From Wenyingzhuangia heitensis (GTDB lineage: Bacteria; Bacteroidota; Bacteroidia; Flavobacteriales; Flavobacteriaceae), in assembly GCF_011762155.1 (NCBI RefSeq), contig NZ_JAASQL010000001.1, positions 620,001 to 684,000 on the forward strand: a stretch of DNA of 64,000 nt. Reading direction: 5' to 3'. Position numbers and translations under genes: made by a program. Under the pieces are notes generated by a model. The model did no database searches, was not told where the DNA came from, and saw nothing but the letters and a program-made list of their open reading frames with translations. Below, piece by piece: positions 1-64,000 of this stretch. Position 1 is the first letter of the stretch, and each line of letters starts with the position of its first letter.

Positions 1-1241
<1,241 letters not shown>

Positions 1242-1275
1242 ATCTGTAAGCGCTGTAGTGGAAATGTATGGTTGT

Positions 1276-1337
1276 AAATGGTTTTAAATAAGCTAAATAG
1301 GTCTGTTTAAAACCATTTGTGTTTTGTTTAAAACCAT
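1276..1337. repeat. Three copies of an 11-13 base motif (one inverted, two direct)
   Basis: The arm AAATGGTTTTAAA at 1276-1288 is repeated as its exact reverse complement at 1306-1318, 17 bases apart. The longer form TGTTTAAAACCAT then occurs twice in direct orientation, at 1304-1316 and 1325-1337. The block lies between gdhA and the secreted protein at 1399. It could be a weak hairpin terminator for gdhA, although no long T-run follows, or a set of operator half-sites for the downstream gene. The repeat is seen directly; its function is inference. Confidence 0.55.
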
Positions 1338-1398
1338 ATGAGAATATGTTTTTTTTAGTGTTTATGTAGTTTTAGGAAACTAATTAAATTTACAGAAC

Positions 1399-2625
1399 AT
1401 GATTAAAAAATTATCTTTAATGGTTGCTTTTGCAGCAACATTATTTTCGTACGGACAAGCAGCTGATACTGCTACTTTTACAAGAAGCACAACAGCTTCA
1501 GATATTAACAACTTGGTGATTTCTACCAATGGATTTTTTTTAGAGAAACAGTCTGATGGAATGGGAGGATTTACATATACCCCTGTTACTTATACTGTTA
1601 CTTGTGTAACAGATTTTAGAACTTTAGGTGCAGGAAATGAACCAGAATATAAGAGCTCATGGTTTCCTATTAAAGACAACGTAGACCAAAGTGAGAATGC
1701 ATTTGCAGCTCAAAATGGTTTAAAAACAGATAATGTTACAAGTACTAGTTTGGACATGAATCCAAATGATAGTAATAATATGACCTTAAGAACCAGAGTT
1801 TGGACTTATGATAAATTAGATGTTTTAACACCTGCTAAGGCTGTTGTAGGAACAGGATATTCTTTAAGAACTAGTGCAAATGCCGATACAGGTAATACTC
1901 TGACTATTGAAAAGTCTGGTATTCCTAATATTAATAATTTTGAAGTTGTAGCTGCTTATTATCCTGCAAATTATGTTGCTATTACCAATGAGCAGACAGC
2001 TTTTACAAGTGTTACTAGAGGAGAAACTTTTACAATGTCTTTTGATTATACGGCTAATACAAATATTTCAGGTTTAAGATATAGAATCTTATTAATTCAC
2101 CCTGCAGGGGCTGATCCTGTAGCTGATCCTTATGCCAATGCAACTATTGATGATGTTACGGTACCAGATATTACAGTTACAGGTACAGAAGAAAACCAAA
2201 CAGGAACAGTTACTTTTGACTTTCCAGCAGAAACAACATTAGGTGGATTAAATGTAGGAACAACTGCAGCAGACGGAGAAGGTAAACACAAATTAGATGG
2301 TGCTAATTATTACGGTTTACAAAAGTATAACGGAACAGGTTGGGATTTTATTTCTTATGGATTAGAATTTCCTGTGATTGAAGCAGCTACTTTGTCTGCG
2401 GGTAATTTTAACAAACAAGGTTTGGGTATTTACCAAGATTTAGAGAATGGAATTATTACAATTTCTGATGTATCGGGATTTGAAACTATTTATTTAAGAA
2501 ATGTTTTAGGACAAAACGTTAGAACTTTTAAAGCTCAAAATAGATTAGACATTTCTTCATTGCCTTCAGGTATTTATTTTTTACAAACAAATACAGGATT
2601 AAGACAAAAAATTGTTAAAAACTAA
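1399..2625 (+). CDS. Secreted protein with type IX sorting domain, function unknown
   Basis: 408 residues. A Sec signal peptide covers residues 1 to about 22 (MIKKLSLMVAFAATLFSYGQ). The middle is rich in Thr, Asn, Asp and Gly and looks like extracellular beta-sandwich material; no enzymatic motif is recognised. The last 70 or so residues form a type A T9SS C-terminal domain: a short beta-rich segment with the VLGQNVRTF pattern, DISSLPSGIYFLQT, and a basic end KIVKN. It is therefore likely exported by Sec, crosses the outer membrane by the type IX system and is attached to the surface or released. It is monocistronic, with a strong terminator right after it. The substrate or role cannot be read from sequence. 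Confidence 0.85.
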   Translation: MIKKLSLMVAFAATLFSYGQAADTATFTRSTTASDINNLVISTNGFFLEKQSDGMGGFTYTPVTYTVTCVTDFRTLGAGNEPEYKSSWFPIKDNVDQSENAFAAQNGLKTDNVTSTSLDMNPNDSNNMTLRTRVWTYDKLDVLTPAKAVVGTGYSLRTSANADTGNTLTIEKSGIPNINNFEVVAAYYPANYVAITNEQTAFTSVTRGETFTMSFDYTANTNISGLRYRILLIHPAGADPVADPYANATIDDVTVPDITVTGTEENQTGTVTFDFPAETTLGGLNVGTTAADGEGKHKLDGANYYGLQKYNGTGWDFISYGLEFPVIEAATLSAGNFNKQGLGIYQDLENGIITISDVSGFETIYLRNVLGQNVRTFKAQNRLDISSLPSGIYFLQTNTGLRQKIVKN

Positions 2626-2648
2626 AATGTAGTTTTTATTAAGTATAT

Positions 2649-2685
2649 AAAACTCCTTTGGCTTTTCCAAAGGAGTTTTTTTTTT
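2649..2685 (+). terminator. Rho-independent terminator after the secreted-protein gene
   Basis: Thirteen-base stem (2649-2661 pairing with 2667-2679) around CTCCTTTGG/CCAAAGGAG, with a five-base loop, followed by a run of T. It ends the transcript of the gene at 1399. Confidence 0.9.
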
Positions 2686-2715
2686 GATGTAAAAAGGAGT
2701 GTGTATCTTTAACAG

Positions 2716-3807
2716 GTGAAAACTTTAATATCTAAACATCGCAAAATTATTCATGTAGATATGGATGCTTTTTATGCATCTGTAGCACAGCTAGACAATC
2801 CTGAATTAAAAGGAAAACCAGTAGCTGTTGGTGGTGATGGTAGAAGAGGTGTGATTGCAGCAGCAAGTTATGAGGCAAGAAAGTTTGGAGTAAAATCTGC
2901 CATGGCAGGATCGTTGGCTAAAAAACTATGTCCCGACCTTATCTTTGTAACAACTGATTTTACACGATACAAAGAGATCTCAAATCAGGTTAGAGAAATT
3001 TTTTACGAGTACACAGATTTGGTAGAGCCTTTGTCTTTAGATGAGGCTTATTTAGATGTTACCATCAATAAAAAAAAGATGCAATCTGCTACTTTGATTG
3101 CTGAAGAAATAAGAAAGAAAATTTTTAAGAAAACAGGCTTAAACGCATCGGCCGGAATTGCCCCTAATAAGTTTGTAGCCAAAATAGCTTCGGATATAAA
3201 CAAGCCTAATGGACAAAAAACCATCACACCAACTGAAGTAATTCCATTTTTAGAAACCTTGCAAATCCGTAAGTTTTATGGGGTAGGAAAAGTAACTACT
3301 CAAAAAATGTATCAATTGGGTATTTTTACTGGTGCAGATTTAAAAAATAAAACGTTTGTATTTTTAGAAGAACACTTTAAAAGTTCTGCGGAACATTACT
3401 ATAATATCGTAAGAGGAATTCACAACAGTCCGGTTCGTTCATCTAGAACAAGAAAATCTATAGGTGCAGAACATACCTATTTAGAAAATCTAACATCAGA
3501 AGTTTATATTCTTAAAAAACTAGAAATCTTATCCATAGAAATAGAAAAGAGATTGTTAAAAGCCAATGTTAAAGGAAGAACTATTACCTTAAAAATAAAG
3601 TATAGTGATTTTACTCAAACTACTCGTAGTAAAACATTAGAGGGTTTTATTGATGGTCAATTGGATATTTTTAAGATAGTTAAAGAACTGTTGTTTCAAG
3701 AAAAGTTGGGTAATTCTGTTCGGCTTTTAGGAATCTCTATCAATAATTTAAACAATCAAGAGGTTGAAAAAAAACATCAATATATTCAGTTAAAGTTAGA
3801 CTTTTAG
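2716..3807 (+). CDS. dinB: DNA polymerase IV (Y-family translesion polymerase)
   Basis: 363 residues, close to the usual 350-360. Copies damaged DNA with low fidelity after replication stalls. Seen: the palm motif VDMDAFYASV (metal-binding Asp at 15 and 17), the finger segment GVIAAASYEARKFGVKSAM, the second catalytic motif SLDEAYLDVT near residue 110, then the helix-hairpin-helix thumb (KFYGVGKVT) and a little-finger domain. The chosen start is GTG at 2716, since it gives the usual short N-terminus before the first beta strand and no ATG is better placed. The C-terminus QYIQLKLDF resembles a beta-clamp-binding tail (QLxLF type). It stands alone between a terminator and the DUF1800 gene. No LexA-type box was recognised. 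Confidence 0.96.
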   Translation: MKTLISKHRKIIHVDMDAFYASVAQLDNPELKGKPVAVGGDGRRGVIAAASYEARKFGVKSAMAGSLAKKLCPDLIFVTTDFTRYKEISNQVREIFYEYTDLVEPLSLDEAYLDVTINKKKMQSATLIAEEIRKKIFKKTGLNASAGIAPNKFVAKIASDINKPNGQKTITPTEVIPFLETLQIRKFYGVGKVTTQKMYQLGIFTGADLKNKTFVFLEEHFKSSAEHYYNIVRGIHNSPVRSSRTRKSIGAEHTYLENLTSEVYILKKLEILSIEIEKRLLKANVKGRTITLKIKYSDFTQTTRSKTLEGFIDGQLDIFKIVKELLFQEKLGNSVRLLGISINNLNNQEVEKKHQYIQLKLDF

Positions 3808-3910
3808 CTTTTTTGTTGTTGATATGGTTTTTAAATGTCGTATAATTTGAGTATTTGTTATTTTATTTAGTTTTTGTTGTAGATTTATTAATCATCAGTA
3901 ATTACTAATT

Positions 3911-5560
3911 ATGAGTTCCATCCAACCTTTAGAGTCTGTATTAGGAAAAATAAGAGCCAAGCATCTTTTAAAAAGAGCATGCTATAATGTAACTAAATCT
4001 AGAATAGAAGAGTTTAGTGCTTACACTGTGGATCAAGCTTTGTATCAATTAACAAACACACATACCAAAAAATTAGAGCAACCTATTAATTACGAGACAG
4101 GTAACCCTTGGATTGATGAAGCAGAGGCAGATGCGGATAGTGTTGTGGCTTATAAGTTAATGGAAGGAACCATTGCTTGGTGGTTAGATGAGGCTAAAGA
4201 AGATAAAACGGTGCGATCTAGAATGGCTTACTTTCTGTTTAGTTTTTTATCTATAGATTCTGATGTTGCAAAGTTTAATAGAGGTGTTTTTTACGATTAT
4301 TTACGATTGTTAGATAGGTATTGTTTGGGAGATATAAAGGAATTATTATATCAAATAACGATCACTAATTTAATGCTTCATTATTTAGATAATAATGAGA
4401 ACACAAAGACAAACCCTAATGAAAATTATGCTAGAGAAGTGTTAGAGCTTTTTACCATTGGTAAAGGACCTGTTGCAGGTATAGGAGATTATACCCATTA
4501 TACAGAAGATGATATTGTTACAGCTGCAAGATTGCTAACAGGTTGGGTTACTAATTACAATAAAAGAGATGTAACCAATCACGGAGGAGATAATGGAGGA
4601 ATTCCTACAGGAAAACCAGTGAGTAATAAACACGATTTTACAGAGAAAAAATTTTCTACTCGTTTTGGAAATAGAGTTATAGCGGCTTATGATACTAATG
4701 GAAAAACAAATGCTCAGAAAGAAGCTAGAATGAAAGAGGAGTTGGTTGAATTTTTTGATATGATTTTTGATCAAGAAGAAACCGCTAAATATATATGTAG
4801 AAGAATGTATAGATACTTTGTGTCGGGTAAAATAACTACAGAAATAGAAAACGATATTATTATTCCTTTAGCAAATACGTTTAGAGTTAATTATAACTTG
4901 ATAGAACCTATTACTCAGTTGTTAAAAAGTAAGCATTTTTACGATGAAGATGATGCTGAAATTGGTGATGAAATTATTGGAGGAATGATAAAATCTCCAC
5001 TAGAACTAGCCTTACAAACATTAACATTGGTAAATTATCCTGTTCCAGATCCGGTGTCTGAAAGTGAATTCCATTATCTGTTTTTTTATCAAAGAGAATT
5101 GGTTAGAGATTTTTTGCAATTATCAAGTCAAAAACCATTTAGTCCACCTTCTGTAGCTGGTTTTCCTGCTATGTATGAAGCTCCTGTTTATGATAAATTT
5201 TGGTTCAATTCTACCACCATAATCCCACGATATAATTTAGGGCAATTGCTCTTAAATAAAAATCAAACAAAAGTAGATTTTAAAGTAACAAGATTTGTAG
5301 AAGAAAACATAAGCAATCCATCTGATGTTACGGTATTGATACCGGAACTGATAACGTTACTTTTTTCTAAAGCTGTTAACAATGATAGAATCAATTATTT
5401 TACCAATGAAATACTTTTAGATAACGGCTCCTTGTCTGCAGGAATGTGGACAAGAGAGTGGAATAACTATATGTCTACAGGAAACGATTTAGGAACAGAA
5501 GGAGCACTTGTTCCTTTGTTTAAGGCTTTGTTATGGTCTCAAGAGTATCAGACTAATTAA
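3911..5560 (+). CDS. DUF1800 family protein
   Basis: 549 residues, matching the DUF1800 family (PF08811) in length and in its hallmark segment NPNENYAREVLELFTIG followed by YTEDDIVTAARLLTGW. The family is alpha-helical and of unknown biochemical role. It is almost always paired with a DUF1501 gene, as here, where that gene starts 12 bases after this stop. No signal peptide is visible at the N-terminus (MSSIQPLESVLGKIRAKHLL), so its location is unclear. The pairing suggests that the two proteins work together in the envelope or at the cell surface; this is inference from conserved neighbourhood. Confidence 0.9.
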   Translation: MSSIQPLESVLGKIRAKHLLKRACYNVTKSRIEEFSAYTVDQALYQLTNTHTKKLEQPINYETGNPWIDEAEADADSVVAYKLMEGTIAWWLDEAKEDKTVRSRMAYFLFSFLSIDSDVAKFNRGVFYDYLRLLDRYCLGDIKELLYQITITNLMLHYLDNNENTKTNPNENYAREVLELFTIGKGPVAGIGDYTHYTEDDIVTAARLLTGWVTNYNKRDVTNHGGDNGGIPTGKPVSNKHDFTEKKFSTRFGNRVIAAYDTNGKTNAQKEARMKEELVEFFDMIFDQEETAKYICRRMYRYFVSGKITTEIENDIIIPLANTFRVNYNLIEPITQLLKSKHFYDEDDAEIGDEIIGGMIKSPLELALQTLTLVNYPVPDPVSESEFHYLFFYQRELVRDFLQLSSQKPFSPPSVAGFPAMYEAPVYDKFWFNSTTIIPRYNLGQLLLNKNQTKVDFKVTRFVEENISNPSDVTVLIPELITLLFSKAVNNDRINYFTNEILLDNGSLSAGMWTREWNNYMSTGNDLGTEGALVPLFKALLWSQEYQTN

Positions 5561-5572
5561 AGATAAGATGTC

Positions 5573-7210
5573 ATGAATAGAAGAAAATTTTTACAATTAT
5601 CAACACTAAGTTCTACAGGAGCTATGTTGCTAAACGGACATCAGGTAAATGCGTTTTCGCAAACAGATTTGGTAAACTCAATTCCAGCTTCTGTTGTTGA
5701 TGGAAGAACTATAGTATTGGTTCAATTAACAGGAGGAAATGATGGATTAAATACTGTAATACCACAAAGCCAATATGATGAATATGCTAGATTAAGACCT
5801 ACAATTCGATTGAAAGAATCTGGAACAGGAGCCGCTATCCCTTTAGATAGCAGTTTAGACGATGCTCAAAAATTATTAATTCATCCATCTTGTACAGGTT
5901 TAAAATCTTTGTATGATGAGGGGAAATTAAATGTGATTCATTCTGTAGGGTATCCTCAATTAAACAAATCTCACTTTGCATCAAGAGCCTTAATGTTTCA
6001 AGGTGGGGATGGAACTCCAGAAAATTCTACCAAAACAGATGGCTGGATGGCAAGATTTTTAAACTCTGCTTATGATTATACACAATATCAAGATCCGTTA
6101 GGAATCCAATTAGGAAGTCAAAAACCCTCTTTAGGATTTCAATCTAGTCATGAACATAAAGTAGATTTAAACTTAGCAGGACAAGATGTTTCTGGTTATT
6201 ACAACGTAGTTTCTAATATAGGAAATCCAGTACCCGAAATTCCAGAATCAGATTATGGAGATGCATTGTCTTATATTTCTAATATAGAGAGTGGAATTAA
6301 CACATATTCGCAGAGAATTAGCGAGGTTTTTAATTTGGGTTTGTCTAAAAGAAATGCAGAAAGTACAGTAAATTATCCGTCGAACAATAAATTAGCAGAT
6401 CAATTAAAAACAGTTGCTACATTAATAAGAGGAGGTTCTAAAACCAAAGTGTTTTTAGTATCGTATGATGGGTTTGATACACATGGAAGTCAAGTGCAAA
6501 GTCAAACAGAAACACACAAGGGAAAGCACGCAGATTTGTTAAAATCAGTAGGAGATGCCCTTAAGTTTTTTCAGGACGATTTAAAAATGTTAGGGATTGA
6601 AGATAAAGTGGTTTCAGCAACGTTTACAGAGTTTGGTAGAAAGCCTGCTGAAAACGGAAATTTAGGAACGGATCACGGAAATTTAGGGCCTATGTTTGTA
6701 ATTGGTAAACATGTAAAGGGAGGTGTAACAGGAACTAATTTAGATTTATCTGAAGTGACTGAACATTACGATCAAACTATAATGCAGCATGATTATAGGC
6801 AGGTGTTTACCAGTATTATTAGTGGGTATTTAGGAGCTACAGATAAAATATTAACAGATACAGAGTTTGGAGAATTTAGTGCTAAAAAATTAAATTTAAT
6901 TGAAGAATCTCAAAAGACAGATGGTAGTTTGTCTGTAGATGATGTTTTAAAAGATAAATTAATATCACTATCCGAAAATCCGGTTTCTTCATCATTTACA
7001 ATTAGTTATGTAAGTAGTAGGTTTTTTAGGGGTAAAATAGAATTAAAAAGTATAGCAGGAAGTTCTGTTTTTTCTTTGGTTCAAGATTTTGCTCCCCGAC
7101 TTAATAGAGTTCCGGTAAATATTACCCATGTTGTTTCCGGAGTATACATATTGGTTTTGTATGACGAGGATCATCAAAGTTTTTACAGACAAAAAATCAT
7201 TAAACAATAA
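5573..7210 (+). CDS. DUF1501 family protein with signal and type IX-like sorting tail
   Basis: 545 residues. The N-terminus MNRRKFLQLSTLSSTGAMLL resembles a twin-arginine-like signal (RRKF), usual in DUF1501 proteins (PF07394), which belong to the alkaline-phosphatase/sulfatase-like fold. Family landmarks seen: VQLTGGNDGLNTVIP, the HPSCTGLKSLYDEGKLNVI block, SYDGFDTHG and the TEFGRKPAENG...TDHGNLGPMFVIG segment. After about residue 465 comes an extra beta-rich domain ending VSGVYILVLYDEDHQ...KIIKQ, which resembles a T9SS type A sorting domain. It is probably co-transcribed with the DUF1800 gene (12-base gap) and followed by a terminator. The molecular function is unknown. Confidence 0.88.
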   Translation: MNRRKFLQLSTLSSTGAMLLNGHQVNAFSQTDLVNSIPASVVDGRTIVLVQLTGGNDGLNTVIPQSQYDEYARLRPTIRLKESGTGAAIPLDSSLDDAQKLLIHPSCTGLKSLYDEGKLNVIHSVGYPQLNKSHFASRALMFQGGDGTPENSTKTDGWMARFLNSAYDYTQYQDPLGIQLGSQKPSLGFQSSHEHKVDLNLAGQDVSGYYNVVSNIGNPVPEIPESDYGDALSYISNIESGINTYSQRISEVFNLGLSKRNAESTVNYPSNNKLADQLKTVATLIRGGSKTKVFLVSYDGFDTHGSQVQSQTETHKGKHADLLKSVGDALKFFQDDLKMLGIEDKVVSATFTEFGRKPAENGNLGTDHGNLGPMFVIGKHVKGGVTGTNLDLSEVTEHYDQTIMQHDYRQVFTSIISGYLGATDKILTDTEFGEFSAKKLNLIEESQKTDGSLSVDDVLKDKLISLSENPVSSSFTISYVSSRFFRGKIELKSIAGSSVFSLVQDFAPRLNRVPVNITHVVSGVYILVLYDEDHQSFYRQKIIKQ

Positions 7211-7230
7211 TGATTAGCTTTATGCGATAC

Positions 7231-7265
7231 AAAAATCATCTTAATTTATAAGGTGGTTTTTTGTT
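7231..7265 (+). terminator. Terminator after the DUF1800/DUF1501 pair
   Basis: Thirteen-base stem 7231-7243 with 7249-7261, including two G-U pairs, a five-base loop and a T-rich 3' side. It lies just before the next gene at 7280. Confidence 0.65.
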
Positions 7266-7279
7266 GTAAATAGATCTAT

Positions 7280-7723
7280 ATGGATAAAAAGCAGTTGATC
7301 ACATTGTGTTTAGATATTGTTAACGGCAAGTTATTGGATGTTCAAAATGCAATTGACGGGTATAAAATAGACTTAATGTCTGAAACTAAAAGTTCTGCAG
7401 GAGATAAGCATGAAACAGGTAGAGCAATGTTACAGTTAGAAATGGAAAAGCTAGGGCAACAACATCAGACTATATTGATGCAGAAAGAGGTTCTTTCTAA
7501 AATACAGGTAGCAGTGTCTACTAAAATTGCACTGGGGAGCTTGGTTGTTTTTAATGGTATTTATTATTTTATTGCTACTAGTATTGGACAAGTAAAGTAT
7601 AGCAAAAAAACAGTGATGGTTGTGTCTGTAAATTCACCCATTGGGGTTTTGTTATTGGGAAAAGAAAAGGGAAGCAAATTGGTTTTTAATGGAAAACGGT
7701 TTGTTGTTCAAGACGTTTTGTAA
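7280..7723 (+). CDS. GreA/GreB-like protein (often labelled 3-oxoacyl-ACP synthase)
   Basis: 147 residues. The N-terminal half is a helical hairpin with SETKSSAGDKHETGRAMLQ, comparable to the acidic coiled-coil tip of transcript-cleavage factors. The C-terminal half, from about residue 88, has VSVNSPIGVLLLGKEKGSKL, which matches the SPIGxALLGKxxGD signature of the GreA/GreB/Rnk C-terminal domain. Relatives in flavobacteria are often named 3-oxoacyl-ACP synthase in databases; nothing here supports that enzyme, as there is no thiolase fold, length or active-site cysteine. It probably binds RNA polymerase through the secondary channel, by family analogy. Monocistronic, convergent with the helicase gene. 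Confidence 0.75.
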   Translation: MDKKQLITLCLDIVNGKLLDVQNAIDGYKIDLMSETKSSAGDKHETGRAMLQLEMEKLGQQHQTILMQKEVLSKIQVAVSTKIALGSLVVFNGIYYFIATSIGQVKYSKKTVMVVSVNSPIGVLLLGKEKGSKLVFNGKRFVVQDVL

Positions 7724-7727
7724 ATAT

Positions 7728-7766
7728 TCAAAGGGGATCAAAATATTAAATTTTGATCCCCTTTGA
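7728..7766. terminator. Two-way terminator between GreA-like and helicase genes
   Basis: Perfect 17-base stem (7728-7744 with 7750-7766) and five-base loop, core GGGGATC/GATCCCC, with A and T runs inside the stem ends. It lies between two convergent genes and can serve both. Confidence 0.9.
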
Positions 7767-7787
7767 GCGGTTTTATAAAGGACTTAA

Positions 7788-9125
7788 TTATTTTTTGGGT
7801 CTTCTACGTTGAGGTTTTTTGTATTTTTTAGCTATTTCTCTACGATAGCTACCTCCTTGGTTTGTTTTGCTGTTCTTTTCAGATTTTTCGTGGAATGCAG
7901 GTCCAGGAGCAAATTCTTTAGATCCTAGTTTTTGATAAAGAGTAATGTCTTCTTTTTCAACTTCTTCTTCTAGTAATTTGCTTTCAATAAAAACTTCGTC
8001 AGGCATTCCGTATTTTGGAATTTCATAATCCATTAAGGTTTCTATTTCTTCTAGTATTTCAGCATTTTTTTCTGTAATAAAAGAAATTGCAAAACCTTCA
8101 TTTTCTGCACGTCCTGTTCTACCAATTCGGTGCATATAAGCTTCTGCTTCTTTAGGCAGGTCAAAGTTAATTACGTGTGTAACTCCAGGAATATCCATTC
8201 CCCTAGACAATACATCGGTAGTAATTAAAACACGATGTTTTCCTTCTTTAAAGTTTTCTACAGAACGCAAACGGTAGTTTTGTGTTTTGTTAGAGTGAAT
8301 TAAAGCAAAACTATCTTCAGGATATTCTGCCATACCTTGAATTTCATTAAAGACTAAATCTGCTAAATATTTATGCTTGATAAAAACCAAAACACGAGAC
8401 ATTTCCTCGTCTTCTTGTAATAAATGGTTTAATAAGTTTATTTTGGTGTAGAAGTTAGGCACTTCAAAGGCCATTTGCTCTATGTTTTCAAGTCTTGTTC
8501 CCGATGCTGCAGACTCTACATTAATTGGGTTTTGAAAAAACTCTCCAATCAATTCAGACACTTCATCGGTCATGGTTGCAGAAAATAAAATAGCTTGTTT
8601 CTTTTTAGGAACCAAATCAATAATGTCAATTAACTGTAGTCTAAAACCAAGGTTAAAAATTTCATCAACTTCATCAATTACTAATTTCTGAATAAACTTT
8701 AATTTTAACGCTCCAGCCATTCCTAAATCAATAACACGTCTAGGAGTAGATACTAAAATATCTAATCCGTTGTGAATCATTTCTTTTTGTTTGTTGATGT
8801 TAGCACCTCCGTAAATCCCTCCATATCTTACGTTTAAGTAAGTAGTTAGTTTGTCTAAAGCATCTAAAACTTGTACAACTAGTTCACGAGTAGGAACCAC
8901 AATTAAGACTCTAGGGTGTTTTTGTTCCGAAAACGGCAACATGCGTAAAATAGGCATTAGGTAGGCAAAAGTTTTACCTGTTCCTGTTTGTGCAATACCA
9001 ACAACATCTCTACCAGACATAATACACGGGAATGCATCTTGTTGTATTTTGGTAGGTTCAGTATAACCTAAATTGGCTATAGCGTTACGTAATTGGTTGT
9101 TAAGATTTAAATTTTCAAAAGACAT
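7788..9125 (-). CDS. DEAD-box family RNA helicase (DEVD variant)
   Basis: 445 residues from the preferred start at 9125 (MSFENLNLNNQL). An upstream in-frame ATG at 9158 adds 11 residues that do not look conserved. Motifs in order: Q motif TEPTKIQ near residue 25, Walker A AQTGTGKT 45-52, PTREL near 79, motif II DEVD at 151-154 instead of DEAD, SAT near 182, STPRR, and HRIGRTGR in the second RecA domain. The C-terminal tail is basic and disordered (RREIAKKYKKPQRRRPKK), typical of RNA-binding extensions. It unwinds or remodels RNA in ribosome assembly or mRNA decay; the specific target cannot be assigned. It is followed by a shared terminator. Confidence 0.93.
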   Translation of the reverse strand: MSFENLNLNNQLRNAIANLGYTEPTKIQQDAFPCIMSGRDVVGIAQTGTGKTFAYLMPILRMLPFSEQKHPRVLIVVPTRELVVQVLDALDKLTTYLNVRYGGIYGGANINKQKEMIHNGLDILVSTPRRVIDLGMAGALKLKFIQKLVIDEVDEIFNLGFRLQLIDIIDLVPKKKQAILFSATMTDEVSELIGEFFQNPINVESAASGTRLENIEQMAFEVPNFYTKINLLNHLLQEDEEMSRVLVFIKHKYLADLVFNEIQGMAEYPEDSFALIHSNKTQNYRLRSVENFKEGKHRVLITTDVLSRGMDIPGVTHVINFDLPKEAEAYMHRIGRTGRAENEGFAISFITEKNAEILEEIETLMDYEIPKYGMPDEVFIESKLLEEEVEKEDITLYQKLGSKEFAPGPAFHEKSEKNSKTNQGGSYRREIAKKYKKPQRRRPKK

Positions 9126-9191
9126 AGTTCCTAAATTTCTAGCTGCAAAGATACGCAATCAAGACTAAGGAATAAGTTTATTGTAGAAAGC

Positions 9192-9800
9192 TTATTTTTC
9201 TTTCTTCCAATTCTTGTTCAATTCATCTTGTAGCTTTCGGCTTACTTCTTGAAAACGTTTTAAAGATGTTTTTTTATGGGTTTCAAATTCTGCTTCTACT
9301 CCTTTTAAGGCTGAAACAGCTTTGGTAGTAATACTTAAGTTTTGTTTGTATTTAAAAATAAAGAAACCTAATAGAATTAATAAGACACTATAAGTTATAG
9401 CAATTATAATAGTGAAAATAGATTTTTGCACAGGCAAACCAAAAACAGATCTGCTGTCTTTTAGATCAATAGCAGTAGCTAAATCTTGCTGAGTGTTTGC
9501 TAGTTCTTCTTTAAGTTTAGTAATTTCTAGATTGTTTGTTTTGATGGTTTTGACCTTGTCTGTAATAATGCTTTTTTGAGAACTTAAAGAATCTAAAACG
9601 TTTTGCTTTAATTTTTGGTATTTATTTATAGAGATTACCTTGTATTCTTGATATTTGGTAGAAGTTCTGTATAAATAATCAAATTGACTGGTCATGCTTT
9701 TGTCTACTTCTTCTGTAGTATCCTCTACTTCTGTGTTTGCATTTTGTGCATAGCAAATGGGAGTGATAATCAATAAGAAAAAATAAAATAAACTTTTCAT
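9192..9800 (-). CDS. Secreted/membrane coiled-coil protein, unknown function
   Basis: 202 residues. A signal peptide (residues 1-18, ending in CYAQ) is followed by a short acidic region, a coiled coil at about 60-110 (ITDKVKTIKTNNLEITKLKE), one membrane helix near 130-150 (IFTIIIAITYSVLLILLGFF) and a second charged helical tail. Homologues in flavobacteria are commonly labelled tRNA (guanine-N1)-methyltransferase. That name is not credible here, since there is no SPOUT or Rossmann fold and the protein is exported. It lies 66 bases upstream of the helicase and on the same strand, so co-transcription is possible. A structural envelope role is the most that can be inferred. Confidence 0.75.
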   Translation of the reverse strand: MKSLFYFFLLIITPICYAQNANTEVEDTTEEVDKSMTSQFDYLYRTSTKYQEYKVISINKYQKLKQNVLDSLSSQKSIITDKVKTIKTNNLEITKLKEELANTQQDLATAIDLKDSRSVFGLPVQKSIFTIIIAITYSVLLILLGFFIFKYKQNLSITTKAVSALKGVEAEFETHKKTSLKRFQEVSRKLQDELNKNWKKEK

Positions 9801-9907
9801 AACTAGTTGTTTTAGATAAAGGGTTTTACAAAGGTAGTAATTTCATCAAATATAAGGCCAATTGACAAATTTATGGATATGTTAATTCAACTTTACTTTA
9901 GTATATT

Positions 9908-9915
9908 TACCTTTG
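9908..9915 (+). promoter_or_regulatory. Possible -7 promoter element of clpP
   Basis: TACCTTTG fits the Bacteroidota -7 consensus TAnnTTTG and sits 22 bases before the clpP ATG. No clean TTG lies 17-23 bases upstream, so the call is tentative. Confidence 0.35.
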
Positions 9916-9937
9916 TAACCTATAAGAACATATATAT

Positions 9938-10597
9938 ATGAATTACGGAAAGGAATTTGAAAAGTACGCTACTAAACATCACGGTATTAGTAGTACACAT
10001 TACGATAAAATAGTTAGTTCTGTAACTCCATACATTATGGAAGAACGTCAGTTGAATATTACTCAAATGGATGTTTTTTCTCGTTTAATGATGGATAGAA
10101 TTATCTTTTTAGGAACAGGAATTAACGATCAGGTAGCAAATATTATTCAAGCACAGTTATTGTTCTTAGAATCTGTAGATGCTACTAAAGATATTTCTAT
10201 TTACATAAACTCACCAGGAGGTGGAGTGTATGCAGGATTAGGAATTTATGATACGATGCAGTTTATAAAGCCAGATGTAGCAACTATTTGTACAGGAATG
10301 GCAGCAAGTATGGGAGCTGTTTTAATGTGTGCAGGAGCAGAAGGAAAACGATCTGCGTTGCCACACTCTAGAGTTATGATTCACCAACCTTTAGGTGGAG
10401 CACAAGGGCAGGCTACAGATATGGAAATTACTGTAAGAGAAATCAACAAATTAAAACAAGAATTATACACAATTATCTCAAATCATTCTGGTCAATCTTT
10501 CGAAAAAGTTTCTGCGGATTCTGACAGAGATTACTGGATGAAAGCAGAAGAAGCTAAGGCTTACGGAATGGTAGATGAAATTCTTGCAAGAAAATAA
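9938..10597 (+). CDS. clpP: ATP-dependent Clp protease proteolytic subunit
   Basis: 219 residues, the usual size with a short propeptide region. It is the serine peptidase of the ClpXP machine, forming a barrel of two heptamers in the cytoplasm. The catalytic triad is visible: Ser124 in GMAASMGA, His149 in VMIHQPLGG, and Asp198 in SDRDYW. The oxyanion region SPGGGVYAG is intact. clpX follows 36 bases downstream on the same strand, so the protease and its unfoldase are made together. The start at 9938 is preceded by an AT-rich leader without a Shine-Dalgarno site, normal for this phylum. Substrates would be ssrA-tagged and regulatory proteins by family knowledge. Confidence 0.98.
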   Translation: MNYGKEFEKYATKHHGISSTHYDKIVSSVTPYIMEERQLNITQMDVFSRLMMDRIIFLGTGINDQVANIIQAQLLFLESVDATKDISIYINSPGGGVYAGLGIYDTMQFIKPDVATICTGMAASMGAVLMCAGAEGKRSALPHSRVMIHQPLGGAQGQATDMEITVREINKLKQELYTIISNHSGQSFEKVSADSDRDYWMKAEEAKAYGMVDEILARK

Positions 10598-10633
10598 AAG
10601 CCAAAGCAATTTAAAGCTTAAAGCATAAAAGAA

Positions 10634-11866
10634 ATGTCAAAAGAAGGAATGGAGTGCTCGTTTTGTGGGCGTAAGAAGGAAGAAACAAACTTATTAATTG
10701 CAGGGGTTGATGCACATATTTGTGACAGCTGTGTAGCGCAGGCTCATGGAATTTTGTCTGAAGAAATTACCGAAGAATCTGGAGAAAAGAATTCTGATTT
10801 GGTTGTGAAAAAACCAAAGGAAATTAAAGAGTTTTTAGATCAGTATATTATTGGACAAGATCAAACTAAAAAAACCATGGCGGTTGCAGTTTACAATCAT
10901 TACAAAAGATTAACGCAGCCAGACACATTAGAACAAGAAGTAGAAATAGAAAAAAGTAACATGATTTTGGTAGGAGATACCGGAACAGGAAAAACATTAA
11001 TTGCAAAAACCATTGCAAAAATGTTAAATGTACCTTTTTCTATTGTAGATGCTACTGTACTAACTCAAGCAGGTTATGTAGGGGAAGATGTAGAGAGTAT
11101 TTTAAGTAGATTGTTGCAGGCTGCAGATTATGATGTTGAAAGTGCAGAACGCGGAATTGTGTTTATTGATGAAATAGATAAAATTGCTCGTAAAGGAGAC
11201 AATCCTTCTATTACTCGTGATGTTTCTGGAGAAGGAGTGCAACAAGCATTGCTTAAATTACTAGAAGGAACTGTTGTGAATGTAGCTCCTAAAGGAGGAC
11301 GTAAACACCCTGATCAAAAATTTGTAGAGGTTAATACTAAAGATATTTTATTTATTGCAGGTGGAGCTTTTGCAGGAATTCAACGTAACATTAGCAAACG
11401 TTTAAACAGACAAGCTGTTGGTTTTGGAGCTTCTTTAAGTGAAGATAGAGTAGATGAAAAAAACTTGTTGAAATATATTATTCCAACAGATTTAAAGAAT
11501 TTTGGATTGATTCCAGAAATTATAGGTCGTTTGCCTGTGTTAAGTTATATGAATCCATTAGATGCTACAGCGTTGCGTGCTATTTTAACAGAGCCTAAAA
11601 ACTCGTTGATAAAACAATACACTAAGCTTTTTCAAATGGATGGTATAGAGTTTACCTTAACGGAAGAAGCGTTGGAATACATAGTAGAAAAAGCTATTGA
11701 ATATAAATTGGGAGCAAGAGGATTACGTTCTTTATGTGAAGCAATTTTTACAGATGCTATGTTTGAAATGCCAAGTTCTGAAGAAACTTCATTTGAAGTT
11801 ACTAAAGAGTATGCAGAAAGTAAATTAAGTAGAAATATGCTTACCCAATTAAAAGCGGTATCATAG
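10634..11866 (+). CDS. clpX: Clp protease ATP-binding subunit ClpX
   Basis: 410 residues. AAA+ unfoldase that feeds substrates to ClpP. Seen: an N-terminal C4 zinc-binding domain with Cys8, Cys11, Cys30 and Cys33; Walker A GDTGTGKT at 114-121; Walker B IVFIDE at 175-180; sensor and arginine-finger region [15 protein letters not shown]; and a loop resembling the ClpP-docking IGF loop. All key residues are present and the length matches the family. It is second in the clpP-clpX operon, followed immediately by a strong terminator that it shares with the convergent outer-membrane gene. Confidence 0.98.
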
Positions 11867-11887
11867 TATACTACTTACAAAAAAATA

Positions 11888-11916
11888 AAAAGGGCTACAG
11901 TACTGTAGCCCTTTTT
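11888..11916. terminator. Two-way terminator after clpX
   Basis: Perfect 13-base stem 11888-11900 with 11903-11915 (core GGGCTACAG/CTGTAGCCC), followed by T on one side and preceded by A on the other. It lies between clpX and the convergent PagL-like gene. Confidence 0.92.
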
Positions 11917-11923
11917 TGATGTC

Positions 11924-13036
11924 TTAAAATTTATAACCTAAACCAATTTCTGGATGATCTAGAATGTGAAATTTATGAGATTTTAAAGAAAGTCTAATAA
12001 ATAATTTTTTGTAAAAGTTATAGGCTAGGTTAGCACTTGTGTAAAAATAATTTTTATCAACTTTATCATATAAAAAAACATAGGCTCCTTCTTGTAAAGA
12101 AATACTTAGTTTGTTATAGTTAAAAGATTGTGAAATATAAACTCCTGTTTGTAAGTTATCTAATAAAGAAGATTCCTTGTTTAAGTAGAGCAAGCTAGGT
12201 TTTACAGAGGGATCCCAATATATATTTGTTCCAATACCCAAACTAAACATTTTTGTTAAAGACCTTCTTAATTCTGTAGATAGTGAATGAACAATGTAGT
12301 ATGATGAATTAAAATTACTTCTTTTTCCGCCAATTCCTAAATAAACAAGTAAGTCGTTATGTTTGCTGTGGGGTGGTGTAGGAGTCTGTTTTTTAGCAAT
12401 TCTAGGCTGCAATACATAACTTAATCCGGCATAGGCGGTAATGTTGTTTAAACCTAAGTTTGGTTTTTTTGTATTACCGTTAGAAATATGATCAAAGGAA
12501 ATACCACTGTTTAGTTCCATTCTTTTACTTATTAAATAAGTAATTCCTGTTCTTAGGTTTGTGTGAAAGTTGTAATGATTACTTGTTGCTGGATTTTCGG
12601 GATTTAAAACGGGATCTGTAATAGTATTTAAATAACTAAAACCCATTCCAATTCTACCAAATACAGAAAAATTGTTTTTAGAAAATAATTTAATTTTAAT
12701 AAAAGGGACTACTGCAATTTCATGACCAAATACTTGATTGTTTCCTAGCGATGAATAAAACAAAGAAATTCCATATTCAGGATAATTATAGAGTTGTTCC
12801 CATTCATTATTTCCAATAGTCTCTTTTATGAGTCCTATTTCAAAAGCCTGAATCGTTTGATTGGTTATAGATCTTACAGGTTCTTCATCCATATTAGAGC
12901 CTACCTGAGCATTAAAAAAAACTTTAATATTTCCTATAGAAGTTTTCTGACCAAAGGAGGTAGAAATACATGAGAGATAGATGATAAATCCAAACGTACA
13001 TAAAAAATAGTGAAGGAATACAGAACTTTTGCTCAT
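11924..13036 (-). CDS. Outer-membrane acyloxyacyl hydrolase/PagL-like protein
   Basis: 370 residues from the ATG at 13036, which gives a clean signal peptide ending in SFGQ near residue 30; an in-frame ATG at 13069 adds 11 residues before it. The first 220 residues resemble the PagL lipid A 3-O-deacylase family: beta-strand alternation, and FDHISNGNTKKPNLG, with the His183/Ser185 pair placed like the catalytic H-x-S-N motif. The remaining 150 residues are further amphipathic strands ending in GLGYKF, a typical outer-membrane C-terminus. It probably trims acyl chains from lipopolysaccharide or anchors in the outer membrane. It is about twice the length of proteobacterial PagL. The activity is inferred from the motif only. 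Confidence 0.7.
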   Translation of the reverse strand: MSKSSVFLHYFLCTFGFIIYLSCISTSFGQKTSIGNIKVFFNAQVGSNMDEEPVRSITNQTIQAFEIGLIKETIGNNEWEQLYNYPEYGISLFYSSLGNNQVFGHEIAVVPFIKIKLFSKNNFSVFGRIGMGFSYLNTITDPVLNPENPATSNHYNFHTNLRTGITYLISKRMELNSGISFDHISNGNTKKPNLGLNNITAYAGLSYVLQPRIAKKQTPTPPHSKHNDLLVYLGIGGKRSNFNSSYYIVHSLSTELRRSLTKMFSLGIGTNIYWDPSVKPSLLYLNKESSLLDNLQTGVYISQSFNYNKLSISLQEGAYVFLYDKVDKNYFYTSANLAYNFYKKLFIRLSLKSHKFHILDHPEIGLGYKF

Positions 13037-13229
13037 GTTTATTTTATAAAAATAATCACAAAAATACATTATTATATTCGTCCTTTTATTTTAGGAACTA
13101 AGGAATTTTGTGACTTGTGTCTTAGAATATTTAAGGTAGCTTGTTTTAAAATAATGCTAAATTTTTTATTATTAGAACAATATTAATTAACAATTGTTTA
13201 TTTTTAACGCATTAAACTATGAAAATGTT

Positions 13230-14684
13230 ATGAAAAAAAACAAAATTAATCCGCTATTTTTAGTGGTATGTGTACTTGTGTGCCTTCAGGCCTGTAAGCC
13301 AAGTAAAAAAGAAGTCAAAAGTAATTATCAAAATGTAAAAATTAGTGTTTGTGACCCTGTAAGTAGTTGGTTTCCTCACTTAAACACAAAAGAACCATTA
13401 GAGGGGGTAACAAGTGTTTTTGCAACACCCCAAAAAGCAACTAATCTAGTTTTTCATCAATGGTCTTGGCAAAAATTTTTATGGTTAACCAAACCTACGT
13501 CAGTAACAGACAAGACTCCTCTTTTTTTAGAAAATAAAAATGAAATTATTCAAGTAACGGATTTAATGATGGATACTATCAATATTCCTGTAAATGCTAA
13601 AGTGGTTTTGTTTTATGATGAGCAAGCTTGTTCTAATGGAGTGTTGCAAACCAATTCAAAATTTAAGTCAGATACCAATACTAAAATAGATACTATTATG
13701 TATTCTATTTATTCAAGTAAAATTATGTTAGATGCTGCTAAAGTATTTAAAACTAAAATTTTAAAAGATTCTTTGTTTGATAATGATTTTGTGTTTCCTG
13801 TAGGTTCATTAGAGTTAAAGGTTTCTTGGGTAGCAACATCTGCTATTCCAAAAAGTCAATTGGGTGAATATTACACTACACAAGCTGCATATATTAAAGC
13901 AGATAAGACTTATGGCTATAAAGAAGTAGCAATGTTAGGAATGCATGTTGTGGGAGTTGTAGAAAATCATCCAGAATTTATATGGGCAACTTTTCAGCAT
14001 AATGATTTAGCTCCTTTGTATGATTGGGAAGATGATATTGCAGAGGAAAGTTTTAATACATTACTTTACAAAGGAGATAAACCATCAACTTTGGATGGGA
14101 TTACTTGGGATTCTAAAAAGAATAACGCATTAAAGCCTATAGCAGCATATGAATTATTTAAGTATGGAGTGCCAGTTAATAACGGAGGAGGTTTTATGGA
14201 AACATCACAAGAAGAACCATCTAATTTTAACAATATAAAAAGTATTAATATATGTGTGTCGGAAGCTTTTAAACGTCAAAATAACAACGATGTTTGGGCA
14301 AATTATTTTTACAATGGTTCTCTTTGGATTGATACAGATGAATACGCTACAACAAAAGAGCAGGCTAAGAAAATTGTAGAATTAGGAGATTCTATAGCTT
14401 CGGCTAAACCAGGGGCTTTGGCAAGAGGTTCTGTTAATTGTGCCAATGTTACTATGGAAACTTATACACAAACATTTGAGAATGAAATATCGGAGATAGC
14501 TGTAGATAATTTAGCCAATTGTTTTTCGTGTCACAGTGCAACAAACTTTTCAACAAAAGCAAATTCGCCCTTGTATCTAAGTCATTTGTTTGGAGGCTAT
14601 TTAAAAGCAAGCCAAGGATTAACACCTGATGAAATTGAACAGTTGAAAGAAACAGAACATTTTTTAAAATTTGTTAAAAAATAG
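13230..14684 (+). CDS. Lipoprotein with C-terminal c-type cytochrome motif
   Basis: 484 residues from the ATG at 13230 (MKKNKINPLF); a TTG further upstream would put residues before the signal peptide and is rejected. The signal peptide ends in the lipobox LQAC, giving lipidated Cys22. The large central part (residues 60-420) is not recognised. One heme-binding CxxCH motif, CFSCH, lies at about 431-435 in NLANCFSCHSATNF, with a possible distal Met not identifiable. It is likely an electron-transfer or redox protein attached to a membrane and facing the periplasm or surface. It has no redox-enzyme neighbour: the gene stands between a divergent outer-membrane gene and dnaG, with its own terminator. 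Confidence 0.75.
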   Translation: MKKNKINPLFLVVCVLVCLQACKPSKKEVKSNYQNVKISVCDPVSSWFPHLNTKEPLEGVTSVFATPQKATNLVFHQWSWQKFLWLTKPTSVTDKTPLFLENKNEIIQVTDLMMDTINIPVNAKVVLFYDEQACSNGVLQTNSKFKSDTNTKIDTIMYSIYSSKIMLDAAKVFKTKILKDSLFDNDFVFPVGSLELKVSWVATSAIPKSQLGEYYTTQAAYIKADKTYGYKEVAMLGMHVVGVVENHPEFIWATFQHNDLAPLYDWEDDIAEESFNTLLYKGDKPSTLDGITWDSKKNNALKPIAAYELFKYGVPVNNGGGFMETSQEEPSNFNNIKSINICVSEAFKRQNNNDVWANYFYNGSLWIDTDEYATTKEQAKKIVELGDSIASAKPGALARGSVNCANVTMETYTQTFENEISEIAVDNLANCFSCHSATNFSTKANSPLYLSHLFGGYLKASQGLTPDEIEQLKETEHFLKFVKK

Positions 14685-14704
14685 TATAATATTTTACTTG
14701 ATGT

Positions 14705-14740
14705 AAAAGAGTCCTCTTGTCAATAAGAGGACTCTTTTTT
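14705..14740 (+). terminator. Terminator after the cytochrome lipoprotein gene
   Basis: Perfect 14-base stem 14705-14718 with 14725-14738 (core GAGTCCTCTT/AAGAGGACTC), a six-base loop and a T-run. Confidence 0.92.
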
Positions 14741-14824
14741 GTGTTTAGAACTTCATTTTTTCCAGAGGTTTCAAAACCAAATACGATAATTTCTTTGTTA
14801 TCTTTGTTAAAAAATAATTAGAAG

Positions 14825-16903
14825 TTGATATCTAGAGAAACCATAGATCTTGTTTTTGAAACCGCCCGTGTAGAGGAGGTAATTGGAGAGTTTGTAACTT
14901 TAAAAAAATCGGGAAGTAGTTACAAAGGATTGTCTCCTTTTGTAGATGAAAAATCTCCTTCTTTTATGGTATCTCCTGTAAAGGGAATTTGGAAAGATTT
15001 TAGTACAGGTAAAGGAGGAAATGCAATTTCTTTTTTAATGGAGCATGAACATTATTCGTATCCAGAAGCAATTCGTTACCTAGCGGATAAGTACAATATT
15101 GTTATTGAAGAGACAGAACAAACCAACGAGCAAAAAGAAGCTGCAGACGAACGTGAAAGTATGTATTTAGTGTCTAAATATGCACAAGACTATTTTCATA
15201 AAACCATGTTAAATACCCAGAAAGGAAAAGCAATTGGGTTAAGTTATTTTAAAGAACGTGGTTTTACTAGCGAAATGATAGAAACGTTTCAGTTAGGATA
15301 TTGTTTAGATGATTGGACCGCGTTTACAGATACCGCTTTAAAAAACGGATATGATTTACAGTATTTAGAAAGCACAGGTTTGACCATAGTAAAAGAAGGA
15401 GGGAAACAATTTGATCGATTTAAAGGTCGTGTAATGTTTCCTATTCACAGTATGAGTGGTAGGGTGTTAGGGTTTGGGGGTAGGATTTTAACCAATGATA
15501 AAAAAGCAGCTAAATATTTAAACTCTCCAGAAAGTGATATTTACCACAAGAGTAGAATTTTATATGGATTGTATCAAGCTAAAAAAACAATATCTAAAGA
15601 AGATAACTGTTATTTAGTAGAGGGATATACAGATGTGATTTCTATGTATCAAAAAGGAATTACCAATGTTGTAGCTTCATCAGGGACGGCATTAACACCA
15701 GATCAAATACGGTTGGTAAAAAGATTAACTCCTAATATGACAGTTCTTTTTGATGGAGATGCTGCAGGGTTAAGAGCATCAGTCCGTGGTATAGATTTAA
15801 TTTTGGAGCAGGGAATGAACGTAAAGGTAGTTACGTTTCCAGATGGTGATGATCCCGATTCTTTTTCTAAGAAAAAATCAACAGAAGAATTAAAAGAATA
15901 CTTAGAAAATAATCAACAAGATTTTATCAGTTTTAAAGTTTCTTTATTACTAGAAGAGGCAAAAGATGATCCGATTAAGAAAGCTGGGTTAATTCGTGAT
16001 ATTGTAATGAGTATTTCTAAAATACCAGACAGTATTAAACAAGAAGTTTACATTCAAGAATGTTCTAGATTAATGGATATTTCGGAAACTGTTTTGTTTA
16101 ATGAGTTGGCTCAAATGTTAGACAAGCACGCTAGAGATGCAGAGCGTAAGCCTAGTTCTACTAGACCTAAAATGACAATTGCTTCTTCTGCTAATAAATC
16201 TTCAAAATCATCCTCTGGAGGAGATATGCCAGACGATGCTGCTTTTAATGAAATGATGATGGCTCAAGAAGTAGGAATGAATACTTCTAAAGGGAAAACA
16301 TCTGGACAAAAAGGAACGACTCCTAAAACGATTAATACCTTAGATTTGTATGAACGTGAAATTATTAAAATTTTATTGTTGTACGGAAATCACGAGGTAA
16401 CTTTTGTAGATTGGGTAGAGGATCATGATAAAAGAGGAAAAGTAATTATGGTAAAAGAAGAGTATACCAATACGGTTGCTCATGAGTTGTATTTACAATT
16501 ACAAGATGATGAAATAGAATTTACAAATCCTTTGTTTCAGAAAATATACAAAGAAATTACCTATCAAATTAGTGAAAAAGAAAAACTAGCGTTAGAGCGT
16601 TTGACGAGTCATGAAAATCAAGAAATAGCTCAAGAAGTAACCAATATTTTAATGGATGATGAGCATTATATTTTAAGTGATTGGGAGTCTAAAGAAATAG
16701 AAGTAACTCAAAAAACAGATGTGTTACAAAAATTAGTTCAAGATGCAATTCTAAACTTAAGAAGAGTTTTAATAGAATTAAAGGTGAAGGAATTAATGCA
16801 AGAGGTAAGTGTTGAAGAGAAAAGATTAGAAGCGTTACAGGATGTGATGAGTTATACGCAGCTAAAAACCTTACTGTTCGAAAAACTACATAGAGTATTA
16901 TAA
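14825..16903 (+). CDS. dnaG: DNA primase, zinc-ligand-less form
   Basis: 692 residues. Makes RNA primers for replication. The start is TTG at 14825, giving the conserved beginning ISRETIDLVFETARVEEVIG; no ATG precedes it. In the N-terminal zinc-binding domain the order of the fold is kept (LSPFVDEKSPSF ... IWKDFSTGKGGNA), but the four metal ligands expected of the CHC2 finger are replaced by Ser37, Val40, Asp58 and Thr61. The TOPRIM core is intact, with VEGYTDVISM and the metal-binding LFDGDAAG. A long low-complexity linker (about residues 440-500) precedes the helicase-interaction domain. Loss of the ligands is known for Bacteroidota DnaG and so is not a sign of a dead gene. The channel gene follows 9 bases later. 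Confidence 0.96.
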   Translation: MISRETIDLVFETARVEEVIGEFVTLKKSGSSYKGLSPFVDEKSPSFMVSPVKGIWKDFSTGKGGNAISFLMEHEHYSYPEAIRYLADKYNIVIEETEQTNEQKEAADERESMYLVSKYAQDYFHKTMLNTQKGKAIGLSYFKERGFTSEMIETFQLGYCLDDWTAFTDTALKNGYDLQYLESTGLTIVKEGGKQFDRFKGRVMFPIHSMSGRVLGFGGRILTNDKKAAKYLNSPESDIYHKSRILYGLYQAKKTISKEDNCYLVEGYTDVISMYQKGITNVVASSGTALTPDQIRLVKRLTPNMTVLFDGDAAGLRASVRGIDLILEQGMNVKVVTFPDGDDPDSFSKKKSTEELKEYLENNQQDFISFKVSLLLEEAKDDPIKKAGLIRDIVMSISKIPDSIKQEVYIQECSRLMDISETVLFNELAQMLDKHARDAERKPSSTRPKMTIASSANKSSKSSSGGDMPDDAAFNEMMMAQEVGMNTSKGKTSGQKGTTPKTINTLDLYEREIIKILLLYGNHEVTFVDWVEDHDKRGKVIMVKEEYTNTVAHELYLQLQDDEIEFTNPLFQKIYKEITYQISEKEKLALERLTSHENQEIAQEVTNILMDDEHYILSDWESKEIEVTQKTDVLQKLVQDAILNLRRVLIELKVKELMQEVSVEEKRLEALQDVMSYTQLKTLLFEKLHRVL

Positions 16904-16912
16904 ATTATAGAA

Positions 16913-17434
16913 ATGGAAAATTTAAACGAATATAAATATCAATTATTACTAACGCTTGTTATAGTAATAGTAATGTCAACAATAATTTTTTCTATCAAAA
17001 GAGCTATTAAAAAATTTAGCTTTGTAAAAGCGATAGATGTAAACAGAAGGAAAATAATTTTTATTCTTACTTATCTAGTCGTCTATATTCTTTTTGGAGC
17101 TTTGTTAGCTGTTGTTTGGGGAGTAGATTTTAATAGGTTGTCTATTTTTATATCCTCTATATTAGCTGTTTTAGGAGTTGGTTTTTTTGCTCAATGGTCT
17201 TTGCTGTCTAATTTAACAGCAAGTGTTATTTTATTTTTTAATCATCCAGTAAGAATAGGAAGTAGAATTAGAATTTTAGATAAAGATTTTGAGCTTATTG
17301 GTGAAGTAAAAGACATTACAGGCTTCTATTTTTTTATGAAAACCGATAAGGGAGAAATTATTACATTTCCTAACTCTTTAATTATGCAAAAAGGAATAGA
17401 AATTTTAAAAGATGAAGAAAGTCCTCAAGCGTAA
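16913..17434 (+). CDS. Small MscS-type mechanosensitive channel
   Basis: 173 residues, shorter than E. coli MscS (286). Three hydrophobic segments lie at about 8-28, 45-70 and 77-107. The pore-lining helix and start of the beta domain are recognisable: AVLGVGFFAQWSLLSNLTAS, then NHPVRIGSRIRI. The C-terminal alpha/beta vestibule is missing, and the protein ends after a short beta segment and an acidic tail. It likely opens on membrane stretch to release osmolytes in hypo-osmotic shock. It starts 9 bases after dnaG, so it is probably transcribed with it, though the functional link is not obvious. Confidence 0.88.
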   Translation: MENLNEYKYQLLLTLVIVIVMSTIIFSIKRAIKKFSFVKAIDVNRRKIIFILTYLVVYILFGALLAVVWGVDFNRLSIFISSILAVLGVGFFAQWSLLSNLTASVILFFNHPVRIGSRIRILDKDFELIGEVKDITGFYFFMKTDKGEIITFPNSLIMQKGIEILKDEESPQA

Positions 17435-17465
17435 TTTTAGTATATTTCCTTTTAAAATTATTTAA

Positions 17466-18575
17466 TTGAAAACAATCATAGTTTCTGTAACAAATGACTT
17501 GGTAACCGATCAGCGAGTACATAAAGTTTGTACTACGTTACAAGAAATGGGCTTTTCAATTCACTTAGTAGGGAGAAAGTTAAAACAAAGTTTGCCTTTA
17601 CAAAGATCCTATAAAACAACTAGAATGAAGCTGCTTTTTACCAAAGGTCCTTTGTTTTATGCAGAATATAATTTACGACTATTTATGTTGCTGTTGTTCG
17701 CAAAAAAAAATGTGTTATTGGCAAATGATTTAGATACATTATTTCCTAATTTTTTAGTTTCTAGATTAACAAACAAACCTATAGTTTACGATAGTCATGA
17801 GTTGTTTACAGAAGTGCCAGAATTAATTAATAGACCAAAAGTTCAAAAAATTTGGTTAACTATAGAGCAGTTTATCTTTCCAAAGCTAAAAGATGTTTTT
17901 ACGGTAAATAGTTTAATTGCGACCATTTATAAAGACAGGTATAGTGTTTCTGTAAAAATATTAAGAAATATAGCTCCTATGTTTCGGTTCTCAGAAATAG
18001 ATAAGGTTTTTGTAGAAAAAGTAAAAGGAACTTCTAAAATGATTATTCTACAAGGGGCAGGTATTAATGTTGATAGAGGTGGTGAAGAAGCTGTAGAAAT
18101 GATGCGTTATTTAGATAATGTTGTTTTATATGTAATTGGTAGTGGTGATGTTTTTCCTATCCTTAAAGATTTAGTCAAAAAATACAAGCTAGAAAATAAA
18201 GTGTTTTTGTTAGGGAGAAGACCTTATGATGAGTTGATGCAATACACTAAAATAGCTGATTTAGGATTGTCTTTAGATAAAAATACTAATTTAAATTATG
18301 AGTATAGTTTGCCCAATAAAGTGTTTGATTACATTCAGGCAGAAACTCCTTTGTTAGTTTCTAACAGAAGGGTGGTTGCTAAATTAGTAGTCGATGAAAA
18401 TATAGGAAAGGTAATTGACTACCATAGTCCTAAAATGATGGCAGATAAGGTTCAAGAAATGTTGTTTTCGGATGAGTATTTAACTTGGAAAGCAAATTTA
18501 AAAACAGCAGCCCAAAAATATAATTGGGAAAAAGAATCAAAAGTAATTAAAGAAGTCTATTCTAAATTTTTATGA
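17466..18575 (+). CDS. Glycosyltransferase, GT-B fold
   Basis: 369 residues. The start is TTG at 17466 (MKTIIVSVTNDLVTDQRVHK), which gives the typical N-terminal Rossmann strand and the TDQRVHK motif common in flavobacterial GT4-like enzymes. The C-terminal domain has ILQGAGINVDRGGEE and FLLGRRPYDELMQYTKIADL, ending in the sugar-nucleotide binding region SLPNKVFDYIQAETPLL. It is cytoplasmic and probably transfers a sugar from a nucleotide donor to a lipid- or glycan-linked acceptor. Donor and acceptor cannot be assigned. Its stop overlaps the next start by four bases (ATGA), a sign of translational coupling with the deacetylase-like gene. Confidence 0.88.
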   Translation: MKTIIVSVTNDLVTDQRVHKVCTTLQEMGFSIHLVGRKLKQSLPLQRSYKTTRMKLLFTKGPLFYAEYNLRLFMLLLFAKKNVLLANDLDTLFPNFLVSRLTNKPIVYDSHELFTEVPELINRPKVQKIWLTIEQFIFPKLKDVFTVNSLIATIYKDRYSVSVKILRNIAPMFRFSEIDKVFVEKVKGTSKMIILQGAGINVDRGGEEAVEMMRYLDNVVLYVIGSGDVFPILKDLVKKYKLENKVFLLGRRPYDELMQYTKIADLGLSLDKNTNLNYEYSLPNKVFDYIQAETPLLVSNRRVVAKLVVDENIGKVIDYHSPKMMADKVQEMLFSDEYLTWKANLKTAAQKYNWEKESKVIKEVYSKFL

Positions 18576-19855
18576 TACTAGTATATTCAGATAGTCTTAG
18601 CAGTAGACTTATATATATATTAAATGTAGTGTTTAAATATGTATTAGGGGTAAATTATAAAACTACGGTTTCTTTAATTGATTTTGAAAATTACAAAGGA
18701 CCAAAAATTAATTATTCTAAAAAGAATCTAGAAAATAGTGTTAGAATAATTCCGGTAAAGTTTTTGTTTCAAAACTCAATTCAACAACAAAATCTAGATG
18801 TTAATTGGATTGATGAGGTTCCATATTTTTTTAAAACTAAAGACGGACAGTATGATGTTTTAGCATCGTGTTTTTGGATGATAACTAGATATGAAGAATA
18901 TTTGCCCTTTACCCCAGATCATCATAATAGGTTTAAGGCAGAAGATAGTTTAGCCTATAAACAAGGTTTTTTAAAAATACCAGTAGTAAATGTTTGGGTT
19001 CAAGAACTACAACAAAAACTAAATATAGAATTTCCAAATTTTATATTTCCACAAAGGCATTTTTCTACCTTAAATACATTAGATATTGATACGGCTTATT
19101 TTTCTAAAGGAAAAGGCTTTTTTTATTTTGTAGGAGGGTTTTTAAAAGATATTATAAAAAAAAGAAAAGAAAATATAGAAGTTAAGTGGTCTTATTTAAA
19201 AACCCAAAAAGATGTTTATGATACGTATGATTTTATAGAATCGGTTTCTAAAAATATAAAAACCCACTACTTTTTTTTGTTAGGAAATAAATCAGAGTTT
19301 GATTCTAGTGTAAAGCATACTAGAAAATGTTTAAAAAAACTGATTCAACAAAAAGCTAAAAATCATTCAGTAGGAATACACCCTTCTTATGTGTCCAATC
19401 AAAAACCAGAGTTAATTTCTAAAGAAATAAAAAGGTTAGAGAAGCTTGTTGGAAATAAAATAACCAGTAGCAGACAGCATTTTTTAAAATTAGAGTTTCC
19501 TAAAACGTATGAGAATTTAATTAAAAATGGAGTTAGAGTAGATTATTCTATGGGATTTGCAAGTCAAGTAGGTTTTAGAGCAGGTATTTGTAATGCGTAT
19601 CCGTTTTACAATCTAAAAACAGAAACCCAAGAGTCTTTTTGGATTGTTCCTTTTCAAGTAATGGATGGAACTTTAAATCAATATTTACAACTATCACCCA
19701 ACAAAGCCATAGATGAAATTAAAGAACTAATTGATCAAGTTAAAAAAGTAGATGGTTTGTTTGTTTCCTTATGGCATAATTCGTCTTTGTCAGAAAAATT
19801 TGGTTGGCAGGGTTGGAGAAAAGTGTATCAAGAAATGTTACTTTTATTAAAATAA
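18572..19855 (+). CDS. Polysaccharide deacetylase-like protein
   Basis: 427 residues. The N-terminal part (to about 150) contains DVLASCFWMITRYEEYLP, a feature of the Bacteroidota DUF7033-type module found in front of NodB-like domains. The C-terminal part carries candidate catalytic motifs: TLDIDTAYF (metal-site Asp), VGIHPSYVS (H-x-P motif), an Arg/His segment SSRQHFLK, and VDYSMGFASQVGFRAG. These fit the carbohydrate esterase 4 class. It probably removes acetyl groups from a polysaccharide or its precursor. No signal peptide is evident, so it may act on a cytoplasmic lipid-linked intermediate. It sits between two glycosyltransferases and overlaps the first by four bases. Confidence 0.8.
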   Translation: MILVYSDSLSSRLIYILNVVFKYVLGVNYKTTVSLIDFENYKGPKINYSKKNLENSVRIIPVKFLFQNSIQQQNLDVNWIDEVPYFFKTKDGQYDVLASCFWMITRYEEYLPFTPDHHNRFKAEDSLAYKQGFLKIPVVNVWVQELQQKLNIEFPNFIFPQRHFSTLNTLDIDTAYFSKGKGFFYFVGGFLKDIIKKRKENIEVKWSYLKTQKDVYDTYDFIESVSKNIKTHYFFLLGNKSEFDSSVKHTRKCLKKLIQQKAKNHSVGIHPSYVSNQKPELISKEIKRLEKLVGNKITSSRQHFLKLEFPKTYENLIKNGVRVDYSMGFASQVGFRAGICNAYPFYNLKTETQESFWIVPFQVMDGTLNQYLQLSPNKAIDEIKELIDQVKKVDGLFVSLWHNSSLSEKFGWQGWRKVYQEMLLLLK

Positions 19856-19861
19856 ATATTG

Positions 19862-20968
19862 ATGATTAAAACAATTCAAATTGTTTCTTTTGATGTGCCA
19901 TACCCTCCTAACTACGGAGGGGTTATAGATGTTTTTTATAAGATAAAAGCATTTGAAAGTTTAGGGGTAGATGTAATTTTACACACATTTGAATATGGTA
20001 GAGGGCAACAAACTGAATTAGAAAAATACTGCAAAGAGGTTTATTATTATCCAAGAAAATCATTTTTAAAATCGTTTTTATCAACGACTCCATTTATTGT
20101 AAAAACTAGAGATAATATTTTACTGAAGCAGAGATTGCTTGGAAATAAATTCCCTGTTCTTTTTGAGGGGTTGCATTCTGTTTCGGGCTTAGAAAAATTA
20201 GTGAATGTTGGAGTTAAAACCATTGTGCGAGCTCATAATATAGAGCATAATTACTATAAAGGTTTGGCTAAAAGTGAGTCTAATTTCTTTAAAAAAGTTT
20301 TTTTTAAAATAGAAGCATATAAACTTAAAAATTATGAATCTATTTTAAATAAAGCAGATGTTGTTTTAAGTATATCTCCAATTGAGCAGGATTATTTTTT
20401 TAAAAAATATGGTTCTAAATCTAATTATATTCCTGTGTTTTTTCAATGTGAATTTAAGGATTTACAACCTGAACAAAATATTGTTTTGTGGCATGGAGAC
20501 TTGAGAGTTAGTGATAATATAAAAGCTGCATTATTAGCAATTGAAGTTGTTAAAAATACCAAGTATAAATTAATAATAGCAAGTAGTACCGTTGGTAAAA
20601 AAATTAAACATGCTTGTAGGGAGTATGATAATGTTGAGTTAAATACTTTAAGGAAAGAAAATGAACTAGAAAGGTTATTGGCTTCTGCCAAAATAAATTT
20701 ATTGTTCACATTTCAGGCAACAGGAATTAAATTAAAATTACTAAATGCGTTAACCAATAGTAGGTTTGTTATAGCCAATTCTAAAATGATAGAAAATACA
20801 GATTTAGAGAATTTATGCTTTAAGGCAGATACGATAGAGTCTGTTATAAAGGAACTAAATTTACTTGATAGTTCTTCATTTTTAAACGAAGATAGGGAAA
20901 AAAGAAAAACCGTCTTAAATACTTTTAAAGCAGAACACAATGCTCAAAAAATTATAGATCTTCTTTAA
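19862..20968 (+). CDS. Glycosyltransferase, GT4-like
   Basis: 368 residues from the ATG at 19862 (a TTG one codon earlier is also in frame). The N-terminal motif QIVSFDVPYPPNYGGVIDVF matches the glycine-rich loop of GT-B enzymes that bind the acceptor, and VRAHNIEHNYY is a common GT4 segment. The C-terminal donor-binding domain is weakly conserved (VLWHGDLRVSDNIKAAL, then NLLFTFQATGIKLKLLNAL). It is the third gene of a short glycan cluster beginning at 17466, six bases after the deacetylase-like stop. The glycan made is unknown: exopolysaccharide, O-antigen or a gliding-related surface glycan are all possible. It ends convergently, overlapping ftsE by four bases. Confidence 0.85.
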   Translation: MIKTIQIVSFDVPYPPNYGGVIDVFYKIKAFESLGVDVILHTFEYGRGQQTELEKYCKEVYYYPRKSFLKSFLSTTPFIVKTRDNILLKQRLLGNKFPVLFEGLHSVSGLEKLVNVGVKTIVRAHNIEHNYYKGLAKSESNFFKKVFFKIEAYKLKNYESILNKADVVLSISPIEQDYFFKKYGSKSNYIPVFFQCEFKDLQPEQNIVLWHGDLRVSDNIKAALLAIEVVKNTKYKLIIASSTVGKKIKHACREYDNVELNTLRKENELERLLASAKINLLFTFQATGIKLKLLNALTNSRFVIANSKMIENTDLENLCFKADTIESVIKELNLLDSSSFLNEDREKRKTVLNTFKAEHNAQKIIDLL

Positions 20969-21654
20969 CTATTTTGTTGTTGGTGGGCTACTTCAAACAC
21001 CTCTCCGTTTTCTACTTTAAACGTACGTTGCGGATATTTTAAAATTAACGAATAATCGTGAGTTGCCATTAAGATGGTTTTTCCACTTTTGTGAATTTCA
21101 TTCAACAACTCCATAACCTCCATAGATGTTTTAGGGTCTAGGTTTCCGGTAGGTTCATCCGCAATAATTAGTTCAGGGTCGTTTAACATAGCTCTGGCAA
21201 TAGCGATACGTTGTTGTTCTCCTCCAGAAATTTGATATGGCATTTTATAGCCTTTTTCCTGCAAACCAACTTTTCCTAAAACTTCATTTATTTTGGTATC
21301 CATCAAAGTTTTGTCTTTCCACCCTGTGGCTTTTAATACAAAAAGTAAGTTGTCGTGTATACTACGATCATTTAATAATTTAAAATATTGAAACACAATT
21401 CCTATTTTTCGTCTTAAAAACGGAATTTGTTTTTCTTTTAAGCTAGGTAAATCAAAATCTACCACTTCACCCAAGCCGCTAGTCAAAGGTAAATCACCAT
21501 AGAGTATTTTTAACAAACTACTCTTTCCACTTCCTGTTTTACCAATTAAGTAAAAGAATTCTCCAGGCATAATTTCAAAGTCCACGTTCTTTAAAATCAG
21601 AATATTGTCCTGAAAAATATTGGTATCTTTTAACTGTAAAACCGGTTGAGACAT
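20965..21654 (-). CDS. ftsE: Cell-division ABC ATPase FtsE
   Basis: 229 residues from the ATG at 21654 (MSQPVLQLKDTN); an upstream ATG adds eight residues. Full ABC signature set: Walker A GKTGSGKSS (38-46), Q-loop FQYFKLLNDRSI, signature ISGGEQQRIAIARAM, Walker B LIIADEPTGNLD, and the H-loop ATHDY. The length and the sequence YFKLL in the Q-loop fit FtsE/MacB-type ATPases. In division, FtsE works with the membrane protein FtsX to activate cell-wall hydrolases. No ftsX lies next to it here, which is common in this phylum. A LolD/MacB-like export ATPase is the alternative reading. Confidence 0.85.
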   Translation of the reverse strand: MSQPVLQLKDTNIFQDNILILKNVDFEIMPGEFFYLIGKTGSGKSSLLKILYGDLPLTSGLGEVVDFDLPSLKEKQIPFLRRKIGIVFQYFKLLNDRSIHDNLLFVLKATGWKDKTLMDTKINEVLGKVGLQEKGYKMPYQISGGEQQRIAIARAMLNDPELIIADEPTGNLDPKTSMEVMELLNEIHKSGKTILMATHDYSLILKYPQRTFKVENGEVFEVAHQQQNS

Positions 21655-21815
21655 AATGATGATTGTTTTTACAAACATATTTAAAAATCTATGAAACTTA
21701 AAATAATCATCTAGATAAGAATTGAAATAGAGTCTTTCAAATAAATAGGCAATGTTTCCGTTAATTCACAGGGATATTATTTATTTTTAATCATTGAAAA
21801 TTTAGGTCTAGATAT

Positions 21816-24800
21816 ATGAAGAAACAATTTTTGCTATCTTTAACAGTAGTGTTTACGGTGGCTTTATCCGGTATGGCACAAAACAGCTATCAATCAACAT
21901 CGTCTTTAAAGTGGTATACAAAAGCAGTTCAGGCTTTTGATAACAACCATTATGCGTTGGCTAAAGAATATTTTAAAGAAGTTCAGGAGTTAGAAACTCA
22001 AGAAAGTATTGCTTTAGAAAAATATAAACTATTAACAGCGTTGGAATTAAATGAAAAAAATGCTGGAAAACACACAGAGTTGTATTTAAATAAACATCCA
22101 AACTCTATTGATAAAACAGCTTTAATTTTGGCTTTGTCTAATTATTATTTTGCCAACAAACAAAATGAAAAAGCATTAGAGTGGTTTCAAAAAATAGATG
22201 TTAAAGCATTAACCAATAAACAAGAAACCAATTACAATTACAAATTGGCTTTTGCCAATTACAAAACTAAAAATTACACAAAGGCTAAGGAATATTTGTT
22301 GCCTATTTCTAAAAGTGGAGCTTATCAAAACGAAGCACATTATTATTTAGGAAGCATTGGTGTACAAAACAAAGATTATGCATCTGCAAGTTTTCATTTT
22401 GATAAAATTAAAAACATCAAAAAATACCATAGAGAGGCTTCTTACCAATTGTTGATTGTCTCTTATCAGCAAAAAAAGTATGAAGAGGTAATTCGTTTAG
22501 GAGAACGTTATTACGAAGAAACCTCTGGAATAGAACAATCTGAAACTGCTAAAATTATAGGAGAATCGTATTTTTATTTAGGGAATTATAACAAAGCAAT
22601 TGATTATTTAACGCAATACAAAGGAAGGCAAAGAAGATTAACAGAGGTTGATTATTACTTTTTAGGATATGCTTATTATAAGCTAAAAGAATATGACAAA
22701 GCGATTGAAAACTTTAATAAAATTACCGATGAAAAAAGTGGTGTTTCTCAAAATGCACATTACCATTTGGGAGATTGTTATTTAAAGAAGAATCAAAAAA
22801 CACAAGCTTTAAATGCGTTTAAAAATGCATCAGAAATGGAGTTTGATGTTACTGTACAGCAAGATGCTTTTTTAAATTACGCAAAGTTAAGTTATGAGAT
22901 AGGGAATCCTTACCAAAGTAGTTCTGAGGTGTTACAAGCTTTTGTAGATAAATATCCAAATGCAGAACAAGCAAGTGCTATAGAAGGATTAATTGTAAAT
23001 GCATATTTACAATTAAAAGATTTTAAAGGAGCATTGGCTTATTACAATTCGCAAAGATTGGTGAAAGATGCTCAATATCAAGAATTATTGTTAGAAAGAG
23101 GTTTTGAATTGTATAACGAAAATAAAATACAAGAGGCATTATCTTATTTTTCAAAAGCATCAGAACTGTACAACAACAAAACAATAACCAATAGAGCATT
23201 GTTTTGGAAAGCAGAAATGTTGTCGGAATTAAACAACTATAAAGAAGCAGATTATTATTACACATCTTTTGTAAAAGAGACCAATAATAAAAAATTGTCT
23301 GAATATGCTGATGGAGTTTATGGCTTGGCTTATGCGTTATTTCATCAAAAAAAATACAACGATGCGTTGAATTATTTTACTGAATACACAAAGATATCTA
23401 ACAATACAATCAAAAAGAGAAATGCAGTGTTAAGAATTGCAGATTGTCATTTTGTAAACAAAACATATTGGAGTGCTTTAGAAAATTACAATCAAGTAAT
23501 TAAAGCCAACCAAAGTCAGGTAGATTATGCTATGCATCAAAAAGCATTGGCATATGGGTTTTTAGGCAAAAATGAGCAAAAGAAAGCAACGCTAAAAGAA
23601 ATTCAGACCCAATTTACACGTTCGGCTTATTTAGACGATTCTTATTATCAGTTAGGAAACATGTTGGTAAATCAGAATAAAAACAAAGAAGCAATTGAGG
23701 TGTTTGACGAATTGATTAAAAAATATCCAAAGAGTCCGTTGGTCGTAAAAGCAAAACTTAAAAAAGGAATTGTGTTGTTTAATTCTAACGAGAATCAAGA
23801 GTCTGTTACCGTTTTAAGAGATTTAGTATCTAACTATCCAGGAACAGGAGAAGCGGTTCAGGCAGTAAAAATGGCAGAACAAGTTTATAAAGAAATGGAC
23901 AAAGTAGATGAGTATGCTGCGTGGGTTAAAAAATTAGAATTTGTAAACATATCCGATCAAGATATTGATAGATCTATGTTTGAGGCTGCAGAGAACAAAT
24001 ATCTAGCAAATGATTTAAAAGCAGCCATTACAAGTTCTAAAAAATATTTAATCAATTTTCCTCAAGGTATTCATGCACTAACGGTTCACTTTTATTTGGC
24101 ACAAGCCTATTTTAATTCAGGCAATAAAGAAAATGCCGTTCCAGAGTATAAAGAGGTTTTAAAAGTAAATGCAAATGAATATACAGAGGTTGCACTAAAT
24201 AGATTATCTCAAATTTACTTAGAAAAAGAGGAGTGGGAGTTGGCAAGTACGTTGTTGCTACAAATAGAAACAGATGCTATTAATACTCAAAATGTAGTGT
24301 ATGCTCAAAGTAATTTGATGAAGTTTTATTACAAAGAAAACAAATTTGCAAAGGCTTTAGATTATACTAAAAAGGTGTTAGGAAATAACAAAAGTTCTGA
24401 ACAAGCAGTGGCAGATGCCTATGTTTATGGAGCTAGAAGCGCAATTGAATTAGATGATTTTACAAAGGCTAAAAACTACTATAAAGAACTAGAAAACATA
24501 GGGAAAGGGAGTGTAAAAGCAGAAGCAAATTATTACAAAGCATTTTTCTTAAACAAAGATAAAAGTTATCAAAAATCGAATGAGCAAATTCAGATTTTAG
24601 CTAGTAAATACCAGGCTTATAGATTTTGGGGAGTTAAAGGATTGTTGTTAATGGCACAAAATTTTCATGCATTAAAAGATGATTTTCAAGCTAATTTTAT
24701 TTTAAATAATATTATTAGCAATGTAAAAGAATATGATGATTTGGTAGAAGAAGCAAAGGAGTTGTTACAAGAATACAAACCCCAAAATGCTGAAGAGGAA

Positions 24801-24842
24801 TTAAAAGGAGAAACACAAAACAATGCTACAAACAACATTTAA
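21816..24842 (+). CDS. Large tetratricopeptide-repeat protein, periplasmic
   Basis: 1008 residues. The signal peptide MKKQFLLSLTVVFTVALSGMAQ is followed by a chain of TPR units across nearly the whole protein, with characteristic patterns such as YFLGYAYYKLKEYDKAIENF, YHLGDCYLKKNQKTQALNAF and YQLGNMLVNQNKNKEAIEVF. There is no enzymatic domain and no sorting domain. It is most likely a periplasmic or outer-membrane-associated scaffold. The next gene, encoding an outer-membrane barrel, starts two bases after this stop, so the two proteins are probably made together and may form a complex. Involvement in envelope assembly or secretion is inference. Confidence 0.88.
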   Translation: MKKQFLLSLTVVFTVALSGMAQNSYQSTSSLKWYTKAVQAFDNNHYALAKEYFKEVQELETQESIALEKYKLLTALELNEKNAGKHTELYLNKHPNSIDKTALILALSNYYFANKQNEKALEWFQKIDVKALTNKQETNYNYKLAFANYKTKNYTKAKEYLLPISKSGAYQNEAHYYLGSIGVQNKDYASASFHFDKIKNIKKYHREASYQLLIVSYQQKKYEEVIRLGERYYEETSGIEQSETAKIIGESYFYLGNYNKAIDYLTQYKGRQRRLTEVDYYFLGYAYYKLKEYDKAIENFNKITDEKSGVSQNAHYHLGDCYLKKNQKTQALNAFKNASEMEFDVTVQQDAFLNYAKLSYEIGNPYQSSSEVLQAFVDKYPNAEQASAIEGLIVNAYLQLKDFKGALAYYNSQRLVKDAQYQELLLERGFELYNENKIQEALSYFSKASELYNNKTITNRALFWKAEMLSELNNYKEADYYYTSFVKETNNKKLSEYADGVYGLAYALFHQKKYNDALNYFTEYTKISNNTIKKRNAVLRIADCHFVNKTYWSALENYNQVIKANQSQVDYAMHQKALAYGFLGKNEQKKATLKEIQTQFTRSAYLDDSYYQLGNMLVNQNKNKEAIEVFDELIKKYPKSPLVVKAKLKKGIVLFNSNENQESVTVLRDLVSNYPGTGEAVQAVKMAEQVYKEMDKVDEYAAWVKKLEFVNISDQDIDRSMFEAAENKYLANDLKAAITSSKKYLINFPQGIHALTVHFYLAQAYFNSGNKENAVPEYKEVLKVNANEYTEVALNRLSQIYLEKEEWELASTLLLQIETDAINTQNVVYAQSNLMKFYYKENKFAKALDYTKKVLGNNKSSEQAVADAYVYGARSAIELDDFTKAKNYYKELENIGKGSVKAEANYYKAFFLNKDKSYQKSNEQIQILASKYQAYRFWGVKGLLLMAQNFHALKDDFQANFILNNIISNVKEYDDLVEEAKELLQEYKPQNAEEELKGETQNNATNNI

Positions 24843-24843
24843 G

Positions 24844-26520
24844 ATGAAAAAGCAATGGATACTAATCGCTCTGTTTTTAGGAGCTGTACATATATATGCG
24901 CAAACAAAAGAAGACAATATTAAAAAAGAAGATGTAGTTGTAGAGTTCTCTTTTAACCCAACACTAACCGATGTATTTAAACTAAAAACGGTTCCAAACG
25001 GACAAGAAGAATTTGCCAAACAAAAAATTGAATATACGATTAATCCAAAGCAAGTTCCTTCAGATTTTGTGCCTATCACCAAACAAGCGGCTTATGTAAA
25101 TATAGATGATCCTAAGCCTAAAAATTATAGAAGTTATTTATACGGAGCATTAGGTTTGTATGGAAATGGAGAAATTGAAGTAATGCTTAGGCCTAATGCC
25201 GTAAATGGATACACGTACGGAATAGATTTTTCTAGTTATAATAGTCAAAACGGAATAGATAATGAACGTGTAGATAACGGACAATGGAAATCTAATATTG
25301 ATTTGTTTTTAGCAAAAAATAATAAAAAATACAATTGGAAAACCGAAGCTAATTTTGAAAGAAATAGAATTCATTGGTATGGTTTAGATGCCGGTATTCC
25401 AGAAGTAGATTATCAAAATCAAGATGTAGAACAAGTGTATAATTCACTAACTTTTTCTGGAATTATAGATTATAAAAATGCAAAAGTTAAAAGTTTATCA
25501 CCCTCTATAAATTTCTTTTCTGATGGATTTGAAAGTTCTGAAATAGACCTTAATGTAGCTGCTGTTTTAAACAAATCGATGTTTAAAGATTATATAGAAG
25601 CTACCGTGAATTTTGAATATTTAAATGGAAGTTTTGGCCAAACGTATTTAGACAATACCAATATTAATTATAGCTTTTTTAACTTAGGAGTTACTCCCTC
25701 TTATAATTATCAAGCAGATAACTTTCAGTTAAATGTAGCATTGGGTTTATTTGTAAACTCTAATACAGAAGCATCAACCTCTAAATTCTGGATATTACCA
25801 AGTATTCAAGCAGATGTAAATCTAATCAAGGATATTATGATTTTACATGGAGGAATTAGAAGTAATTTAGATCAAAATAGTTACGAAAGCCTTGCAAGTA
25901 AAAATCCTTTTATAGCACCATCGGCAGTTATTAAAACAACGGCAACTCCTGTAGATGTATTTGTAGGTTTAGACGGAAAGTTAACCAAAACCATTTCTTA
26001 TAGTACAGAAGCTAGTTATAAGCAGGTAAAAAACAAAGCCTTGTTTGTGCATTATAATAGTGAGGATACAGTAACTCAACCTTTTCAATTAGGAAATAGT
26101 TTTGCTGTAATTTATGATGATGTAAGTGTTTTTTCTTTAAAAGGAGCTATAGAAATGATGTTTTCTAAACAGCTAACAGGTGGAGTGTTGGCAACAGTTA
26201 ACAGTTACAGTCCAGACGTGCAAGCAGAAGCTTGGAACTTGCCAAACATGACTATAGAAACCTATGCAAACTACACACATAATAAGTGGTTTGGACAAGT
26301 AGGAGTAAATATTATAGATGGTAGAGATGATTTGGTAGAAGGACAACCTACTAAATTAGATGGGTTTTTAGACCTAAATGTAAAAGGTGGATACAAAATT
26401 AACAAAAGATTAAATGCACATGTAAACATTTACAATTTGTTAGATAACAACTACCAATCTTACACAAATTATCAAGTTCAAGGGTTTCAGTTAGTAGCTG
26501 GACTTTCATTTAAATTTTAA
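24844..26520 (+). CDS. Outer-membrane beta-barrel protein, TonB-receptor-like without plug
   Basis: 558 residues from the ATG at 24844 (MKKQWILIALFLGAVHIYAQ, a clear signal peptide); an ATG at 24823 lies inside the upstream gene and is rejected. The mature protein is a series of amphipathic beta strands with aromatic girdles. It ends in RLNAHVNIYNLLDNNYQSY and the C-terminal FKF, as in TonB-dependent receptors, but has no plug domain or TonB box. It is therefore probably a porin-like barrel of the receptor superfamily. It is coupled to the TPR gene (two-base gap) and followed two bases later by dgt, so the three genes are probably one operon. Confidence 0.85.
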   Translation: MKKQWILIALFLGAVHIYAQTKEDNIKKEDVVVEFSFNPTLTDVFKLKTVPNGQEEFAKQKIEYTINPKQVPSDFVPITKQAAYVNIDDPKPKNYRSYLYGALGLYGNGEIEVMLRPNAVNGYTYGIDFSSYNSQNGIDNERVDNGQWKSNIDLFLAKNNKKYNWKTEANFERNRIHWYGLDAGIPEVDYQNQDVEQVYNSLTFSGIIDYKNAKVKSLSPSINFFSDGFESSEIDLNVAAVLNKSMFKDYIEATVNFEYLNGSFGQTYLDNTNINYSFFNLGVTPSYNYQADNFQLNVALGLFVNSNTEASTSKFWILPSIQADVNLIKDIMILHGGIRSNLDQNSYESLASKNPFIAPSAVIKTTATPVDVFVGLDGKLTKTISYSTEASYKQVKNKALFVHYNSEDTVTQPFQLGNSFAVIYDDVSVFSLKGAIEMMFSKQLTGGVLATVNSYSPDVQAEAWNLPNMTIETYANYTHNKWFGQVGVNIIDGRDDLVEGQPTKLDGFLDLNVKGGYKINKRLNAHVNIYNLLDNNYQSYTNYQVQGFQLVAGLSFKF

Positions 26521-26522
26521 AC

Positions 26523-27866
26523 ATGCACTGGGAACAATTATTATCACTTAAGAGAGCGGGAGATACCAACGGTAGATTTAGAAAAGACCAAGACGAAACA
26601 AGATTAGGATTTGAAGTAGATTTTGATAGAATTGTATTTTCATCAGCATTTAGAAGTTTGCAAGACAAAACACAAGTAATTCCATTATCGGATACTGATT
26701 TTGTACACACGCGTTTAACACATAGTATGGAGGTGTCTGTAGTAGGACGTTCTTTGGGAAGAGTGGTAGGGAAACAGTTGCTAGAAAAACATCCGTATTT
26801 AAAAGAATTAGGATATACTTTTAACGATTTTGGAGCCATTGTAGCAGCAGCAGCTTTGTCTCACGATATTGGAAATCCTCCTTTTGGACATAGTGGAGAA
26901 AAATCTATTGGAGAATATTTTAATTCAGGTGCTGGTCAAAAATACAAAGAAGATTTAAGCAAAAAAGAATGGCAAGATTTAATTGATTTTGAAGGAAATG
27001 CCAATGGATTTAAAATTCTAACGCAAGATGGTACTGGCGTAAAAGACGGACTTAGATTGTCTTATGCAACTCTAGGAACTTTTATGAAATACCCTAAAGA
27101 GTCTTTGCCTAAAAAAGCGACCAAACATATTGTAGACAAAAAGTTTGGTTTTTTTCAATCGGAAAAAGATAAGTTTAAAGACGTAGCAGAAACCTTAGGA
27201 TTAAAAGTAATGAGATCGGGTGATGATATTGCTTATTACAGGCATCCGTTGGCTTATCTGGTAGAGGCTGCAGATGATATTTGCTATACTATTATAGATT
27301 TTGAGGATGGAATTAACTTAGGGTTGGTAGATGAAGAGTTTGCTTTAGAATATATGATTAAGTTAGTTCAAGATAAAATAGATACCAAAAAATACCATTC
27401 TTTAGGTTTAAAAAAAGACAGAGTTAGTTATTTAAGAGCTTTGGCAATTAGTACTTTAATAGAGCAAGCAGCAACTATTTTTATAGAAAATGAAGAAGCT
27501 ATATTAAATGGAACTTTTGAGAAATCGTTATTAGACAAGTGCAAATACGAAGCGCAAATAAATGATATCATCAAATTAAGTGTAGATAAAATTTACAATA
27601 GTAGAAGTGTAATAGAAAAAGAAGTGGCGGGTTACAAGGTAATTGCAGATTTGTTAGATGTATTTATCAATGCTGTAAATCATTCTTACAACTCTAAAGC
27701 TTCTAATTATGACAAGCTAATTTTAATGATGTTACCGCAAGAATTTAAAAACCCATCAGATAGTTTATACGTACGTATTATGAATGTTTGTTCTTATATA
27801 GCAGGAATGTCAGACAGTTATGCTATTTTAGTTCATAAAAAAATTAGTGGGGTAATTGTGTCTTAA
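26523..27866 (+). CDS. dgt: Deoxyguanosinetriphosphate triphosphohydrolase
   Basis: 447 residues. Hydrolyses dGTP (and perhaps other dNTPs) to the nucleoside and triphosphate, controlling nucleotide pools. HD-domain metal ligands are visible: His in RLTHSMEVS near 62, the HD pair in ALSHDIGNPPFGHSGE near 115, and the C-terminal Asp in EAADDICY near 245. The N-terminal RSLQDKTQVIPL motif is typical of the family. The gene begins two bases after the outer-membrane barrel gene. The sequence places it with the longer Dgt subgroup rather than the SAMHD1-like short subgroup. Confidence 0.95.
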   Translation: MHWEQLLSLKRAGDTNGRFRKDQDETRLGFEVDFDRIVFSSAFRSLQDKTQVIPLSDTDFVHTRLTHSMEVSVVGRSLGRVVGKQLLEKHPYLKELGYTFNDFGAIVAAAALSHDIGNPPFGHSGEKSIGEYFNSGAGQKYKEDLSKKEWQDLIDFEGNANGFKILTQDGTGVKDGLRLSYATLGTFMKYPKESLPKKATKHIVDKKFGFFQSEKDKFKDVAETLGLKVMRSGDDIAYYRHPLAYLVEAADDICYTIIDFEDGINLGLVDEEFALEYMIKLVQDKIDTKKYHSLGLKKDRVSYLRALAISTLIEQAATIFIENEEAILNGTFEKSLLDKCKYEAQINDIIKLSVDKIYNSRSVIEKEVAGYKVIADLLDVFINAVNHSYNSKASNYDKLILMMLPQEFKNPSDSLYVRIMNVCSYIAGMSDSYAILVHKKISGVIVS

Positions 27867-27905
27867 CTTGTTTAAGTTACAATACACTCCAATAATACAC
27901 TATCT

Positions 27906-30635
27906 ATGAGAAAATTATTACGCTACTTATTTCCTTTTTTACTTTGTTTATTAGTTGTTATTGTACTTTATGATAAACTTCATGTTTCTAAAAAAGAATT
28001 TCAGGAGTTGGTTAAGAATCACCCTAGACAAGAACGGTTAAAGTTGACCAAAAGAGATAGAAAAAAAATGGGAATTCCTCCCAATAAGTATTTTGATCAG
28101 CAATATTTATTGGAGATGGATCCGGTGACAGGAAAAACATATCCAGAAAATTTAGAAGCTATAAGAACTCAAAACAAAGGAAATCAACGTTTTTCTGCCG
28201 TTCCTGGACAAAATGAAGAAATGGCTTGGGAAGAAAGGGGACCTAATAATATAGGAGGGAGAACAAGAGTTGTTTTTTACGACCCTAATGATGTTTCAGG
28301 AAAACGTGTTTTTGCAGGAGGAGTTTCAGGTGGTTTGTGGGTAAACAACGATATTTCTAACGTAAACTCTATGTGGGTTCAGGTAGGTATAGATGAAAAT
28401 TTATCAGTTTCTTGTTATGCTATAGATCCTAACAATTCTAATACTTGGTATGTGGGTACTGGTGAAGCTTATACAGGTGATGATGGTGTGGGAAATGGAA
28501 TTTGGATTACAACTAATGGGGGTAATACTTGGTCTAAGTTTTTAGGACCCGATTTAAGTGTGTCCGAAATACAAAGAGTGTATTATGTAAATCAAATTTT
28601 AACATGGAACAACAATGGTACTACAGAATTGTTTTTTTCTTTAGATGGGCAGTATGACGTGGATCCTGTAGGGTACCAAGCATCCGGCTGGTGGAAAGTA
28701 AATGGAAGTTCCATGAATAGAATTTCTTTTAATACGACAGACGATAGTCCTTCTCCCTATGTTTTTAGTGATGTAGAGGTAGCGGCTGATAATTCTATAT
28801 GGGTAGCCACAAAAGACAACCTTTTTGGAGACGGAGGAGGAAAAGTTTTTAGAACAACAGATGGTGAAAACTTTACAGAAAAATATTCTTTTACAAATGG
28901 AGGTAGAGTAGAGTTGGCTGTTTCTAAACAAAATGCAAATACAATTTATGCTTTAGCCTCTACCAATAATAGTACAAGTGTAGATTTGGTAAAAACAACC
29001 AATGGTACTTTTTTTGAATCAATAGCTAGGCCTAATGATACGGATACAGAGATTTCTTCAAATGATTTTGCAAGAAATCAAGGGTTTTATAATTTAACAC
29101 TAGAAGTAGATCCGACCAATGATGCTGTTTTGTATGCAGGAGGAATAGATTTGTTTCGTTCTATAAACTCAGGAACTACTTGGTCACAAATTTCTAAATG
29201 GTCCAATAATAATAATCTAAAGAATTTAAATGTTTCTCAGGTACATGCAGATCATCATGCTGTAACATTTAACCCTACAGACAATAACAAAGTTGTTTTT
29301 GCAAATGATGGAGGTATTTATTACAGCTCCAATGCAAGTATAGCTGCCAATAGTACAACAGCTATACAGAGTAGAAATAGTGGATATAATATTACTCAGT
29401 TTTATTCAGGGGCTATTAGTCAAGATAAAAACAACGAGATGTTGTTAGGGGGGGCACAAGATAACGGATCTTTACTAGGGTATACAAGTACAAGTCCTTT
29501 AAGCTTTAATGTAAATACAGGAACAAATACTTTTGTAGATATTTATGGAGGTGATGGTATTGAAACTTTTATTGACAAAGATGGAGCTTATTTAATAGTA
29601 TCTTATGTATATAATGTTTATGCAGCTTATCCTATTCCTTTTGCTGATTCAGATGATTTAATTGAAATTTCTGACGATCAGGATTCTGGAAGTTTTGTGA
29701 ATATTGCTGATTTAGATGATAATTTAGATATATTATACGCAGATGGAACTTCTGGTAGTAATGAAAAAATACATAGATATACGAACTTACTAGGGACTCC
29801 TCAAAAACAAACATTTACCAATTTTAATTTATTTGAATCTCCTACAGCCATAAAGGTATCTCCATATACAACCAACGCATCAACAGTATTTATAGGGACG
29901 GAAGGAGGAACTATTTTAAAAGTTACTAATTTTAATACAAGCAACCCTACTTGGGAAAATATTGATGCTAATGGTACTATTAATACAGGTTCTGTTTCTA
30001 GCATTGACTTTGGAGCGAATGAGAATGAAGTTCTAGTAACATTACATAACTATGGAGTTAATAATATTTATTACTCTTCTAATGGAGGGGAAACATGGTT
30101 GGAAAAAGATGGAGATTTTCCTGATATTCCTGTAAAGGCAATAAAGGTGAACCCTGGTGATAAAAATGAAGTAATTATAGGAACCAATGCAGGGGTTTGG
30201 AGAACAGCCAACTTTTTATCAGAAAGTCCAAGCTGGGTGCAGTCACAAAACGGAATGTCTAGTGTAAAAGTTACTAGCTTTAATATGCGTACTTCTGATA
30301 ATACTGTATTAGCAGCTACTTATGGTAGAGGTTTGTTTACAGGTAGTTTTGGAGAATCGTTAGGTTTTACAGATAATAAAAGCTTAGAAAACAAAGTGAT
30401 TTTAAATACAAATTTAATTGAAAATCAACTATTAGAGTTAGAATTGTCTGATATAGATGTTGTTTTTGATCTTTTTATTGTTACAATAAATGGAGATACG
30501 ATAGCACAGCATAAAGTAAACCCAACAAATGGAAGTTTCCAAAGTATTTCGGTTCCTTTTCAAGCAGGTGTGTACTTGGTAAAAATTTATTGTGATGGAA
30601 AAAGCTTTACTAGAAAAATAGTAATAGCAAATTAG
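27906..30635 (+). CDS. Large secreted propeller-type protein with type IX sorting domain
   Basis: 909 residues. An N-terminal hydrophobic segment (RYLFPFLLCLLVVIVLYD) acts as signal peptide or anchor. The body contains repeated BNR/sortilin-like units with the pattern ITTNGGNTWSKF, LFRSINSGTTWSQI and IYYSSNGGETWLEKDG. These form a multi-blade beta-propeller, as in VPS10-like and sialidase-fold proteins. No catalytic sialidase residues are identifiable. The C-terminus (about 830-909) is a T9SS type A sorting domain ending in AGVYLVKIYCDGKSFTRKI. It is thus a surface or released protein, probably binding carbohydrate or protein. Its end overlaps the convergent DUF3078 gene by four bases. Confidence 0.87.
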   Translation: MRKLLRYLFPFLLCLLVVIVLYDKLHVSKKEFQELVKNHPRQERLKLTKRDRKKMGIPPNKYFDQQYLLEMDPVTGKTYPENLEAIRTQNKGNQRFSAVPGQNEEMAWEERGPNNIGGRTRVVFYDPNDVSGKRVFAGGVSGGLWVNNDISNVNSMWVQVGIDENLSVSCYAIDPNNSNTWYVGTGEAYTGDDGVGNGIWITTNGGNTWSKFLGPDLSVSEIQRVYYVNQILTWNNNGTTELFFSLDGQYDVDPVGYQASGWWKVNGSSMNRISFNTTDDSPSPYVFSDVEVAADNSIWVATKDNLFGDGGGKVFRTTDGENFTEKYSFTNGGRVELAVSKQNANTIYALASTNNSTSVDLVKTTNGTFFESIARPNDTDTEISSNDFARNQGFYNLTLEVDPTNDAVLYAGGIDLFRSINSGTTWSQISKWSNNNNLKNLNVSQVHADHHAVTFNPTDNNKVVFANDGGIYYSSNASIAANSTTAIQSRNSGYNITQFYSGAISQDKNNEMLLGGAQDNGSLLGYTSTSPLSFNVNTGTNTFVDIYGGDGIETFIDKDGAYLIVSYVYNVYAAYPIPFADSDDLIEISDDQDSGSFVNIADLDDNLDILYADGTSGSNEKIHRYTNLLGTPQKQTFTNFNLFESPTAIKVSPYTTNASTVFIGTEGGTILKVTNFNTSNPTWENIDANGTINTGSVSSIDFGANENEVLVTLHNYGVNNIYYSSNGGETWLEKDGDFPDIPVKAIKVNPGDKNEVIIGTNAGVWRTANFLSESPSWVQSQNGMSSVKVTSFNMRTSDNTVLAATYGRGLFTGSFGESLGFTDNKSLENKVILNTNLIENQLLELELSDIDVVFDLFIVTINGDTIAQHKVNPTNGSFQSISVPFQAGVYLVKIYCDGKSFTRKIVIAN

Positions 30636-31729
30636 AAAGCATAAGTAACACCAACTCCTAAAATTTGTTTTAACTGTAGTTTAGGTCCTAGTAATGTTCC
30701 ATCGGTTTGAAGTATTTTGGCATCGTCATCATACAATAAATGCGAGCTGATGGAAGAACTTATAAATTGATTGACTTTCATATCAATATTAATTTCTATG
30801 TCACTATCTACATTTCCAAACTTGTTTAAATAATCAGAGTAGAAAGAACTTTTTAAACCAAAATTGATGTTTTTCATAATAGGGGTTTTATATTCTATAC
30901 GAATTAAAGTTCCAAATTCTGAATTGATATTTTGACCTGCTTTGATAATTTCACCTTGATCATTTTTAACCGCAGGTTCAACACCAAAAGCTCCTTTATC
31001 TGCCAGTTTTTGATCTAATACAAAAGTAACCTGATTGGTTAAAGGAGATAAATGAAATTTAAAGTTGTCATCTTCATCAGTATACACAGCACCTACTCCT
31101 AAACGCATTCTGGCAGGGGCAAAAAAGTTTGAAATGACAGTAGTTCTGTCGTTTCCTTTGTATCCTTTTCCAAATTGAGTGGTCAGGTTAAATTCACCAG
31201 AATAATACCACTTAGATTCAATCTCAGTTTTATATCCAATACTCGATTTTAAATCAATAACATCATCTGTTTTTTGAGAATATTCAGAACCGTTTTCCTT
31301 ACTAATACCATACTTAAATAATACAGCGTTTTTCCAAAAGAGTTGTCCTTTTTTATAATTATAGTCTCCTTTAAAAGAAATAATTCCAGCAATGGTATTG
31401 TTTCCCCCTTTTGTCCAGTTTAAAAAAGAAGTTTGGGTAAGCAATAGCCCTGGTTTATGAGTTAGTTTCCAATAATTGGGTTTTACACTTTCTTTTAAGA
31501 TTTGTTTTATAGTATCTCTTTTCTCGGTTTTGGCTACACGAATAGAGTCTTTTCTTTTTTTTGTAAAAACTTTTTTTATGGCAGTAATAGCTTTTGGTGT
31601 AGGGATTGTATCGTTATAAAAAGAGATAGTACTATAGCTTTTAAAACTAAAAAGAAGCGAAAACAATACGGTTATAAGAGTATTATTTTTGGTGGTTAAA
31701 AAACTAGAGAGATAATATATAATAGCCAT
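30632..31729 (-). CDS. DUF3078 outer-membrane protein
   Basis: 365 residues. The N-terminal hydrophobic stretch to about residue 33 (TLITVLFSLLFSFKSYS) is a likely signal peptide; the exact cleavage site is unclear. From about 95 the family block KPGLLLTQTSFLNWTKGGNN is present, followed by strands typical of DUF3078 (PF11276), ending in GVGVTYAF as expected of an outer-membrane barrel. The function of the family is unknown. The start codon overlaps the dxs stop (TAATG), so it is probably translated by coupling with dxs, although no metabolic link is evident. Confidence 0.88.
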   Translation of the reverse strand: MAIIYYLSSFLTTKNNTLITVLFSLLFSFKSYSTISFYNDTIPTPKAITAIKKVFTKKRKDSIRVAKTEKRDTIKQILKESVKPNYWKLTHKPGLLLTQTSFLNWTKGGNNTIAGIISFKGDYNYKKGQLFWKNAVLFKYGISKENGSEYSQKTDDVIDLKSSIGYKTEIESKWYYSGEFNLTTQFGKGYKGNDRTTVISNFFAPARMRLGVGAVYTDEDDNFKFHLSPLTNQVTFVLDQKLADKGAFGVEPAVKNDQGEIIKAGQNINSEFGTLIRIEYKTPIMKNINFGLKSSFYSDYLNKFGNVDSDIEINIDMKVNQFISSSISSHLLYDDDAKILQTDGTLLGPKLQLKQILGVGVTYAF

Positions 31730-33504
31730 TATAAGGTAGATAAAATTGTGTTTAAAATTGATGCTTCGTCAATTTTTGCTAATGTTTTTAATTCTTGTGT
31801 TTTGCCATGTTCTATAAAAGAATCTCCAATACCACACATTTTAACTTTTGTAGTGTAGTTGTTTTTCAATACAAACTCACCTATAGCAGATCCAAATCCA
31901 CCATTAATAACTCCATCTTCATAGGTAAGTAGGGTATCGTATGTTCTGCAAATATCGTGCAATAATTTTATGTCTAACGGTTTAATAAACTGCATATTGT
32001 AATGTCCTACCTGTTCTTTTTTGTAAACAGGTAATTTATCTACGGCAAAATTAACAATATTCCCAAGGGTACCAATACTTAAGACTGCAGTTACTGTTCC
32101 TTTCTTAAGGGTTTTTGCCTTACCCATCTTAATTTTTTCAAAAGGTTGTTTCCAGTCTATTATTTCACCTATTCCTCTAGGGTATCTTATGGCAATGGGA
32201 AGATTTAGTCCTAGTTGAGCTGTATACATTATGTTTCTTAAATCTAACTCATTCATAGGAGCGTAAATAAGCAAATTGGGTATGCATCTTAAAAAGGCAA
32301 TATCAAAAACTCCGTGATGTGTAGCTCCATCATTTCCAACCAAACCTGCCCTGTCTAAACAAAAAATAACAGGTAGTTTTTGAATAGCCACATCGTGAAT
32401 TACTTGATCGTATGCTCTTTGTAAAAAGGTTGAATAAATATTACAAAAAGGAATCAATCCTTCTTTAGCCATTCCTGCTGCTAATGTAACTGCGTGTTGT
32501 TCTGCAATACCAACATCAAAAGCTCTGTTAGGCATTTTTGCAATCATATATTTTAGAGAACTTCCTGTGGGCATTGCGGGTGTAATTCCAACAATTTTAT
32601 CATTTTGTTCTGCCAATTCTATCATGGTATGTCCAAAAACATCTTGATATTTTAGCGGACTATTTTCTGTTTTAATGGTGATTCTATCTCCTGTCTGTGC
32701 ATCAAATTTACCAGGAGCATGGTAGGTAATTTGATCTTCTTCTGCTTTTTTTAAACCTTTTCCTTTGGTGGTAACAATATGTAGGAATTTTGGTCCCTCA
32801 ACATTTTTCAATCTATTTAATTCGCTTATTAATTTAGATAAGTCATGTCCGTTTACAGGTCCCGAATAATCAAAATTTAAAGCTTCAAAAATATTATCTC
32901 TGTTAAGTTCTTTACCGTTTTTGGTTTGTGTTAAATAATCCTTTAATGCTCCAATACTAGGGTCAATACCAATAGCATTGTCATTTAAAACCACCAATAA
33001 ATTGGCATTGGTAACTCCTGCGTGATTTAGGGCTTCAAAAGCCATTCCAGAAGCAATAGAAGCATCTCCAATAACTGCAATGTGTTGTTGTGTTTTGTTT
33101 CCCAGAATTTGAGCAGCCATTGCCATTCCCAAAGCAGCAGAAATGGAGGTTGAAGAATGTCCTGTTCCAAAAGCATCAAACTCACTTTCAAAAATATTAG
33201 GAAAACCAGAAATACCGTTTAAACGTCTATTAGTTTCAAAATTTTCTCTTCGTCCGGTTAGTATTTTATGACCATAAGCTTGGTGTCCTACATCCCAAAT
33301 TAGTTTGTCTTTTGGAGCGTTAAAAACATAATGCAAAGCAATGGTTAGTTCTACAACTCCCAAACTTGCTCCCAAGTGACCTTCTTTGGTAGATACAATA
33401 TTGATGATAAAATGTCTTAATTCCTGTGCTAATTGTTCTAGCTCTAGAATAGAAAGACCTTTTAAGTCTTGGGGAGAGTTTATGGTGTTTAGAATATTTT
33501 TCAC
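31729..33504 (-). CDS. dxs: 1-deoxy-D-xylulose-5-phosphate synthase
   Basis: 591 residues. First enzyme of the MEP pathway, joining pyruvate and glyceraldehyde 3-phosphate to give the precursor of isoprenoids, thiamin and pyridoxal. Seen: IWDVGHQAYGHKILTGRR, the thiamin-diphosphate/metal motif GDASIASGMAFEAL with LNDNAIGID, the conserved catalytic Glu in VGIAEQHAVTLAAGMAKEG, and the transketolase-type DRAGLVGNDGATHHG block in the pyrimidine-binding domain. The length is slightly shorter than E. coli Dxs (620). It is followed with a one-base overlap by the DUF3078 gene and divergent from tadA. Confidence 0.97.
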   Translation of the reverse strand: MKNILNTINSPQDLKGLSILELEQLAQELRHFIINIVSTKEGHLGASLGVVELTIALHYVFNAPKDKLIWDVGHQAYGHKILTGRRENFETNRRLNGISGFPNIFESEFDAFGTGHSSTSISAALGMAMAAQILGNKTQQHIAVIGDASIASGMAFEALNHAGVTNANLLVVLNDNAIGIDPSIGALKDYLTQTKNGKELNRDNIFEALNFDYSGPVNGHDLSKLISELNRLKNVEGPKFLHIVTTKGKGLKKAEEDQITYHAPGKFDAQTGDRITIKTENSPLKYQDVFGHTMIELAEQNDKIVGITPAMPTGSSLKYMIAKMPNRAFDVGIAEQHAVTLAAGMAKEGLIPFCNIYSTFLQRAYDQVIHDVAIQKLPVIFCLDRAGLVGNDGATHHGVFDIAFLRCIPNLLIYAPMNELDLRNIMYTAQLGLNLPIAIRYPRGIGEIIDWKQPFEKIKMGKAKTLKKGTVTAVLSIGTLGNIVNFAVDKLPVYKKEQVGHYNMQFIKPLDIKLLHDICRTYDTLLTYEDGVINGGFGSAIGEFVLKNNYTTKVKMCGIGDSFIEHGKTQELKTLAKIDEASILNTILSTL

Positions 33505-33591
33505 GAGTACAAAATTACAATTTTGAGATTTATCCTTGTAATTTATCTGTTAATAAAGTAGTTTAGTTTTTTACATTTTAGTGTTGTTATT

Positions 33592-34041
33592 ATGATGGAT
33601 CCTTTTGATGATGAATTTTTTATGAAAAAAGCCCTGGACGAAGCCTATTTTGCCTTTGAAAAAGGAGAAGTTCCGGTAGGTGCAGTTATTGTAATGAACA
33701 ATCAAATTATTGCTAGAGGACACAATTTAACAGAACAGTTAAATGATGTAACTGCTCACGCAGAAATGCAAGCTTTTACGGCAGCATCTAACTTTTTAGG
33801 GGGGAAATATTTACAAGAGTGTACCTTGTATGTTACTTTAGAACCTTGCCAAATGTGTGCAGGTGCAAGTTATTGGACTCAAATAGGTAAAATTGTTTAT
33901 GGTGCATCAGACATGCAAAGAGGCTATTCTAAGCTTAAAACTTTATTGCACCCAAAAACAAAAGCAATTTCTGGAGTTAGAGAAGACGAGTGTAGTCAGA
34001 TTTTAAAAGATTTCTTTTTGTCTAAACGAAACAATAATTAA
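33592..34041 (+). CDS. tadA: tRNA-specific adenosine deaminase
   Basis: 149 residues. Converts A34 to inosine in tRNA-Arg(ACG), allowing wobble decoding. The cytidine-deaminase zinc site is complete: His56-Ala-Glu58 in TAHAEMQ and Pro85-Cys86-x2-Cys89 in LEPCQMCAGA. The helix GASDMQRGYSK is in the expected position. Two ATG codons lie at 33592 and 33595; either gives the same enzyme. Divergent from dxs. Confidence 0.95.
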   Translation: MMDPFDDEFFMKKALDEAYFAFEKGEVPVGAVIVMNNQIIARGHNLTEQLNDVTAHAEMQAFTAASNFLGGKYLQECTLYVTLEPCQMCAGASYWTQIGKIVYGASDMQRGYSKLKTLLHPKTKAISGVREDECSQILKDFFLSKRNNN

Positions 34042-34042
34042 A

Positions 34043-34273
34043 TTAATCTTCAATTCTACTAGCGTTAGGATCATTATGTTTTAAAGAATATTTGGTTAAA
34101 TCTTTACCATTGTACCTGTGATAAATAAATAAAGGCATTAATACCAGTGTAAGAATTATCACTCCAAACCCTATAAATTTTGGGCTTTTAGGATTGTCTG
34201 TCAAAAATAAATAAGCACCAACGCTCCATAAAACAAAAACAATCGCCAATAATATTTTTAATAATATCTTCAT
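34043..34273 (-). CDS. Small two-helix membrane protein, unknown function
   Basis: 76 residues. Two hydrophobic helices lie at about 4-25 (LLKILLAIVFVLWSVGAYLF) and 34-52 (FIGFGVIILTLVLMPLFIY), with a charged cytoplasmic-type tail ending in NDPNASRIED. No family is recognised. It converges with tadA (one base between the stops) and is divergent from the glycerophosphodiesterase gene. Coding status is supported by the sensible membrane topology and by a well-placed ATG, not by recognised homology. Confidence 0.65.
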   Translation of the reverse strand: MKILLKILLAIVFVLWSVGAYLFLTDNPKSPKFIGFGVIILTLVLMPLFIYHRYNGKDLTKYSLKHNDPNASRIED

Positions 34274-34336
34274 ATAGGTAATCTTATAATAGTTGTAAAA
34301 TTAGCTAATTTGAGATAAATTTTTAGAATATTATTT

Positions 34337-35347
34337 ATGAAGTTACCTATTAAAATTCACACTGTTTATTTTCTTATTTTAGGAGTGTTGTTATCATGTA
34401 AACAACCCGTAAAAAAATCTGATATGTTAATTATAGCACACCGAGGAGCTTCTGGTTATTTACCAGAACACACCTTGCCAGCCAAAGCATTGGCTTATGG
34501 TATGTTGCCCGATTTTATAGAACAAGATGTTGTCTTGTCTAAAGATAATGTTCCTGTAATAATACACGATATTCATTTAGAAACAACTACAAATGTTGCA
34601 GAGGTTTATGCAGATAGAGTTAGAGAAGACGGAAAATTTTATGTGATAGATTTTACCTGGGCAGAGTTGCAAACACTAAATGTGTCAGAAAGATTTAACA
34701 CAAAAACCAAGCAAGCAATTTATAAAGATAGGTTTCCAATACATAAATCACATTTTAAACTGCATACCTTAGCTGATGAGATTGAATTGATTCAAGGCTT
34801 AAATAAATCAATGAGAAAAGATATTGGAGTTTATGTAGAAATTAAAGAGCCTCAATTTCATAGAAATGAAGGAAAAGATATTTCTAAAATAGTTTTAACT
34901 ACGTTGTCTAATTACGGATATTCTACCCTAAAAGATAATTGTATATTACAGTGTTTTGATGCTGTAGAACTACAAAAAATTAGAAAGAAATACAATTCAA
35001 ATTTATTTTTAGTACAGTTATTTGATTCCGAATATTATGAGGGTATCCATCAACAGATGAGTTTAGAAGCAATTGTAAATAATATTGCAAAATATGCTAA
35101 TGGAATTGGACCTTCTTACAGAGAATTAATCAATAAGAAAATTAAAATTTCTGGTTTCGAGAATTTGGTAGATTATGCACATCAACAAAATTTAAAAGTA
35201 CATGCTTTTACTTTTAGAGCTGATGCTTTAGGAGGCAAGTCTACCTTTAACGAAGTTTTTAAAATAGCAGAAGATTTAAATTTGGATGGGATTTTTACAG
35301 ACCATCCAGACCAAGCAATTTCATATTTTAAGAAAAAGAATCACTAG
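34337..35347 (+). CDS. glpQ: Glycerophosphodiester phosphodiesterase, lipoprotein
   Basis: 336 residues. Splits glycerophosphodiesters into an alcohol and glycerol 3-phosphate. The signal peptide ends in the lipobox LLSC with Cys21, so the enzyme is membrane-anchored in the periplasm. The GDPD catalytic set is visible: IIAHRGASGYLPEHTLPA (the HR pair and Glu), FIEQDVVLSKDNVPVIIHD with the metal Glu and Asp and the general-base His, and VYVEIKEPQFHR. The end GIFTDHPDQAISYF matches GlpQ-type enzymes. Its 3' end overlaps the convergent ClC gene by 20 bases. Confidence 0.92.
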   Translation: MKLPIKIHTVYFLILGVLLSCKQPVKKSDMLIIAHRGASGYLPEHTLPAKALAYGMLPDFIEQDVVLSKDNVPVIIHDIHLETTTNVAEVYADRVREDGKFYVIDFTWAELQTLNVSERFNTKTKQAIYKDRFPIHKSHFKLHTLADEIELIQGLNKSMRKDIGVYVEIKEPQFHRNEGKDISKIVLTTLSNYGYSTLKDNCILQCFDAVELQKIRKKYNSNLFLVQLFDSEYYEGIHQQMSLEAIVNNIAKYANGIGPSYRELINKKIKISGFENLVDYAHQQNLKVHAFTFRADALGGKSTFNEVFKIAEDLNLDGIFTDHPDQAISYFKKKNH

Positions 35348-37127
35348 CCATAATTAATTTTCGTCTATAAGAGTTCAACAATCTAGATTTAGAGATAAAT
35401 CCAAGATATTTATCGTCTTTAATTACAGGTAAATTCCATGCAGATGTAATTTTAAATTTCTCCATAATCTCTTCCATAGAGTCATTGTCATAATCAATAA
35501 CTTCTGCTGGAGTGATCATTAAATCGGATACGACGGTACATTCATACAATTCGGTATTAAACATAATAGGACGAATGTCATCCATGTGTAAAACTCCAAT
35601 TAATTCTTTTTCGTGATTTACAACGGGAAAGTTATTTCTTTTGGATTTTACAATTGCCTTATGTACCAATTGACCTAAAGTCATATTTGGTTTTGTAATG
35701 ATAAAATCTTTTTCAACCACTTTGTCAATATCCATCATCATTAACACATTTTTGTCTTTGTCATGTGTCATTAACTGCCCTTTTTTTGCTAATTCTGATG
35801 TGTATATGTTGTGTGGAATAAACTTTTTGGTGATTAAAAATGAAATAGATGATACAATCATTAAGGGGATAAACAAATCATATCCTCCTGTAATTTCTGC
35901 GATTAAAAAAATTGCCGTCAATGGAGCATGTAAAACACCTGCCATTAAACCAGCCATACCTACCATAGCAAAATTACTTTGCGATACAGAATGTGCCACA
36001 ATTTTGGCATGATTTACAACGGTTGCCACTACGTATCCGGTTACACTTCCAATAAACAGAGTAGGAGCAAAAACTCCTCCAATTCCACCAGCACCAAAAG
36101 TAAGAGCCATTGCAATTACTTTAAAAATTATCAATCCTACTAAAAGACCAATAATCATCCAAATGGTATCTGCTTGTGTATTAAATATGTTGTTTTTTAG
36201 AATGTGAGAAGCATCTCCTCTAAGAACTGCGTTAATAGTTTCAAATCCTTCTCCAAATAAAGGTGGAATAAAATAAACAATCACACCAATTAAACTACCT
36301 CCTAATAATAATTTATACCAAGGGTTGTCAATTTTTTTAAAAAAATCGTGTGACCAAAAATAAACTTTGGTAAAGTAAATGGATATTAAAGAACATCCCA
36401 ACCCTAAAATAATATAAAAGATTACATCATTTAAATGAAAACTATCTTTAATTTCAAAGTGTAATAAAACTTCATCACCTAAGAAAAAATAAGAAGTTAA
36501 AACAGCAGAAATAGAAGCCAGTAACAAAGGAATCATAGAGACCATTGTTAGTTCTAAACTAAAGATTTCTACAGCAAAAACAATAGCAGCAATAGGAGCT
36601 TTAAAAATAGAAGCCATGGCTCCTGCAGCAGCACAACCTACTAACAGTGTTCTAGATCTTTGGTCTAAATGAAACACTCTAGCAAAGTTAGATCCTAGGG
36701 CAGAACCTGTAGCAACGGTAGGTCCTTCTAATCCTACAGAACCCCCAAAACCAACGGTAAGAGGAGCAGTAATAACGGAAGCCCACATTTGGTAACGATG
36801 CATGATGGATTCCCTTTTAGAAATGGCATACAAAGTTGCGGGAATTCCATGCCCAATTTTTTTTCTAATTATATATTTTACAACTAATAGAGTAAGAGAT
36901 AAACCTACAATTGGAAAGATAAAGTAAAACCCAATGTGTATGTCTTTGATGAATCCTGTTTTAAGAAATTCAAAAATAAAGTGAGTTAAGTTTTTAAGAG
37001 TAACAGCACCAATACCAGCTAACAAACCAACAATAGTACTTAATATATAAAGAAAGTTTTCTTGAGAAATATGTTTGTATTTCCAAATCAAAAACTGATT
37101 TAATAAACTCCTTTTTCTTTGAGGCAT
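35328..37127 (-). CDS. ClC-type chloride channel/transporter with CBS domains
   Basis: 599 residues. The membrane part (about 30-430) carries the ClC selectivity motifs: GHGIPATL (GSGIP position), GSVGLEGPT with the gating glutamate conserved (GREGP position), and GAGGIGGVFAPTLFIG (GxFxP). Conservation of the gating Glu favours an H+/Cl- exchanger. Two CBS domains follow (about 460-590; DFIITKPNMTLGQLVHKA and SDLMITPAEVIDYDNDSM), probably sensing nucleotides. It is a single gene, ending in a 20-base overlap with the glycerophosphodiesterase. The ion carried cannot be proven from sequence. Confidence 0.93.
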   Translation of the reverse strand: MPQRKRSLLNQFLIWKYKHISQENFLYILSTIVGLLAGIGAVTLKNLTHFIFEFLKTGFIKDIHIGFYFIFPIVGLSLTLLVVKYIIRKKIGHGIPATLYAISKRESIMHRYQMWASVITAPLTVGFGGSVGLEGPTVATGSALGSNFARVFHLDQRSRTLLVGCAAAGAMASIFKAPIAAIVFAVEIFSLELTMVSMIPLLLASISAVLTSYFFLGDEVLLHFEIKDSFHLNDVIFYIILGLGCSLISIYFTKVYFWSHDFFKKIDNPWYKLLLGGSLIGVIVYFIPPLFGEGFETINAVLRGDASHILKNNIFNTQADTIWMIIGLLVGLIIFKVIAMALTFGAGGIGGVFAPTLFIGSVTGYVVATVVNHAKIVAHSVSQSNFAMVGMAGLMAGVLHAPLTAIFLIAEITGGYDLFIPLMIVSSISFLITKKFIPHNIYTSELAKKGQLMTHDKDKNVLMMMDIDKVVEKDFIITKPNMTLGQLVHKAIVKSKRNNFPVVNHEKELIGVLHMDDIRPIMFNTELYECTVVSDLMITPAEVIDYDNDSMEEIMEKFKITSAWNLPVIKDDKYLGFISKSRLLNSYRRKLIMASDSFS

Positions 37128-37187
37128 ACCTATAATTTTTTCGGATGGCTAAGGTAGTGTTTATTAGTAGAATAAAATCAAACTAGC

Positions 37188-37337
37188 TTAAGCTTGTACA
37201 GGACATTTTTTACAATGGTCTTTGCCCTTTTTTTTATATTTTTTGCAACATTTTTTCTTTTTGTCTTTTGCCAAATAAGCAAAACAACATCCAGTGTATT
37301 CTGGTGTTACAACCTCTTTAGTTACCTTATTAAACAT
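37188..37337 (-). CDS. 49-residue Cys/Lys-rich peptide, unrecognised
   Basis: Short open frame: ATG at 37337, TAA at 37188-37190. It has six cysteines, as two CC pairs (17-18 and 30-31) and a final HCKKC (His41, Cys42, Cys45), and nearly a third Lys, in the pattern TGCCFAYLAKD ... KKCCKKYKKKGKDHCKKC. There is no signal peptide or membrane helix. The cysteine spacing suggests a metal-binding mini-protein, perhaps metallothionein-like or a small ribosome- or metal-associated factor. It lies between ferritin and the ClC gene on the same strand as both, which makes a link to metal handling possible. Support: a TATATTTG promoter-like element and a perfect inverted repeat directly upstream, and a meaningful composition. 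No family is recognised. Confidence 0.6.
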   Translation of the reverse strand: MFNKVTKEVVTPEYTGCCFAYLAKDKKKKCCKKYKKKGKDHCKKCPVQA

Positions 37338-37338
37338 G

Positions 37339-37375
37339 ATTTGCACTGATTAACTATCTTAAAATCAGTGCAAAT
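37339..37375 (-). promoter_or_regulatory. Perfect 13-base inverted repeat at the start of the Cys-rich gene
   Basis: ATTTGCACTGATT (37339-37351) and its exact reverse complement (37363-37375), 11 bases apart. One arm ends two bases from the ATG; the other overlaps the TTTG of the promoter-like element at 37371-37378. It fits a repressor operator over the start site. Alternatively, if transcription starts further upstream, it is an RNA hairpin masking the ribosome entry site. Confidence 0.6.
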
Positions 37376-37378
37376 ATA
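37371..37378 (-). promoter_or_regulatory. Putative -7 promoter element of the Cys-rich gene
   Basis: On the minus strand TATATTTG fits the Bacteroidota -7 consensus TAnnTTTG. It lies 33 bases from the ATG (37338-37370 between). The -33 TTG is not evident in the AT-rich stretch upstream. Confidence 0.45.
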
Positions 37379-37406
37379 ATGTTTATTTTAAATAAATCTA
37401 AATTAA

Positions 37407-37925
37407 CTATTCGTTTTTAGCATTTATTTCTGTTTGTGCAACAATACTTTCTATGTCTTTGTCAAATAAATAGGTACCACTTTTATCGTCCCCAATAATT
37501 TTTAATTTATCAAGTATGGTTCTTGCCAAAGCCTCTTCTTCGGCTTGCTCTGCTACATACCATTGTAAAAAGTTATGAACAGTGTAGTTTTTTTCTTCTA
37601 AGGTTTGAAATACCAAATGATTGATGCTTTCTGTTACAGTTTCTTCACTTTCTAAGAAAAAAGTAAAAAGTTCGTGTAAATCTTTAAAAGTATCTTTAGG
37701 AGCATCTAAGCTAGGAATACTCGCTTTACCTCCACGTTCGTTTACAAACTTTACTAGTTTTAGCATGTGAACTCTTTCTTCTTCAGATTGATTGTAAAAG
37801 AATCCTGCAACACCATTATACCCTATAACCTCTGCCCATGTTGCCATAGCTAAGTATTTCATAGATGCGTTTGCTTCTAATTGTATTTGTGTGTTTAAAG
37901 CACCTTCTATAGTTTCTGATAACAT
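37407..37925 (-). CDS. ftnA: Ferritin (iron-storage protein)
   Basis: 172 residues, the normal length of bacterial ferritin. A four-helix bundle that oxidises Fe(II) and stores iron in a 24-subunit shell. Ferroxidase ligands are visible: Glu17 in IQLEANASMKY (first helix), the EEERVHM segment (Glu and His of the second helix) near residue 50, and the third-helix SEETVTES with Glu near 93, then WYVAEQAEEEALARTI in the fourth helix. No heme-binding Met of bacterioferritin is apparent. The Cys-rich small gene follows on the same strand after 69 bases, with its own promoter-like element. Confidence 0.95.
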   Translation of the reverse strand: MLSETIEGALNTQIQLEANASMKYLAMATWAEVIGYNGVAGFFYNQSEEERVHMLKLVKFVNERGGKASIPSLDAPKDTFKDLHELFTFFLESEETVTESINHLVFQTLEEKNYTVHNFLQWYVAEQAEEEALARTILDKLKIIGDDKSGTYLFDKDIESIVAQTEINAKNE

Positions 37926-38043
37926 ATTTTTTATTTTAGTTGTTTTTTTTAAAAAACTCTTTAAACAATTAAAAATCTTGTTAAAGAAGTAAATTGATTA
38001 AAGAGCTATGGTAAAATTAAGGAACTCTAAGCTGTATTACAAC

Positions 38044-39801
38044 TTATGCCTTTGGAATGGTTACATTTATATTTAAATCAGATAAAACTTCTGCGGTAAC
38101 TTCTGCAGGAGCATTGATCATTACGTCTCTACCAGAATTGTTTTTTGGAAATGCAATAAAATCTCTAATTGTTTCTTGTCCTCCTAATATGGCAACTAAT
38201 CTATCTAGACCAAAAGCCAATCCCCCGTGTGGTGGTGCACCATATTCAAAAGCATTCATTAAGAAACCAAATTGTTCTTTTGCTTCTTCTGGAGTAAATC
38301 CTAAATGTTTAAACATTAAAGCCTGTGTTTCTTTGTCGTGAATTCTAATAGATCCTCCTCCAATCTCGTTTCCATTTAATACTAAGTCATAAGCATTGGC
38401 TCTTACTTTACCAGGATCTGTGTCTAATAAAGGCATGTCTTCTGGTTTTGGGCTTGTAAATGGGTGGTGCATTGCGTGGAATCTTTCAGATTCTTCATCC
38501 CATTCTAACAAAGGAAAATCTACAACCCACAAAGGAGCAAATTCGGTTGGTTTTCTTAAGCCTAAACGTTCCGCCAATTCCATACGTAATGCAGAAAGTT
38601 GTGCTCTTGTTTTGTTAGCAGGACCAGATAATACACAAATTAAATCTCCGGCTTTAGCTCCTGTCGCTTTTGCCCAAGCAGCTAAGTCTTCTTGATTGTA
38701 GAATTTGTCTACAGATGATTTAAAGGTTCCGTCTTCGTTACATTTTACATACACCATTCCTAACGCACCTACCTGAGGACGTTTTACCCATTCTATTAAT
38801 TTGTCTATTTCTTTACGAGTGTAATTAGCAGCTCCTGGTACGGCAATACCTACCACCAATTCAGCATCGTTAAAAACTTTAAATTCTTTTTGTTGAGCTA
38901 CACTGTTTAATTCTCCAAATTCCATTCCAAAACGGATGTCTGGTTTGTCATTACCATACGTTTTCATAGCATGTTCATAGGTCATTCTTGGAAAATCTCC
39001 TATGGTTATATTATTTACTTTTTGTAGTAAATGACGAGTCATACCTTCAAAAATATTTAAGATATCTTCTTGATCTACAAAAGCCAATTCACAGTCAATT
39101 TGTGTAAATTCGGGTTGTCTGTCTGCACGTAAATCTTCATCACGAAAACACTTTACGATTTGAAAGTATTTATCCATTCCACCTACCATTAACAATTGCT
39201 TAAAGGTTTGTGGAGATTGTGGCAATGCGTAAAATTCTCCTTGATTCATACGAGAAGGCACCACAAAGTCTCTAGCACCTTCTGGGGTTGATTTAATTAA
39301 ATAAGGAGTTTCTACTTCTATAAAATCTTGATTAGATAAGTAATTACGTACTTCTTGTGCAACTTTACTTCTAAAGATTAAGTTATTTTTTACAGGGTTT
39401 CTTCTAATATCTAAATATCTGTATTTCATACGGATATCTTCACCACCATCAGTTTCATCTTCAATTGTAAAAGGAGGTAAGTTGGCTTCGTTAAGAATGA
39501 TTAATTCTTTGACCAAAACTTCTATTTCTCCAGTTGGAATGTTTTTGTTTTTTGCTTCACGCTCGATAACAGTTCCTTTTACTTGAATCACAAATTCTCT
39601 ACCTAACGTTTTTGCTTTGTCAAGAATTTCTTTTGCAGTTCTATCTTCGTCAAAAATAAGTTGAGTAATTCCATATCTATCACGTAAATCTACCCATACC
39701 ATAAATCCTTTGTCTCTAGATTTTTGAACCCATCCGGCTAGAGTAACCTCTTGGTTTGCGTTTTCGATTCTTAATTCTCCGTTCGTGTGACTTCTATACA
39801 T
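38044..39801 (-). CDS. aspS: Aspartate-tRNA ligase
   Basis: 585 residues, bacterial type with inserted GAD domain. Charges tRNA-Asp. Seen: the anticodon-binding OB fold with [26 protein letters not shown] at the N-terminus; class II motif 2 [18 protein letters not shown]; the bacterial AspRS element with GALGMVYVK in the GAD region; and motif 3 [13 protein letters not shown] near the end. The usual start [11 protein letters not shown] is used. Monocistronic by context, with mscL on the same strand 115 bases upstream and separated by a terminator. Confidence 0.98.
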
Positions 39802-39857
39802 TTTAATACTTATTTTTAAAGTTGCAAATGTACTTTTTTAATTTGAGGTCTCTAAAC

Positions 39858-39893
39858 AAAAAAAGCTATTCAATGTTAAATTGAATAGCTTTT
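39858..39893 (-). terminator. Terminator of mscL
   Basis: Fourteen-base perfect stem 39861-39874 with 39880-39893 and a five-base loop. On the minus strand the T-run lies on its 3' side. It ends mscL before aspS. Confidence 0.85.
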
Positions 39894-39916
39894 AAGTTTT
39901 AGAAATGGATTAAGAT

Positions 39917-40330
39917 TTATTTTTTAGCTAATAAATCTCTAATTTCTACTAATAAATCTTCTTGAGATGGTCCTTTAGGAGCTTCTACTTTTGGTTCTTC
40001 TTTTTTCTTAGTTTTTTCGTAAGCTTTTACAATCATGAAAATAACAAACCCAATAATTATAAAATCAATAATAGCCTGTACAAAGTTACCGTACGTCATA
40101 ACGGCAGCACCAGCTTCTTGTGCTTCTTTAAATGTTTCATATTCTCCTGTTCCAAGAACAAAAAATAAATCGTTTACATTTTTACCTCCCATTAGCAATC
40201 CAACAACAGGCATAATAACGTCTTTTACCAAAGAACTTACAATAGCTTTAAAAGCACCACCAATAATTACTGCTGTAGCTAAGGCAACAATATCACCTTT
40301 CATTAAAAACGCTTTAAAATCTTTTAACAT
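39917..40330 (-). CDS. mscL: Large-conductance mechanosensitive channel
   Basis: 137 residues, the family length. A homopentameric pore opened by membrane tension, which releases solutes in osmotic downshock. The N-terminal helix and first membrane helix are typical: FKAFLMKGDIVALATAVIIG, then GGAFKAIVSSLVKDVIMPVVG. The second membrane helix is FVQAIIDFIIIGFVIFMIV near residues 85-105, followed by a charged C-terminal bundle ending in EDLLVEIRDLLAKK. This is the second osmotic valve in the window besides the MscS-like protein at 16913. A terminator follows. Confidence 0.97.
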   Translation of the reverse strand: MLKDFKAFLMKGDIVALATAVIIGGAFKAIVSSLVKDVIMPVVGLLMGGKNVNDLFFVLGTGEYETFKEAQEAGAAVMTYGNFVQAIIDFIIIGFVIFMIVKAYEKTKKKEEPKVEAPKGPSQEDLLVEIRDLLAKK

Positions 40331-40371
40331 AATTTTTTATAATTTATAGTTTAGAATGACAATATAATAAA

Positions 40372-41478
40372 TTAGTGTTTGATCTTTCTTTTTATTCGTT
40401 GAGAGATAGCGGTTAGTATTTCGTAGGAGATCGTATTGCAGATGGATGCAAACTGTTCTACCGTTTTTTGATTGTCAAAAATAATGACTGGATCTCCTTC
40501 TTTACAATTTATATGAGTAACATTCACTAAAATCATGTCCATGCAAACGTTTCCTGATGTGTATGCTTTTTGTCCGTTAATGGTAACATATCCTCTTCCG
40601 CAACCTAAGGGTCTAGAGAATCCATCAGCATGACCGATAGGAATTATAGCTATTTTTTCTTCTTTTTGAGCCGTGAAAGCTCTGTTGTAACTAACATTGT
40701 CTCCTTTTTGAACGACTCTGATTTGAGAAATAACAGATTTTAATGTAGCTACATTTTTAAGTTTATCGGTTTCTTTTGCATCATTTCCAAACCCGTACAA
40801 ACCAATTCCTAGTCTAACCATATCAAAATGAGCGTTTTGGTAATTAATGACTCCAGAAGTATTACTCATATGAACCGTAAAAGAATTAGTTAATTTTAAG
40901 CGTAGTTGTGTAATAATATTATTAAAAGTAAAAATTTGTTTTTGAGTAAATTCTTGTTCATTTAAATCTTCGCTAGCTGCAATGTGAGAAAAAGCAGAGG
41001 CAACTTTAATGTTTTTATTGTGCTGAATTAAACCAATTAATTCGTCAAGTTCATCTCCATTAAACCCCAAACGATTTAAACCAGAGTTAAATTTTAAATG
41101 AATAGGATATTCTTTTAAATTTTGTTCTTTGGCAAATTCTAGAAACCTGTTTAATGTGTAAAGTGAGTAAATATTAGGTTCTAGATTATAGTCTATCAAT
41201 AACTTATAATTATCAGGCTGTGCATGTAATACTAATATAGGCTTTGTAATGCTGTTTTCTCTTAATAAAATTCCTTCGTTTGCGTAGGCAACCCCAAAAT
41301 AATCAACTCCTTCTTTTTCTAATTCACTGGCTATATTACTAGGTTCTAATCCGTAGGCAAAAGCTTTTACAACTGCCAATATTTTAGTATTGTTAGCTGT
41401 TTTGCCTTTTAAATATTGATAATTGTGTTTTAAAGCAGATAAATCAATTTCTAGTTCAGTTACATGTTTGTTTTCCAT
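40372..41478 (-). CDS. alr: Alanine racemase
   Basis: 368 residues. PLP enzyme making D-alanine for peptidoglycan. The PLP lysine is Lys38 in AVVKAFAYG, where the family usually has KANAYG. The catalytic tyrosine of the other face is in NVSYNRAF, near residue 252. The C-terminal beta domain has IIPIGHADGFSRPLG and GNVCMDMILVNVT, both conserved. It begins one base after the end of tdk, so the two are almost certainly one transcript (tdk then alr). Confidence 0.95.
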   Translation of the reverse strand: MENKHVTELEIDLSALKHNYQYLKGKTANNTKILAVVKAFAYGLEPSNIASELEKEGVDYFGVAYANEGILLRENSITKPILVLHAQPDNYKLLIDYNLEPNIYSLYTLNRFLEFAKEQNLKEYPIHLKFNSGLNRLGFNGDELDELIGLIQHNKNIKVASAFSHIAASEDLNEQEFTQKQIFTFNNIITQLRLKLTNSFTVHMSNTSGVINYQNAHFDMVRLGIGLYGFGNDAKETDKLKNVATLKSVISQIRVVQKGDNVSYNRAFTAQKEEKIAIIPIGHADGFSRPLGCGRGYVTINGQKAYTSGNVCMDMILVNVTHINCKEGDPVIIFDNQKTVEQFASICNTISYEILTAISQRIKRKIKH

Positions 41479-41479
41479 A

Positions 41480-42058
41480 CTAACTGTTTTTTGCTTTGTA
41501 ATAAGCAGCTCTGCTTAGTGGCTCGTAGGCTTCGTTTTCTCCCAGCATTACTTGTTTGTTGTTCGTTCCTTTTCTGTGACTATAGTGGGCTAGATTTCCT
41601 GTTTTTGTGCAAATAGCATGCACTTTAGTTACGTACTCTGCAGTAGCCATTAAATTAGGCATTGGTCCAAAAGGATTCCCTTTAAAGTCCATGTCTAAAC
41701 CTGCTACAATTACTCTAATTCCTTTATTGGCCAAATCGTTACAAACACTTACAATCTCGTCGTCAAAAAACTGAGCTTCATCAATACCGACTACATCTAC
41801 ATCATTGGCTAGTAGACGAATATTTGCAGCAGCAGGGACAGGTGTAGATTGGATGTAGTTTTCGTTGTGAGAAACTACATTTTCTTCATCATATCTAGTA
41901 TCTATAGCAGGTTTAAATATTTCTATTTTTTGCTTGGCAATTTGAGCACGTCTAAGTCTTCTGATTAGTTCTTCTGTTTTACCAGAGAACATAGATCCAC
42001 AAATAACTTCAATCCAACCAAATTGCTCTTTATGGTTTACGGTGTTTTCAAGAAACAT
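41480..42058 (-). CDS. tdk: Thymidine kinase, type II
   Basis: 192 residues. Phosphorylates thymidine in the salvage pathway. Seen: P-loop [14 protein letters not shown] (residues 21-34), Walker B-like [15 protein letters not shown] with the catalytic Glu, and the lasso/substrate-loop region. Zinc-binding cysteines are reduced compared with human TK1: the segment [20 protein letters not shown] holds a single cysteine. It is directly upstream of alr, with one base between. Confidence 0.95.
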
Positions 42059-42175
42059 TTTGTAATTTTAACGGTGTTAGTATTTACCTAATATGCTTAT
42101 TTTAGCAGCTAGATAAGTAGAACAAATTTATCAAATAAAAACGAACCTCTCGAACCTAAATTTATCAAAATAACA

Positions 42176-42925
42176 ATGCAGAAAAAATTAGAAGGAGAAT
42201 TAATGAGTTTGGCTCATAGTATTCTAAAATTAAGAAAAGGAGATGATGTTGTTTTGTTAAAAGACAAAGCATATCAAGTATACGAGAAACTAGCTGTTTT
42301 AGCGTATATAGAAGGATATGTAAAAGAGACACCGCAGAATATAAAAAGTGTAGAGGAGTTGGTAAACGAAACTTTTGAGAAGCCTAAAGAAACAGACGTA
42401 ATTGTAGCAAAAGAGGTTGAGAAAAAATTGATAAAACAAATTGTTTCTGAAGAAGTTTATGTAGAAGAAACAATTACTGTAGAAGAAACTAAAGTAAATT
42501 TAGAAGAAGAGGAAATGGTTGAAAAAGAACCTGTAGATTTATTTTCTCCTGTTGATGTAGTTTCTGATTCATCTGAAAATTTAAAAAGTTCTTTAGCAAA
42601 GGAGTTTGAAAACACAGTTTCTTTAGATGTAGCTACTGATATTTTTGAAAATGCAGAAAGAATAGCTCCTAAAAAATCTATTAACGAAGCAATTATGCAA
42701 CAAAAGAATTTGCAAATTGATTTAAATGATAGAATTGCATTTGTAAAAAACTTATTTGAAGATAGTCAAGAAGATTTTAATAGAGTAGTTTCGCAGTTAA
42801 ATACAATGAGTTCTGAAAAAGAAGCGTTATCCTTCCTGAAAATGATAAAAAAGGATTATAATTGGGATGGAAAAGAAATTTATGAAGAACGATTCCTTTT
42901 GTTAATAGAAAGAAAATTTAATTAA
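42176..42925 (+). CDS. Bacteroidota-conserved acidic protein, unknown function
   Basis: 249 residues. The N-terminal helical part (1-60) is followed by a low-complexity acidic linker (about 70-150, rich in Glu, Val and Lys). A conserved C-terminal module of about 85 residues follows, containing LQIDLNDRIAFVKNLFEDSQ and EALSFLKMIKKDYNWDGK. That module is recognisable in many Bacteroidetes hypothetical proteins; no function is known. There is no signal peptide or membrane helix, so it is cytoplasmic. The DUF4254 gene starts one base after this stop, so they are co-translated. Confidence 0.78.
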   Translation: MQKKLEGELMSLAHSILKLRKGDDVVLLKDKAYQVYEKLAVLAYIEGYVKETPQNIKSVEELVNETFEKPKETDVIVAKEVEKKLIKQIVSEEVYVEETITVEETKVNLEEEEMVEKEPVDLFSPVDVVSDSSENLKSSLAKEFENTVSLDVATDIFENAERIAPKKSINEAIMQQKNLQIDLNDRIAFVKNLFEDSQEDFNRVVSQLNTMSSEKEALSFLKMIKKDYNWDGKEIYEERFLLLIERKFN

Positions 42926-42926
42926 G

Positions 42927-43535
42927 ATGAGTTTAAAAGCACAAGATTTTAATAAAATATTTGATGCAGTGATAGCAAAATATCACGTAGTGGATGATGT
43001 AGATCAGCCGTTTGAAAATGTATATGAAGCAAGTACGTTAGAGCATTTATTATATAGAAAATGCTGGATAGATACAGTACAATGGCATTATGAAGATATT
43101 ATTCGTTTGCCAGAAATTGATCCTATTGAAGCTTTGGCTTTAAAAAGAAGAATTGATGCTTCTAACCAAGACAGAACTGATATGGTGGAGTATGTAGATA
43201 GTTATTTTTTGCAAAAATATAATGATGTACAAGCTAAAGATAAGGCTAAGATAAATTCTGAAAGTCCTGCATGGGCAATTGATAGACTATCAATTTTGGC
43301 TTTAAAAATTTATCATATGAATGAAGAAGCAACTCGTAAATCTGCTTCGGAAAGTCATAAAGTCTCTTGTCAAAAAAAGTTAGCTATTTTATTGGAACAA
43401 AGAGTAGATTTGTCTACAGCTATTGATGATTTAATCAGAGATATAGAAAATGGTGATAAATACATGAAGGTTTACAAACAAATGAAAATGTATAATGACG
43501 ATGAATTAAATCCGATGTTGTACAACAAGAAATAA
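42927..43535 (+). CDS. DUF4254 protein
   Basis: 202 residues, matching the Bacteroidota DUF4254 family in length. Segments seen: FENVYEASTLEHLLYRKCWI, WHYEDIIRLPEIDPIEALALK and the SPAWAIDRLSILALKIYHM block. All-helical and cytoplasmic; no catalytic motif is recognised. It is directly downstream of the acidic protein at 42176 (one base between) and ends in a strong terminator. DUF4254 genes elsewhere are often near glycosyltransferases; here they are not, so no function is proposed. Confidence 0.85.
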   Translation: MSLKAQDFNKIFDAVIAKYHVVDDVDQPFENVYEASTLEHLLYRKCWIDTVQWHYEDIIRLPEIDPIEALALKRRIDASNQDRTDMVEYVDSYFLQKYNDVQAKDKAKINSESPAWAIDRLSILALKIYHMNEEATRKSASESHKVSCQKKLAILLEQRVDLSTAIDDLIRDIENGDKYMKVYKQMKMYNDDELNPMLYNKK

Positions 43536-43539
43536 AATA

Positions 43540-43570
43540 AAAAAACCGAGACAAGTGTCTCGGTTTTTTT
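43540..43570. terminator. Two-way terminator between DUF4254 and Spx/ArsC-like genes
   Basis: Stem of A/T plus CCGAGAC/GTCTCGG (43540-43552 with 43557-43569), a four-base loop, and A and T runs on the two sides. It overlaps the last codon of the minus-strand gene. Confidence 0.88.
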
Positions 43571-43916
43571 ATGCATTTTTTGCGATTAATTCTTCTACTG
43601 TTTTTTTGCTATTCCCAACAAAAATCTCATCATCTACAATAGCTACGGGTCTTTTTAAAAAAGTATATTCTGATAAAATTAACTCTTTGTATTCTGCTTC
43701 GGATATGTTTTTATCTTTCAATCCTTGTTCTTTGTAAAGTCTAGCTCTTTTATTAAATAAAGCTTCATAAGAATTGGTAAATGCATACATTTCTTGTAGT
43801 TGTTCTTTGTCTACAGGACTGCTTTTAATTTCTTGTATTTCAAATCCATCAAGGTTAATTTGTTTTAAAATTCTTTTACAAGTATCGCAAGTTTTTAAGT
43901 GGTATATTTTTTTCAT
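43569..43916 (-). CDS. ArsC/Spx-family thioredoxin-like protein
   Basis: 115 residues from the ATG at 43916 (MKKIYHLKTCDTCKRILKQ); an upstream in-frame ATG would overlap the divergent gene. CDTC gives a CxxC motif at residues 10-13, and the middle and end match the ArsC/Spx/YffB fold: LYKEQGLKDKNISEAEYKEL, then the cis-proline region FLKRPVAIVDDEIFVGNSK. The third Arg triad typical of true arsenate reductases is not clearly complete. It may act as a redox-sensing or glutaredoxin-like protein rather than an arsenate reductase. Divergent from the DinB-superfamily gene with 54 bases between starts. Confidence 0.8.
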   Translation of the reverse strand: MKKIYHLKTCDTCKRILKQINLDGFEIQEIKSSPVDKEQLQEMYAFTNSYEALFNKRARLYKEQGLKDKNISEAEYKELILSEYTFLKRPVAIVDDEIFVGNSKKTVEELIAKNA

Positions 43917-43970
43917 AAGTGTATTGTCTGTTCTATCTTTACAAGCATCAAAAGTATAAAAAACAAACAA

Positions 43971-44435
43971 ATGAGTATTACAAAACAAGTTGATGTTTTA
44001 ATAAAAGGTAGAGCTTTAATGCTAAAAGCGGTAGGAGAATATTCTATAGAACAGGTAAATAAAATTCCAGAAGGTTTTTCTAATAATATTGGTTGGAATC
44101 TAGGACATTTAGTAGTTACTCAACAATTGTTGTGTTATAAAATGGCTGGGCAAAAAACAATTGTTTCTGATGAAATGATTGATAGATATAGAAAAGGAAC
44201 TGCTCCTAATGGTTATATCATCAATCAAGAAGAATGGAATATGATTAAAGAGTTGTTTGTGTTGTTGCCTAATAAACTAGAAGACGATTATAAAAAAGGA
44301 TTATTTACTTCTTATAATGAATATAAAACTAGTGTAAACGTATTATTAGATAGTATTGAAAAAGCTATTGATTTTAATAACTTTCACGAAGGGATACATT
44401 TAGGAGTATTGTTAAGTTTAAGAAAACTAGTTTGA
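43971..44435 (+). CDS. DinB-superfamily metal-dependent protein
   Basis: 154 residues from the ATG at 43971 (MSITKQVDVLIKGRALML); a longer frame begins inside the divergent gene. The four-helix DinB/YfiT-like fold (PF12867) is indicated by the first metal His in NIGWNLGHLVVTQQ near 46 and the pair in FHEGIHLGVLLSLRK near 137-141. This superfamily (unrelated to DNA polymerase IV despite the name) includes thiol-transferases that use bacillithiol or mycothiol. The substrate here is unknown. The 54-base shared region with the Spx-like gene suggests common control. Confidence 0.85.
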   Translation: MSITKQVDVLIKGRALMLKAVGEYSIEQVNKIPEGFSNNIGWNLGHLVVTQQLLCYKMAGQKTIVSDEMIDRYRKGTAPNGYIINQEEWNMIKELFVLLPNKLEDDYKKGLFTSYNEYKTSVNVLLDSIEKAIDFNNFHEGIHLGVLLSLRKLV

Positions 44436-44451
44436 TAACTAGTTTTCTTTT

Positions 44452-45351
44452 TTAGAATAAATGATAAATAATACCTACACTAATTACGGTGTTGTAATCG
44501 TTAAACTTATCTCCATCAACTCCTTGTGAACTAAAAGAGTTACTGTCTTTTAAATCTGGATTTACGGCATCTATCCTGTCAGATAAATAATAGTTTATTT
44601 TCATTTCTGTAACCAAATCAACCTCTCTGCTTAGTTTGTATCTAGTTCCTATAGCTGCTGTTGCAGATAGTACTAAACCTTTAATACCTTTTACAGTTTC
44701 TCCAAGGATATAATTATCTGGAAATCCCCCAGATTTTGCAGAGGAACTACCCGCGTTATTAGTTAGTGCCTCTTGGTCGTAACTAGGTGTAGAGTTAACA
44801 TAATTTGCTCCAAAACCTAAAGCAATGTATGGATTCATTTTGTTACGTTGTCTGTATTTGTTAAATCTGTGTAAATACGAAGTAATGTCTCTAAAATAAA
44901 ACTCTAGTTGTGTTCCAAATGTAATAATAGAGGTTTTACTAGTTAATCTAGCTAATAATATGTTGTTAGGTGTTTTAGAGTAATCTTTCTCACCAGCAGT
45001 ATTTGTTGTGTATAATAATTCTTTACCAGTTCCTACTCCATAGTTATTAAAAGATCCATATGAATACCCAAAATTGGATTTTAGGATTAATCTTTTAACA
45101 AAGATACTTGAGTCATACCTTCTAGGTAGTAAGTGTACTGAATGTGTTGCGTTTATACTAAGTCCGTTTATGGTAATAAGACCGTTCGCAGGTCCATTGG
45201 GTTCAAAATCTGCTTGAAAGTTAGAGAATCCAATATTTCCACCAATTTCATGTTGGTACAGAACCGTTTTTCTTTTCCTTCTATTCCATTGCGCGTTAAC
45301 ATCTGCATATGAAAGTGCTAGTATAACTATTAATAGGTAAATATTTTTCAA
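44452..45351 (-). CDS. Outer-membrane beta-barrel protein, unknown function
   Basis: 299 residues. A signal peptide (to about residue 21, ending in VNAQ) is followed by strands starting with HEIGGNIGFSNFQADF, a motif shared by flavobacterial barrels such as the THC0290_0291 group and DUF6089. The end GIIYHLF, with a terminal Phe, fits outer-membrane insertion. Mid-protein MNPYIALGFGANYV and LSATAAIGTRYKLS are further strands. No enzymatic motif. It is 57 bases downstream of the Ig-like lipoprotein gene and on the same strand, probably in one transcript. Confidence 0.7.
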   Translation of the reverse strand: MKNIYLLIVILALSYADVNAQWNRRKRKTVLYQHEIGGNIGFSNFQADFEPNGPANGLITINGLSINATHSVHLLPRRYDSSIFVKRLILKSNFGYSYGSFNNYGVGTGKELLYTTNTAGEKDYSKTPNNILLARLTSKTSIITFGTQLEFYFRDITSYLHRFNKYRQRNKMNPYIALGFGANYVNSTPSYDQEALTNNAGSSSAKSGGFPDNYILGETVKGIKGLVLSATAAIGTRYKLSREVDLVTEMKINYYLSDRIDAVNPDLKDSNSFSSQGVDGDKFNDYNTVISVGIIYHLF

Positions 45352-45408
45352 TTCTATTGAATTTATCAGGGTTACGAGGTCAAAAGTATAAAAAAATATT
45401 GAGCTTTG

Positions 45409-46989
45409 TTAGTCTACTGAGATATTTTCGTTTATTTCTGAATTAGCCCTTAAATTGATGATTTTAGGAAAGTTATAGATGATTTCGGGTTGAGTTTGAG
45501 TGTTAAAATTACCGTTATCAAACTGATTGTTTTTGTTAAAATCTTTAATAATTCTGACACGATATTCTTTAGGTTCTAATTTTGTGAAGGAAATCTTAGT
45601 TGAACTGTTTGTTATTTGGGTTGACTTGTATTTTGACTTGGTGTTATACAATTCAACAATCAAATTAATATTATTAGGATTGCTAATATCTAAAATAATA
45701 TCACCGTATTCTTCACTGTCTTGAGTACTGAAATTTATTTTTTTATAGTGGTTTTTAGTGTCAAAAAAATCGGTAAATGCATGATCTTTTAAAATTAATG
45801 AATAATTTTTGTTTGTTTCTCTCTCAAAATCTATCCATAATTGATGTTTTTTGTTGTCTGAGATTACTTTATAGCTTACCGGTATAGAATCACTTTCAAA
45901 TAATTGAATACTATCGTTGTTTACAAAATTAACAGGGTTGTTGGTGCTGAATTTTAAAGAATCATTAGGATGTAAAACACTTTTAATTAGACTTTGTAAT
46001 TCTAAAGAGTCCTTTTTTAGTTCTCTTAATTTATAAGTGTAGTTTTCTATCAAGGTGTCTTGTTCAACTTTTATGTATAAACTATCTGTAACCAATTCTT
46101 TAAACCAAATATATAAAGAGTCTTTTGTGGGTTGTTTGCTAATTAGATAATTGTTAGGAGTTGTTCCTTTAATTTGTATGGAAGGAATTTTGTTACCTTG
46201 ATAACCAATAATTAATTGATTTCCTGATGTTTGTTTAGGGCTATATATTCTATTGTCCTTAAGTTCTTTAAATAAAATAAAATCAATGGAGTCTATAGGA
46301 GTGTTTAAGTCAATGGAGTGGTCTATAAAACCAATGCGTTCAATTCCTTTATCATATTTATAATTATTGTTTTTGTCTTCTAAAGCAATTACTTTATAAT
46401 TGGCTTCTGATAAATTTTCTAATTGATAAATATTGCTTTTTAATGTATTCGTTAAATAGTTAGGTGTGTAATTTCCAATTAAAGTATCGTTTGCATTTTT
46501 ATATGCCATAATACTAATGTTTTCAACTTCTTCTTCATCTAGTGGATCTATAATTTTTCCAGCCACACTTAAGGAGTCTAAAAAAGTACCTGTACTAAAT
46601 ACATAAGAAAATCGACCTAATTCATTTCCTTCATTATTATCTACTATGCTATTACCAAAGTTAATGGTATAGGTAGTATTTGGAGCTAAGCTATCTAAAA
46701 ATTCAATAGTTATTTTTTTAGAAACACCAGATAAAGGTTTAATCTCAGGTTTTTTCTCCATAGGGGGAGAAATAATTAGTTGGGAGTTTAATTTTTCAAA
46801 TTTGATGTATTCGTCAAACAAAATCACAATCTTTTGTTGTTTAAAAGAAGTGGTTTTGTTCATCGGTTTGGCAATAGCCATAACTGGTGGAATACTGTCT
46901 TTTGGACCCCCGTCGGGACTTCCCATTCTTGCACAACTTGATGTTTTTAGTGCTAAGATTACGATAATAAATACTAGTAGTTTTCTCAT
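45409..46989 (-). CDS. Lipoprotein with Ig-like (SbsA-type) domain
   Basis: 526 residues. The signal peptide ends in a lipobox-like TSSC (Cys19) followed by ARMGSPDGGPKDSIPP. The first domain (about 30-130) is a SbsA Ig-like fold (Big_5), with the conserved pattern VILFDEYIKFEKLN and LAPNTTYTINFGNSIVD. The following segment, about 150-250, is carboxypeptidase-regulatory-like with DKNNNYKYDKGIERIGFID. The remainder is beta-rich and unassigned. This arrangement is common in Bacteroidota surface lipoproteins. It lies between the ComF-like gene upstream and the barrel gene downstream on the same strand. It probably has a structural role at the cell surface. Confidence 0.82.
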   Translation of the reverse strand: MRKLLVFIIVILALKTSSCARMGSPDGGPKDSIPPVMAIAKPMNKTTSFKQQKIVILFDEYIKFEKLNSQLIISPPMEKKPEIKPLSGVSKKITIEFLDSLAPNTTYTINFGNSIVDNNEGNELGRFSYVFSTGTFLDSLSVAGKIIDPLDEEEVENISIMAYKNANDTLIGNYTPNYLTNTLKSNIYQLENLSEANYKVIALEDKNNNYKYDKGIERIGFIDHSIDLNTPIDSIDFILFKELKDNRIYSPKQTSGNQLIIGYQGNKIPSIQIKGTTPNNYLISKQPTKDSLYIWFKELVTDSLYIKVEQDTLIENYTYKLRELKKDSLELQSLIKSVLHPNDSLKFSTNNPVNFVNNDSIQLFESDSIPVSYKVISDNKKHQLWIDFERETNKNYSLILKDHAFTDFFDTKNHYKKINFSTQDSEEYGDIILDISNPNNINLIVELYNTKSKYKSTQITNSSTKISFTKLEPKEYRVRIIKDFNKNNQFDNGNFNTQTQPEIIYNFPKIINLRANSEINENISVD

Positions 46990-47023
46990 AATTTGTTTTA
47001 CAAAGAAACTATTTTTTAACCTA

Positions 47024-47710
47024 TTATACTACACAAGCTATCGTAATAATAGAGATGTTAACATTGTATGCCTTTTTTAAAGTGTTTATGCAGGCTAACA
47101 AAGTAGCACCTGTGGTTAAAACATCATCTACAATTAAAACATTCAAATAATTTAGATTGTGTTTGGGGTTTGCTTTAAAAATATGTTTTACACTATTGTG
47201 TCTTTCTTCTTTACTTTGTTTTGTTTGAGACTTGTTGTGAACAATTTTTAACAAACCATCAGGAATATATGTGGCGTTTAAAGACTTGGCTATGGTTTTA
47301 CCAAATGTTTCTACTTGATTGTATCCTCTTAGTTTCTTTTTTTTAGGGTGTAATGGAACGGGTATTACCAAATCAATATTAGAAAATCTAGAGGTGTTTT
47401 GCAGTTCGTGAATTAAGGTTTTAGCAGCATCTGTACCAAAATTCTGGAGACCTCTATATTTTAAAGATTTTAATAAAGTTTGTATTGGGCTGTCTTTGTA
47501 GTAAAAATATAAAGAGCTGGCCTGATGGATTTCTACTCGTCCCCAAAATAATTTTTCTAATGGGTTGTTATTGTAATTTGTAAAATTGGTATGACTTAGT
47601 TGTAAACTACAAGGTAAACACAAGAATTTTTGATTTTTGTGAGTAATTGTTTTACAATGTAAACATCTATAGGGAACAAATAAATCTCTTAAATTTTTCA
47701 GAAGATTCAT
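47024..47710 (-). CDS. ComF-family phosphoribosyltransferase-like protein
   Basis: 228 residues from the ATG at 47710 (MNLLKNLRDLFVPYRCLHCK); an upstream ATG adds eight residues. The N-terminal cysteine pairs CLHC and CLPC, 17 residues apart, are the usual metal-binding motif. The C-terminal part is a type I phosphoribosyltransferase: VIPVPLHPKKKKLRGYNQVE and the PRPP-binding VLIVDDVLTTGATLLA. ComF proteins assist DNA uptake in competent bacteria, possibly in single-stranded DNA handling. Similar proteins are present in species not known to be competent, so competence is not shown here. It is 34 bases upstream of the Ig-like lipoprotein gene on the same strand. Confidence 0.9.
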   Translation of the reverse strand: MNLLKNLRDLFVPYRCLHCKTITHKNQKFLCLPCSLQLSHTNFTNYNNNPLEKLFWGRVEIHQASSLYFYYKDSPIQTLLKSLKYRGLQNFGTDAAKTLIHELQNTSRFSNIDLVIPVPLHPKKKKLRGYNQVETFGKTIAKSLNATYIPDGLLKIVHNKSQTKQSKEERHNSVKHIFKANPKHNLNYLNVLIVDDVLTTGATLLACINTLKKAYNVNISIITIACVV

Positions 47711-47778
47711 AGCTTTTATTCTAAAAATAAACAATATTTTTAAAATACTTTATGTGAACTTTTAAAATATATCACTCT

Positions 47779-48690
47779 ATGAAAAAAAGTAAAGAAATAA
47801 TTATAGTTGTTCTAGTATTAATTTTAATAGGAATTACGTTTTATGTCTATAAAATCAACAAAGAAAACAATAGTTACAAACAAGATATTTTAACTGAAAA
47901 AATAGCTTTAGAAAAAGACTTAGAATTAACGATCAAAGATTTAACAGCAAATCAGCAACAAAATATAGCTATTACTAAAGATTTTAATCAAGCCAATGAT
48001 AAGTTAAAACGGATTAGAACACAGTTAGAGAAATCTAAAAAAGACGTAACAGATTTAAAAAATAAACTGTCAACTTCAGAAGAAAACAGTTTTGTGGCTT
48101 TGCAAACTTTAAGATCTGCTCTAGAAGGTGTTAAAGTAAATAATAAACTTTTGTTTAAAAGTTTAGACTCTATAAAAACGTTAAATGATAGTTTGATGGT
48201 TACTATTGCAGTAACCAAATCCGAATTAAATGCAGAAAAATTACAGAGTAAAGAATTGTCTTTAAAATTATCTGAGGCAACCAAGATTCAAATTGCTAAA
48301 GTTGAAGTTTTTGCAGTTGAAGAAAAAAAATCTGGAGAGTTTAAAACAACAAATCGTTATAAAAAAGCCAATGGAATTCAGGTAAACTATAATGTGTTAA
48401 ACAATAAGGCTTTAATTAATTTAGAGTGTGATGTTTTTTATGTATTAAAAAATTCGGAAGGTCTAATTGTAAAATCAAACGGAGAGTTTTTATACAATGG
48501 AGTACTTAAAAAATTTACTGATGGAACTCGTTTAATTTTAAATGGAGAAACCATGCCTATTAGCGATATTATTTCTTTACAAAATGTTTCTTTGGATAAA
48601 GGAACGTATACTTTAGAGTTTTATAGTAATGATGGTTTGTTAGCTAAAGAGTCTATTGAGCTAAAAAGTGGTTTTTTAGGAGTTTTTTAA
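47779..48690 (+). CDS. Membrane-anchored coiled-coil protein, unknown function
   Basis: 303 residues. One N-terminal membrane helix (residues 6-24, IIIVVLVLILIGITFYVYKI) is followed by a long coiled coil (about 30-180) with heptad-like Lys/Glu/Leu patterns, for example LKRIRTQLEKSKKDVTDLKN. The C-terminal domain of about 110 residues is mostly beta, with VNYNVLNNKALINLECDVFY and GTYTLEFYSNDGLLA. Topology suggests the bulk is periplasmic. No family recognised; by its shape it could be a spacer or signalling adaptor. Monocistronic, 63 bases before glyS. Confidence 0.75.
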   Translation: MKKSKEIIIVVLVLILIGITFYVYKINKENNSYKQDILTEKIALEKDLELTIKDLTANQQQNIAITKDFNQANDKLKRIRTQLEKSKKDVTDLKNKLSTSEENSFVALQTLRSALEGVKVNNKLLFKSLDSIKTLNDSLMVTIAVTKSELNAEKLQSKELSLKLSEATKIQIAKVEVFAVEEKKSGEFKTTNRYKKANGIQVNYNVLNNKALINLECDVFYVLKNSEGLIVKSNGEFLYNGVLKKFTDGTRLILNGETMPISDIISLQNVSLDKGTYTLEFYSNDGLLAKESIELKSGFLGVF

Positions 48691-48753
48691 ATAAAACAAG
48701 CAGTTTTTAGAACAGAATAATTATAATACAAAAAGCTTTTATATTTTTGCGCA

Positions 48754-50298
48754 ATGGCAAAACAAGAAGATCAATTTAAGAAGGTTATTTCTCATGCTAA
48801 AGAGTACGGATACGTATTTCAATCTAGTGAGATTTATGATGGGTTGAGTGCAGTATATGATTACGCACAAAACGGGGTAGAATTAAAGAAAAATTTACGT
48901 GAGTACTGGTGGAAAGCCATGGTACAAATGCACGATAATATTGTAGGATTAGATGCTGCAATTTTTATGCATCCAACCACTTGGAAAGCTTCTGGCCATG
49001 TAGATGCCTTTAACGATCCTTTAATAGATAATAAAGATTCTAAAAAAAGATATAGAGCAGATGTTTTAATAGAAGACTACGTAGCTAAATATGATGATAA
49101 AATAGAAAAAGAAGTTAAAAAAGCAGAAAAACGTTTTGGAGACTCTTTTGATAAAGCACAATTTTTAGAGACCAACCCTAGAGTTTTAGATTACAAAGCA
49201 AAAGGGGCTGCAATTTTAGCAAGAATGGGATCTTCTTTGGAAAAAGAAGACCTAGCAGATGTAAAAGCTTTGATAGAGGAATTAGGAATTGCATGTCCTT
49301 TATCTGGTTCTAAAAACTGGACAGATGTTAAGCAGTTTAACTTAATGTTTGGTACCAAGTTAGGTGCCTCTGCAGAACATGCTACAGATTTATACTTACG
49401 TCCAGAAACGGCACAAGGTATTTTTGTGAATTTCTTGAACGTGCAAAAAACAGGAAGAATGAAAATTCCTTTTGGTATTGCACAAACCGGTAAAGCTTTC
49501 CGTAATGAGATTGTGGCTCGTCAGTTTATTTTTCGTCAACGTGAGTTTGAACAAATGGAAATGCAATTTTTTGTACGTCCTGGAACTCAAAAACAATGGT
49601 ACGAGACTTGGAAAGAATCTCGTTTAAATTGGCATTTGTCTTTAGGGTTAGGAATGGATAATTACCGTTTTCACGATCATGATAAATTAGCGCATTATGC
49701 AGATGCTGCTGCAGATATTGAGTTTAAATTTCCATTTGGATTTAAAGAATTAGAAGGGATTCATTCTCGTACAGATTTCGATTTAAAAGCACATCAAGAA
49801 CATTCGGGTAAAAAAATACAATATTTTGATAATGAAATCAATGAAAGCTATACACCATATGTAGTAGAAACTTCTGTTGGTTTAGATCGATTGTTTTTAG
49901 CTGTTTTTTCTAATTCTTTACAAGAAGAAACGTTAGAGGATGGAAGTTCTAGAACCGTATTAAAATTACCATCGGTAGTAGCTCCTTTTAAAGCGGCTAT
50001 TTTACCATTGGTTAAAAAAGATGGATTACCAGAAATTGCCAAAGAAATTTTTGATTCTTTAAAGTTTGACTTTAACGTTACTTATGATGAAAAAGATGCA
50101 ATTGGTAAACGTTACCGTCGTCAGGATGCAAACGGAACTCCATTTTGTATTGCCGTAGATTATGAAAGTAAAGAGGATAATATGGTAACCATTCGCCATA
50201 GAGATACTATGGAACAAAAACGTGTTGCTATTGCAGATTTAAAATCTATTATTGATGCAGAAGTAAACATGGGAGTTTGGTTAAACAAAGCAAAATAA
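48754..50298 (+). CDS. glyS: Glycine-tRNA ligase, single-chain type
   Basis: 514 residues, the homodimeric (alpha2) glycyl-tRNA synthetase found in Bacteroidota, Gram-positives and eukaryotes. Class II motifs: YLRPETAQGIFVNF near 210, motif 2 FRNEIVARQFIFRQREFEQ, and motif 3 VETSVGLDRLFLAVF. The C-terminal anticodon-binding domain (VVAPFKAAILPLVK, then YDEKDAIGKRYRRQD) is complete. The start is the usual MAKQEDQFKK. A strong shared terminator follows. Confidence 0.98.
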   Translation: MAKQEDQFKKVISHAKEYGYVFQSSEIYDGLSAVYDYAQNGVELKKNLREYWWKAMVQMHDNIVGLDAAIFMHPTTWKASGHVDAFNDPLIDNKDSKKRYRADVLIEDYVAKYDDKIEKEVKKAEKRFGDSFDKAQFLETNPRVLDYKAKGAAILARMGSSLEKEDLADVKALIEELGIACPLSGSKNWTDVKQFNLMFGTKLGASAEHATDLYLRPETAQGIFVNFLNVQKTGRMKIPFGIAQTGKAFRNEIVARQFIFRQREFEQMEMQFFVRPGTQKQWYETWKESRLNWHLSLGLGMDNYRFHDHDKLAHYADAAADIEFKFPFGFKELEGIHSRTDFDLKAHQEHSGKKIQYFDNEINESYTPYVVETSVGLDRLFLAVFSNSLQEETLEDGSSRTVLKLPSVVAPFKAAILPLVKKDGLPEIAKEIFDSLKFDFNVTYDEKDAIGKRYRRQDANGTPFCIAVDYESKEDNMVTIRHRDTMEQKRVAIADLKSIIDAEVNMGVWLNKAK

Positions 50299-50327
50299 GT
50301 TTACATAAAACGTATTTTTTAAATAAT

Positions 50328-50361
50328 AAAAAAAGGTGAGCATTAGCTCACCTTTTTTTTA
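50328..50361. terminator. Two-way terminator between glyS and the ars operon
   Basis: Fourteen-base stem 50328-50341 with 50346-50359 (core GGTGAGC/GCTCACC), loop ATTA, A-run on one side and T-run on the other. Confidence 0.92.
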
Positions 50362-50382
50362 TGGTCTCTATTTTTAAGTTGT

Positions 50383-51432
50383 TTAGCTTGTTATTTTTGG
50401 AAAATACTTTTTTCTTAACCAAAAAGAAACTTTAACCAATAAAATAAGAGCAGGTACCTCTACCAAAGGACCTATAACTCCTGCAAATGCCTGTCCTGAA
50501 TTTAATCCGAAAACTGCAATAGCAACTGCAATTGCTAATTCAAAGTTGTTTCCTGCTGCTGTAAATGCAACGGAAGTTGTTTTGTCATAATCAGCACCTG
50601 TCGCTTTGGTAAAAAAGAATCCAATGATGAACATTAGTGTGAAGTAAATTAGTAAGGGAACTGCAATAATTAACACATCCATTGGTATTTCAACAATCAA
50701 TTCTCCTTTTAAAGAAAACATGACTACAATGGTAAATAATAATGCAATTAAAGTCATAGGAGATACTGTTGGAATAAACTTAGTAGTATACCATTCCTCT
50801 CCTTTTAATTTTACAAAAATGAATCTACTGGCAATTCCTAACAAAAATGGCAGTCCTAAATAAATAGCAACACTTTCTGCAATAGTTCCTACAGATATAT
50901 CTACAATGGCACCTTCAAACCCAAAATACGGAGGGAGTACGGTAATAAATAACCATGCATAAAAACTGTAGGCAAATACCTGAAAAATACTATTTAAAGC
51001 AACTAGTCCTGCACCGTATTCACTGCTACCATCAGCAAGATCGTTCCAAACCAATACCATAGCAATACAACGAGCCAAACCAATTAAAATCAATCCCACC
51101 ATATATTCTGGGTAATCTCTTAAAAATGTAATTGCCAAAACAAACATTAATACTGGACCAATAATCCAGTTAAGAATTAATGAGATAGAAAGTATCTTAG
51201 TGTCTCTAAATACTTTTGGTAACAAAGAATAATCAACTTTAGCCAAAGGCGGATACATCATTAAAATCAATCCAATAGCAATGGGAATATTTGTTGTTCC
51301 GCTATTTAGCGAGTTGATAATATTTGGAAAACTTGGAAAGATATTTCCAATACCAACACCAATAGCCATGGCTATAAAAATCCAAAGGGTTAAGTTTTTG
51401 TCTAGAAAACTTAATTTTTTTGTTTGTGACAT
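50383..51432 (-). CDS. acr3: Arsenite efflux transporter, ACR3 family
   Basis: 349 residues, ten predicted membrane helices. Exports arsenite using the proton gradient. The essential Cys of ACR3 is present in [18 protein letters not shown], in the fourth membrane helix region, and the conserved Glu segment in [20 protein letters not shown]. It is the last gene of the ars operon and starts one base after the arsC stop, so translation is likely coupled. The ACR3 class is clear from the WNDLADG motif and length, and is distinct from the unrelated ArsB transporters. Confidence 0.95.
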
Positions 51433-51433
51433 G

Positions 51434-52066
51434 TTATGATTGAATTTGTGAGAATACGTAAAACATTTCAGTTGCTATTTGCAAGCTTCTTTCGTTGTAT
51501 TTTTCTGTTTGCTGTGGAGTATTATCAAAAGCCTTTGGATCTTCAAAAGTAATAGGAATACGTTTTTCTGCTCCGGCAATAAACGGACAACCTCCATCTG
51601 CTTGAGAACAGGTCATTATAGCTGCAAACTCTGATGTAGGGTTAAAAGTAGCATCTAACTTTTTAGAAAATCCAATAATTGGATGTTCGTTATTTGCATA
51701 TTTAATACTGTAAATAGGATTGTCTGTTTCTGATATTTTCTCAATTTCAAAACCATTGTTCTGTAACGTTTCTGCTACTTTAGGAAAAAGAGCCGTACTT
51801 TCTGTACCACCAGAGTAACAAAATACATTTTTAATACCAAAATGAGCAGCAGCTGCTTGAGCCCAGACTTGAGATAAGTGACTTCTTCTGGAGTTGTGAG
51901 TGCAAATAAAATTGATACGAATGTCTTGTTTGTCGTTTGCTTTAGACTGAATAAAATCCACTAAAGGTTGTAATACTTCTTTACGTTCTGTTGTAATAGT
52001 CTTTGGTTGTAAACCTTTTAAGGTTTCTTCAATTTTAACAAATACATTTGGTTTTGTAGCGATCAT
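51434..52066 (-). CDS. arsC: Arsenate reductase/low-molecular-weight phosphatase family
   Basis: 210 residues. The phosphatase P-loop CTHNSRRS (Cys55-x5-Arg61) matches the thioredoxin-coupled ArsC class, although this subfamily has an extended N-terminus and [15 protein letters not shown]. Two further cysteines in [13 protein letters not shown] could form the redox pair that resolves the arsenate-enzyme intermediate. It reduces arsenate to arsenite for export by the adjacent ACR3 pump. It lies between the DUF6428 gene (25 bases) and acr3 (one base) on the same strand. Confidence 0.92.
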
Positions 52067-52091
52067 TTTTTTTAGTTTTAAGATATTATAA

Positions 52092-52559
52092 TTAACAGCA
52101 ACCCCCTCCTGGTGTACAGCTAGATGCGTTACCTGCGGCTATAGGAGTTAATTTTTGTTCTGGTTCTGGAATTCCACAGCTGTCTTTTGCCAAACAGTCT
52201 GTTTGTTTAGAGGTTAATAAAAAGTTTGTACCGTTAAAGTCCAATCCAAATTTACCGATGGTTTCTGCTTGGTATTCTACTTCAATTTCTAAATCTTCTA
52301 TTCCCAAAGCTTTTTCAGAAAGCTCAATAATGTTTAATAATTTTTCTGGGTGCAATCTGTGATCATAATCATCAGCATTCCAAAGTTGAAAGTTGGCAAC
52401 CTCCTCTTTACGGATAGTTCCTCCACAATCAATAAAATTTTTGGTTACTTTTCCTACTTCAGTTACATGAAAGTGATTAGGAACCAATTCTCCGTTTGGC
52501 AATTCAAAAGCGATAGTTTCTAATCTGTTTAACTCTTTTTTTACTTGTGATAATTTCAT
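52092..52559 (-). CDS. DUF6428 protein with Cys-rich tail, in ars operon
   Basis: 155 residues from the ATG at 52559 (MKLSQVKKELNRLETIAFEL); an upstream in-frame ATG would lie inside the operator region. The family block is LPNGELVPNHFHVTEVG followed by KNFIDCGGTIRKEEVANFQL, as in DUF6428 proteins of Bacteroidota ars operons. The C-terminus carries TDCLAKDSCGIP and finally SSCTPGGGCC, a cluster that could bind trivalent arsenic or another soft metal. No enzymatic motif. Its own copy of the arsR-type operator lies just upstream. Role as an arsenic chaperone or sensor is inference. Confidence 0.82.
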   Translation of the reverse strand: MKLSQVKKELNRLETIAFELPNGELVPNHFHVTEVGKVTKNFIDCGGTIRKEEVANFQLWNADDYDHRLHPEKLLNIIELSEKALGIEDLEIEVEYQAETIGKFGLDFNGTNFLLTSKQTDCLAKDSCGIPEPEQKLTPIAAGNASSCTPGGGCC

Positions 52560-52567
52560 AATATTTA

Positions 52568-52590
52568 TATATTGCGTTTTTACGATTAAT
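52568..52590 (-). promoter_or_regulatory. ArsR-type operator in front of the DUF6428 gene
   Basis: On the minus strand it reads ATTAATCGTAA-N4-GCAATATA, matching the site in front of arsR base for base outside the four-base centre. It ends 8 bases before the ATG at 52559. A second operator inside the operon is implied. Confidence 0.6.
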
Positions 52591-52604
52591 GAATTCAAAT
52601 TTTT

Positions 52605-52934
52605 TTAACAGCAATTTTCTTTTGCGGTATCTTGATTTAAAAACTCAAACATAGTTTCCTTCATACCAGACCAATTTTTGCTGTCTATACAATAACAAAC
52701 ACTTGTTCCCTCAATGTTCCCTTTAATTAAACCTAAGTTTTTTAATTCTTTTAAATGTTGGGAGATAGTAGGTTGAGCCAATCCAATTTCATGTACTAAA
52801 TCTCCACAAACACAAGAATTTATTTTAAACAAATGTTGTAGAATAGCAACTCTAGCAGGATGACCAAATGCTTTTGCAAAAAGAGCCAATTCATTTTGTT
52901 CATCTGTAAATATTTCTGATTTAATCAATCCCAT
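52605..52934 (-). CDS. arsR: ArsR-family arsenic-responsive repressor
   Basis: 109 residues from the ATG at 52934 (MGLIKSEIFTDEQNELALFA); the earlier ATG adds eight residues. Winged-helix repressor: FGHPARVAILQHL, the metal-sensing CVCGDLVHE (Cys41, Cys43) and the recognition helix LAQPTISQHLKELKNLGLI. It ends in ENCC, a possible extra thiol pair. It binds DNA and releases it on arsenite. First gene of the operon arsR, DUF6428, arsC, acr3; a matching operator lies upstream at 52949-52971. Confidence 0.93.
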   Translation of the reverse strand: MGLIKSEIFTDEQNELALFAKAFGHPARVAILQHLFKINSCVCGDLVHEIGLAQPTISQHLKELKNLGLIKGNIEGTSVCYCIDSKNWSGMKETMFEFLNQDTAKENCC

Positions 52935-52948
52935 GTTTAATTGTTTTG

Positions 52949-52971
52949 TATATTGCAATATTACGATTAAT
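52949..52971 (-). promoter_or_regulatory. ArsR-type operator in front of arsR
   Basis: On the minus strand ATTAATCGTAA-N4-GCAATATA. Its core ATCGTAATATTGCAAT is an imperfect palindrome around AATATT, the shape expected of an ArsR dimer site. It lies 14 bases before the preferred arsR ATG. Confidence 0.65.
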
Positions 52972-53020
52972 AATTAAACTGAAAGAAAAAAAGGTTTTAA
53001 TTTTTTAAAGAATAAAGAGT

Positions 53021-53617
53021 TTATTTTTTTGGAAAAATAGTTTTACTAAAAAACAATAAAATCATAACACCAATAGAAATAGCTGAGTCTGCTATGTTAA
53101 AAATAGCATTAAAAAAAGTAAAGAATTTTCCTCCTAATCCAGGAACCCATTCAGGTAATATTCCTTGCCAAATAGGGAAGTATAACATGTCTACAACTTT
53201 ACCATGAAAAAGAGTTCCGTAGGCTTGTGAAGTTGTGAAATTAGCAACTTGTCCGTAAGAATCATTAAAAATAATTCCGTAAAAAACAGAGTCGATTATG
53301 TTTCCTAAAGCCCCACAAAAAATTAAAGAAATAGAAATAATTAATAGGTTGTGACTTTTGTCTCTAATAGAATTACGCAACCAAATACCAATACCCACAA
53401 TAGCACATAAGCGAAATAAGGTAAGAATAAGTTTTCCAGTTTTACCTCCTAACTCAGTTCCCCAAGCAGCTCCATTGTTTTCAATAAAATGAATTCTAAA
53501 CCAATCAAAAACATAAATTTCTTCTCCTAATTGAAAATTTGTTTTAATGTATATTTTACTAATCTGATCTATTAACAAGACAAGTACAATTAATAAAATG
53601 GATTTTTTTGCGTTCAT
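53021..53617 (-). CDS. lspA: Lipoprotein signal peptidase (signal peptidase II)
   Basis: 198 residues from the ATG at 53617 (MNAKKSILLIVLVLLIDQIS); an upstream ATG adds nine. Cleaves the signal peptide of lipid-modified prolipoproteins in the inner membrane. Four membrane helices; the conserved N-terminal Asp is in LIDQISK, and the catalytic aspartates are in ALGNIIDSVFYG and FNIADSAISIGV. The conserved N-rich motif IENNGAAWG (NxGAAWG) is present. It lies 80 bases downstream of the DksA-like gene on the same strand. It serves the several lipoproteins in this window. Confidence 0.95.
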   Translation of the reverse strand: MNAKKSILLIVLVLLIDQISKIYIKTNFQLGEEIYVFDWFRIHFIENNGAAWGTELGGKTGKLILTLFRLCAIVGIGIWLRNSIRDKSHNLLIISISLIFCGALGNIIDSVFYGIIFNDSYGQVANFTTSQAYGTLFHGKVVDMLYFPIWQGILPEWVPGLGGKFFTFFNAIFNIADSAISIGVMILLFFSKTIFPKK

Positions 53618-53696
53618 AGGAAATTTAAAAAGAAAAGTTTGCAACCGAAATTACAAACTTTTATTATATGGCAATGTAAAGAACAAGGTTCTTTTT

Positions 53697-54083
53697 TTAT
53701 TTTCTTTCTGCGTTTTTGGCATCAATACTTAACGTAGCATGTGGCACCAATCTTAAACGTTGCTTTTGGATTAATTTTCCTGTAGCACGGCAAATTCCGT
53801 AGGTTTTATTTTCAATACGTAACAACGCATTTTTTAAATCACGAATAAACTTTTCTTGACGAATAGCCAACTGAACGTTTGCTTCTTTAGACATCGTTTC
53901 AGAACCTTCTTCAAACGCTTTAAATTGAGGAGAAGTATCGTCTGTATTGTTAGAACTTCCGTTTTTGTAAGAGCTTTGTAAGATCTCTAAATCTTTTTTA
54001 GCCTTCTCAATTTTATTTAAAATAATCTCTTTAAATTCTGCTAAATCAGCATCACTGTATACTACTTTTTCATCTGTTGCCAT
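53697..54083 (-). CDS. DksA/TraR-like protein with degenerate zinc site
   Basis: 128 residues. The coiled-coil tip and C-terminal segment match the DksA/TraR family: EANVQLAIRQEKFIRDLKNA, then IENKTYGICRATGKLIQKQR and LRLVPHATLSI. In the zinc finger only one cysteine remains (YGICRATG); the others of the C4 site are replaced, as is usual in Bacteroidota homologues. Family members bind RNA polymerase in the secondary channel and adjust transcription with ppGpp. It starts five bases after the ileS stop on the same strand and is followed by lspA, so ileS, this gene and lspA are probably one transcript. Confidence 0.88.
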   Translation of the reverse strand: MATDEKVVYSDADLAEFKEIILNKIEKAKKDLEILQSSYKNGSSNNTDDTSPQFKAFEEGSETMSKEANVQLAIRQEKFIRDLKNALLRIENKTYGICRATGKLIQKQRLRLVPHATLSIDAKNAERK

Positions 54084-54088
54084 AACAC

Positions 54089-57000
54089 TTAGATTTTATG
54101 TATAAATATTTTACTTTTAATATCGTCAAATTCAATTTCTAAACCATCTTTTAGTTCAGTTACAAATTCTAACTCGTTCGTTAATGTTTCGCTCTTGATA
54201 TACTCTTTGTTAGAATCTACCGCTTTTTGTAAAGTTTCATTATGGGTAATAGATAACTTAATTTTATCAGTAACCTCTAAACCAGAATCTTTTCTTAAAT
54301 TCTGAATTCTATTGACTAGTTCTCTAGCAACACCTTCATTTCTTAATTCATCAGATATAGTTACATCTAAGGCAACTGTTAAGCCTCCTTGATTTATAAC
54401 CAACCAACCTTCAATATCTTGAGAGCTAATCTCTACTTCATTAAGCGTTAAATCTACTAAATTTTCTTCAATCTTAACAGTAATTTTACCTTCACGCTCC
54501 AATTTAGCGATGTCTTCTTGCGTAAATTTTTGAATTTCAGTACCTACCAATCTCATGTTTTTTCCAAAACGTGGTCCTAAAACTTTAAAATTAGGTTTGA
54601 TATTCTTTACCAACACTCCAGAGGCATCGTCTAATAATTCAATATCTTTAATATTTACTTCTGATAAAATTAAATTTTTAACAGCTTCAATATCTTCTCT
54701 TTGCTGATTGTCTAGTACAGGAATCATGATTTTTTGTAACGGTTGACGTACTTTGATCATTTCCTTTTTACGTAAAGACAATACCATAGATGATATTTGT
54801 TGCGCTTTTTGCATTTTACGCTCTAAGTCACTGTCAATAGCAGTTTTATCTGCTTTTGAAAACTCGGCCAAATGTACAGATTCAAAAGTTTCTGTTTGTG
54901 TTGCTTTGGTTAAATCTTTGTAAAGATTATCCATAAAGAAAGGGGCTACAGGAGCTCCTAATTTAGCAACAGTTAACATACAAGTATAAAGTGTTTGGTA
55001 AGCGGATATTTTATCTGTTCCATAGTCGCCTTTCCAGAATCTTCTTCTGCTTAAACGTACAAACCAGTTAGATAAGTTTTCGGTTACAAAATTTTGAATT
55101 TCACGAGTAGCTTTGGTTGCTTCGTACTCGTTATAAAACTTATCAACTTTTAAAATTAACGTATTTAGTTCTGATAAAATCCAACGGTCAATTTCTGGTC
55201 TGTCTTCTAATTTAATATCTGCTTCAGCATATTTAAATCCATCAATATTAGCGTACAAAGTAAAGAAAGAATAGGTGTTGTATAAAGTTCCAAAGAATTT
55301 ACGTCTCACTTCATCAATTCCATCTAAATCAAACTTAAGGTTGTCCCAAGGGTTTGCGTTAGAAATCATATACCAACGTGTCGCATCGGGTCCATATTGA
55401 TCCATAGTTTCAAATGGGTTGATTCCGTTTCCTAAACGTTTAGACATTTTTTTACCATGCTTGTCTAAAACCAATCCGTTAGAAACTACATTTTTATAAG
55501 CTACATTGTCAAAAACCATGGTGCTAATTGCGTGTAGGGTATAAAACCATCCACGAGTTTGATCTACTCCTTCAGCAATAAAGTCAGCAGGATAGAACTC
55601 TCTATTGTCAATTAATTCCTTGTTTTCAAAAGGATAATGTTGTTGTGCATACGGCATAGCACCAGAATCAAACCAAACGTCAATAAGGTCTGCTTCACGC
55701 TTCATAGGTTGTCCTTTAGGAGAAACTAAGGTAATGGCATCTACTACATTTTTATGTAGATCGATGGTGTCATAATTTTCCTCAGACATATTTCCAGATT
55801 CAAAAGCATCAAAACTAGTTGGGTTTTCAATTCCGGCAACTCTTGCTTTTTCAATTTCTTGTTTTAATTCTTCTACAGAACTAATTAAAATTTCTTCCGT
55901 TCCGTCTTCGGTTCTCCAAATAGGTAATGGAATTCCCCAATAACGAGAACGAGATAGGTTCCAATCATTTGCATTTTTTAACCAGTTCCCAAAACGACCG
56001 GTTCCTGTAGATTCAGGTTTCCAATTAATGGTTTCGTTTAACTCGTGCATACGGTCTTTTACTTCCGTTACTTTTATAAACCAAGAATCTAAGGGATAGT
56101 ATAAAATAGGTTTGTCTGTTCTCCAACAATGTGGATAACTGTGCTTGTATTTTTCTACAACAAACGCTTTGTTTTCTTCTTTTAACTGAATAGCAATTTC
56201 TACATCAATGGATCTTTCTGGAGCTTCACCATCGTTATAATATTCATTTTTCACATATTTTCCTGCATGAGGAGCTACGTGTTTTGTAAATTTTCCTTGC
56301 AAGTCTACCAACGGAACAGGGTTCTCATTGTCGTCCAAAACCAACATAGGTGGTACTTCTGGACTTGCATTTTTAGCTACAAAAGCATCATCTGCACCAA
56401 AAGTAGGAGCGGTGTGTACAATACCAGTACCATCTTCTGTAGTTACAAAATCTCCAGCAATCACTCTAAACGCATTTTCTGGATTTTCGTATGGCAATGC
56501 CCAAGGTAACAATTGTTCGTATTTAATTCCGACCAAATCTTTCCCTATAAAAGTTTCTCCAACTAAGAAAGGAATCTTTTTGTCTCCTTGTTTGTAGGCC
56601 TCTAATTCTTCTTTTGTTTCAACCTCAATAAACTTTTTTCCAAATTGTTTTCCAACTAAGTTTTTTGCTAATAAAACGTTGATAGATTCAAAGGTGTATT
56701 GATTGTAAGAACTTACCAATACATACTCTATTTTAGACCCCACTGTTAAAGCGGTGTTACTTGGTAAAGTCCAAGGAGTAGTTGTCCATGCTAATAAATG
56801 TACTTCTGCTAGAGTTTGTAAACTAGCGGGTAAGGTTTCTTTTATAGCTTTAAACTGAGCAACAATAGTAGTGTCTGTAACATCTTGGTACGCTCCCGGC
56901 TGATTAATTTCGTGAGAACTTAATCCTGTACCTGCTTTAGGAGAGTAAGGCTGAATAGTATACCCTTTATAGAGTAAATCCTTTTTGTAGATCTGACCTA

Positions 57001-57493
57001 ACAACCACCAAACAGTTTCCATGTATTTAGACTTGTAGGTTACATATGGATCTTCCATATCTACCCAATAACCAATACGCTCTGTTAAGTCATTCCAAAT
57101 ATCTGTATATTTCATCACTGCTTTTTTACAAGCAATATTGTATTCTTCTATGGTAATTTTGGTTCCAATATCTTCTTTGGTAATTCCCAATTCCTTTTCA
57201 ACACCTAATTCAACTGGTAGACCGTGCGTATCCCAACCTGCTTTACGTTGTACTTTAAAACCTTTCATAGTTTTAAAACGAGGGTATACATCTTTAATAG
57301 TTCTTCCTAAAACGTGGTGAATTCCTGGCAATCCGTTAGCCGATGGAGGTCCTTCAAAAAACACGTAGGGTTCTTGCCCTTCTCTAGCATCAATACTTTT
57401 CTGAAAGATGTTGTTTTCTTGCCAAAACTTTAATGTTTCTGCAGCAATATTTGTTAAACTTAAGCCTTTGTGTTCTTTAAAATTTGCACTCAT
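54089..57493 (-). CDS. ileS: Isoleucine-tRNA ligase
   Basis: 1134 residues, the long bacterial/eukaryotic-type IleRS. Class I signatures: the HIGH motif as GIHHVLGR near 56-63 and KMSKR in HGKKMSKRLGNGINPFETM. The editing domain (CP1) between about residues 200 and 450 has the conserved WTTTPWTLPSNTAL and GTGIVHTAPTFGADD. The C-terminal anticodon-binding and tail domains are present. Distant from mupirocin-sensitive short forms. Followed by the DksA-like gene five bases later. Confidence 0.98.
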   Translation of the reverse strand: MSANFKEHKGLSLTNIAAETLKFWQENNIFQKSIDAREGQEPYVFFEGPPSANGLPGIHHVLGRTIKDVYPRFKTMKGFKVQRKAGWDTHGLPVELGVEKELGITKEDIGTKITIEEYNIACKKAVMKYTDIWNDLTERIGYWVDMEDPYVTYKSKYMETVWWLLGQIYKKDLLYKGYTIQPYSPKAGTGLSSHEINQPGAYQDVTDTTIVAQFKAIKETLPASLQTLAEVHLLAWTTTPWTLPSNTALTVGSKIEYVLVSSYNQYTFESINVLLAKNLVGKQFGKKFIEVETKEELEAYKQGDKKIPFLVGETFIGKDLVGIKYEQLLPWALPYENPENAFRVIAGDFVTTEDGTGIVHTAPTFGADDAFVAKNASPEVPPMLVLDDNENPVPLVDLQGKFTKHVAPHAGKYVKNEYYNDGEAPERSIDVEIAIQLKEENKAFVVEKYKHSYPHCWRTDKPILYYPLDSWFIKVTEVKDRMHELNETINWKPESTGTGRFGNWLKNANDWNLSRSRYWGIPLPIWRTEDGTEEILISSVEELKQEIEKARVAGIENPTSFDAFESGNMSEENYDTIDLHKNVVDAITLVSPKGQPMKREADLIDVWFDSGAMPYAQQHYPFENKELIDNREFYPADFIAEGVDQTRGWFYTLHAISTMVFDNVAYKNVVSNGLVLDKHGKKMSKRLGNGINPFETMDQYGPDATRWYMISNANPWDNLKFDLDGIDEVRRKFFGTLYNTYSFFTLYANIDGFKYAEADIKLEDRPEIDRWILSELNTLILKVDKFYNEYEATKATREIQNFVTENLSNWFVRLSRRRFWKGDYGTDKISAYQTLYTCMLTVAKLGAPVAPFFMDNLYKDLTKATQTETFESVHLAEFSKADKTAIDSDLERKMQKAQQISSMVLSLRKKEMIKVRQPLQKIMIPVLDNQQREDIEAVKNLILSEVNIKDIELLDDASGVLVKNIKPNFKVLGPRFGKNMRLVGTEIQKFTQEDIAKLEREGKITVKIEENLVDLTLNEVEISSQDIEGWLVINQGGLTVALDVTISDELRNEGVARELVNRIQNLRKDSGLEVTDKIKLSITHNETLQKAVDSNKEYIKSETLTNELEFVTELKDGLEIEFDDIKSKIFIHKI

Positions 57494-57587
57494 GGTATTG
57501 GGTCTTCAATTTGGATTGCGAAAATACGGTTTTAATTGATGAATCACAATAGGATTTTTCCTTGTATTTGAGCTTTTTAAGCAATAA

Positions 57588-57621
57588 AAAAGGGATGTAT
57601 TGTAACAATACATCCCTTTTA
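57588..57621 (-). terminator. Terminator of the TerB-DnaJ gene
   Basis: Fifteen-base stem 57588-57602 with 57606-57620 (core GGGATGTATTG/CAATACATCCC), loop of three. On the minus strand the T-run follows, ending the gene at 57640. Confidence 0.9.
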
Positions 57622-57639
57622 GTGGTTTGGAAGGATTAA

Positions 57640-58383
57640 TTAAATTCCTCTTTCTTTTTTGATGGTTTCGTATGCTTCTTGAATTTTCTGAAATTTTTCT
57701 TGCGCTCCCTTTAAATGTTCTTCTCCTAAATGGGCTAACTTATCAGGATGATGTTCTTTGACCAATCTACGGTACGCTTTTTTAAGTTCATCATTAGTAG
57801 CTGTTTTTTCTACTTCTAATATTTGGTAAGCTGATTCAGAGTTATCATAAAACATCGCTTTTATAGAATTGAAATTTGCTTGGCTAATGTATAGATAGTT
57901 CGCAATAGACTGAATGGTTTGTATTTCAATATCGGCTACATGTCCATCAGATTTTGCAATGGCAAACAAGAAATGAATTAACTGAGAGCGAGATTCAGCT
58001 GTCATGTGATTTCTTATTTGTGTACAAACTTCTTGGGTAGATAAAGTGGTGTCGTTAATAATTCCTTTAAATAATTTAAAAGCATTATTCGCTCTGTCTT
58101 TTCCATACATCTGCACAAAATAAGTACGAACGTAATCTAATTCTTTTTGTAATATTTTCCCATCGGCTTTAATAACAATAGCAGCTAAAAAAAGCAAGCT
58201 AATTTCAAAATCTCCAGCCTGAGTTGTTTTGTTGGTGTAAGTATTGTTGTTGGTTTGAAATTCAGAATAATCAGAAGTAGCTCCTTTTAGAGCCGATACA
58301 ATTAAGTAACCTAAGGCAGCACCAATAGGTCCACCGGCAGCCCATCCAATTCCTGCTCCAATCCAGCTTGCAAATTTTTTCAT
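57640..58383 (-). CDS. TerB-domain protein with C-terminal J domain (DjlA-like)
   Basis: 247 residues. The N-terminus has a glycine-rich hydrophobic segment (WIGAGIGWAAGGPIGAALGY), a possible membrane anchor. The middle (about 55-170) is a TerB-like helical domain, and the C-terminus is a J domain: YQILEVEKTATNDELKKAYR and the catalytic HPD in EHHPDKL. This order is that of DjlA-type co-chaperones, which stimulate DnaK at the membrane. A single gene, followed by a terminator and preceded by the ileS terminator region. Confidence 0.92.
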   Translation of the reverse strand: MKKFASWIGAGIGWAAGGPIGAALGYLIVSALKGATSDYSEFQTNNNTYTNKTTQAGDFEISLLFLAAIVIKADGKILQKELDYVRTYFVQMYGKDRANNAFKLFKGIINDTTLSTQEVCTQIRNHMTAESRSQLIHFLFAIAKSDGHVADIEIQTIQSIANYLYISQANFNSIKAMFYDNSESAYQILEVEKTATNDELKKAYRRLVKEHHPDKLAHLGEEHLKGAQEKFQKIQEAYETIKKERGI

Positions 58384-58599
58384 TTGTATGTTTTTGTATT
58401 AAAGTACTAAGTAAAACAAGAATCTTGCCTTAAATAGAATCGGAAGATTTGTCAGTGATACTACGTAGTACTAATTTTAATTTTTGTTAAGAATTGATAA
58501 TGTGTCAGACTGTAAGGTTTTGGAATATTTATTGTCTAAATTTGCATATCGATTCTGAATTCAGAATTGTTATTATAGAATTTTAAAAAGTATATAGAT

Positions 58600-59013
58600 A
58601 TGTATCCACAAGAATTAACGGCTCCAATGGAAGCTCAATTAGTACAAGCAGGAGTAGAGGCTTTAAAATCTCCAGCAGATGTTGAATCATTTATTGCAAA
58701 AGAAGGAACTGCTTTAGTAGTAGTAAATTCAGTTTGTGGTTGTGCTGCAGGAACTGCAAGACCAGGAGTAATTGCTTCTTTACAAAATGCAAAATTACCA
58801 ACAAGCTTAGGGACTGTATTTGCAGGAGTTGATGCTCCAGCAGTACAAAAGGCTAGAGAATTTATGATTCCTTTTCCTCCGTCTTCACCAGCGGTTGCAT
58901 TGTTTAAAGATGGACAATTGGTACATATGTTAGAGCGTCATCACATTGAAGGGCATTCTGCTGAGGCAATTGCAGCAAACTTGTCTGGAGCTTATGATGA
59001 GTATTGTGCTTAA
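58600..59013 (+). CDS. brxA: Bacilliredoxin, BrxA/BrxB (YphP) family
   Basis: 137 residues. The active site is CGC (Cys46-Gly-Cys48) in [14 protein letters not shown], as in the YphP/BrxA family, which removes bacillithiol or similar thiols from protein cysteines. The second conserved block [20 protein letters not shown] and the histidine-rich [15 protein letters not shown] are typical. It is a single gene followed by a very strong two-way terminator. A decayed copy of its last third lies 2 kb away at 60866, beyond the carrageenase gene. Confidence 0.93.
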
Positions 59014-59025
59014 TCTTTAGTTTTT

Positions 59026-59077
59026 TATCAAAATAAAACCCTCTAATGATTTGTCACTAGAGGGTTTTATTTTGATA
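59026..59077. terminator. Two-way terminator between brxA and the carrageenase gene
   Basis: Twenty-base perfect stem (59026-59045 with 59058-59077) and a 12-base loop, core ACCCTCTA/TAGAGGGT. It serves both convergent genes. Confidence 0.92.
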
Positions 59078-59090
59078 GTAATAAGGGGTT

Positions 59091-60629
59091 CTAAAAGAAA
59101 CTACCGCTTACAGTTCCAATTTGTCCAATTGCAGGGCTGTTGCATTTTGCAGGAGTATTGTGTAGGATGTTTGTTCCACTCCCTCCTGTAAAGCTTCCGT
59201 TGACTGTAATTTTGTAGTTTCCGTTTCCTACACCTTGGGTGTTGTCAAACTTTAAACCTAAAGCAGGTCCGTAGTACTCAAAACCGTTGGGCATACCTGT
59301 ATTTGTAGGTCTTTTAATCGTATTTGTTATTGTGTTACAAGAGTAGAATTTTAAGAAACCTTGTTTTAATTTAGCTTTATTTCCAGAACCTTTGTTTGCT
59401 CTAACATTTCCAAAAGTAGCATTTTGAAAACTTCCATTTTTTAAGTTTCCTATTTGGTTTTTTATGTAAGGTGTTAAATTTCCGTTAATTGAAGCATCTG
59501 TAATTCTTATTGCCCATTGTGTTCCGTTAGCTCTTCTGTATGCGTTCCCAATAAATTTTTGATTGTTGGCTACTCCAGAAATTTGATTAGAAATAAAGTT
59601 TGTAAACTGAGTTCTTTGAGATGCAGTGTATGTTTTATTTTTATCAAATACTTCAATAAACCCATGTTCAATTCTTACAGCAAATGCACATCCTGTAGAT
59701 GTGATTTTTTTTGCTGTAACTTTTCCGTTTTGAGTAAAGTGAGGAGATAGCATTAATGGACATATACCGTCTGTACAGGTAATATCGTCTGCAAATATTC
59801 TAAACATACCAAACTTTTTACTAGGGGTTTTGATAACATCATTTTTCATAGACCTGTCATCAGTCTCAAGTCTTAAAGTAACACCACCTTGGCAGTCTAA
59901 ATCTTTAAATAAAATTTGATCTGCTGAGTATCCTTGAATTAAACCATATCCAGTATGTGCTCCTGTTTGTCTAATTTTTTGGATAATTCCTTGTTTGGCA
60001 AATGGTTGATTATCTTGATTTGCATTGGCAACATAATTTAATAAAATAGAAGCCAAAGAGGTTCTTCTGTCTTTAATAGTGAAGTTAAATAATTTAAAGT
60101 CAGTAACTCTTCCTATTCTTACTGCGGCCATGTTTTTGTTTAGGTTTGCTAGTGCAGATAAATCAATCGTAAATCCTCCTCCTACACCAGAAATACTAGT
60201 ATTGGTAACTCTTGCTCCTTTGGCAGAGGTACCAATATTAAAAATACGTCTAACATTGTTGTTTGTAGGTTTTATAACAGTACCTGCTGCAATTTGTAAA
60301 TGAATACCAGATTTTAAATTTACTTCACCCCAAGTATAGTTTTTACGAGGAATCTTAATTATTTTTTGTCCACTAGTATTTCTAATCAACGTGTTTAGTT
60401 GAGTACTTGTGGTTCCTGTAAAGTTTACACTTGCGTTACCAGTACCTGTAAAATACGAGTTAGTGTTGTATGCTCTAGGGGTTCCAAATTTGTCTTCAGT
60501 TCCAAGATCAAAACTTGTTTCTTTTAGGTTGTAAGTTTCTTGTTCTATTTCATTAGAGCAAGATAAGCCGGATGCTAAAATAAGTGCGAACCCAGCTGTT
60601 TTTAACTTTGTTTTTATTTGTGATTTCAT
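59091..60629 (-). CDS. Iota-carrageenase, glycoside hydrolase family 82, lipoprotein
   Basis: 512 residues. Cleaves beta-1,4 bonds of iota-carrageenan, a sulfated red-algal galactan. The signal peptide ends in GLSC (Cys24 lipid-modified) followed by the acidic SNEIEQE, which resembles a Bacteroidota surface-export signal. The right-handed beta-helix matches GH82 through IKPTNNNVRRIFNIG, FTIKDRRTSLASILLNYV, KQGIIQKIRQTGAHTGYGLI and GGVTLRLETDDRSMKND. Glu255 and Asp257 in LETD correspond to the catalytic acid/base pair; His297 (SPHFTQNG) and Gln232 are also conserved. No sulfatase, TonB/SusD pair or regulator lies nearby, so it is outside a polysaccharide locus. The family call rests on recognised block similarity, not a search. 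Confidence 0.88.
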   Translation of the reverse strand: MKSQIKTKLKTAGFALILASGLSCSNEIEQETYNLKETSFDLGTEDKFGTPRAYNTNSYFTGTGNASVNFTGTTSTQLNTLIRNTSGQKIIKIPRKNYTWGEVNLKSGIHLQIAAGTVIKPTNNNVRRIFNIGTSAKGARVTNTSISGVGGGFTIDLSALANLNKNMAAVRIGRVTDFKLFNFTIKDRRTSLASILLNYVANANQDNQPFAKQGIIQKIRQTGAHTGYGLIQGYSADQILFKDLDCQGGVTLRLETDDRSMKNDVIKTPSKKFGMFRIFADDITCTDGICPLMLSPHFTQNGKVTAKKITSTGCAFAVRIEHGFIEVFDKNKTYTASQRTQFTNFISNQISGVANNQKFIGNAYRRANGTQWAIRITDASINGNLTPYIKNQIGNLKNGSFQNATFGNVRANKGSGNKAKLKQGFLKFYSCNTITNTIKRPTNTGMPNGFEYYGPALGLKFDNTQGVGNGNYKITVNGSFTGGSGTNILHNTPAKCNSPAIGQIGTVSGSFF

Positions 60630-60865
60630 TGACTTTTGGTTTAGTGAATACCTAAAAAAAAAAGGTCTTAACTAGTATTTTAGAGCTTTAATTTCTTTTG
60701 GTTTTCATTAGTTTATGGTTTAAAACTACGTGGTTTTATTGATAGTATTTTGTTTATGTTAAAACAAGGTTGTTTTTTGTAAGGATAATGTTGTTTTTAT
60801 CTTGTTTAATTATGTTTTTGATAGTTTATGAGGGTGTTGTGCAGGGATTTGTTAATTTATTTAAT
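60630..60865. other. Non-coding stretch upstream of the carrageenase gene
   Basis: About 240 bases of AT-rich DNA without a convincing gene. It should hold the carrageenase promoter on the minus strand, but no clear TTG/TAnnTTTG pair was found. The right part may be more strongly decayed brxA sequence merging into the remnant at 60866. Confidence 0.4.
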
Positions 60866-61042
60866 GTGTGGCTGTTCAAAAAGCAAGTGAGTTTGTGATT
60901 TCTTTTCCTCCATCATCACTAGCGGTTACATTGTTTAAAGATGGTCAATTGATACATATGTTAGAGCGTGATCACATTGAGGGGGGCTGCTGAAGCAATT
61001 GCAGAAAACTTGTTTGGAGCTTATGATGATTACTGTGCTTAA
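60866..61042 (+). pseudogene. Truncated and frameshifted copy of brxA
   Basis: The sequence aligns with the last 50 or so codons of the intact brxA at 58600 on the same strand, roughly 85% identical by eye. The translation AVQKASEFVISFPPSS then AVTLFKDGQLIHMLERDHIEG is clear. A two-base deletion at about 60982-60984 breaks the frame in the HIEG region (an immediate TGA follows), after which AAEAIAENLFGAYDDYCA is recovered in another frame up to TAA at 61042. The active-site half with CGC is missing. It is a dead duplicate. It sits on the other side of the carrageenase gene from the intact copy. Confidence 0.88.
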
Positions 61043-61066
61043 TATTTTGATATAAAATAAGATTTG

Positions 61067-61095
61067 AAAGCCTGATTTTGTATCAGGCTTTTTTA
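61067..61095 (+). terminator. Terminator after the brxA remnant
   Basis: Ten-base stem 61067-61076 with 61082-61091 (AAAGCCTGAT/ATCAGGCTTT) and a T-run. It differs in sequence from the terminator after the intact brxA. Confidence 0.8.
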
Positions 61096-61113
61096 TTTTT
61101 GGAGAAAAAAGTT

Positions 61114-61519
61114 ATGAAAAGAAATGTCTTAATTGTTTCTTTTTGTTTAGTAACATTACTTGCTTTTGGGCAAAGCAATAAAAACAAAAAGAGAAATTTA
61201 AGTAAAAGTTTAAAAGAGAGTAAAGATGTTGTTTTGGTTTCTACTAATTTAGAAATAGGAGAAAATAGTTCTTTTTTATACATTAAAAGACACTATTGCT
61301 TATGTACCCAAACTAATTATACCTAGTTTATCGGTGTCTACTGATTTGAGTGATCATACTAAAAAGAAGAAGAAAAGAAAGAGAGAAAAGAAAAACAATA
61401 ATTCTTGGTTTCATAATCAATTTCATCAGAATATGTTACAGCAACAGCAGTCTCATCATAATCAAGTGATGCAGCAACAAATACAAAGTGTTCAACGTAA
61501 TGTAATGGGGATCCCTTAA
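61114..61519 (+). pseudogene. Small secreted protein gene broken by a frameshift
   Basis: The first frame from ATG 61114 encodes a signal peptide (KRNVLIVSFCLVTLLAFGQ) and a lysine-rich segment to ENSS, then runs into nonsense. A second frame continues with LKDTIAYVPKLIIPSLSVST and a very basic, then Gln/His-rich tail (KKKKKRKREKK, QQQQSHHNQVMQQQIQ) to TAA at 61519. Removing one base from the run of six T at 61272-61277 joins them into a protein of about 134 residues. Either a real mutation, or a homopolymer sequencing error, or programmed slippage. The function is unknown. It is next to the brxA remnant. Confidence 0.65.
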
Positions 61520-61531
61520 TTATTAGGAGTT

Positions 61532-62221
61532 TTAACTTTCACAAGCTTTCCAAATAACATCATTAGGAACTGGAGCTGTTAAAGTGATAGGCTCTTTTTT
61601 TACAGGATGAATAAAAGAAATTTTACGAGCGTGTAAATGAATACTTCCGTCTTTATTACTTCTTTTAGCACCGTATTTTAAATCTCCTTTAATGGTGCAT
61701 CCTATAGAAGAAAGTTGAACTCTTATTTGGTGGTGCCTTCCTGTTTCTAGTTCAATTTTTAACAATTGAAAATTATTTAACTTTTTAAGAATTTGATAAT
61801 GTAATATTGCGTGTTTTGCCCCTTGAGTAGTGGGTTGGCAAATATTAGATTTGTTGTTCTTTGGGTTTTTTATCAAATAATGAGATAAAGTCTGTTTTAC
61901 AGGAATATCAATTTTGTTTACAACGGCCCAATAAGTTTTGTCTATTTTTTTATCTCTTAAAGCTTTGTTCAGTCGTTCTAAAGCTTTAGACGTTTTTGCG
62001 AAAATTACAATTCCAGATGTAGGTCTGTCTAGTCTGTGTACAACTCCTAAATAAACATTTCCGGGTTTGTTTTCATTCTCTTTTATGTATTCTTTAACAA
62101 CATCGCTTAAAGGCTTGTCTCCTGTTTTATCTCCTTGTGTAATGTCTCCAGAACGCTTGTTGATGACAACAATATGATTGTCTTCAAAAAGAATTTGCAA
62201 GTTTTTTTTTGTAGAATGCAT
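61532..62221 (-). CDS. RluA-family pseudouridine synthase
   Basis: 229 residues from the ATG at 62221 (MHSTKKNLQI); a TTG two codons earlier is less likely. Converts uridine to pseudouridine in rRNA or tRNA. The RluA catalytic motif HRLDRPTSG (residues 62-70, with the catalytic Asp65) is intact, as is the ETGRHHQIRVQLSSIG segment near the end. No S4 domain is present at the N-terminus, as in the shorter RluC/TruC-like members. The target base cannot be read from sequence. It lies 12 bases after engB on the same strand. Confidence 0.93.
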   Translation of the reverse strand: MHSTKKNLQILFEDNHIVVINKRSGDITQGDKTGDKPLSDVVKEYIKENENKPGNVYLGVVHRLDRPTSGIVIFAKTSKALERLNKALRDKKIDKTYWAVVNKIDIPVKQTLSHYLIKNPKNNKSNICQPTTQGAKHAILHYQILKKLNNFQLLKIELETGRHHQIRVQLSSIGCTIKGDLKYGAKRSNKDGSIHLHARKISFIHPVKKEPITLTAPVPNDVIWKACES

Positions 62222-62233
62222 AACCAATGCTAG

Positions 62234-62848
62234 TTATAGGTTTCCTGCATAAAAATCATTATTGATGGTCTCAATAAAGTTTAAAATATCATTTTTACCA
62301 TTTTTGTTGGCAGATGATGAAGTAAAATATGTAGGGAAATATTCAAATCTATCTTTTAACATAGCTGCTTCGTACTTGGCTATGTTTTGAGTAATTGCTT
62401 TTGGCTTTAGCTTGTCTGTTTTGGTAAAGATAATTGCAAAAGGAATTTCATTTTCTGCTAAAAATTCCATAAAATCTACATCAATTTTTTGTGGAGTATG
62501 ACGAGAGTCTACCAATACAAATGTGCAAACTAATTCTTTGCGTTGTTTAAAATAATCGGTAATAAAACTTTGAAATTCTTTTTTAGTTGTTTTAGATACA
62601 CGAGCATATCCATACCCTGGTAAATCGACCAAAAACCAATTTTTATTTATCTTAAAGTGATTGATTAATTGTGTTTTTCCTGGGGTACCCGAAGTTTTTG
62701 CAAGTTTATTTCTTCCTGTAAGCATATTAATTAAAGAAGATTTACCAACGTTAGATCTTCCAATAAAAGCGTATTCAGGAAGTTTTTCTGTAGGACATTT
62801 AGAGACCTCAGAATTACTTATAATAAATTCGGCAGATTTAATCTGCAT
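62234..62848 (-). CDS. engB: Ribosome biogenesis GTPase EngB/YsxC
   Basis: 204 residues. GTPase needed for large-subunit assembly. G1 motif GRSNVGKSSL (30-39), G2 threonine region KTSGTPGKTQ, G3 LVDLPGYGYARV, G4 TKTDK, and G5 TSSANKNG are all present and in the expected order. The start at 62848 overlaps the stop of the alpha/beta-hydrolase gene (TAATG), showing translational coupling. This order next to mraZ is common in Bacteroidota. Confidence 0.97.
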   Translation of the reverse strand: MQIKSAEFIISNSEVSKCPTEKLPEYAFIGRSNVGKSSLINMLTGRNKLAKTSGTPGKTQLINHFKINKNWFLVDLPGYGYARVSKTTKKEFQSFITDYFKQRKELVCTFVLVDSRHTPQKIDVDFMEFLAENEIPFAIIFTKTDKLKPKAITQNIAKYEAAMLKDRFEYFPTYFTSSSANKNGKNDILNFIETINNDFYAGNL

Positions 62849-63615
62849 TATTTTATGTTGTTTTTGTCAAACCAAGCATTTACTGTTTCGTTAAATAAAA
62901 GTGGATGTTCCATCATAGGGGCATGACCACATTTATCAATCCAAAATAATTCAGAATTTGGCATTAATTGATTGAATTCATTTGCTACGTCTGGTGGTGT
63001 AACATTGTCTTGTTTTCCCCAAACTAAACAAGTAGGCACTTTCATGTTTGGTAAGTCCTTAGCCATATTGTGTCTAATCGCACTTTTTGCCAAGGCTAAA
63101 ATTCTAATCGCACAATTTCTATCGTTTACAATTTCAAATAAATCATCAACCATTTTTTTTGTAGCTGTTTTAGGGTCGTAAAATACTGCTTCTGTTTTGG
63201 CTTTAATATATTCATAATCCCCTCTTTTAGGGTAAGTGTCTCCCATTGCGTTTTCATACAATCCAGAGCTACCTGTAAGTACAAGAGAGTCTACCAATTC
63301 GGGGAATGCTTTTGTAATATACAAAGAAACATGACCACCTAATGAGTTCCCTAGTAAAGTAGCGTTAGGAACGTTTTTAAATTCCATAAAACTCTTTACA
63401 AACTTAGCTAAATTCTTAACGTTTGTCTTAATTATAGGTAATGTATATATAGGTAATTCAGGTACTAATACTCTGTATCCGTTTTTAGAAAAGTGTTTTA
63501 CCACACCCGCAAAATCATCAAGAGTCCCCATTAAACCGTGTAAAACGATAATTGTCTTACCTTCTCCAGCTTCAATGTATTTAAACTCTCCCTCCGTTTT
63601 AACGTTATATTCCAT
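62848..63615 (-). CDS. Alpha/beta-hydrolase
   Basis: 255 residues. Alpha/beta-hydrolase fold with the HGLMGTLDD oxyanion region, the nucleophile elbow GNSLGGHVSL (Ser near residue 92), a catalytic Asp in CLVWGKQDNVTPP and the catalytic His in DKCGHAPMMEHP. No signal peptide. It belongs with MhpC/BphD-like cytoplasmic hydrolases; the substrate is unknown. First gene of the operon hydrolase-engB-rluA, divergent from mraZ. Confidence 0.92.
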   Translation of the reverse strand: MEYNVKTEGEFKYIEAGEGKTIIVLHGLMGTLDDFAGVVKHFSKNGYRVLVPELPIYTLPIIKTNVKNLAKFVKSFMEFKNVPNATLLGNSLGGHVSLYITKAFPELVDSLVLTGSSGLYENAMGDTYPKRGDYEYIKAKTEAVFYDPKTATKKMVDDLFEIVNDRNCAIRILALAKSAIRHNMAKDLPNMKVPTCLVWGKQDNVTPPDVANEFNQLMPNSELFWIDKCGHAPMMEHPLLFNETVNAWFDKNNIK

Positions 63616-63753
63616 GCTTATTTTCTAGGCTTAGGTTTGGCACAAATGTAAACTTTTTTTGACAAAAAAACACGAATTGTTAAATATAGCTGTTTTCTAG
63701 AAAATAGAGTTCTTAACTAGTTGATATTTAAAATGTAAGGATTTAGGTGCTTT

Positions 63754-63803
63754 GTGGGAAAACTTATCAACAATGTGGGGTAAAGTGGTAAAAAGTGGTA
63801 AAA
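63754..63803 (+). promoter_or_regulatory. MraZ-binding boxes in front of mraZ
   Basis: Three GTGG(G/T) repeats start at 63775, 63785 and 63795, exactly 10 bases apart, with a fourth GTGGG at 63754. This is the direct-repeat pattern (TGGGN units, five-base spacers) bound by MraZ in other bacteria. It sits where the -33 element would be, so autorepression is likely. Confidence 0.75.
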
Positions 63804-63810
63804 TATTTTA

Positions 63811-63818
63811 TATTTTTG
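63811..63818 (+). promoter_or_regulatory. Putative -7 element of mraZ
   Basis: TATTTTTG fits TAnnTTTG and lies 18 bases before the GTG start at 63837, just downstream of the MraZ boxes. Confidence 0.5.
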
Positions 63819-63836
63819 AAAAATAGAATAGAATAG

Positions 63837-64000
63837 GTGGAAGCATTAATAGGAACATACGAATGTAAAACAGACACGAAAGGTCGTGTGATGCTTGCTG
63901 CTGGGTTGAAAAAACAGTTGAAAGGTGTTGTGTATGAGGGGTTTGTGTTAAAGCGTTCTGTGTTTCAGCCTTGTTTGGAACTATATCCTATTAAAGAGTG
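63837..64000 (+). CDS. mraZ: Transcriptional regulator MraZ, 3' end outside window
   Basis: 54 residues visible of a usual 150 or so; the gene runs out of the window. The start is GTG at 63837, giving EALIGTYECKTDTKGRVMLA, the typical MraZ/AbrB-like N-terminus, followed by the VLKRSVFQPCLELYP block. MraZ represses the division and cell-wall (dcw) cluster it heads, so mraW, ftsL and the mur genes should follow beyond the window. The boxes upstream support autoregulation. Confidence 0.95.
   Translation, partial: MEALIGTYECKTDTKGRVMLAAGLKKQLKGVVYEGFVLKRSVFQPCLELYPIKE

Follow-up and report, generated by a model that had tools for sequence, protein, structure and literature searches.

A conserved gene of 49 codons, located just downstream of a ferritin gene in the marine bacterium Wenyingzhuangia heitensis, may encode a Fur-repressed mini-ferredoxin that releases iron from non-heme ferritin, acting in the manner of Bfd while standing outside the Bfd family; we give this reading about an even chance. 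The gene lies within a 64,000-nucleotide stretch of the genome (the window, to which all unprefixed coordinates refer) and, judged by its reading frame and its relatives, is real and conserved. It belongs to a class-wide and apparently unnamed family with links to ferritin and, probably, Fur, and the cysteine core of its product resembles, weakly but specifically, the end of the siderophore-iron reductases.

The small gene and its product

The frame that the original prediction described as a cysteine- and lysine-rich mini-gene is a genuine one (37188–37337, reverse strand), opening with an ATG and encoding 49 residues (MFNKVTKEVVTPEYTGCCFAYLAKDKKKKCCKKYKKKGKDHCKKCPVQA). The cysteines of this product are arranged as CC17-18, CC30-31, and C42-K-K-C45. 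Codons 30–45 (37203–37250, reverse strand) form a CC-x10-C-x2-C core that is followed by a proline, and across an alignment of 36 members, residues C30, C31, C42, C45, and P46 are invariant. A second candidate start codon, GTG at 37346–37344, sits inside the 3′ arm of an inverted repeat and would give a product of 52 residues. After the promoter element of one congeneric genome (G005), this GTG is the sole in-frame start among ATG, GTG, and TTG; in the sister genus (G233), the only start options are this GTG and an ATG just ahead of the cysteine core.

The peptide has a computed pI of 9.6, and an AlphaFold2 model based on just two sequences is of low confidence (mean pLDDT 64, pTM 0.40). A profile search of the PDB with the peptide returned no sequence relative up to an E value of 10, and the window protein has no match in Pfam. 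Since no curated cut-off is reached in either Pfam or NCBIfam, it is a conserved small protein without a family name in those collections. No description of the small gene was seen among the papers found in the open-access literature that was searched, which does not in itself prove the gene to be undescribed.

Distribution and conservation of the family

As expected from the original prediction, relatives are present in related genomes and the gene is under purifying selection, with a pN/pS of 0.107 over all 49 codons in six genus genomes (the count leaves aside G005, whose N-terminus does not align). The ratio is 0.51 for residues 1–14 versus 0.032 for residues 15–49, the latter estimate to be read in the light of a pS that is saturated in the core (1.05).

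Sequence matches were found in 16 of 119 searched genomes: besides the genome of the window, these are six congeners and nine further genomes. One of the nine (G034) carries an internal stop and looks spurious. Counting the weakest matches, only some of which were inspected, profile searches at E ≤ 0.01 place the family in 62 of 397 genomes of the Flavobacteriaceae, in 57 of 296 genomes of the order (Flavobacteriales), and in 109 of 396 genomes of the class (Bacteroidia), the last representing 60 of 199 genera; in a phylum-wide draw counted in the same manner, 49 of 392 genomes match at E ≤ 0.001 and every one is assigned to the class of the window, the share of genomes from other classes in that draw not being given.

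A lysine-rich CC-x8-10-C-x2-C pattern is common to the inspected relatives. Among 64 loci, 60 have the x10 spacing and 4 have x9; in L064 and L068, the other two of 66 retrieved, the motif pattern yields no ORF. A spacing of x8 appears in wider sets of loci (5 of 28 and 10 of 30). The N-terminal part of the family is variable, and a second subfamily carries the sequence GKKK...CPCFDLLKKVA. In many ferritin-linked relatives belonging to this second subfamily (such as L060, L066, L071–L079, and L142–L174), a DL(L/I)KKVA C-terminus is well kept; it is missing from the subfamily of the window and may act as a signal for docking or turnover.

The cysteine core

In NCBIfam, the window protein shows weak similarity to the C-terminal end of each of two models for siderophore-iron reductases (E values of 0.079 and 0.12), covering 22 of 223 profile positions in TIGR03950 and 23 of 182 in TIGR03951 and reaching the curated cut-off of neither. 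Among the 36 family members, TIGR03950 is matched at E ≤ 1 by 35 (best E 0.00036), TIGR03951 by 18 at the same threshold, and FhuF_C (PF11575) by 1 (E 0.029). Shuffling ten of the 36 members with their cysteines held fixed left 0 of 10 with a match, and thus the signal of the core exceeds mere cysteine spacing. Because the scores are weak, lie under the curated cut-offs wherever these were given, and in the window member fall far below them, the peptide is not filed as FhuF.

The motif spacing of FhuF is CC-x10-C-x2-C, and both the spacing and the flanking residues of the C-terminal [2Fe-2S] region of FhuF and the siderophore-iron reductases match those of the peptide. The peptide differs from the FhuF-type reductases, however, in being without their N-terminal remainder (49 residues, against models of 182–223 positions), in being very rich in lysine, and in its linkage to ferritin. 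The original prediction of a metal-binding peptide can be narrowed: the product is a probable binder of metal or of a cluster, its motif is FhuF-like, and the bound group would be a cluster of the kind that FhuF uses, which two papers give as [2Fe-2S] (PMC8891985, PMC12363616).

A rather different assignment, as a metallothionein for zinc or copper or else as a small nucleic-acid protein that binds zinc, would account for the cysteine- and lysine-rich make-up and for the CxxC pair, and bacterial metallothioneins are likewise small and rich in cysteine. The peptide is nevertheless set apart from them by having only four invariant cysteines and by a Fur-type box and ferritin linkage that indicate iron, which makes this assignment improbable and the metallothionein form of it disfavoured.

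Another comparison is with Bfd, whose gene typically stands beside a ferritin-type store and whose cysteine pattern differs from that of the peptide. The peptide is likewise very small and tied to a ferritin-type store, and the delivery of electrons for iron release is proposed for it here; it differs from Bfd in its partner, which is ferritin rather than bacterioferritin, and in its profile, given that neither the peptide nor any of the 36 family members matches PF04324 (Fer2_BFD) at E ≤ 1. According to PMC12363616, Bfd is a [2Fe-2S] protein that serves the reductive release of iron, is controlled through Fur, and feeds the heme of bacterioferritin. Fur control, known for Bfd, is predicted for the peptide. 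Across 40 searched genomes, that of the window included, FhuF_C reaches its cut-off in none and standalone Bfd is absent; Bfd domains occur there only in frames of at least 795 residues, and those in the window's genome are restricted to two frames, one of 846 and one of 1182 residues.

Linkage to ferritin

The original prediction placed the small gene between ferritin and a ClC gene, a position borne out by Pfam matches: the upstream neighbour, on the same strand, is a ferritin of 172 residues (37407–37925, reverse strand; PF00210, E 6.3e-35), and the downstream neighbour is a ClC chloride channel with CBS domains (35328–37127, reverse strand; PF00654, E 1.8e-80). The ferritin is acidic, with a computed pI of 4.6 and a net charge of −15 per chain.

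When loci are collected by means of the peptide, ferritin lies directly upstream on the same strand in 48 of 64, and 16 of the 64 have no ferritin in the stretch examined. As this view could be biased, a survey was started from ferritin instead, in 159 genomes with a completeness of 90% or more. Matches came from 97 of them, and the examination covered the top 81 ferritins (E ≤ 1e-54), leaving out 25 weaker rows (E 1e-36 to 1e-20). The small gene lies downstream on the same strand of 63 of these 81 best Flavobacteriaceae ferritins. The 63 comprise 23 loci found earlier beside the peptide and 40 of 58 newly fetched loci, for which linkage was defined as a small gene within 700 bases downstream; in the opposite-strand control, the same motif occurs in 1 of the 58.

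The ClC gene adjoins the peptide in 14 of the 64 loci. In six loci from three genera (L022, L025, L033, L056, L058, and L070), the small gene is followed by ClC with no ferritin in the stretch examined, and these look as if the peptide–ClC pair had been kept on its own.

A Fur-type box at the promoter

The octamer TATATTTG, read directly from the sequence (37371–37378, reverse strand), is the same in 7 genomes of the genus and in its sister genus, and we take it to be a Bacteroidota-type −7 promoter element. Just upstream of it lies a Fur-type box, TAATTTAGATTTATTTAAAATAA (37383–37405, reverse strand), with one mismatch to the near-palindromic consensus found upstream of the peptide across the family, TTATTTAGAWTNANTNNAAATAA. 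This box is present with at most 2 mismatches in 59 of the 63 ferritin-linked loci (39 of the 40 new and 20 of the 23 older) and in none of the 18 ferritins without the small gene, the best of which has 4 mismatches. In the 58 fetched ferritin loci, a reversed-sequence control found the box in 7, versus 39 in the forward direction; the 7 are partly explained by the box being AT-rich and nearly symmetric.

Scanning the whole genome at up to 2 mismatches gave 30 strand-matches versus 8 for the reversed pattern, and at up to 1 mismatch gave 12 places, with the window's box and sites ahead of FeoA, flavodoxin, and TonB-dependent receptors among them. In all, the genes that box matches adjoin in this genome include FeoA, a flavodoxin, and five TonB-dependent receptors (by Pfam), and several other matches have no recognisable iron gene nearby. 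Upstream of FeoA, a 22-base stretch (G000:C6:46492-46513) matches window positions 37382–37403 exactly and sits among four box matches at C6:45883-46515. A study of Riemerella anatipestifer (PMC5609570) gives ATTTAGAATTATTCTAAAT as the Fur box and includes gel-shift experiments for four promoters; the window's box resembles this Fur box, and its location near the promoter likewise fits a Fur regulon. The box is therefore taken as a predicted Fur site, and any of the four Fur-superfamily genes that the genome carries might encode Fur. In several relatives, a terminator-like hairpin can be seen by eye between ferritin and the box, and the peptide is therefore probably made independently of ferritin in those genomes.

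Such control bears on two further ways in which a ferritin-linked peptide might act. The first, which we regard as doubtful, is that of a chaperone, carrying ferrous iron or a cluster to or from ferritin with no passing of electrons: a small, basic, ferritin-linked peptide with four invariant cysteines would suit this task, but a loading chaperone would be expected at high iron, whereas the Fur box implies expression at low iron. The second is an adaptor through which ferritin would be marked for, or delivered to, degradation during iron starvation, its iron thereby being freed. Here, the induction in starvation that the box implies and the conserved DLLKKVA C-terminus of one subfamily both fit; this ending is, however, missing from the subfamily of the window, and an adaptor would not need four invariant cysteines, so that such a role seems quite unlikely.

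Loci outside the order

Beyond the Flavobacteriales, in the class-level loci (L207 and L210–L230), ferritin is found in only 4 of 22, with none in the stretch examined for the other 18, and the box is found with at most 3 mismatches in 16 of 22, with none in 6. A gene of the DUF4249 family, checked by Pfam, precedes the small gene in L210, L211, and L216, all from one family outside the order, and in L219 the small gene follows a gene for HmuY; receptor-like pieces beside the DUF4249 and HmuY loci find no Pfam confirmation at cut-off. By eye, a DUF4249-type gene also precedes the small gene at L213 and L228 in the same family, where the repeated gene order hints at a role in iron uptake. The scarcity of ferritins, the DUF4249 and HmuY neighbours, and the boxless loci together suggest a wider role in iron metabolism in those lineages.

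The peptide could accordingly be imagined as a general cytoplasmic ferric-reductase partner, FhuF-like, that serves siderophore or heme iron and has ferritin as one client or simply as a neighbour. The DUF4249 and HmuY loci would be accommodated by such a role, as would the resemblance of the cysteine core to siderophore-iron reductases. Against it stand the adjoining ferritin in 63 of the 81 surveyed Flavobacteriaceae ferritin loci and a peptide that has no FhuF-type substrate domain attached, and we hold this explanation to be unlikely, if worth keeping in mind.

The inverted repeat

The perfect 13-base inverted repeat of the original prediction is exact, its arms at 37339–37351 and 37363–37375 (reverse strand) pairing at 13 of 13 bases across a spacer of 11. 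The 3′ arm (37339–37351) holds the GTG codon and is separated from the ATG by one base, 37338; the 5′ arm (37363–37375) overlaps the −7 element. The whole window contains 12 distinct perfect repeats of at least 13 bases with loops of 3–30 bases, this one included, and six first-order simulations yielded 0, 0, 1, 0, 0, and 0; thus, the repeat is not due to chance, yet it is not rare in the window. Several of the window's other perfect repeats resemble terminators by eye, and longer ones are present at 59026–59077 (20 bases) and 7728–7766 (17 bases), perhaps also terminators.

Conservation of the repeat in relatives was likewise found, as it is kept in 7 genus genomes and in the sister genus, where the arms read GCACTGATT/AATCAGTGC. 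Across the 7 genus genomes, none of the 13 columns of the 3′ arm and 2 of the 13 of the 5′ arm vary, that is, 2 of 26 arm columns versus 7 of 11 in the loop. In each of the two arm changes, A becomes G, which leaves G-U pairing possible in a transcript. For the leader, taken from the base after TTTG, predicted energies range from −7.2 to −8.5 kcal/mol among the genus genomes, and the value for the sister genus is −7.1 kcal/mol.

An operator for a regulon was considered and rejected: even with 2 mismatches allowed, the core of the repeat has a single site in the genome, the one further candidate needing 3, and this uniqueness makes such an operator unlikely. Tentatively, the repeat is read as a genus-level leader hairpin in the RNA that covers the start region and possibly buries the GTG start. 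The retained G-U pairing and a loop far more variable than the arms argue for this reading, which is not proven: the leader (37310–37370) folds no better than shuffled sequences (z −0.60; 47 of 200 as good), and the overlap of the 5′ arm with the promoter and the possible start codon within the 3′ arm also constrain these bases. A local protein-binding site is the alternative to such a hairpin.

With regard to regulation, the original prediction saw the repeat and missed the Fur-type box. Its proposal of tight control holds insofar as a predicted control site does lie at the promoter, but the box is likelier than the repeat to be the main switch, as it is common to relatives across the class while the repeat is seen only in the genus and one sister genus.

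Proposed role and significance

In the proposed mechanism, the peptide would be a minimal iron-sulfur electron-transfer protein, most likely of the [2Fe-2S] type. When iron is plentiful, Fe-Fur would occupy the promoter box and keep the gene off; as iron falls, the box would be freed and the peptide made independently of ferritin. The basic peptide might then dock on the acidic ferritin shell, with its CC-x10-C-x2-C cluster passing electrons to the ferric core such that Fe2+ leaves the ferritin. This would parallel the action of Bfd on bacterioferritin, albeit on a non-heme ferritin and with a cluster motif of the FhuF type. In the genus of the window, translation or mRNA stability may be tuned further by a short 5′ hairpin that spans the start region. 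The motif resemblance, the lack of a standalone Bfd or of FhuF_C above its cut-off in the searched genomes, and the charge contrast between peptide and ferritin together favour a Bfd-like role carried out by a different small cluster protein.

Extended to the class, and held more tentatively than the reading for this gene, the proposal is that the Bacteroidia possess very small ferritin reductases: Fur-repressed proteins of about 50 residues that would unload ferritin by means of an FhuF-type [2Fe-2S] cluster, a separately arisen counterpart of Bfd to which one lineage has added a leader hairpin. Far less is understood about how non-heme bacterial ferritins give up their iron than about the Bfd route that serves bacterioferritin, and the window's genome shows neither standalone Bfd nor FhuF_C above cut-off. 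The small gene, conserved, linked to ferritin, and preceded by a Fur-type box, supplies a specific candidate that would be easy to test throughout a large class of bacteria. In these bacteria, the small gene may help to get stored iron out of ferritin when iron runs short.
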